Part shown: one piece after another, positions 1 to 24,841 of the stretch
Position numbering within the stretch: the stretch's first letter is position 1
Layout: every line of letters begins with the position of its first letter
IMG/VR virus record: IMGVR_UViG_3300050132_000117
Location: 1 to 24,841 of that record
Source of the DNA: a virus
Strand: one strand, 5' to 3'
DNA: 24,841 nt
Made by a program: the position numbers and the translations under genes
The notes under the pieces: generated by a model
Told to the model about the DNA's origin: nothing
Seen by the model: the letters and a program-made list of their open reading frames with translations, nothing else
The model's database searches: none

Positions 1-29
1 AATGTTCCTTTCGTGAGTTGTTTAAATGA
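1..29 (+). CDS. 3' end of an upstream gene (partial)
   Basis: The reading frame that starts at base 3 is open to the window edge and ends in TGA at 27-29. It encodes only CSFRELFK here. The TGA overlaps the ATG of the next gene as ATGA (26-29), the same coupling used repeatedly in this phage. That overlap is the only reason to believe the frame is coding; eight codons cannot show a function. Confidence 0.35.
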
Positions 30-292
30 CGTACTTGATTTATGGCCTCGCTGGCATCGGCGCTTTGACTTGCATTGCAGGCGCGGGTATTTGTCTCATC
101 GGTTGGTATGAGAATTTATTCAACAAGATTGGCGACCTAGCTGACCCTCACCGCGCTGTCCTTGAGTTTTGGCTTGATCGCTGCAAGAAGCGCAAGGTAG
201 AGCACGATGCGTTAAACGCTTTGCTCGGGCCTAACTCTCCGCCCGATGACGGAACGGTGCGCGACGATTACAAGGGAATAGGTAAATCTTGA
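26..292 (+). CDS. small single-pass membrane protein, unknown function
   Basis: This 88-residue protein begins with a hydrophobic stretch (about residues 3-26, rich in G, A, L and I) that can be one transmembrane helix or an uncleaved signal anchor. A charged, probably cytoplasmic tail follows, with basic CKKRK at about 53-57 and an acidic end. I do not recognise the family. The start is chosen because the ATG overlaps the stop of an upstream frame, and the gene's TGA overlaps the TTG start of the next one. It is therefore an internal member of the early or middle plus-strand operon. Confidence 0.6.
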   Translation: MTYLIYGLAGIGALTCIAGAGICLIGWYENLFNKIGDLADPHRAVLEFWLDRCKKRKVEHDALNALLGPNSPPDDGTVRDDYKGIGKS

Positions 293-564
293 AACTGTCA
301 TACGTTGAGTTGGTCGCACGGGCGCAGAACTACGTTCGCAATGCTCCGCGATGGAAATCACAGAGCAACGAGGAGGCGGAGACGACCGCGTGTTTGCTTA
401 TCCGCGAGTTGTGTGCCGCTCTCGCCCAACAGGCGCAGCCCGAGAGGCCGACGCCTGGCGTATGTAATTGCACGCCGCGCATTGCGGCTGAACATGCTTC
501 ATGGTGCATGGCTCTGCGCATTTCTGGTTCTGCATTTCGCAGCAGTTTACACGACGACCGATAA
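289..564 (+). CDS. hypothetical protein with Cys-containing C-terminal half
   Basis: A 91-residue protein that would start at TTG (289-291), overlapping the previous TGA as TTGA. The N-terminal half looks helical. Then comes an LAQQAQP segment followed by CNC and a later HASWC, which might bind a metal. The LAQQAQP-to-PT stretch recurs in the product of 1194-1538, at DNA level as well (418-453 against 1359-1394). A longer frame on the same bases (305-787) overlaps the next gene extensively, so I prefer this one because of the coupled start and the shared motif. Function unknown. Confidence 0.5.
   Translation: MKLSYVELVARAQNYVRNAPRWKSQSNEEAETTACLLIRELCAALAQQAQPERPTPGVCNCTPRIAAEHASWCMALRISGSAFRSSLHDDR
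418..453 (+). repeat. copy 1 of a 36-base repeat shared by two early genes
   Basis: By eye, 29 of 36 bases match 1359-1394. The two copies are in the same reading frame and encode LAQQAQP followed by a Pro-Thr pair in each protein. This suggests duplication or recombination between the two small genes. Confidence 0.5.
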
Positions 565-581
565 CGAGGATTTGAAGACCT

Positions 582-878
582 ATGAAATTTCGCAAGAAGC
601 CCGTCGTGATCGACGCAATCCAATGGACCGGACGCGAGAGCGATATGCCGAAAGTGTTGGAGTTCTTCGGCGATCTATCGACGCTGCCCAACCCTCACGG
701 ATATGTAAACGCTGGCCTCGGCTATGTGCCGACGTCCGGCGTGCTCGACATTCCGACGCTCGAAGGCATCATGGAGTGCTCGCCTAGCGATATGATTATC
801 AAAGGCGTGAAGGGCGAGTTCTATCCGTGCAAGTTCGAGATTTTCGAACTAACCTATGATCGAGTCGAAGATGACTGA
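582..878 (+). CDS. conserved small phage protein (MKFRKKPVVIDA type)
   Basis: This 98-residue protein opens with MKFRKKPVVIDAIQW and later has a TLEG, an IIKGVKGEFYPCK segment and FELTY. I recognise these as the signature of a small protein common in temperate and virulent phages of many hosts. Its biochemical role is unknown to me. The length matches the usual size of about 90-110 residues, so it looks complete. Its end overlaps the next gene by 8 bases, in line with translation from one polycistronic message. Confidence 0.75.
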   Translation: MKFRKKPVVIDAIQWTGRESDMPKVLEFFGDLSTLPNPHGYVNAGLGYVPTSGVLDIPTLEGIMECSPSDMIIKGVKGEFYPCKFEIFELTYDRVEDD

Positions 879-1197
879 GCAACGGAAAACAGTATTGACG
901 GCTAAATTCAAAATTGGAGACCACGTATCGCGTCCTGGGTTCAAAGCAATAGGAATCGTTTACGAAACGGCCTTTGCGGACGTACCGGACTATCATGTGT
1001 CATGGGGGCCTGGGGCGTCGTCGTGGCTTGACGAGAGTGAACTTATGCTCGTTGATCGCGCCGTCTATATGAAGCCCGACGAAGCGGCGCTTCTAGACGA
1101 CTCCCTGGCTGCCGTACTACGTGGAGAACATAAGAGCTTCCATCGGTTGCCTCTAGCCGAAATGCGCGACCGACTTGAAAGTGTTCGTTCCCGGTGA
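871..1197 (+). CDS. hypothetical protein, SH3-like fold possible
   Basis: I choose the ATG at 871 (108 residues), because the ATG at 856 would give a 23-base overlap with the previous gene instead of 8. The N-terminal half has the pattern KFKIGDHVSRPG, GIV, and a later DYHVSWGP and SSWLDESEL. This recalls small SH3-like or KOW-like domains in phage proteins (a GD-V start, then an I-valued strand, then an end in -E-L). The C-terminal half is charged and helical. It ends in GTGA, shared with the next start. The fold is an inference from spacing only and the role is unknown. Confidence 0.55.
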   Translation: MTEQRKTVLTAKFKIGDHVSRPGFKAIGIVYETAFADVPDYHVSWGPGASSWLDESELMLVDRAVYMKPDEAALLDDSLAAVLRGEHKSFHRLPLAEMRDRLESVRSR

Positions 1198-1538
1198 ACG
1201 AGCAACAGAAAGAACGATTTGAGGATAAAGCCGCGCGCGATAAAGTCGAGAGCGCAATTGAAGCCATAGTGATGAAGTACACGAATGGGCGAGGCGAACT
1301 ACTTGCGTCGGAAGGTCAGATCGCGTACTCGATTGCGGAGGCATTACCGGAATTAGTTGCGCTCGCTCAACAGGCGCAACCTAGGATGCCGACGAGCGAG
1401 ATGATTGCGCGCTCACATTGGGATTACTGCTCGGACCCGCAACCGCAAACTTGTTGCGCGCCGCCCGGCGGATGCGTGTGCTGGTGCCACAAGGTCGATA
1501 ACCAAGAAATAACGCAAATTATGAGAGACGTTCGCTAA
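1194..1538 (+). CDS. hypothetical protein with Cys-rich putative zinc site
   Basis: A 114-residue protein starting at GTG (1194) inside a GTGA overlap. It has a helical, charged N-terminus, then LAQQAQP (shared with the product of 289-564). A dense Cys/His stretch follows: WDYC, QTCCAPPGGCVCWCHK at about residues 77-99. Five closely spaced cysteines plus His suggest metal binding. The stop overlaps the ATG of the methylase as TAATG. The family is not recognised. Its paralogue-like relation to 289-564 is seen directly in the sequence. Confidence 0.6.
   Translation: MNEQQKERFEDKAARDKVESAIEAIVMKYTNGRGELLASEGQIAYSIAEALPELVALAQQAQPRMPTSEMIARSHWDYCSDPQPQTCCAPPGGCVCWCHKVDNQEITQIMRDVR
1359..1394 (+). 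repeat. copy 2 of a 36-base repeat shared by two early genes
   Basis: This is the partner of 418-453, in the same frame, encoding the LAQQAQP segment of the second Cys-containing small protein. Differences are scattered, so the duplication is not very recent. Confidence 0.5.
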
Positions 1539-2026
1539 TGGCTCTACATGAGCAAAGCGTCGGAGCGACCGACGAATGGTATACGCCCCGGAGGGTATTC
1601 GATGCGTTGGGCTGCACGTTCGACCTGGACGTGTGCGCTGCAAAGCACGGCGACAAAATCCCCGCGCGTCAGCACTTTCCCGACAGTAGCCTCATCCGTT
1701 GCTGGAAAGGCTTCGTTTGGATGAACCCGCCATTCGGCGGACGCAACGGCATTGTGCCTTGGCTTGAGAAATTCTTCAAGCATAACAACGGCATCGCGCT
1801 TGTGCCTGACCGCACATCGGCCCCGTGGTTTCAAACCTTCGCGCCGCGCGCTCACCTGTTGCTATTCGTTTCGCCAAAGCTTCAATTCATCGACGCGGAC
1901 GGCAACCCCGGAAAGTCGCCAGCACAAGGGACGTGCTTGATGGCTCTCGGATCTCAAGGCCAAACCGCGCTCCGACGTGCCGCCAGAAACGGCCTCGGGT
2001 TCATAGCAATCCCACATGAGGCGTAA
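1538..2026 (+). CDS. phage DNA N6-adenine methyltransferase (Dam-type)
   Basis: This 162-residue protein matches the small phage N-6-adenine methyltransferase family (Dam, PF05869). The conserved opening TDEWYTP (residues 11-17) is followed by FDLDVCAA (28-35) and the catalytic motif IV NPPF at 63-66, then the C-terminal LLLFVSPKLQF. It would transfer a methyl group from S-adenosylmethionine to adenine N6 in phage DNA, usually as protection against host restriction or to mark DNA. The recognition site cannot be read from the sequence. No restriction endonuclease is adjacent, so it is an orphan enzyme. The start is coupled to the previous gene by TAATG. Length is typical of the family. Confidence 0.88.
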   Translation: MALHEQSVGATDEWYTPRRVFDALGCTFDLDVCAAKHGDKIPARQHFPDSSLIRCWKGFVWMNPPFGGRNGIVPWLEKFFKHNNGIALVPDRTSAPWFQTFAPRAHLLLFVSPKLQFIDADGNPGKSPAQGTCLMALGSQGQTALRRAARNGLGFIAIPHEA

Positions 2027-2028
2027 CC

Positions 2029-2166
2029 ATGGCCTCTGATGAAATGTGTATGAACTGCGGCCACGATTGGCGCGAGCATCCAGCCTACCCTCACCCCGGA
2101 GAGCATTGTGATGCCGAAGGATGCGAGTGCACTACACCGCGCGAGTTCATCATGCCAGATGAATAA
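2029..2166 (+). CDS. 45-residue Cys-rich zinc-ribbon-like protein
   Basis: ATG at 2029 lies two bases after the methylase stop, and the frame runs 45 codons to TAA at 2164-2166. The protein carries CMNCGHDW near its start, then HCDAEGC and CEC, for six cysteines and several histidines in 45 residues. A C-x2-C knuckle with later Cys/His ligands suggests one zinc-bound mini-domain. Such tiny proteins are common in phage early regions, but no specific function can be given. It is the last gene before the bidirectional hairpin. Confidence 0.55.
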   Translation: MASDEMCMNCGHDWREHPAYPHPGEHCDAEGCECTTPREFIMPDE

Positions 2167-2200
2167 TATCCTCAAATTGCTGTTGCTCGTCATCCAATAA

Positions 2201-2228
2201 AAAGAGCCTCGCTTTCGCGGGGCCCTTT
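2201..2228. terminator. hairpin between converging operons, probable two-way terminator
   Basis: Arms 2201-2212 and 2217-2228 pair through 11 of 12 positions (one A-C mismatch, one G-U pair) around a TTTC loop. Read on the minus strand the hairpin runs into a T tract (complement of 2199-2203). On the plus strand the 3' arm ends in TTT. It sits exactly between the last plus-strand gene and the last minus-strand gene, where a shared terminator is expected. Confidence 0.7.
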
Positions 2229-2249
2229 CATTCCACGGCGGTGGGTAGA

Positions 2250-2564
2250 TTACTGAGCGGGCGTTTCCGGTGCCGCTTCGACCGGCGCTGCGGGGATCTT
2301 CGCCTTGATATCGGCGTCCGCGGCATCGACTGAGGTCTTGAGCGCTTGCAGCTTCGTGATCGCGTTGGCGACAGCGGGATCGCTGGTCGCGACCGGCGAG
2401 CTTTGAAGCAGCGTTGCAATGTCTGCCGCTTCGGTGCTGACCGATGTGGTGAGGTCAGAGACAGCGGTGGCTAAATCTTGATCCTGTGACATGATGATCC
2501 GGGTGTTCCTCTCGATACGTGCAAGGGTGGCGGGTACGTTGAGCCAGGCTAACAGTCCGCGCAT
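2250..2564 (-). CDS. small helical protein, unknown function
   Basis: A 104-residue protein if started at the ATG at 2564, which has a good ribosome site (AAGGTGAG, ending four bases upstream). An internal ATG (2492, MSQDQD) would give 80 residues but lacks a well-placed site. The N-terminal segment RGLLAWLNVPATLARIERN looks like an amphipathic helix. The middle is a probable coiled coil rich in A, D, T and S, and the end is Pro/Ala-rich. The gene lies beyond one minus-strand terminator (2593-2616) and before another (2201-2228), so it is read by partial read-through or its own weak promoter. Family not recognised. Confidence 0.6.
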   Translation of the reverse strand: MRGLLAWLNVPATLARIERNTRIIMSQDQDLATAVSDLTTSVSTEAADIATLLQSSPVATSDPAVANAITKLQALKTSVDAADADIKAKIPAAPVEAAPETPAQ

Positions 2565-2592
2565 GCGCTCACCTTACCCCACAAAAGCCGAA

Positions 2593-2616
2593 AGCCCCGC
2601 TGTCTCCAGCGAGGCT
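2593..2616 (-). terminator. intrinsic terminator after the lysis genes
   Basis: On the minus strand a ten-base stem (arms 2607-2616 and 2593-2602, one G-U pair) closes a GAGA tetraloop and is followed by TTCGGCTTTTG. GNRA-type loops and a U tract are typical of intrinsic terminators. It falls between the stop at 2639 and the ribosome site of the next gene. Confidence 0.72.
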
Positions 2617-2638
2617 CCCTTGCACGGCCCCGTTTGAT

Positions 2639-2944
2639 TTACGCGCCGAGGATGGACTTCAGTTCGTTCTCGATGCCCTTGGTCGCGAGCATCGCGATCG
2701 CTGCCGGCGGGAGCGACGAGACGAGCGTGTTGATCTCGCCTTCGGCGCTGCCCTTGAGCGCGTTCATCACGCCGCCCAGGAGGCCGCCGGCCTTGGCGTT
2801 GTCGATGATGGAGTCGATGACTTTCACGCCCTGCGCCTCGGCGTTGGCGATGAAGGTGGTCACGCCGGTCTGCACCTGCGGCGATTCGAGGAACGTGTCG
2901 ACGGCGGCTTCGACTTGCTGTTTTTCGGCGGGAGTGAGCGTCAT
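2639..2944 (-). CDS. hypothetical protein at the end of the lysis operon
   Basis: A 101-residue protein starting at the ATG in an ATGA overlap with the upstream gene (2941-2944). A longer frame exists upstream but would run through two other genes, so the coupled start is preferred. The sequence is helical and acidic at the start (TLTPAEKQQVEAAVD) with a Gly-rich centre (AGGLLGGVMNAL, about residues 52-63) and a hydrophobic SLPPAAIAMLA near the end. It resembles no family I know. By position it may be an accessory lysis or virion-release protein, but nothing in the sequence proves that. Confidence 0.6.
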   Translation of the reverse strand: MTLTPAEKQQVEAAVDTFLESPQVQTGVTTFIANAEAQGVKVIDSIIDNAKAGGLLGGVMNALKGSAEGEINTLVSSLPPAAIAMLATKGIENELKSILGA

Positions 2945-3099
2945 TCGTGTTTTTCCGTTTCTGCCGTCTCCGGCGGTTCGACCGCTGACGCGATCTCGAT
3001 CGGCTGTTCGGCTTCTGCGGCTTGCTCGCCCGCGACCGCTGCGACGGCGGCAGCTCCACCGAAGCGCGCTTGGAGGATCGGGTTGACGTTGTTGGTCAT
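2941..3099 (-). CDS. 52-residue Ala/Glu-rich hypothetical protein
   Basis: This tiny frame starts at ATG 3099, overlapping the stop of the two-TM gene as ATGA, and ends in ATGA with the next gene. Both ends are coupled, which is the main support for it. The product has MTNNVNPILQARFGG at its start, then an Ala-rich helix (AAAVAAVAGEQAAEA) and an acidic tail. No domain is recognisable. It could be a small soluble partner of the holin-like protein encoded just upstream, but that is only positional. Confidence 0.5.
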   Translation of the reverse strand: MTNNVNPILQARFGGAAAVAAVAGEQAAEAEQPIEIASAVEPPETAETEKHE

Positions 3100-3389
3100 G
3101 GTGAGCCTTTCGCGTAGACGGGAGCGGCAGCGGGTTCCGGGGATGGCGTGGAGGTCGTCTTGATATCGACCGTCGAGCCGGTGTTCCGATCGAAAACCTG
3201 CACGGTGTTCGTTGCCGTGGGATTCGCCCACGTCCGCACAAAGCCCGCGACGGAGATCACCGCACCCATGCCTGCGGCGTAGAGCACGGCGTGCTTCGGG
3301 TCGATGACCGCCGCCAGCGCCGTGACGCCCGCTAGGCCGCCGCCGGCAACGAACCCGGCGAGCGCGGCGATATCGACCGGAGCCTTCAA
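3096..3389 (-). CDS. holin-like membrane protein, two transmembrane helices
   Basis: A 97-residue protein with two hydrophobic helices, about residues 7-29 (Gly/Ala-rich, ending AAVI) and 34-54 (AVLYAAGMGAVISVAGFV). They are separated by a short DPKH turn and followed by a polar Thr/Pro-rich tail. Size, two helices and location, with start overlapping the endolysin stop by four bases (ATGA), fit a holin that times membrane permeabilisation and lets the endolysin reach the wall. Holins share little sequence, so this rests on topology and context. An XhlA-like gene two positions upstream is a second candidate. Confidence 0.6.
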   Translation of the reverse strand: MKAPVDIAALAGFVAGGGLAGVTALAAVIDPKHAVLYAAGMGAVISVAGFVRTWANPTATNTVQVFDRNTGSTVDIKTTSTPSPEPAAAPVYAKGSP

Positions 3390-3829
3390 TGCGTGTTCCA
3401 GAGCGCGTATTCGGCCGCGCGGCGCCGCACTAGGCCTTCGAGTACCTCACCGTTGCCACCGTGCACGTAGAGGCACAGATGGTTCTCCCACGCATCGGCA
3501 CCCTGGTGCTGGTTGATGAGCGCCAGCGCAGGCGACGATCCTAGCGCGCCAGTGTTGAACTCGAAGCTCACCAGGGCCGAGAACTGGTTCGGCGTCAGCG
3601 TGATCTGGATGAGGCTGGCAACGCGCTTTTCGGCGGTCACGCAGTCCTTGGCGAGCAGCACCTGGGCGTACTCTTTGGTGATCGTCAGCCCTTTGTGCAC
3701 GTCGGGTCCGGTATGGCCGTAGCCGATCGTCCACGGATCACCGCCGGTGCCGGGATCTGGATACGCCGTGAGCGAGAGCCCTTCGAACGATTCAATGAGC
3801 GCGAGTCCTGCCGCGTTGATGACCGGCAC
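3386..3829 (-). CDS. endolysin, GH24 (T4-type) lysozyme
   Basis: A 147-residue muramidase cutting N-acetylmuramic acid to N-acetylglucosamine bonds of peptidoglycan. The T4-lysozyme triad is visible: Glu16 in FEG, Asp25 in YPDPG, Thr34 in WTIGYGH. The spacing Glu to Asp (9) equals that of T4 lysozyme. LVSFEFNTGAL (about 87-97) is the second family hallmark. No signal peptide, SAR anchor or wall-binding domain is seen, so it should need a holin. The start is GTG, directly preceded by an in-frame TAG, so no longer version is possible. The stop overlaps the holin-like gene by ATGA. Confidence 0.9.
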   Translation of the reverse strand: MPVINAAGLALIESFEGLSLTAYPDPGTGGDPWTIGYGHTGPDVHKGLTITKEYAQVLLAKDCVTAEKRVASLIQITLTPNQFSALVSFEFNTGALGSSPALALINQHQGADAWENHLCLYVHGGNGEVLEGLVRRRAAEYALWNTH

Positions 3830-3852
3830 CTACTTGGGCCCGTTGACGAAAT

Positions 3853-4116
3853 TCACGGCCCGAACCCGTGGGGATGGGTGTAGACCTGCCAGAGAATGAA
3901 CCCGAGCGCGCCCACCAGCGTGGTGATAAGCGTGGCTGTAACGGCCCGCAAAATCGCCGCTTGCAGATCAGCCGACTTGTCGAGCATCGTCCGCACTTCT
4001 CGCATATCGGTCTTGATTTGCATGTGATCTGCCTTCATCACCGCCAAATCGACCTCCACTCGCTGAAGGCGCCCGTCCATATCGCGCCGGTCCCAAGTTC
4101 CCGCATCTTGGCTCAT
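3853..4116 (-). CDS. XhlA-like coiled-coil membrane protein, possible lysis helper
   Basis: An 87-residue protein with a charged heptad region at about residues 14-50 (RLQRVEVDLAVMKADH, then TDMREVRTMLDKSADL). One C-terminal transmembrane helix follows (about 57-78, ATLITTLVGALGFILW) and a short tail. This layout matches the XhlA/haemolysin family (PF10779), which assists holin and endolysin in several phages. It lies 23 bases upstream of the endolysin and transcribes with it. No strong ribosome site precedes the ATG at 4116. It could instead be a spanin-like or anti-holin protein. Confidence 0.6.
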   Translation of the reverse strand: MSQDAGTWDRRDMDGRLQRVEVDLAVMKADHMQIKTDMREVRTMLDKSADLQAAILRAVTATLITTLVGALGFILWQVYTHPHGFGP

Positions 4117-4163
4117 GGATTGCAGGTGTTCGGCACGTTAGGAATCGGTCCCGCAACGATGGG

Positions 4164-4192
4164 TTGACTCTGCCGCAGATTGGGTCTAAAAT
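4164..4192 (+). promoter_or_regulatory. sigma70-type promoter of the lipoprotein cassette
   Basis: TTGACT at 4164-4169 and TAAAAT at 4187-4192 are separated by exactly 17 bases and match the consensus -35 and -10 at five of six positions each. Transcription would be expected to begin near 4198-4200, which is the ATG of the first cassette gene, so the mRNA may be leaderless. It is the best promoter I can see in the window. Confidence 0.72.
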
Positions 4193-4198
4193 GCGGCA
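4171..4198. promoter_or_regulatory. inverted repeat, likely operator of the ribbon-helix-helix protein
   Basis: TGCCGCA (4171-4177) and TGCGGCA (4192-4198) form a perfect inverted repeat. Half-site centres are 21 bases apart, two turns of DNA, so both face the same side. The arms flank the -10 element and would occlude it if bound. The adjacent gene encodes an Arc-like protein of a family that commonly binds such sites and represses its own promoter. Confidence 0.6.
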
Positions 4199-4323
4199 TG
4201 GAAGAAATCCGTATCCGGGTCGAAGCGCCCTTGAAAAAAGCCCTCCAAGACGCCGCTGACAAGAATGAACGCTCGCTCAACGGCGAGATCGTCGTTCGCC
4301 TCAAGGCGTCGGTGAAGAAGTGA
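4198..4323 (+). CDS. Arc-like ribbon-helix-helix DNA-binding protein
   Basis: A 41-residue protein. Its first strand, EIRIRVEAPLKKALQDAA, followed by KNERSLNGEIVVRL, is the textbook Arc/MetJ pattern. The strand carries alternating base-contacting residues (R5, R7), helix A follows, then the RSLNxEI turn and helix B. It would dimerise and bind the major groove. The ATG sits five bases after the -10 element, so it may be read from a leaderless mRNA. The stop overlaps the next start as GTGA. Context (first gene, operator-like repeat at its promoter) points to autoregulation of the cassette. Family assignment is firm; the regulatory target is inferred. Confidence 0.82.
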   Translation: MEEIRIRVEAPLKKALQDAADKNERSLNGEIVVRLKASVKK

Positions 4324-4544
4324 CCGCACCCATTGACGCACTCGCGTTCGCCAAAGAGCGCCAGGCCAAACTCGAAGCCGAACATACGGCGCTGCAAACG
4401 CAGTACGCACGCAGCCAGCAATTCCTCAACGAACTCGGCGGCAAAATCGCGCTCGTCCAGGGCCGCATCGCCGAGAACGCAGACACCCTCAAAGCACTCG
4501 AACCTGTGGCCGCAGAGCCACCGAAAGAAGAACCCCCGCAATGA
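4320..4544 (+). CDS. small coiled-coil protein of the lipoprotein cassette
   Basis: A 74-residue protein from GTG at 4320, coupled to the repressor gene by GTGA and to the lipoprotein gene by ATGA. Residues about 8-60 form a continuous, charged helix with heptad spacing of L, A and I (KERQAKLEAEHTALQTQY, then LNELGGKIALVQGRI), a likely coiled coil. The tail is Pro/Glu-rich. No transmembrane segment or signal is present, so it should be cytoplasmic. No function is known to me. Its coupling between regulator and lipoprotein suggests it works with one of them. Confidence 0.65.
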   Translation: MTAPIDALAFAKERQAKLEAEHTALQTQYARSQQFLNELGGKIALVQGRIAENADTLKALEPVAAEPPKEEPPQ

Positions 4545-5569
4545 AATGCCTCCGAACCCTCCCGCTCCTCGCCATGATCGCGCTTGCCGCGTGTGGTGGT
4601 GGCGGTTCAGCAAGTCCAACCCCGCTCCCCGTTATAACGCCAGCACCCACATCATCGCCAACCGCGAAAGCCTCGGCTGCGCCGACCGCTACACCGAACC
4701 CAACACCCACAGCGACTGCTATAGCGACCGCTACAGCAGTCCCACTCGCGCTACATGTCATGGGCGGGGCACCGCTGACTGCGACTGCTGCGCAACTTTC
4801 GACGGCGCGCGCGCGCTCTCGCACGCAGGCACGCATCCTCGCGCAAGGCACGGAGAACGGTCTCCCGATCCTGGTTGAGTCATCCGGTATGGTCGCATCC
4901 TGGGCCGGCGACCAAGCTGTCTGGGTAATGAACGCGCAGACCCAGCAAGACATTCCCGAAACGAGCGGCACGATTACGCCTTCTGGCAATCTGCCGATTT
5001 CGAATCCGGCCTTCGCGCCGCTGTCTTGCATTGGGTCCGTATCGGCCGTTTGTATCGCGCATCCGCTCGGCTGGGAATTTGGTACGTCATCTGCCAACGG
5101 CAAGCCGGTTGGAAAACAGACGATCACCGTCGCGTTCGCCGACGGCACAATAAGTTCGTCACACGCGTACATCTACGACGGCTGGACGATTGCATGCAAT
5201 GCCGGGTTTGCCTACGTCGGCGGCGTGCCAGTCGCGCAAGCGACGAAGGCCACAAGCGACGTGTACGCTGACTGCACGAATAACAATCTCGTCTTCCCGA
5301 TGGGAGCCGTGCTCTATAGCCAGCCCGTACAAGACCAATTCGGTCTGACCCAAACGATCATGCCGACGATCACTGCCGCGATTGCCTTTGTGGTATCGAA
5401 TGTAAATTATCCGATGCCGAGCACGATTGGTGGCCAGGTCTACGGAATCGCCACCCGCGACGGTGGCTTCGCCAAGATCTATCTGACTGCCGGCGCGGGC
5501 CAAGGTTTGCTGTCGTCCGCGAGCGGGATGTCGCTGCACGCGAACGTGGACGGGACGTATCCGTTCTAG
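4541..5569 (+). CDS. phage-encoded lipoprotein (moron candidate)
   Basis: A 342-residue protein with a classic lipoprotein signal: basic start, hydrophobic core, lipobox LAAC with Cys18 as the lipidated residue, then GGGGS. Gly rather than Asp at +2 fits outer-membrane sorting in a diderm. Residues about 24-69 are a Thr/Pro/Ala/Ser-rich linker of low complexity. The remaining 270 residues look like a secreted beta-rich globular domain with a few Cys, not assignable by me. Cell-surface lipoproteins carried by phages often block superinfection or alter host traits, so that is a reasonable guess. It faces against the late genes, and its TAG overlaps the fibre gene's stop. Confidence 0.75.
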   Translation: MKCLRTLPLLAMIALAACGGGGSASPTPLPVITPAPTSSPTAKASAAPTATPNPTPTATAIATATAVPLALHVMGGAPLTATAAQLSTARARSRTQARILAQGTENGLPILVESSGMVASWAGDQAVWVMNAQTQQDIPETSGTITPSGNLPISNPAFAPLSCIGSVSAVCIAHPLGWEFGTSSANGKPVGKQTITVAFADGTISSSHAYIYDGWTIACNAGFAYVGGVPVAQATKATSDVYADCTNNNLVFPMGAVLYSQPVQDQFGLTQTIMPTITAAIAFVVSNVNYPMPSTIGGQVYGIATRDGGFAKIYLTAGAGQGLLSSASGMSLHANVDGTYPF

Positions 5570-6867
5570 GGATGCGCGGCCTTATAGGCCTTGAACTCAG
5601 CGTAGAATTCCTGAAACGCAGCAACGAGAATCGGGGAGAAGCCGTGATAGGCGACTCCCTTTTTCTTGTCGCTGAGCGTCGTTACGAGTGCAGGCAGCAC
5701 TAGTTCTACGTCTTGGGCGATGAAGCCGATGCCCGGTCCGCCGATCGCCTGGTCCTCGTTGACGTGATCGTACGTCACCGGCTTTAGAGCCAAAATAGTA
5801 GCGGTTGCTGCGTCAATCCGTTTGATGTTCGTTTTGATCGATGCATCCGAGATCGTCGTATATGTGGCGCCAGTGACGGCTCCGTAGCCGACGCCTGTAT
5901 TGCGGAACGTGAACTGAGCACTCGTATTGACGTTCCAATCCAATGACCCCGAGTTCGCGGCTCCGCCCATGAATATGACGCCACCTGCATTGCTGCGTTG
6001 CACGACCATATCGCCTGACCCACTTCCGGGGTTCGAAAATGTTCCGCCTGCGAACGTCACAATTTGACCGGCTACGTTTAACTGACCGGCCGACGAATTG
6101 ACCTGCGTGAAGTTCAAAAGGTTTTGCGAAATCGCCGCGTTCGTGATCACGAACGTACCGGATTGCGTATCGGTATTTGGGCTAACGTATAAGCCGTTCG
6201 TGCCGGTGCCAGTCAGAACGAGTCGCGCAGAAGAACCGGAAACCGACAAAACGCTAGTAATCGATTTTGTCGACGTGATGACTTGATTCGCCGTATTCGT
6301 ATCGATAAGATTCTGTGCTTTGACATTATCGCTAAACGTGAATGTGTTTGCCGTTGTGATACCAAAGTCAAGCGAGTGAGCGGCGCTTGTTCCAAAAGCG
6401 TAGAGGCCTAAAACGGATGAGCGGCTCGCCGTGATATCTCCAGCCGTTGAACTTCCCGTACCACCCGCCGAAAAGGCTCCGTTAACCTGGAGTGTTCCAA
6501 TCTTCGTCTGAGCGGTGCTCGATGTATCGATCGCGGTTGCACCAGCCACACTCGCCAGGGCAAAGTTGGCTAGGATGCCGGCGGTGTCGGGCGCGTAGGC
6601 GTAATCATTTGCTAGCCATGTCGCTGCCGCGGTGCCTTCTTGCCCGCGCGTGATCGTGCAGACAGCGCCGGTGCGCGCGGTGACGTAAACGATCTCGAAA
6701 ACGCTCTGCGTGGCGGCGTCATTGAGCACGACGGCCCAGATTTGGCCACCCGTGATTGTCGGCGCGTTCGTCGTCGACGAAAGTGTCATCGTCGTTGCTG
6801 ACGTGGACACGATCGGCGCGGCGAGCGAACTGTTGAAGAAGTTCGAGTAGACGAAGTTCGTGCTCAT
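5566..6867 (-). CDS. tail fibre with C-terminal S74 intramolecular chaperone
   Basis: A 433-residue fibre. The N-terminal 110 residues are probably the virion-attachment part, the middle is a Ser/Thr/Gly-rich repetitive shaft or receptor domain, and the last 94 residues (from Ser340) are a peptidase S74 domain. SDASIKTNI at 340-348 gives the Ser340/Lys345 pair, and the later GFIAQDVE and VAYHGFSPILVAA are hallmarks. The domain trimerises, folds the fibre and is released by self-cleavage before Ser340. Translation is coupled to the upstream gene by ATGA (6864-6867). The central part looks distinctly richer in A/T than the flanking tail genes, suggesting exchange. Confidence 0.88.
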   Translation of the reverse strand: MSTNFVYSNFFNSSLAAPIVSTSATTMTLSSTTNAPTITGGQIWAVVLNDAATQSVFEIVYVTARTGAVCTITRGQEGTAAATWLANDYAYAPDTAGILANFALASVAGATAIDTSSTAQTKIGTLQVNGAFSAGGTGSSTAGDITASRSSVLGLYAFGTSAAHSLDFGITTANTFTFSDNVKAQNLIDTNTANQVITSTKSITSVLSVSGSSARLVLTGTGTNGLYVSPNTDTQSGTFVITNAAISQNLLNFTQVNSSAGQLNVAGQIVTFAGGTFSNPGSGSGDMVVQRSNAGGVIFMGGAANSGSLDWNVNTSAQFTFRNTGVGYGAVTGATYTTISDASIKTNIKRIDAATATILALKPVTYDHVNEDQAIGGPGIGFIAQDVELVLPALVTTLSDKKKGVAYHGFSPILVAAFQEFYAEFKAYKAAHP

Positions 6868-7979
6868 GCAATTACCACCGTAGCCGTGAAGGTGAACGGA
6901 AAAGAGAGTAGCCCCTGGTTAAAGGCTTGCTGAAAATAGGATGACGCTGCGCCTGCTGCGGCGGGCACGGTGATGATGAAGTTGCCCACGGTGTTGCTGG
7001 TGTTCGTTGTCGGCAACGCCGCTCCCACGATGAGGCCCGAGGTGGGCTCCGTCCAGTTCGTGCCGATGGCGATCGGGATGCTCGTGCCGATCTGGCGCGT
7101 GAGCGGCTCGACGACGCGCTTATTGGATCCAGCAAGAGGCGCATATCCGAGGGGAAGCGTTCCCAGCGCGCCTTTGAATTTCGTGGGATTCGTTGAGAGC
7201 ACGCCCACGTATGGATACCAGCCCGTAGCGCCTGCAAGGGGTGGCGGGCTGTTGACTACGATCACGTTGTTCGCAGCGACCGTGAGCGATGCGGGAGGCC
7301 CAGCGAGGGTCTCTCCGATGGCATTGACATAGGTCGTGCAGGCGCCGTAGGTACGCGCGGGAATTGAGCCGCCGGCAGTCGCGGAAAGCGTCGGTGCCGC
7401 CAAAGGCGACACAAGATCAGCGGTGATATGGATCGCCTGCGCCTGTGAGAGCGTCACGTCCGTCCCATTCGTGCCGTAGATGAACCGGGCGACTTTGAGC
7501 CGCAGCACTTCGATGTTGAATTGACGGCCATTGCCCACGTAGAGCCACCACGTCAGAACGCGGCGATAGTAATCATCCGTGGCGCTCGTCGCCGAACCGC
7601 TCTGGAAGAGGTTGCCCTCAGCGAGTGCTTTCGTGCCCAGAGGCAGCGCGCCCAGACCAGCTCGAAATTTCCGTGTGAGGCTTGAGAAAACGGGCCGTGA
7701 GATCCCGTAGATGCCTTCTCCAACCCAATCGAGTAGCGCACCAGAGACGTTCGGGTTTGTGTAAACCGAGAGCGGCGTCTGGTTGAAAAAATTGAGGTAG
7801 CCCTGCGCGATCGCGTTGTAAGACGCGGCGAACGCTTGCAGATCGGAATCATCGTAATACTCTTGATAGAGATACGATGGGATGATGTTCTGCAACGGTG
7901 GCGTTGGCCCAGCAACAAGGATCTGGAGTCCAGACGTCTCTGTGAGCAGTGGCGCACCGCCCTCGGTCGTGATGAACAA
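6864..7979 (-). CDS. baseplate/tail protein at the gpI position, with Ig/FN3-like insertion
   Basis: A 371-residue protein after gpJ and the Gly-rich protein. Residues 33-160 (PSYLYQEYYDDSDLQAF, GALLDWVGEGIYGISRP, a later WWLYVGNGR) resemble a conserved tail protein that in related myoviruses follows gpJ. I relate it loosely to the DUF2612/gpI position; it should link the wedge to the fibres. Residues about 190-262 look like an Ig/FN3-like sandwich (TTYVNAIGETLAGPPASL, later ATGWYPYVGV). A short motif, KFxxxLGxLPLG, occurs twice (104-115 and 267-278). It is coupled by ATGA to the S74 fibre. Confidence 0.65.
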   Translation of the reverse strand: MFITTEGGAPLLTETSGLQILVAGPTPPLQNIIPSYLYQEYYDDSDLQAFAASYNAIAQGYLNFFNQTPLSVYTNPNVSGALLDWVGEGIYGISRPVFSSLTRKFRAGLGALPLGTKALAEGNLFQSGSATSATDDYYRRVLTWWLYVGNGRQFNIEVLRLKVARFIYGTNGTDVTLSQAQAIHITADLVSPLAAPTLSATAGGSIPARTYGACTTYVNAIGETLAGPPASLTVAANNVIVVNSPPPLAGATGWYPYVGVLSTNPTKFKGALGTLPLGYAPLAGSNKRVVEPLTRQIGTSIPIAIGTNWTEPTSGLIVGAALPTTNTSNTVGNFIITVPAAAGAASSYFQQAFNQGLLSFPFTFTATVVIA

Positions 7980-7981
7980 GG

Positions 7982-8806
7982 CTAGGCCGTGAGCCGTTCG
8001 ATGATCACATATCCAGGAGCGCCTACGCCGCCGGCTGAGGTTACGCCAGCGCCGCCGCCACCACCCGAACCCGGCGTGATGCCGTTGCCGCCCGCTGCCG
8101 AGCTGCCAGCGCTAGCGATGCCGCCCGCTCCGAAGATTGAGTCGGCGCCTTGCCCGGCAAGCGCCACAGCCGCAGATACGCCCACGCCGCGGCTGCCGGT
8201 CGCACCCGTAATGGTGACCGCAGGGGTGCCGACGCTCACGGCTCCACCGACGCCGCCAGCGGGACCGATCCCCGCTGTCGCAGACGTTGATCCGCCACCG
8301 CCGATGCCGCCGGTAACGGTGACATTCCATGGTGCTCCGAGGATGGTCGATCCGCCGGTGCCGCCGGTTCCACCGGTATTTGCACCCGACGTTCCGCCCG
8401 TCCCGACGGTGATCGTAACGCCTGTGCTCGGAGCGAGCCCCGTGAAGTAGCCCTCAAAATAGCCGCCCGCGCCACCGCCACCGCCAGGTGCGAAGGTGCC
8501 GTTTGCCCCGCCGCCGCCGCCGCCTGCCGCAACCGCACGGACTTGATAGATCGTCGACGTCGAAGAGTTCGCAGCGCTTGTAAATGTGCCGCTCGCTGAG
8601 AGCGCTGTGACGGAGTTCGGAAGGCTGGCGATGCCGTTTCCGCCATTTGCGACCGATAGCGGCAACGTACCGATCACTGCTTGCACGGCGGCGGCGATTG
8701 TCGATTTGGTCGTGTTTGCCGACCCATCGTCCGTGACGAGAAAGAGCGACGACGCGGGCGTAGCGTTCGCCGGAAGGTTGCCGATCGTGATTCCGGTGCC
8801 AGCCAT
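7982..8806 (-). CDS. glycine-rich tail tip/adhesin protein
   Basis: A 274-residue protein. The N-terminal 90 residues contain motifs typical of fibre attachment regions (TIGNLPANATPASSLFLVTD and TTKSTIAAA). After IYQVRAVAA comes the poly-Gly domain (GGGGGG at 95-100, GGGGGAGGYFEGY at about 108-120, many GG and GGTGG repeats to residue 262). Such Gly-rich domains fold as polyglycine-II or beta sandwiches in phage tips, like the T-even gp38 adhesins, and bind receptors. It has a good ribosome site (GGAG, eight bases upstream) and lies between gpJ and the gpI-position gene, an unusual slot for an adhesin. Confidence 0.75.
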   Translation of the reverse strand: MAGTGITIGNLPANATPASSLFLVTDDGSANTTKSTIAAAVQAVIGTLPLSVANGGNGIASLPNSVTALSASGTFTSAANSSTSTIYQVRAVAAGGGGGGANGTFAPGGGGGAGGYFEGYFTGLAPSTGVTITVGTGGTSGANTGGTGGTGGSTILGAPWNVTVTGGIGGGGSTSATAGIGPAGGVGGAVSVGTPAVTITGATGSRGVGVSAAVALAGQGADSIFGAGGIASAGSSAAGGNGITPGSGGGGGAGVTSAGGVGAPGYVIIERLTA

Positions 8807-8817
8807 GGTGAGTGCTC

Positions 8818-10011
8818 CTACTGTACGATGGTAACGCCCGCAGCGCTTATGCTGAACGAGCTTTCAGGGTCTGACGGGATGAGCGATGTGCCGGCTGTCG
8901 GCGGCGTGAGTGTCCCGTTGATGCTTACGGCAAAGGTGAGCGTCGTTAGGTTGACCGGAAGAAGTACCGGTGCGATCGCGGCTTGAAATTGCTCTTGCAG
9001 CACAAGCAGATTGATTGGCTGCCCGACCACGATGCTGTTGATGTATGCCTGGATGGCAAGACTTCCGAGTTGGTTTACGGACGCAGCTGCCGTGAAGCTC
9101 GAGAGCGTCGTGTTCCAGACGCATGAGATGGTCACGATTTGGGTCGGCGGGACCACATAGATGATCGTGTACGTGTCGGGAGCATCGTAGATCGAGACGG
9201 TTTGATTGCGCACGGTAGTCGCTGAGCCGACGAGCATCCCGATCTGGCCCACGCCCCGGTAGATCGCGCCCGCGACTTGATACGGATCGCCGGCGCCGAC
9301 GATCACTTCCCAATTCACACCGTTCTGCCGCACAGAGACGAGCCGCGCGGAGACGCCTGGGACGGCTTCGAGCAACGTCTTGAGATACGTTGGCGTGCCT
9401 TGAATCGAGACGTTCATCGCCTGTAAGATGCGCGCGCGATAGGCAGACGTCGTTTCCATCGCTTGCGCCGGAACGCCCGCGAGCGGGTTCGTCACCGTGA
9501 GCGTGTACGGGCTCGGCACTGAGGTGATGACTTGTGTGATGGTCGCGGCCGGAATGGCGAAGGTGTTCGTGTTCGTTGCCTGCACGAAAAGCGATTGCGA
9601 TGATCCGCCGGTCGCGACCACGCCGCCATCAACAATCACATATTGGTTTGTGCCATCGCCGACAATGAATCCGGGTGGGATCACATAACCTGGCGATCCC
9701 GTAAAGACCACGAATGAGCTGCCGTTGGCTGCGCCGCCTTGAACGATCCCGAGCATCTGGCCCTGCTGTGCCAGCACGAACGGATTCGACGCATAGGGGC
9801 TGACGTTGCTCACCGCATCAACGCGAGCTTGATCGATGAGAACCAGGGCACCCACGTCGGTGCTCGAGATATCCTCAATCAGCAACCCTGGCAGATTGGC
9901 CGTGTATCCCGGATTCGTCGCCGCCACGCCCGCGATCAGCGTTTGCTGAAGCGTGGCCGGCGGCGTTGCGACTGGTCCCGTAGACGTGAAAAGAAGAGGC
10001 AGTCCGCTCAT
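8818..10011 (-). CDS. baseplate wedge protein, gpJ-like
   Basis: A 397-residue baseplate J-like protein (Mu gp47/P2 gpJ/T4 gp6 core family). The N-terminal part includes LIEDISSTDVGALVLIDQARVDAVSNVSPY. The middle shows an ETTSAYRARILQ segment (about 190-201), where this family carries ESDEEFRxRI-type sequences, followed by VPGVSARLVSVRQNGV. The C-terminal third is beta-rich. It assembles the ring of wedges that triggers sheath contraction. The start lies one base after the stop of the gp25-position gene. Length is typical. Confidence 0.83.
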   Translation of the reverse strand: MSGLPLLFTSTGPVATPPATLQQTLIAGVAATNPGYTANLPGLLIEDISSTDVGALVLIDQARVDAVSNVSPYASNPFVLAQQGQMLGIVQGGAANGSSFVVFTGSPGYVIPPGFIVGDGTNQYVIVDGGVVATGGSSQSLFVQATNTNTFAIPAATITQVITSVPSPYTLTVTNPLAGVPAQAMETTSAYRARILQAMNVSIQGTPTYLKTLLEAVPGVSARLVSVRQNGVNWEVIVGAGDPYQVAGAIYRGVGQIGMLVGSATTVRNQTVSIYDAPDTYTIIYVVPPTQIVTISCVWNTTLSSFTAAASVNQLGSLAIQAYINSIVVGQPINLLVLQEQFQAAIAPVLLPVNLTTLTFAVSINGTLTPPTAGTSLIPSDPESSFSISAAGVTIVQ

Positions 10012-10012
10012 C

Positions 10013-10366
10013 TCAGGTGGCTACCGTCGCGGTAAGAACGGCACCTGCGAACGTCACCGCGCGCACCGTGTAGGTCGGGATTTTGATACCTAGCACGCGG
10101 CTGATGATGAGCGAGGCGAAGAACGGGGAGTAAAACGTCTGGACCTGCGTGGCGTAGAAGTCTGGGGCGATCTGCGTCATCACCGCTTGGGGGCCGTCGA
10201 TTCCGCTGTTTGCCCAGAACGGGCTTTCGCCGAGGTTCAGCTTGAGCGTTTGGCAGAGCGCGGTCAGATAGACCATCGAGTTGTCGCCGTTGGGCGCGGT
10301 TTGAACGAGCGTCCACGTACCGCCGACGCCGTTGACCTGCCCGACGCGGCCCCATGCGCGAATCAT
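10013..10366 (-). CDS. small baseplate protein at the gp25 position
   Basis: A 117-residue protein between the spike and gpJ, where T4 gp25/P2 gpW relatives lie. It has VYLTALCQTLKLNLGESPFW (about 32-51) and FYSPFFASLIISRVLG (about 78-93), which I recall from a conserved wedge-position protein of related myoviruses. The exact gp25 motif is not clear, so the family is assigned by place and recollection. A 33-base gap separates it from the spike gene, and it ends one base before gpJ. Confidence 0.6.
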   Translation of the reverse strand: MIRAWGRVGQVNGVGGTWTLVQTAPNGDNSMVYLTALCQTLKLNLGESPFWANSGIDGPQAVMTQIAPDFYATQVQTFYSPFFASLIISRVLGIKIPTYTVRAVTFAGAVLTATVAT

Positions 10367-10399
10367 GCAGGCCTATTCGCCCGGCTTGCCCGCTCGCCC

Positions 10400-11395
10400 T
10401 TACGTGGAGACGCGCGCCTTCGATGAGCCCGGCGGCGTGGTCGGCAAGATGCCTGGAATGTTCGTCACGAACGTCGAGGCGCCGAAGATGGTCGCGAGCA
10501 GTCCCTGCGCCGTCGACCACGTTGAGGACGTAGCGCCGATCGATACGCCGACCTGGGCCATGAGCTTCACCATCGAGGTATTCACGACGTCCTCGACCGC
10601 GCTCTTGAGATCATCGTGCGGGATAATCGCGCGGCCGGCGGCAAGCGCCGATGCGAGCGCGCCGATGCCGACGATGCCGCCGGTCGGCACGATGTGGCTG
10701 ATCGCGTTGCCGTTGCCGTCGACGATCGTTTGGACCGTGCCCGTGGCGTTCGTGAGCGCGTGCGTGATCTTGTTGTTGAGGCCGTCGAGGGTGTGCGAGA
10801 CGGTTGTGGCACCCGTGCCGGCCGCGTTGTGGATCGTCGATGCGATCGATCCGGGCGTTCCGGGCGTCGGCACGGCCACGGTGTGGGTCGCGGTCTGCGC
10901 TGTGTCCGATACGTCCGCGCCGTGGACGCCATTCACCCAGGCCCGATTCGGATCGGGTGAGGCTCCGAAGTTCGCGTTCCCCACTGGCACAAAGACGAGC
11001 GTTGAGAGATTGCCGTAGTCCGTGCCGAGGTCCGAAACGCCCGCGCTCATACCGCTGACGCCACCGTGCGACGTGTCAAGCGCCTGGGTCATCCCCATGT
11101 CGCCGATCTGCGTGGGAGCGCGTAGCCACTGCGGCTCGGCCTTCGGGAGAATCAGCGGCGGCAGGTTGTAGGTGCCCGTCGTGCCGTCCGGTAGCGTGTA
11201 CGGGATATTCACCTGGAACTGGACCTGCACGAACGAGTACCCGAGCGGAGCACCCGTCGCCGGATTGTTCGGGTTGAGCGCGATCACCTGACACGGCAAC
11301 GCCACGCCGCCCTGGGACTGGATGGCCTCGAGTGCGGCGGCCTTTGCGAGTTGCTGAATGTCGCGCTGCAGCCAAAGTTTGGTATCGTCACCCAT
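10400..11395 (-). CDS. baseplate central spike protein (gpV/Gp138-like)
   Basis: A 331-residue protein beginning at the ATG that overlaps the hub stop as TAATG. A longer frame upstream would run through the hub gene and is rejected. The N-terminus is helical (DTKLWLQRDIQQLAKAAALE). Next comes an OB-like region (PCQVIALNP, VQVQFQVNIPY, LPPLILPKAEPQW, IGDMGM at about 78-100), like Mu gp45 and the Gp138 N-terminal domain. Then a Gly/Thr/His-rich part with THTVAVPTPG probably makes the needle, and the C-terminal 80 residues are helical. It would pierce the outer membrane. Coupled within the hub-spike-wedge block. Confidence 0.68.
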   Translation of the reverse strand: MGDDTKLWLQRDIQQLAKAAALEAIQSQGGVALPCQVIALNPNNPATGAPLGYSFVQVQFQVNIPYTLPDGTTGTYNLPPLILPKAEPQWLRAPTQIGDMGMTQALDTSHGGVSGMSAGVSDLGTDYGNLSTLVFVPVGNANFGASPDPNRAWVNGVHGADVSDTAQTATHTVAVPTPGTPGSIASTIHNAAGTGATTVSHTLDGLNNKITHALTNATGTVQTIVDGNGNAISHIVPTGGIVGIGALASALAAGRAIIPHDDLKSAVEDVVNTSMVKLMAQVGVSIGATSSTWSTAQGLLATIFGASTFVTNIPGILPTTPPGSSKARVST

Positions 11396-12486
11396 TATGC
11401 AAATGCCCCCGGAGTGGCCGTGGTCGGCGCGATCTGCGTCGTCGTGAGCGGCAAGCATTCGAACACCGACACCCACGCCGTGGGCCCGGTATCGCGCGAG
11501 TTCCCGATCTGCCGGATCGCGTTGACCTGGAACTGACCCTGGAAGGCCGTCGCGTAGTTGATGTTCGACGGCTGCACGGATTGCCCGGAGCTGCCGACGC
11601 CCGCGAGCGTGACCTGGCCGGGGCCGCCGGGACCTTGCGGCATCGTGACGACGCTGCCGACCTGGATATCGCCGCGCATCACCGTCGTGACCATCATCGA
11701 GGCCGTGTTCACCCACGTCGGCTGGCCGATGAGGTCGGTGTATTTGATCTGCTTCGGCTGCTGCTGCCCGGTCACGTTGAGATTGTCCGAGACGACGATC
11801 GTGTTGTTTATCGGCGTCGAGATCGTCACGCCGGAAAAGCCAGGCGTTGCGGTCGTCGACTTCACCAGCGCGGCGAGCTGCGAGAGCGTATTATGCAGCG
11901 ATTGAACGCTGCGCCCGAGCGTGTACGTCTTGCTTAAATTGAACACAATGCCGACGTTCGGGAACGCCGTGTTCAGCGCAACGGTCAACGCATCTTGAAG
12001 CGATGTTCCCGTGATCCAATTTAAGACGAAGTTCCCCGGCGTGCCATACGTGTAGAGCGACGGGAAAACGAGCAGGTTGAGGTCCATCTCGGTGCCGATC
12101 CAATTTGCCCACGCTTGCCGAATCTGTCCGCTGAGGATCAAGCCTTTCTGCGTCGGGTCCTCAAGCCCAAGGCCGCCCGACATGCCCGCGCTTACGCGCA
12201 CGTTGCGGCCGGTGAACTTCTGCGCTTGCGAGATATTCGATAGGCCGACGCCGTGGATCGTGATCGTCGCGCCATCGGTACCGGCCGCGGCGTTCATGTA
12301 CGAAAAGAAGTCGAATTCAACGAGCAGCGCCGCCGGGTTGAAAACGCCGTTCGTGACCGAGGTGTAGGTCAGCGCGCTCGAGACGCCGCCGATCGTTGAC
12401 GTGCCGCCGGCTGCGGCTGCCGTTGCGGGTGTCGCGAGCGATGAGATTTCTATGCTGTAGAAACGTCCGATGACACGAACCTCCAC
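11395..12486 (-). CDS. baseplate hub protein (gp27/gpP-like)
   Basis: A 363-residue hub, with a long N-terminal beta region around LLVEFDFFSYMN, TITIHGVGLSNISQAQKF and GRNVRVSAGMSGGLGL. I recognise these from the hub family of related myoviruses, placed between the tube-end protein and the spike. It forms the central ring joining tube and spike. The start (12486) lies 37 bases inside the upstream GIY-YIG gene. No other ATG is closer to its recognisable N-terminus (GRFYSIEISSL), so insertion of the endonuclease probably reset the start. The stop is shared with the spike (TAATG). Confidence 0.72.
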   Translation of the reverse strand: MEVRVIGRFYSIEISSLATPATAAAAGGTSTIGGVSSALTYTSVTNGVFNPAALLVEFDFFSYMNAAAGTDGATITIHGVGLSNISQAQKFTGRNVRVSAGMSGGLGLEDPTQKGLILSGQIRQAWANWIGTEMDLNLLVFPSLYTYGTPGNFVLNWITGTSLQDALTVALNTAFPNVGIVFNLSKTYTLGRSVQSLHNTLSQLAALVKSTTATPGFSGVTISTPINNTIVVSDNLNVTGQQQPKQIKYTDLIGQPTWVNTASMMVTTVMRGDIQVGSVVTMPQGPGGPGQVTLAGVGSSGQSVQPSNINYATAFQGQFQVNAIRQIGNSRDTGPTAWVSVFECLPLTTTQIAPTTATPGAFA

Positions 12487-13094
12487 GCATAGCCGTAAGC
12501 GGTTTTGCGGAATTTGCCGCCGTGGCAGCAGGCGCTAATCTTGGATGCCCAGGCGCGGGGATGACCGTTTTCTCTTAGCCAGTCAGCCGCAGCCTTCATT
12601 GCGTCGAACGTCATCCCGTTTGAGCATTCCACACGCCGGGCGGCGTGGTGCTTGGAGCCATTCGGCAACGCAGCCTTCATGGCGGCGATGTGTTCGGGAC
12701 TATGAGGGACGCCCTTGCCCGTGGTCCCGTTGGCCTTTTTGGCGGCCACGGATTTTGCTACTGCTTCGGGCGAGTTCGTGCTACCCCGACGCGGGGCCTC
12801 AGCACAGAACGAGGTGTTGTAGAGCAGCGGCCAGAGCCCGGCATCCGTATGGGCATTAAACTGTGCTTGCTCGTGCGCGTTGAGGTTTTCGACAGCCACG
12901 ACTTCGAGGACTATGAAAACCATCCGCTCAGCGCCGTACTTATTCCAGGCGCGCTGCAGGGGGCGGCAGCGATGATCTCCACGATTCAGCGCATTCCGGT
13001 GCTCTCTCCATCGCTTTTTGAACGATGCTGTCTGCCCGATGTACTTCTTGCCGCTTGGCGATACGATTGCGTAAATGCCGCAGTCCGGGTTCAT
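12450..13094 (-). CDS. free-standing GIY-YIG homing endonuclease with NUMOD3-type motif
   Basis: A 214-residue nuclease. The GIY-YIG domain shows GIY at 6-8, KYIG at 17-20, Arg28, His32 and catalytic Glu75 in HEQAQFNAH. A SPEAVAKSVAAKK and SPEHIAAMKAAL pair (about 108-141) looks like NUMOD3 DNA-binding repeats. The C-terminal SNGMTFDAMKAAADWL is like NUMOD1/DUF-type specificity helices of such enzymes, ending in GYAWRFV. It should cut alleles lacking the insertion and copy itself in. It is not inside an intron, since both neighbours are intact. It starts 38 bases after the 91-residue gene and overlaps the hub gene by 37 bases. A TATAAT box sits six bases before its ATG. Confidence 0.88.
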   Translation of the reverse strand: MNPDCGIYAIVSPSGKKYIGQTASFKKRWREHRNALNRGDHRCRPLQRAWNKYGAERMVFIVLEVVAVENLNAHEQAQFNAHTDAGLWPLLYNTSFCAEAPRRGSTNSPEAVAKSVAAKKANGTTGKGVPHSPEHIAAMKAALPNGSKHHAARRVECSNGMTFDAMKAAADWLRENGHPRAWASKISACCHGGKFRKTAYGYAWRFVSSDVSTA

Positions 13095-13100
13095 GGGACG

Positions 13101-13129
13101 ATTATACTACAAAAAGTAGAAGCGGCCCA
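13101..13129 (-). promoter_or_regulatory. putative own promoter of the GIY-YIG gene
   Basis: On the minus strand a perfect TATAAT (13106 to 13101) lies six bases before the ATG. The -35 at the normal distance (TGGGCC, 13129 to 13124) is poor. CTAC and GTAG arms around a T5 loop (13119 to 13107) abut the -10. A short GC hairpin (13124-13128 with 13136-13140) precedes a T tract, which might weakly end transcription from upstream. A start at about ATG would be leaderless. Confidence 0.45.
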
Positions 13130-13132
13130 CGG

Positions 13133-13408
13133 CTAGGGCCCGATCTCGAACTGATTCGTGCCAACGCGATAAACGACCGTCGAAGTTTTGAACATCCCTG
13201 GAAAGAGCGGGATATCAAAGCCCTGTGGAGACCCGATGCGAGGCTGGTTGATAATCACGTTGCCAGATTGGTCATTGAGGCTGACGTACCAGCGCTGCGA
13301 ATACGTATTCCACATCGTGATCATCAAATAGCTGACGCCATCGAGCGTTACCGACACCTGGAACGGCGGCGCCGCGCTGTTGTTCGGCGTGAACGCGATC
13401 GTGATCAT
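13133..13408 (-). CDS. small tail/baseplate protein (phage 'plug'-type, 91 residues)
   Basis: A 91-residue protein with MITIAFTPNNSAAPPFQVSV, VSYLMITMWN, RWYVSLNDQSGNVI and IGSPQGFDIPLFPGMFKT. I recognise these as a small conserved protein lying between the tube-end protein and the hub in related myoviruses (similar to DUF6983). Its virion role is unknown to me, probably baseplate. The start is the ATG in an ATGA overlap with the upstream gene. Longer starts are rejected because they run into that gene. The part next to the GIY-YIG gene is visibly richer in A/T than the upstream genes. Confidence 0.75.
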   Translation of the reverse strand: MITIAFTPNNSAAPPFQVSVTLDGVSYLMITMWNTYSQRWYVSLNDQSGNVIINQPRIGSPQGFDIPLFPGMFKTSTVVYRVGTNQFEIGP

Positions 13409-14061
13409 CAGTTCTGCGGCCCCGACCAGTTCGCGTTCGTGATCTGCCCGCCACTCGTCAGCGCAGCCATGAGGCTCGACTGCGCCTGCGCAGCCTGCGC
13501 TTGCGTGATGAGCGGCTGGATGAAGTCGAGCTGCCACTCGATCTGCTTTTGCTTGCCGTCGCCCGATGTGACGTCGCTCATGCCGGTCATCAGGAGGTTC
13601 GTGTACGGGTAGGCGGGCGTGTTCACGGTGTACGTTCCGCCGGCCGCGTTGTGCTGCGCGAGCGTGCCCTGCAGCGCGGTGAACGTGGCCTGTTTGATGA
13701 GATAGCCGCCCGGCTGATTCACGGGCGCGATCATCAGCATCGAGAGCGTGAGCGGCTGCTGGATGACCGCGTTTGCGGCCACCTGACGGTTCGCGAACGG
13801 ATACATGCCGACCTGATTCGCGATCAGCGTCGAGCCCGGAAGCGGTAGATACGTCGCGAAGAATTGCGACGGGGACGGGTTCGCACCCGAGACCGCGTTG
13901 ACGATCGAGATCAGTAGATTCTGCTGGCCGTAGAGCTGGATGATCGGCACCTGCACGCCGGTGGGAAAGATGCCGCCCTGCAAGATGATCGGCGAGACCT
14001 GATAGGCGAGATCATACGCCGCGCTCGAGGCCGACGAGATGAGGCTTCCGACACCACTCAT
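13408..14061 (-). CDS. tail-tube-end / baseplate protein after the tape measure
   Basis: A 217-residue protein. SAAYDLAYQVSPIILQGGIF (about 13-32), YPFANRQVAANAVIQQPLTL (about 86-105), HNAAGGTYTV and LLMTGMSDV with KQIEWQLDFIQPL mark a conserved protein that follows the tape measure in related myoviruses and precedes the 91-residue gene. It probably sits at the tube-baseplate junction, comparable in place to T4 gp48/gp54. It is coupled by ATGA at both ends (14058-14061 and 13408-13411). Confidence 0.7.
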   Translation of the reverse strand: MSGVGSLISSASSAAYDLAYQVSPIILQGGIFPTGVQVPIIQLYGQQNLLISIVNAVSGANPSPSQFFATYLPLPGSTLIANQVGMYPFANRQVAANAVIQQPLTLSMLMIAPVNQPGGYLIKQATFTALQGTLAQHNAAGGTYTVNTPAYPYTNLLMTGMSDVTSGDGKQKQIEWQLDFIQPLITQAQAAQAQSSLMAALTSGGQITNANWSGPQN

Positions 14062-15857
14062 GGATGCGCTGCTTTCACAGAGACGCTAACGCGCGATTGC
14101 GTCGGGTTGCTGACTTCGACGAGGACCGTGGGCGGGCGCGAGTTCCGCTGCTGATTGGCGAGCCGCGCGTAGCGTGCGTTTACATCGTCGATGTAGGACT
14201 TTTTCCACGTACCGTTCGGGCCGGCCGCAGCGCCCTCAGCCGAGAAGGCGATCTCACCGGGCGACCAGTGCGGGTGCGCCTTAGCCACGCGCGCGTACTC
14301 TGGCAGCTCTTTCATCGCGTTCTTCGTCGGGTCCATCATATCGGCGACCGACATGCCATGGCCCATGCCGTTGTCGTTGAGCTGATAGAGGCCTGTGCTG
14401 TAGCCCGCGAACGAGCCGTCCGAGTAGAAGTCTCGCACGCGCGATTTCGGATTGAGCCCGGACTCATGCCCGGCGCCAGCGAGCGCGAGCAGCGGATCGA
14501 CGCCGAGTTTGTTCGCCACGGAGAGGATCGCGTTGGTCGGGTCCTTGGGATCGCCTTTGCCGGCGCCGCCTTTGGGCACGGGGATGAGCTTGCCGCCGGG
14601 CCCCATCATCATGCCGCCCGTGGTCCCGAAGCCACCGGTCTTTTCGTTGACCCAGGCGTTCGCGTCGTTGAGCGCGCTCTTCGCGTTGTGCAGCAGCCCG
14701 CCGCTCGAGACGTTGAGGGCGTGGTTGAAGTTCTCGAGCGCCGGCACGGCCTTCTTGTCGATCGTGTCTGCCACGCGCGTGACGGCCGAGCCGATCGATG
14801 CCTGCGCGCCCTTGTCACCCGAGATGGCGTCGAGCCCCTTCGCGATCGCTGGATCTGCGCCGGATAGGTTATTGACCGCCCAGCTCTGCCCGGCGATCCC
14901 GGCGCCCTCGACAGCCTTCTTGAGCAGCGCGGAATTCGCCACGGCGCCGCGGTTGAGTTCCATCCGGTCGGTGTTGCGGTTCGTATCCGCCTGCGCTTTG
15001 TCGAGCGCACGCGGGTCGGTCTTGAGCATCTCTTGCGCGTTGCGCAGCTGGTCGAAGTCTTTGTCGCCGGTGAGCGCGGCGTACTGCGCGAGCAGCGGGT
15101 TGTTGCCCAGCGGCAGATCGGGCGAGGCGTTGGCGATGCGCACGCCGCTCTTGAGCATCTCGAACGCGAGGTCGGACTTCGACATGCCGCGCGCTTTGTT
15201 GAAGTCGATCCCGAGCGCACCGAGCGCGCCGGCGTTGCCGAAGTTCGACTGCACGTTTGCGGCCGATTGCAGCGCCTGCTGGCCATCGCCGAAGAACTGC
15301 TGCCCGTAGACGCTAAAGCTGGCCTGGCGGCCCGTCGTGGTGCCCAGGCCGAACGCTGAGCGCTGGCGGGTAACCGCGGCGTCAGCAAGCGTCTTTGCCG
15401 CTGCGCCAGCCGCGAGCGCGCCGGCCAGCACGGTGCCTGCGGCGATGCCGATCGGCCCGAGCGCGGAGAGCACGCCAGAGAGGCCGCTGCCGACCTTTGC
15501 GAGTGAAGCGTCGGCCGCGCCGCCGATGGCCTGCCACGCGCCCTTACCTGCCCGGCTGAGGTCGGCAAAGCCGCGCGCGTGCTCCTTGGTCGCGCGGCTG
15601 AAGAACTGCTGCTGCGTGCCGGCCTGGCGCAGATGAACGGTGATCCGCTCCGCAGCGCCCGAGGCTTTCTCGAGCGCGTCCTCACCGGCGTGCGCACCGG
15701 TCTTGAGCGTCTCGCCGGCGCCAGCCATCGACTCGTTGAGAGCGTCCCATGCCGCGGGCTGCTCAGCGAGTTTGCCCTGGTACTCGCTGAAGAGCGCGTA
15801 GAAAGCGTCGAACTTGCTAGCGTCGACGTCGATCGAGATGACCGGCTTGGTCGGCAT
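14058..15857 (-). CDS. tape measure protein with C-terminal lytic transglycosylase domain
   Basis: A 599-residue tape measure. Long Ala-rich helices are followed by a strongly hydrophobic segment at about 123-158 and more helix. A C-terminal SLT-type domain at about 443-565 begins ILSVANKLGVDPLLALAGAGHESGLNP, with Glu465 as the expected catalytic acid, then TGLYQLND. It sets tail length and may locally open peptidoglycan during injection. At roughly 1.5 angstroms per residue it would give a tail of about 90 nm, short for a myovirus. The start has a clear site (AGGAAGAG, two bases before ATG), 15 bases after the chaperone extension. Confidence 0.88.
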   Translation of the reverse strand: MPTKPVISIDVDASKFDAFYALFSEYQGKLAEQPAAWDALNESMAGAGETLKTGAHAGEDALEKASGAAERITVHLRQAGTQQQFFSRATKEHARGFADLSRAGKGAWQAIGGAADASLAKVGSGLSGVLSALGPIGIAAGTVLAGALAAGAAAKTLADAAVTRQRSAFGLGTTTGRQASFSVYGQQFFGDGQQALQSAANVQSNFGNAGALGALGIDFNKARGMSKSDLAFEMLKSGVRIANASPDLPLGNNPLLAQYAALTGDKDFDQLRNAQEMLKTDPRALDKAQADTNRNTDRMELNRGAVANSALLKKAVEGAGIAGQSWAVNNLSGADPAIAKGLDAISGDKGAQASIGSAVTRVADTIDKKAVPALENFNHALNVSSGGLLHNAKSALNDANAWVNEKTGGFGTTGGMMMGPGGKLIPVPKGGAGKGDPKDPTNAILSVANKLGVDPLLALAGAGHESGLNPKSRVRDFYSDGSFAGYSTGLYQLNDNGMGHGMSVADMMDPTKNAMKELPEYARVAKAHPHWSPGEIAFSAEGAAAGPNGTWKKSYIDDVNARYARLANQQRNSRPPTVLVEVSNPTQSRVSVSVKAAHP

Positions 15858-15872
15858 GGCTCTTCCTGTTCG

Positions 15873-16651
15873 CTAGTGCCGGTGGAGGAGCCCCGCACGG
15901 ATGAGTGCGGGGATGACTTGCGCGGCGTACCGCTCGCGATATTGCAGCGCCGTGCCGTGTTCGAATCGGCTGCCCGATAGGAACGCCATCACCTCGCCGA
16001 AGCCCTCGCCCGTGATCCAGTCGAGAGCCTCAGCGATTATTGAGGAACTTCCGGTTCCGCCGTTTCCGCTGCCGGGGGCTGGGAGATAGGTGCGGCCTCG
16101 GTCGACGTCTGCAAGGATGCGGCCCACTCCATAGGCGGCAACGACGTGATAGACCCCAGTAGCGGTAAAGCTAAATCCGCGGCTACGATCGGAAGATTGC
16201 GGCGCTTGGTGCTGTAGCCAGCAGTAAAATATACCAGCGCCGCCTCTGCTTCGGCCCAGTCGGCCGCATCGATCACGCGCGTGCTGAGGGCAACGTCCAC
16301 GGGCATCGGCGTGAAACCGCCGGTCGTCGGCGCGATCACCTGCGTGAGCCGCTTTAGCTCGGCCAGCAGCGGAACGGCCATGCCGCCGCTCTCGACGTCG
16401 AGGCCCTCGGGCAAGCCCCACTCGCGCGCATCGCGCCGGCCGATATCCTTGAGCGCCAGCGTGGCCACGTCGACGACGTTCGTGCCGACGCTCTTCGATT
16501 GGAGCATCGCGAGCGTGCCGCCGATGAGCCGGTAGTTTGCCTCGAACACTTCGCGCGAGATCGGCATGTGGTAGGCGTAGGTCGTGGGCTTGCCCTCACC
16601 GTCGAATCGAATCGGGATGGTGAGGTTGAGGTTCGTCGGATTGATCTGCAT
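15873..16651 (-). CDS. frameshifted tail assembly chaperone (gpGT-like), -1 slip
   Basis: The chaperone gene (16037-16651) ends early, but the -1 frame is open through its end and down to 15873. The fusion joins 193 codons in frame 0 to 66 more in the -1 frame (slip near 16073-16079), giving about 259 residues. The added part starts with a Gly/Ser linker (GSGNGGTGSSS) and then IIAEALDWITGEGFGEV and a helical end. Two-product chaperones made by slippage are nearly universal before tape measures (lambda G/GT, P2 E/E'). The gap to the tape measure is 15 bases, leaving no room for another gene. The slip site itself is not canonical. Confidence 0.62.
16037..16651 (-). CDS. tail assembly chaperone (gpG-like, short product)
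   Basis: A 204-residue protein between tube and tape measure. MQINPTNLNLTIPIRFDGEG starts a short beta part, followed by YRLIGGTLAMLQSK and LALKDIGRRDAREWGLP. The C-terminal 35 residues are Pro/Ala/Glu-rich and disordered. It is not a virion protein in relatives but binds the tape measure during tail assembly. The ATG at 16651 is chosen because upstream frame extension runs into the tube gene and a terminator lies in between. Confidence 0.72.
   Translation of the reverse strand: MQINPTNLNLTIPIRFDGEGKPTTYAYHMPISREVFEANYRLIGGTLAMLQSKSVGTNVVDVATLALKDIGRRDAREWGLPEGLDVESGGMAVPLLAELKRLTQVIAPTTGGFTPMPVDVALSTRVIDAADWAEAEAALVYFTAGYSTKRRNLPIVAADLALPLLGSITSLPPMEWAASLQTSTEAAPISQPPAAETAEPEVPQ
16073..16079 (-). 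promoter_or_regulatory. candidate -1 frameshift site (G CCC CCG)
   Basis: The only homopolymer run near the end of the chaperone in the correct phase is CAG CCC CCG. A -1 slip there would re-pair the A-site tRNA fully and the P-site tRNA partly, moving into the open -1 frame. No perfect X XXY YYZ heptamer was found in the overlap. Confidence 0.35.
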
Positions 16652-16676
16652 GGCGCAAGGGTTGCCGAAACGAAAA

Positions 16677-16698
16677 CGACGCCCCTCTCGGAGCGCCG
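16677..16698 (-). terminator. hairpin after the tube gene, probable attenuating terminator
   Basis: On the minus strand a nine-base stem (arms 16690-16698 and 16677-16685, two G-U pairs) closes a GAGA tetraloop, followed by TTTTCGTTT. It lies in the 71-base gap between the tube stop and the chaperone start. Since essential tail genes follow, read-through must be frequent, so it probably attenuates. Confidence 0.62.
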
Positions 16699-16722
16699 CT
16701 GTCGCCTTGATGCAGACAAGAT

Positions 16723-17211
16723 TTAGACCAGGGTAGTTAGCACACCGGTCAGCGAGCCCCACATCGAGGAGTTCACCGGGAAGCCGCCGCTCACGGTCAC
16801 GGACACGACGGGATCCGTGCCGTCGAAGGCGCCGGGGTCGAAGTCGGTGATCGAGCAATTCAGCACCGAGAGCGCCGAGAACACGGTCGAGTCGGAGAAG
16901 ATTTGCACGGTGCCGAGCGTGGCCTGCGTTTGCGCCTGCGTGATCCACAGATTCGCGAGCGACTGCGATCGCAGCAGCGAGACCGTCATGTGCCCCATCA
17001 CGTAGGGCTCGGGGCTGTTCACGAAGAGCGTTGCCGTGCCGATCTGCTGCACGAACGGGCTGTCGAGCGTGACTTTGCACATGCTCTTGCCCATGTAGCT
17101 CGCGTTAACCGAAAGCGCCGGGAAGCTCGCCACAACGAGATGCGTGGCAACCTTGTTGAGATTGCCCTGCGTGATGTTCGGAGCCAGCCCCGGTAGGCCT
17201 AAGAATGCCAT
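16723..17211 (-). CDS. tail tube protein
   Basis: A 162-residue protein downstream of the sheath, of usual tube size. It is beta-rich: ALSVNASYMGKSMCKVTLD, ATLFVNSPEPYVMGHMTVSL, then a helix LANLWITQAQTQATLG and strands CSITDFDPGAFDGTDPVVSV ending in SGGFPVN. Polymerises into the inner tube. The start ATG overlaps the stop of the inserted HNH gene (TAATG), a relation presumably present between sheath and tube before insertion. A terminator-like hairpin follows. Confidence 0.72.
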   Translation of the reverse strand: MAFLGLPGLAPNITQGNLNKVATHLVVASFPALSVNASYMGKSMCKVTLDSPFVQQIGTATLFVNSPEPYVMGHMTVSLLRSQSLANLWITQAQTQATLGTVQIFSDSTVFSALSVLNCSITDFDPGAFDGTDPVVSVTVSGGFPVNSSMWGSLTGVLTTLV

Positions 17212-17858
17212 TATGCGGTCTCCTCTGCTAATGACTTAGCTTCGTGATTTTCGAGATAGCGCAGCATTCCGCGCAACACGTCTTGGTTATCGTTTACCAT
17301 GCCGAGCGCGGTGTTGCAGTGAAGGCACAATAGGCCGCGCACCGCTCCCGTTTCGTGATCATGGTCGACCGCTGGTGATCCACGCCACTTTGCCTCGGCG
17401 TTGAACTCATCCCGGCAAATCGCGCACTGGTTACCCTGTGATTCAAGAAGCGTGAAATACTCTTGCTTGGTAAGACCGTATTTCCGCATCCGCGCACAGA
17501 GAAGGCATACATTTTGCAAGCCTCCCTTTTCTCCATGATTTTTCGAAAAGTGAGATGCCGGAAGAGTCTCTTTGCAACATGAACAACGAGCCTCGGTTAA
17601 CGCTTGTAGTTCGCCGCGTAGGAAGGCTGCGCGGTTTTTATCGTTCCAGGCCTTCCGGGACGCCACTTGGCACGAACGACAGCGAGCGACACGCCCACGA
17701 ATTTCCGTGTTCGTGCGGAAGAACTCTGATAACGGCAGCGATTGCTGACACTTCGTGCATCGTTTTAATCCAGTGCGATCTTCCTCCGCGATGCGTTCAG
17801 CCCGACGCTTAGCATGGTGCGCCGTCATGGCGAGACTTACGGCTGGTCTTTTAGCCAT
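17211..17858 (-). CDS. endonuclease VII-type HNH nuclease with extra zinc ribbons
   Basis: A 215-residue nuclease between sheath and tube. The C-terminal recombination endonuclease VII domain (PF02945) shows Cys145-x2-Cys148, the catalytic region VDHDHETG (Asp165, His166, His168) and Cys178-x2-Cys181 followed by Asn182. Upstream lie two more four-Cys sets: 34/37/60/63 and 92 (or 94)/95/118/121, each looking like a treble-clef or zinc ribbon. As in T4, such enzymes resolve branched DNA, but small copies in virion modules usually act as homing nucleases. It starts three bases after the sheath stop. ATG 17828 (residue 11) is an alternative start. Confidence 0.85.
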   Translation of the reverse strand: MAKRPAVSLAMTAHHAKRRAERIAEEDRTGLKRCTKCQQSLPLSEFFRTNTEIRGRVARCRSCQVASRKAWNDKNRAAFLRGELQALTEARCSCCKETLPASHFSKNHGEKGGLQNVCLLCARMRKYGLTKQEYFTLLESQGNQCAICRDEFNAEAKWRGSPAVDHDHETGAVRGLLCLHCNTALGMVNDNQDVLRGMLRYLENHEAKSLAEETA

Positions 17859-17861
17859 AGG

Positions 17862-18968
17862 TCAAACGAAAGTCGTCGCGGTTAAGAAGAACTGGATCGA
17901 CTGGAAGCCGAGCTGCGGCGTCACCGTCGCTGCAAGGCCACCGTATGAGCCGGCCGCATACGCCGAGGGATTCGCGTTCGTGTACGTGACGAACGGGACC
18001 GCCGTGACGCTGCCGTTGAGCAAGATCGATTCCGACGTGCCGGTGACCGCGACGAGGTTGTTAGCGATCGTCTGCAGCGTGTTGATCCCGAACTGATTGT
18101 ACGGCAGCGGAGCACCGTTCGAGCCGTTGATGACGGCGTTTGCGAGCAAGACTTTTGACTGGATGAGCACCCAGTCGACCGCCCACCAAAACATCGCGGC
18201 ATTTCCGTCCATCGTCGTGCCGTTGCGGATCAGCGCGTTGCTGATGCCGCCCTCGGCGCCGTTGAGCACGACGTTGACGAACGCCGTCAGCAGCGTGGTG
18301 ACCGTCGAGTTGTTCGTGCCGCCCGAGACGCCCGTGAGCGCCCAGGGCGTGACGCCCGAGAGGAACCGGAAGTTCATCGGCTTCATCGGGTTCGCCGCGG
18401 TCGGGTTGTTCGCAAGCCACTGCGCGAAGAACGCAGCCGTCTGGAACTCGGTACCGGCCGCCGTAGGCGACGGGACGACCACGAAATTCGCCTTGTTGAC
18501 CGCAGTGTAGGCCGAGATCGTGCCCGTGGTCGACGTCGAGAAGAAGTACGTCATGCCGGTGGGCGATGAGTACGTGGCCGCCATCGAGTTGACGGCAGCG
18601 CCCGAGGCATCCCACGTCGCCGGCAAGAGGTAGGCGTAGATCTGGCCAGGGTTCGCCGCCACGTAGGTGACGAGCGTGCCGATCTGCGTGGCTACCACAC
18701 CGCCCGACGCGCCCAGCTCGAGCACGTAGACGCCGTTCCCCGTGCCCTGCGCGAAGTACGTCGTCGCCATTTTGGTGAGTTCGGCGAAGTTGCCCGTGGC
18801 TGAGAGGATCGCCGTGACCGCTGCCGCGTTAGCGCAGAAGGTGAGCGTTCCGGTCGTTTGGCTCGTTCCGCCGACAGACACGAACGCCCCGGCTTGTTGA
18901 AGAGTCGGAGCTGTCGGGGCCTGGGCTACCGACGCGGTGACGGTAACGATTTGCGAGGTTAACGCCAT
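17862..18968 (-). CDS. tail sheath protein
   Basis: A 368-residue protein just ahead of the tube gene, abundant in Ala/Thr/Gly. TYFAQGTGNGVYVLELG (about 70-86), then TLVTYVAANPGQIYAYLLP (about 98-116), and a C-terminal part QSIQFFLTATTFV resembling the handshake strand of contractile sheaths. I assign it from place, size and pattern; the sheath families diverge strongly and I cannot name the Pfam with certainty. A clear ribosome site (GGAAGG) precedes the ATG at 18968. An HNH nuclease is inserted after its stop. Confidence 0.68.
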   Translation of the reverse strand: MALTSQIVTVTASVAQAPTAPTLQQAGAFVSVGGTSQTTGTLTFCANAAAVTAILSATGNFAELTKMATTYFAQGTGNGVYVLELGASGGVVATQIGTLVTYVAANPGQIYAYLLPATWDASGAAVNSMAATYSSPTGMTYFFSTSTTGTISAYTAVNKANFVVVPSPTAAGTEFQTAAFFAQWLANNPTAANPMKPMNFRFLSGVTPWALTGVSGGTNNSTVTTLLTAFVNVVLNGAEGGISNALIRNGTTMDGNAAMFWWAVDWVLIQSKVLLANAVINGSNGAPLPYNQFGINTLQTIANNLVAVTGTSESILLNGSVTAVPFVTYTNANPSAYAAGSYGGLAATVTPQLGFQSIQFFLTATTFV

Positions 18969-18983
18969 CGGCTCAGCCTTCCA

Positions 18984-19280
18984 TTAGGTCCAGGAGAAAT
19001 TGGCGACTTGGGCCGCGCCGGGGACGTAGACGATGCCCGCGGAGCACGGCCAGTTCAACGTGACCGGGCCCACCGTGGCCGGAACGACCGCGATGAGGTT
19101 CGCAGCGCCGATCGCGCCGACCGTGGTCGTGTCATACACCGCGCCTGCCGCGCCAGCCGTGGTGACGACGATCGTGAAGAGGGTCCGCTTCGGGCCCGTG
19201 GCCGGCGTCGTCGCGATGACGGTCGACGCGGCCACGTTGAGCGTTGAGTTCTGTCCGGCCGCGCCCGGTCCAAACGACAT
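18984..19280 (-). CDS. small putative virion protein upstream of the sheath
   Basis: A 98-residue protein, almost entirely beta-prone and rich in Thr/Ala/Val/Gly (STLNVAASTVIATTPATGPK, VVTTAGAAGAVYD, VPATVGPVTLNW). It has few charged residues, which suits a capsid-decoration or tail-surface protein. The family is not recognised. It lies in a set of three small beta-rich genes (18984-20382) between a long conserved tail protein and the sheath. The ATG at 19280 has no convincing ribosome site; the gap to the upstream stop is 18 bases. Confidence 0.6.
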   Translation of the reverse strand: MSFGPGAAGQNSTLNVAASTVIATTPATGPKRTLFTIVVTTAGAAGAVYDTTTVGAIGAANLIAVVPATVGPVTLNWPCSAGIVYVPGAAQVANFSWT

Positions 19281-19298
19281 GAGATTTCACGACAAGGC

Positions 19299-19895
19299 CT
19301 AGGGCCCCGGCGTGATTTCCTCCCACGTGCAGCTTCCGAAAAACGAGTTGGCGATACCGGCAGCCGATGAGGTGAACACCATGTAGCCGCCGGGCGCGAG
19401 TTCGATGCCGCCGCCGATCTGGACGATGTTCGGACCATCGAGCGGGATCGTCGTGATCGCACCCGTGAACTGCACGCCGAGATTCGCCACAAGTACCGGA
19501 GCCACCGGGAGCGTGATGCTCGCCGACGAGTACAGGACGCCTTTCGACACGGTGGCCGAGCCGACGAGAGCGTTGGCGTTCGGGACCACCGTGAGCGTGC
19601 CGGTCAGCGCCGAGGCCGATTGCGCAACGCCCAGGCCAATCACCGAGGCTGCTGTCTGCGCCACGATGTAGCTGAACGCCACTTCACGGATCGAGAGATA
19701 GCAGCCGCTGGTGAGCGGGTTGTAGAGGATGAGGCCGCCGGTATAGGTCGTCGGCAGGCCAGCGGTCTGCGCGGTTGCGACGGCGGCCTGATTGCCACCG
19801 CGGAAGAGCTTGCCGCGACGGGCAGCGGCCCATAGGATGCCGTGCTGCTCATTGACGGTCCCGAGAATACCGGGCTGCGGTCCTACGCCTGCCAT
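19299..19895 (-). CDS. beta-rich putative virion protein
   Basis: A 198-residue protein. The N-terminus (PQPGILGTVNEQHGILWAAA) is followed by many hydrophobic strands such as LILYNPLTSGCYLSIREVAF, and by NIVQIGGGIELAPGGYMVF and FFGSCTWEE near the end. This looks like a jelly-roll or similar surface protein; comparable proteins occur in tail modules of related phages, though I cannot name the family. A strong ribosome site (AGAGAGG, eight bases before ATG 19895) suggests high expression. The 73-base gap upstream holds only this site and no clear promoter or hairpin. Confidence 0.62.
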   Translation of the reverse strand: MAGVGPQPGILGTVNEQHGILWAAARRGKLFRGGNQAAVATAQTAGLPTTYTGGLILYNPLTSGCYLSIREVAFSYIVAQTAASVIGLGVAQSASALTGTLTVVPNANALVGSATVSKGVLYSSASITLPVAPVLVANLGVQFTGAITTIPLDGPNIVQIGGGIELAPGGYMVFTSSAAGIANSFFGSCTWEEITPGP

Positions 19896-19968
19896 GCAAA
19901 AAGCCTCTCTGAAGATAGATCGTTACACGGGGCGGATTCGCCGAGATGGGTTGTGCCCCTGTTCGGGC

Positions 19969-20382
19969 TTACTGCTCGACGACGTTGTAGACGAAGCTGG
20001 TGAACGAGATCGTCTGACCGCTATTGATCGCCGTGTTCGAGAAGATGATGCCGGCGCCGGATCCAGGAACGCCCACCGGCACGTCCATCACGACCGTCGT
20101 GCCGTTGCTCTCGACGATCCGCGCGAACGTGCAGACGCCCGATGCACCGGCGGCGACGGTGGGGATCGCATTTGCCGTGAGTACGCCGGCGACCGCGCTG
20201 GCGAAGGCTGGGTTCGGGAGCGCTGTCGATCCGATCAGCGTGTTCGCGCCCGTGACTGCCGTGTTGGCCGTGATGGGCTGCGCGCCCGAGTAGTACCGGA
20301 TCGTGCCGCTGTTGCAGAGCGCCGCGAGCGCGTTCGCTTGGGCGTTCGCCGCGACGTCGGAAAGGCTGGATTTGTTGCTCAC
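19969..20382 (-). CDS. conserved phage virion protein, unknown function
   Basis: A 137-residue protein whose pattern LSDVAANAQANALAALCNSG, IRYYSGAQP, ANTAVTGANTLI, NPAFASAVAGVLTANAI, TFARIVESNGTTVVMD I recognise as a small conserved protein of many tailed phages, usually near tail or neck genes. Its fold is likely beta. The start is GTG in a GTGA overlap with the upstream gene (20379-20382). No enzymatic motif is seen. Function remains unassigned. Confidence 0.65.
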   Translation of the reverse strand: MSNKSSLSDVAANAQANALAALCNSGTIRYYSGAQPITANTAVTGANTLIGSTALPNPAFASAVAGVLTANAIPTVAAGASGVCTFARIVESNGTTVVMDVPVGVPGSGAGIIFSNTAINSGQTISFTSFVYNVVEQ

Positions 20383-21437
20383 GTCACGGTCCCCACGGCA
20401 CTTACGGTTTGGTCATCCTGCAGAATGTTGGCGATCCCGATCGCGTTGACGCCGCCGTTCACCTGGACCGACATGGCCAGCACGCTCAGGATGAGCCGGT
20501 AGGCCGCAGCGTTCGCCGTGCCCTGGTAATAGTTCGCCTGGAACGTGAGGCTCTTTTTCATGGCCAGCACGTTGATCTCGTTCTGCGTGCGCTTCTCATC
20601 TTGCACCGCCGGCGAGTCCGCGAAGCCGAACGTGGGCGTCTCGCCGGGCCCGACCAGCGAGTAGTTGTAGAGCGTCGAGTAATACTGCCACACCATCGCG
20701 TTGGTGAAGCCGTACATGATGAGCCGCACCTCGTCCCGCGCGAGTTGGCCAGCCGAGAATTGGTAGAACCCGGTGCCGCCGAGCTGCTCGGACGACTGCT
20801 GGAAGAACGGCGCCGCCTGTAGCGCAGCGGTGCGGCCGGGCTCGACGTGCGCGACGATATACGGCGGCGTTAGGTTATCTGGTACCAGAAAACTCGGGTA
20901 CACGGGCACGATCGTCTGGCCCACCGTGGTGAGGAGCAGCCAGATCGGCAGCGAGTTCGAGACGATCGGCCCGACCGGCAGTTGCGCCGCGCTCGAGATG
21001 ATCTGCGTCTGCATCGCCGGATACACCGCATGGCCCGAGTAGTGCCAGAGCTGCGCCTCTTCGTAGAACCGGCCACGCTTGGAGAACGCGATCTGCAGCG
21101 CCGAGCCGTCCGGGAACGGCCACGAACCGATCAGCAGCGTGGTGGGTGAGATCGAATTGAACGTCTCGACCTCTTCCTCAGAGGTGAAGATGAAGTTGTT
21201 GATCCCGATGTTTTCGTCGAGTTCTTGCACGCTGTCGGTCGAGAAGTGCAGCGAGCCCTTCGCCTTTTGCGACACGCCGTTTGCCACCCAAAATACACTC
21301 GAATCTGGCGCTAACGCCACCTTGGTGTAACTTTGAAATGTAACAACTTGGTCAGCCGAAAGAACATCAAGCCCGGAATCAAGCGCAGCTTTTAATTGAC
21401 TTCCGCCAGTTGAGGCGGCTTCAGCGGCTGACGGCAT
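20379..21437 (-). CDS. conserved myovirus tail-module protein (352 residues)
   Basis: I recognise the layout: LSADQVVTFQSYTKVAL and VFWVANG near the start, KGSLHFSTDSVQELDENIGIN, FTSEEEVETFNSI, WHYSGHAVYPAMQTQII, SNSLPIWLLL, YPSFLVPDNLTPPY and DEKRTQNEINVLAMKKSL. This marks a conserved protein in the tail module of related myoviruses, without a known role. The start overlaps the GIY-YIG gene by 17 bases. The first 50 codons (21285-21437) have markedly more A/T than the rest. The start may have been reset by insertion of the nuclease. Confidence 0.75.
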   Translation of the reverse strand: MPSAAEAASTGGSQLKAALDSGLDVLSADQVVTFQSYTKVALAPDSSVFWVANGVSQKAKGSLHFSTDSVQELDENIGINNFIFTSEEEVETFNSISPTTLLIGSWPFPDGSALQIAFSKRGRFYEEAQLWHYSGHAVYPAMQTQIISSAAQLPVGPIVSNSLPIWLLLTTVGQTIVPVYPSFLVPDNLTPPYIVAHVEPGRTAALQAAPFFQQSSEQLGGTGFYQFSAGQLARDEVRLIMYGFTNAMVWQYYSTLYNYSLVGPGETPTFGFADSPAVQDEKRTQNEINVLAMKKSLTFQANYYQGTANAAAYRLILSVLAMSVQVNGGVNAIGIANILQDDQTVSAVGTVT

Positions 21438-22068
21438 TTGTGACTTTCAAGGCAGCGTGCTTCGCTCTCACCGTTGCAGATCGCTTAGCGATAGATTCCG
21501 GGGACCACTTCCGACCGGTGAGAGATATGCTTAATGCTCTCCGGGTCCGCTCGCTCATAACGCGGCCTTTTTGAGCCTCGCTAAATCGTGCGACTTGCTC
21601 AGGAGTTCGCTTCTGCCCCTTATTGGCGGCAGCGGTTTTGGCGATTGCCTCCGGGGACCGTTTCATGCCGATGCGCTTAGCGGTGCGCTTGGCTATCGCC
21701 TCAGCAGGTTGCGGAATTCCACGACGCTTTGAGGCGCGCTTCTCGATGGACTCGGGGGATTGAATGTGACCAGCCATTCCTTCGCCGCCATCGGTAAAAT
21801 TGACCAATGGGCCGATGCCTTTATCGGCACGGCCAAGAGCAGCGATTAAGGCCTTTTCGGTTTTGATCGCCTCTCCGTTTGTCAGGCCTGCTTGAGCCTT
21901 CCAGATCGGAAGTTCTCCATGCTTAGCGTAAAGACGAGCGAGATGGCTGTTGTGGGAGTCTCCACGCGCATGCCGATTTACTCGCTGTCCCCGGCCCTTG
22001 CCGACGTAGCATGGTTCACCGTTTGGGCGGAAGATGACGTAGACATAATAGTCGCTGTGCTCAGGCAC
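21421..22068 (-). CDS. free-standing GIY-YIG homing endonuclease with NUMOD3 array
   Basis: A 215-residue nuclease from GTG 22068 (8-base overlap with the upstream gene). The GIY-YIG core: YVY at 8-10, CYVG at 20-23, GKGRGQR, Arg29, His33, and an Ile-Lys-Thr-Glu-Lys segment with the likely catalytic Glu near residue 70. From residue 104 on there are six tandem NUMOD3-like units, such as SPESIEKRASKRRG, SPEAIAKTAAANKG and TPEQVARFSEAQKG. They probably wrap the target DNA. The gene is inserted between a neck protein and the 352-residue tail protein; no intron borders are seen. Confidence 0.87.
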   Translation of the reverse strand: MPEHSDYYVYVIFRPNGEPCYVGKGRGQRVNRHARGDSHNSHLARLYAKHGELPIWKAQAGLTNGEAIKTEKALIAALGRADKGIGPLVNFTDGGEGMAGHIQSPESIEKRASKRRGIPQPAEAIAKRTAKRIGMKRSPEAIAKTAAANKGQKRTPEQVARFSEAQKGRVMSERTRRALSISLTGRKWSPESIAKRSATVRAKHAALKVTNAVSR

Positions 22069-22594
22069 TGTACGTGGTCCACGCGCGGAAGCTGCTGGCG
22101 TAGAGGCCCGTATCCACGAAGTCCGGACGTGCCTTTTTGCCTTTGGTGTAGCCGGATTTCGTGCGCTTGGTCTTGCCCGCTTGCGCCGCGGCCGAGAGGT
22201 TCGGGCCGCCCGAAATACGCTTCATCTCGCCGGCGAAGAGAAACGTGCGGAAGGCGTTCTCGATCTTCTGATCGGCGCCGTAGGTGAACGTGCCTGACTG
22301 CTCGCTGGTAACGACGCGCTTCTTGTTCATGCCCGCAACCTTATGGCTGGCCGAACCGCTGCGTCCGCTGGTATCGATCGCGCCGCCGGTGCTCACCAGC
22401 GTCTGGATCGAGTTCGCCATATCGTCGGCGAGCCACTGAGCGATCTTGTCCTGATAGAGCGTGAAGAACGTCCCCATGACGGCGTAGTTCGCCTCGAGGA
22501 AGCCCGCGACGTCGGCCGTGCTCGTTTCCTTGCCGCCGTTCGAAGCGTCCGAATAGGCCACATCGAGCACGCCAAGGTTCAGCGTGAGACTCAC
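22061..22594 (-). CDS. head-tail/neck protein, unknown subfamily
   Basis: A 177-residue protein between a connector-type gene and tail genes. LEANYAVMGTFFTLYQDKIAQWLADDMANSI (about 33-63) is a helical region, then THE central part carries KKRVVTSEQSGTF, FRTFLFAGEMKRI, and the C-terminus is DTGLYASSFRAW, a pattern (DTG-x-Y-x-x-S) seen in tail completion/minor tail proteins (HK97 gp10-like). I assign it as a neck or tail-completion protein. The GTG start lies in a GTGA overlap with the inserted HNH gene. Confidence 0.55.
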   Translation of the reverse strand: MSLTLNLGVLDVAYSDASNGGKETSTADVAGFLEANYAVMGTFFTLYQDKIAQWLADDMANSIQTLVSTGGAIDTSGRSGSASHKVAGMNKKRVVTSEQSGTFTYGADQKIENAFRTFLFAGEMKRISGGPNLSAAAQAGKTKRTKSGYTKGKKARPDFVDTGLYASSFRAWTTYSA

Positions 22595-22998
22595 CGTTTG
22601 CGGCGTCGATCATTGGCGCAGGTCCGACATTCTCGAACACCGCTCTTGCGCACGTTAAATTCATGCCAGCGAATGCAGAGCACTTTTGCAGCGTTAGCTG
22701 CCGGTAAAGTCTGTCCGCGCATCGTGTTCTCGCGCTGTGTCACAGCCTCAAGATGGCGCGGATTGACGCACCCGCGATTGCGGCATAGATGGTCGATATG
22801 CAAGCCATCCGGAATTGGACCGACGAGATTCGCGTAGGCCCAGCGGTGCGCTAAGAAAGGGCGCTGGCCGCGAGGTCCATCGGCGAACTGGCCGTACCCG
22901 TTTTGCATCTTGGATGCGCGCCACTCCCAGCAGCCGCCAGGAATGATATCGACCTTCCGCATGAAGCGGTCAAGCACTGCGACAGGGATCAAATGCAT
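22591..22998 (-). CDS. HNH_3-type homing endonuclease
   Basis: A 135-residue nuclease. GGCWEWRASKMQNGYGQF (about 21-38), then HRWAYANLVGPIPDGLHIDHLC and NPRHLEAVT give the HNH_3 motif with His70 after Asp69, Asn79 and His82; Cys72 and Cys77 are probable structural ligands. The C-terminus has CIRWHEFNVRK and CRTCANDRRRK, resembling a second zinc knuckle. It inserts between a connector and the neck protein: its ATG overlaps the upstream TAA (TAATG) and its TGA overlaps the next GTG, so it is translated with the operon. Probably a mobile, free-standing nuclease. Confidence 0.85.
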   Translation of the reverse strand: MHLIPVAVLDRFMRKVDIIPGGCWEWRASKMQNGYGQFADGPRGQRPFLAHRWAYANLVGPIPDGLHIDHLCRNRGCVNPRHLEAVTQRENTMRGQTLPAANAAKVLCIRWHEFNVRKSGVRECRTCANDRRRKR

Positions 22999-23495
22999 TA
23001 CGAAAGCCCCCAGATCGTGCCGTATTTCTCGATGAAGTCCAGATAGTATCGGCCCCAGATCGTTTTCATAAATCCGAGTTGGCCAACAGTGAGGTCAGCC
23101 GCCCATGTAGGCGCGGTCAATGTGACCGAGGTGCCTTCATCGGACGATGCCACTACTAGGCCCGTCGATACTTGATTTAAGCCGAACCCACCGTTCGGGA
23201 AGTTGGGGCTCGGAACTGTGCTTCGGGCGTCGGCAAAATACGTTGACGGGGCGGTATCCGGCGTAATTGAAAACAGAATCGCGGTGGCACAATTATAAAC
23301 CGCCAGGGTATACATGAAGCCGGGAACGCCGCAGATATTCAGCACCAGCGCGACGGCCTGATTGAGCGCGTACTGCGGATAATTCGATACGGTGATGCCG
23401 CCCGAAGGCCACGCCGACGTCGGGATCTGCACGTCAGTGGTCAGCCACGTTTGGAAGTCGAGCAGATTCGGCGTGTTCGGCGTGACGAACGGCAT
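22998..23495 (-). CDS. head-tail connector/adaptor-like protein
   Basis: A 165-residue protein two genes after the capsid. NLLDFQTWLTTDVQIPTSAWP (start), YALNQAVALVLNICGVP (about 42-58), YTLAVYNCATAILFSITPD (about 62-80) and KTIWGRYYLDFIEKYGTIWG at the end are a pattern typical of small adaptor proteins in related myoviruses, though I cannot name a Pfam. The downstream half is visibly richer in A/T, next to the HNH insert. The gap to the upstream stop is three bases. Confidence 0.6.
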   Translation of the reverse strand: MPFVTPNTPNLLDFQTWLTTDVQIPTSAWPSGGITVSNYPQYALNQAVALVLNICGVPGFMYTLAVYNCATAILFSITPDTAPSTYFADARSTVPSPNFPNGGFGLNQVSTGLVVASSDEGTSVTLTAPTWAADLTVGQLGFMKTIWGRYYLDFIEKYGTIWGLS

Positions 23496-23498
23496 GGG

Positions 23499-24023
23499 CT
23501 AGGCTTTCTTTTCGGTGCGCTTGCGGCCGGCGCGACGGTTCGGCTTCGTCGACACCACGAACTCGGCGTTCACGCCATCCTTCGTCTTGCCGCGATCGGT
23601 CGTCTCGACGATCTCGAGCGTCGTCTCGACAACCCGGCCAGGGGCGCCGCTGGTCTTGAGCAGATCCTCCGCGAGCTTGAACGCACCGAGCCCGGCCTCT
23701 TCGAGCATCTGCCCCGAGACGTCTTGGCGCGCAGTCTCATCGCGCTCGAGGCCCTCTTCGATCTTGTCGACGTCGATCGGATTCTTTCGCACGTCGAAGA
23801 TGAACGATTTGGGTAGGTTGATGGCGCTGACTTCGCTCGCCGGGACGCCGCCGATCGCCACGATCTGAGCGATGACGCTATCCAGATCGTTTCCCGAGAG
23901 GTCGTCGGGGAGTTTGCTCTGGCCGCCCGCGTTGACCGGGACGTGCCGCGTGTTCTGATTGCCCGGAAGCCGATAGCTGAACTTGCGGTGGAGTAGCGTG
24001 GGGTTCGCGATGAGCACTTGCAT
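23499..24023 (-). CDS. conserved head-module protein after the capsid gene
   Basis: A 174-residue protein from ATG 24023, with a ribosome site (GGAG, ten bases upstream). A longer frame upstream runs through the capsid gene and is rejected. MQVLIANPTLLHRKFSYRLP and NTRHVPVNAGGQSKLP start it; the centre is charged and helical, with INLPKSFIFDV and NPIDVDKIEEGLERDE; the basic tail NRRAGRKRTEKK may contact DNA or the capsid. Place suggests a head completion or capsid-associated role. Family not recognised. Confidence 0.6.
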   Translation of the reverse strand: MQVLIANPTLLHRKFSYRLPGNQNTRHVPVNAGGQSKLPDDLSGNDLDSVIAQIVAIGGVPASEVSAINLPKSFIFDVRKNPIDVDKIEEGLERDETARQDVSGQMLEEAGLGAFKLAEDLLKTSGAPGRVVETTLEIVETTDRGKTKDGVNAEFVVSTKPNRRAGRKRTEKKA

Positions 24024-24075
24024 GAGGTACACACTCCGAAAGATTGAGGTGCCAAGCGCGTTCGGGGAAACAAAA

Positions 24076-24097
24076 AGACCGCCCTTGCGGACGGCCT
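24076..24097 (-). terminator. hairpin after the capsid gene, probable attenuating terminator
   Basis: On the minus strand a nine-base stem (two G-U pairs) closes a GCAA tetraloop (24085-24088) and runs into TTTTTG. It lies in the 104-base gap after the capsid stop and before the ribosome site of the next gene. Capsid protein is needed in large excess over the genes that follow. Confidence 0.75.
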
Positions 24098-24127
24098 CTC
24101 GTCGAGCCGTTGTGTACCCGGCGCGGT

Positions 24128-24841
24128 TTAGTGAGGTACGGAAGCGATAGTGATCGCCTGGGGTCTGACCACCCATCCGGCACTGACCCGCATGGTCGAG
24201 GTCATATCGAGCCCTTCCGGGATCGGCGTGATCACTTCGACAGGCGCGCTCACGTCCGAATACTGCAGAATGTTGCCGCTGATATTCGGGGCGACCATCG
24301 CGAACTCGTTCGTGTTGATGCCCTTCATGGTCGGGACATTCAGCTCCGGGAAAGCGACGACGATCGCATCCGTGCCGCCGCCGCCCTGACCGATGAGGGT
24401 GTCGTCGAACGCCCACTCGATCGTGTAGCCGAACTCTTTGTTGACCGTGGTGATCTCTTGCGCGGTCGACGCGGTGCCGGCGCCGGGGCGCTGGAAGCTC
24501 GTCAGCTGCACGATGCCCTGGTTCTGCATGAAGAGCAGATCCTGCTGGGGCCCGAGGATGACCACGCGCATCGGCGTGCCCGCCAGATACATGCGCGTCA
24601 GGCCCGCGGCGATGACGCCGTTGAACCAGATCGCGAGCTGCCCGGCGTCATACGTCGAGAGCGTGGTGTTGCCGAACGAGTCGGGCGGAAGGTTGACGGT
24701 CGTGGCGCCGGGGGTGTTGAGCAGCCCCTCGGAGTTCGCCGCGTTGACGCCGTACAGGCCAGCGTTGCGCGTGAACTGGAACGCGCCTTGGCGATGGCCG
24801 TAGCGGTACGCCATCGGCAGCGCCACGTTGTACTGGCCCGC
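24128..24841 (-). CDS. major capsid protein, HK97-fold (DUF2184-like), 5' end missing
   Basis: The frame is open to the window edge, so the N-terminus lies outside; 237 codons are visible. AGQYNVALPMAYRYG begins the visible part. Further on, FGNTTLSTYDAGQLAIWF, MRVVILGPQQDLLFMQNQGI, VNKEFGYTIEWAFDDTLIG, and the C-terminal VRPQAITIASV fit the capsid family DUF2184 as found in related myoviruses (assignment from memory of pattern and place). It forms the icosahedral shell. A GTG at 24826 is internal, not the start. It ends in TAA and is followed by a terminator. Confidence 0.72.
   Translation of the reverse strand, partial: AGQYNVALPMAYRYGHRQGAFQFTRNAGLYGVNAANSEGLLNTPGATTVNLPPDSFGNTTLSTYDAGQLAIWFNGVIAAGLTRMYLAGTPMRVVILGPQQDLLFMQNQGIVQLTSFQRPGAGTASTAQEITTVNKEFGYTIEWAFDDTLIGQGGGGTDAIVVAFPELNVPTMKGINTNEFAMVAPNISGNILQYSDVSAPVEVITPIPEGLDMTSTMRVSAGWVVRPQAITIASVPH

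Follow-up and report, generated by a model that had tools for sequence, protein, structure and literature searches.

What is a group of three plus-strand genes doing among the minus-strand late genes of a phage? The question arises from a 24.8-kb viral record (24,841 nucleotides, the whole stretch of DNA that was analysed, called the window here). The window derives from a contractile-tailed phage, a myovirus, and all of its late genes are on the minus strand. The tail proteins are distantly related to those of Shewanella phage vB_Sb_QDWS, Rac-SA53, Certevirus and others, with ~35-54% identity for the best conserved. The three genes, referred to as the trio, are sandwiched in opposed orientation between a minus-strand pair of lysozyme and holin-like genes and a minus-strand fibre gene. 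The locus has the following features:

3386-3829, minus strand: phage lysozyme (endolysin), flanking gene (Pfam Phage_lysozyme, 2.8e-33)
3853-4116, minus strand: small holin-like membrane protein with a tail anchor; divergent neighbour (weak PHROG holin match, 0.007)
4164-4192, plus strand: sigma-70-like promoter TTGACT-17 nt-TAAAAT (10/12 consensus matches)
4171-4198, no strand assigned: candidate operator; a perfect inverted repeat, TGCCGCA-14 nt-TGCGGCA, whose arms lie on either side of the -10 box and which reaches the start codon
4198-4323, plus strand: gene 1, 41-residue Arc-type ribbon-helix-helix repressor (Pfam Arc, PHROGs, PDB alignment)
4320-4544, plus strand: gene 2, 74-residue acidic coiled coil with a Pro-rich tail (GTGA overlap, heptad pattern)
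4541-5569, plus strand: gene 3, 342-residue lipoprotein (lipobox, linker, ATGA overlap)
5566-6867, minus strand: tail fibre with an S74 chaperone domain, convergent flanking gene (Peptidase_S74, 1.6e-12)

The trio is likely a self-regulated accessory operon, or moron, that carries an envelope lipoprotein.

Layout and expression signals of the trio

The genes of the trio are coupled by 4-base overlaps, GTGA at the GTG start of gene 2 and ATGA at the start of gene 3. The stop codons of gene 3 and the fibre gene overlap in CTAG. Scored with a codon-usage model derived from the window's late genes, the frames of the trio reach +0.11, +0.19 and +0.10 per codon, and the other five frames are negative. 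The part of gene 3 encoding its linker does not have a positive bias by itself, as expected of a low-complexity linker. A basic gene finder, trained on this contig, recovered all three genes, with the 5' end of gene 3 truncated. The third-position G+C content of the trio, 0.67-0.71, is below that of most genes for core structural proteins (0.80-0.88) and similar to that of the adjoining genes for the fibre, the DUF2612-type protein and baseplate J (0.65-0.71). Coordinates, overlaps and codon bias agree with the initial annotation, which described a plus-strand operon of three coupled genes between minus-strand lysis and fibre genes.

Antisense open reading frames are frequent at 61% G+C, and the trio might consist of chance reading frames opposite the late transcript. 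None of 500 dinucleotide shuffles yielded a 342-codon reading frame; however, the longest reached 332 codons, and the length of gene 3 alone is therefore modest evidence. Chance reading frames are nevertheless an exceedingly improbable explanation, since the codon bias in the frames of the trio, the Arc match, the lipobox, the two 4-nt overlaps and the promoter all concur.

The promoter just 5' of gene 1 is the sole sigma-70-like match in positions 3300-6000 (2.7 kb); within the first 20 kb it ranks above two further sites, each with 9/12 consensus matches. The trio had been proposed to possess its own promoter, and the sequence contains a promoter-like site independent of the neighbouring operons, as befits a moron. 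A moron may also be recognized by a terminator of its own, and no terminator-like site was found on the plus strand after position 5569. The -10 box ends 5 nt upstream of the gene 1 ATG (4198), and no Shine-Dalgarno sequence is visible before this codon, which points to a leaderless mRNA for gene 1. Shuffling the 84-bp region gave an arm as long as that of the inverted repeat, 7 bp, in 4.2% of cases, so that the role of the repeat as an operator is suggestive only, marginally above chance.

Small proteins resembling the holin-like product occupy the same place in related phages. Elsewhere in the window, a Dam-type N6-adenine methyltransferase is encoded among the left-end plus-strand genes (1538-2026, plus strand). 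A GIY-YIG gene (12450-13094, minus strand) lies amid the late structural genes, together with another GIY-YIG-like and two HNH-like genes identified by eye (21421-22068, 17211-17858 and 22591-22998, minus strand). These are probable homing endonucleases. Rfam and tRNA scans gave no matches.

Products of the three genes

The product of gene 1 is essentially a bare ribbon-helix-helix (RHH). It matches Pfam Arc (PF03869; 1.6e-4, 21.9 bits) above the gathering cut-off of 20.4, which upholds its earlier designation as an Arc-like regulator. It also matches several phage Arc-like repressor PHROGs, and Arc is its top sequence match in the PDB (E 0.014). We infer that the protein binds DNA and represses its own promoter at the candidate 7-bp inverted repeat. 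Another 41-residue RHH-like gene is present in a relative (L155, G151; 10694-10819, minus strand) near terminase-side genes, at a position unrelated to that of the trio.

The product of gene 2 has one clear heptad register, with hydrophobic residues at 0.69 of the a/d positions versus 0.31 elsewhere. No homologues were identified in Pfam, PHROGs, NCBIfam, PADLOC, 50,697 phages or 149 genomes of the phylum of the Eremiobacterota metagenome-assembled genome (MAG) described below, and a close-relative pattern search of IMG/VR found no close relative. Our guess is that the protein stays in the cytoplasm and works there with a partner, which might be the gene 1 repressor. RHH proteins are commonly antitoxins, and genes 1 and 2 are small and overlapping, so that the pair could form a toxin-antitoxin module followed by an unrelated lipoprotein gene. 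However, the 41 residues of gene 1 accommodate the RHH fold without a spare toxin-binding tail. Gene 2 encodes a soluble acidic coiled coil, no toxin-family partner was found in the trio with Pfam, NCBIfam and PADLOC, and no PADLOC match carried weight. A toxin-antitoxin module is very unlikely.

The product of gene 3 is composed of a short signal peptide with a lipobox LAAC and Cys18 (MKCLRTLPLLAMIALAAC, read from the translation), an Ala/Pro/Thr-rich linker (residues about 23-70), and an outer domain of ~270 residues (about 73-342) containing cysteines 163, 171, 219 and 245. The lipobox lipoprotein reported previously is present in the translation, and its features are consistent with display in the envelope or at the cell surface. 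No relative of the outer domain was found in Pfam, PHROGs, NCBIfam, PADLOC or the PDB, nor among 50,697 phages, plasmids and 26 related phage records. A close-relative pattern search of IMG/VR viral contigs found no close relative, and searches of the 149 phylum genomes with the full and core sequences yielded none. Weak matches of the core to loci L134 and L046 were dismissed as apparent chance, low-complexity alignments. The N-terminal part of the protein matches lipoproteins in 65 of the 149 genomes (E<=0.01), nearly all in the signal peptide and linker, and the resemblance is one of the composition of these segments. AlphaFold predictions without homologues have pLDDT values of 33 for the whole protein and 32 for the core, with pTM of about 0.2, and are beta-rich at most. 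Judged by sequence, the domain is a true orphan within the libraries searched. The initial annotation had stated that the outer domain and the coiled coil match nothing familiar, and the profile and sequence searches gave no relative of either.

The location of gene 3 between lysis and fibre genes, its lipobox and its Pro-rich linker would suit a part of the lysis machinery or the virion, such as an outer-membrane spanin-like or fibre-associated lipoprotein. Outer-membrane spanins, however, are short lipoproteins co-encoded with lysis genes. Gene 3 encodes 342 residues on the strand opposite all lysis and tail genes, has its own promoter, and matches no spanin or tail profile, which makes a role in lysis or the virion highly improbable.

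The fibre-lysis junction, host and lifestyle

Alignment of the baseplate J protein gathered 80 viral and 21 genomic loci for comparison. In L010-L012, which are near relatives, the interval from fibre to lysis contains no opposed gene. At the same junction, other relatives have opposite-strand genes for Acyl_transf_3 O-acyltransferases (L002, L029, L078 and L050), an MBOAT acyltransferase (L047), a 2OG oxygenase with an SGNH lipoprotein (L086), SGNH lipoproteins (L025/L026 and L095), or secreted proteins (L015, L016 and L092). An opposite-strand gene for at least 60 residues is positioned between baseplate J and lysin in 12 of the 20 relatives whose lysin was recognized via simple motifs, a count that includes an apparent IS insertion (L017) and one phage twice (L025/L026). 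Some of these cassettes start with a regulator. In L016, an Arc-type gene is followed by Bro-N antirepressor genes, and a double-RHH gene is divergent. In L025 and L015, an HTH-like phrog_20491 regulator precedes the envelope protein.

The presence of opposed cargo at this site in some relatives, its absence from others and its differing identity are characteristic of morons. The moron character of the trio, proposed earlier, gains support by analogy from the other opposite-strand envelope genes, and the comparison of the site across related phages supports it well. The proposal that the trio forms a unit, an undescribed conserved system, did not hold in the related phages. None of the relatives searched carries the trio, an outcome that the initial annotation had itself named as refuting, and, as no relative of the outer domain or the coiled coil was found, it is not a conserved unit. 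On this comparison, the junction is conserved as a cargo site although the trio itself is not. It is doubtful that the 270-residue domain represents a new family that constitutes, with the coiled coil, an undescribed exclusion or receptor-masking system of Eremiobacterota viruses.

Two further observations concern genes near the junction. In L025 (16536-17659, minus strand) and L095 (16861-17868), the phrog_20491 regulator overlaps, in another frame, the gene of an SGNH lipoprotein with an LAAC-GG lipobox that has no clear ATG, GTG or TTG start near the lipobox. Perhaps its translation starts at an unusual codon or involves a frameshift. An apparent signal peptide opens tail-fibre-like proteins of L010 (13632-15671), L016 (18513-20327), L024 (13395-14963), L029 (13494-15812), L078 (13556-15259) and L086 (13636-14364). 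A signal peptide is odd here, as proteins of the virion are assembled in the cytoplasm.

Among genomes, the baseplate protein has its best relatives on contigs of two MAGs, one of a 'bacterium' (65%) and one of Ca. Eremiobacterota (63%), and the former was returned as a member of the phylum of the latter. The endolysin gene has 71-77% DNA identity to lysozyme genes on contigs of the same phylum. No convincing spacer match provided a link to a host. Based on the baseplate relatives, the endolysin matches and the style of the lipoprotein, the host is probably a member of Eremiobacterota. These lines of evidence are indirect, since the phage contigs of the MAGs may be binned by composition. One lysozyme gene matching the window endolysin (L179, G126:C20, 9797-10231) lies amid apparent hopanoid-pathway genes of an 85-kb contig, perhaps as a domesticated endolysin. 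Another, accompanied by a similar small membrane gene, is present on a contig of the same phylum (L180, G070:C10, 1118-11451) that, with a packaging ATPase and a 377-residue protein of capsid size recognized by eye, resembles a tectivirus-like phage lacking a tail.

No tyrosine integrase was found in the four closest records, two of which are ~50 kb long, and lysogenic conversion by the trio is therefore unproven. A Pfam scan of 52 non-structural genes of the two ~50-kb relatives, which include replication, methylase and recombination genes, detected no integrase; 8 of the 23 relatives searched have one. T5 is a lytic phage and yet has the lipoprotein Llp. Exclusion without lysogeny is thus possible, which matters here because the closest records lack a tyrosine integrase.

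Proposed function and comparison with known systems

We hypothesize that the trio is an accessory operon inserted where the fibre and lysis genes of a myovirus meet, in opposition to its late genes. Host sigma-70 RNA polymerase would read it from its own promoter, independently of late transcription. The Arc-type protein would be made first and repress its promoter via the inverted repeat at the -10 box, limiting expression to a short period or a low level. The lipoprotein would be exported, lipidated at Cys18 and tethered in the envelope by its long linker, which would enable the probably disulphide-bonded domain to reach the cell wall or surface. There it may mask or jam the receptor or another entry step of related phages, in a lysogen or during early lytic growth. 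This whole explanation, a moron with an exclusion lipoprotein, is put forward tentatively, with confidence close to even and below it. By analogy, superinfection exclusion or receptor inactivation is the likeliest function of gene 3, at somewhat less than even confidence.

The same self-regulated moron could instead serve the host or infected cell, with the lipoprotein acting in adhesion, nutrient binding, or contact with the cell wall or matrix. The Ala/Pro/Thr-rich linker and Cys-containing domain are stylistically like lipoproteins of the host phylum, and the surface-modifying enzymes encoded at the junction in neighbouring phages need not act on phages. However, O-acyltransferases, as found at the junction, classically alter receptors, and the domain has no homologue in the 149 host-phylum genomes. 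We consider such a service to the cell rather unlikely.

The proposed exclusion function has its closest counterparts in phage lipoproteins. Llp of T5 attaches to FhuA from the periplasmic side and blocks T5 (PMC9586334), and Ltp of TP-J34 is a phage exclusion lipoprotein of 142 residues (PMC3952083). Llp, Ltp and Cor are, like the gene 3 product, phage-encoded lipoproteins with a signal peptide and a Cys anchor (PMC9586334, PMC3952083). In gene 3 the signal peptide with lipobox is shared with these exclusion proteins, whereas Pfam, PHROG, NCBIfam and PADLOC searches revealed no family similarity of weight to Llp, Cor or Ltp, and the domain showed no homology to any exclusion protein. The three are also much smaller, which counts against exclusion; the domain of gene 3 is far larger than theirs and is carried on a long linker. 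The opposite-strand lipoproteins of L025/L026, L095 and L086 share with gene 3 the junction and a linker rich in Pro, Ala, Ser and Thr, and that of L025 is preceded by an overlapping regulator. Nevertheless, the L025/L026/L095 cassettes have an HTH-like regulator, an outer domain that is a GDSL/SGNH hydrolase, and no coiled-coil gene.

The immI region of P22 is a highly variable island inside the late operon that contains arc, mnt, ant and sieA and is largely unread by the late message (PMC8022706). The trio resembles it in having an Arc-type repressor in an island among late genes, and the P22 island also has an exclusion gene. In contrast to immI, the trio lacks ant, mnt and sieA, has all three genes on one strand, and encodes a lipoprotein as its envelope protein. 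The prophage phi437 of Paraburkholderia terrae BS437 is mitomycin-inducible, and its genes are ordered lysozyme (minus strand), Arc-domain protein (minus), Arc, Ant, Roi and a 226-residue protein (plus), and fibre (minus) (PMC5567305). The authors named the Arc gene as the moron of the phage (PMC5567305). L016 has the layout of phi437. Both phi437 orf63-67 and L016 share with the trio an opposite-strand, Arc-headed operon in the lysozyme-fibre interval of a myovirus; however, Ant, Roi, the 226-residue protein and the divergent second Arc-domain gene orf63 of phi437 are all absent from the trio.

These likenesses raise the alternative of an immI-like switch, in which the Arc-type protein and an antirepressor-like coiled coil tune the choice between lysis and lysogeny, and the lipoprotein rides along like SieA of P22. 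The Arc-headed operons of L016 and phi437 carry real antirepressors at the same junction. However, Pfam and PHROGs detected no antirepressor domain in the product of gene 2 or gene 3, the trio has no Ant, KilA-N or Bro-N and hence no Ant under Arc/Mnt control as in P22, and the close relatives lack an integrase. An immI-like switch is quite unlikely.

A moron with an envelope lipoprotein remains the preferred reading of the trio. The fibre-lysis junction in this group of myoviruses is a place of exchange for envelope-altering cassettes that are opposed to the late genes and in some cases regulate themselves, and it provides a simple address for finding more exclusion and surface-conversion genes, uncultured phyla included. 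The immI region of P22, the moron of phi437 and the trio are comparable in their arrangement: a repressor comes first and envelope cargo next, opposing the late stream.
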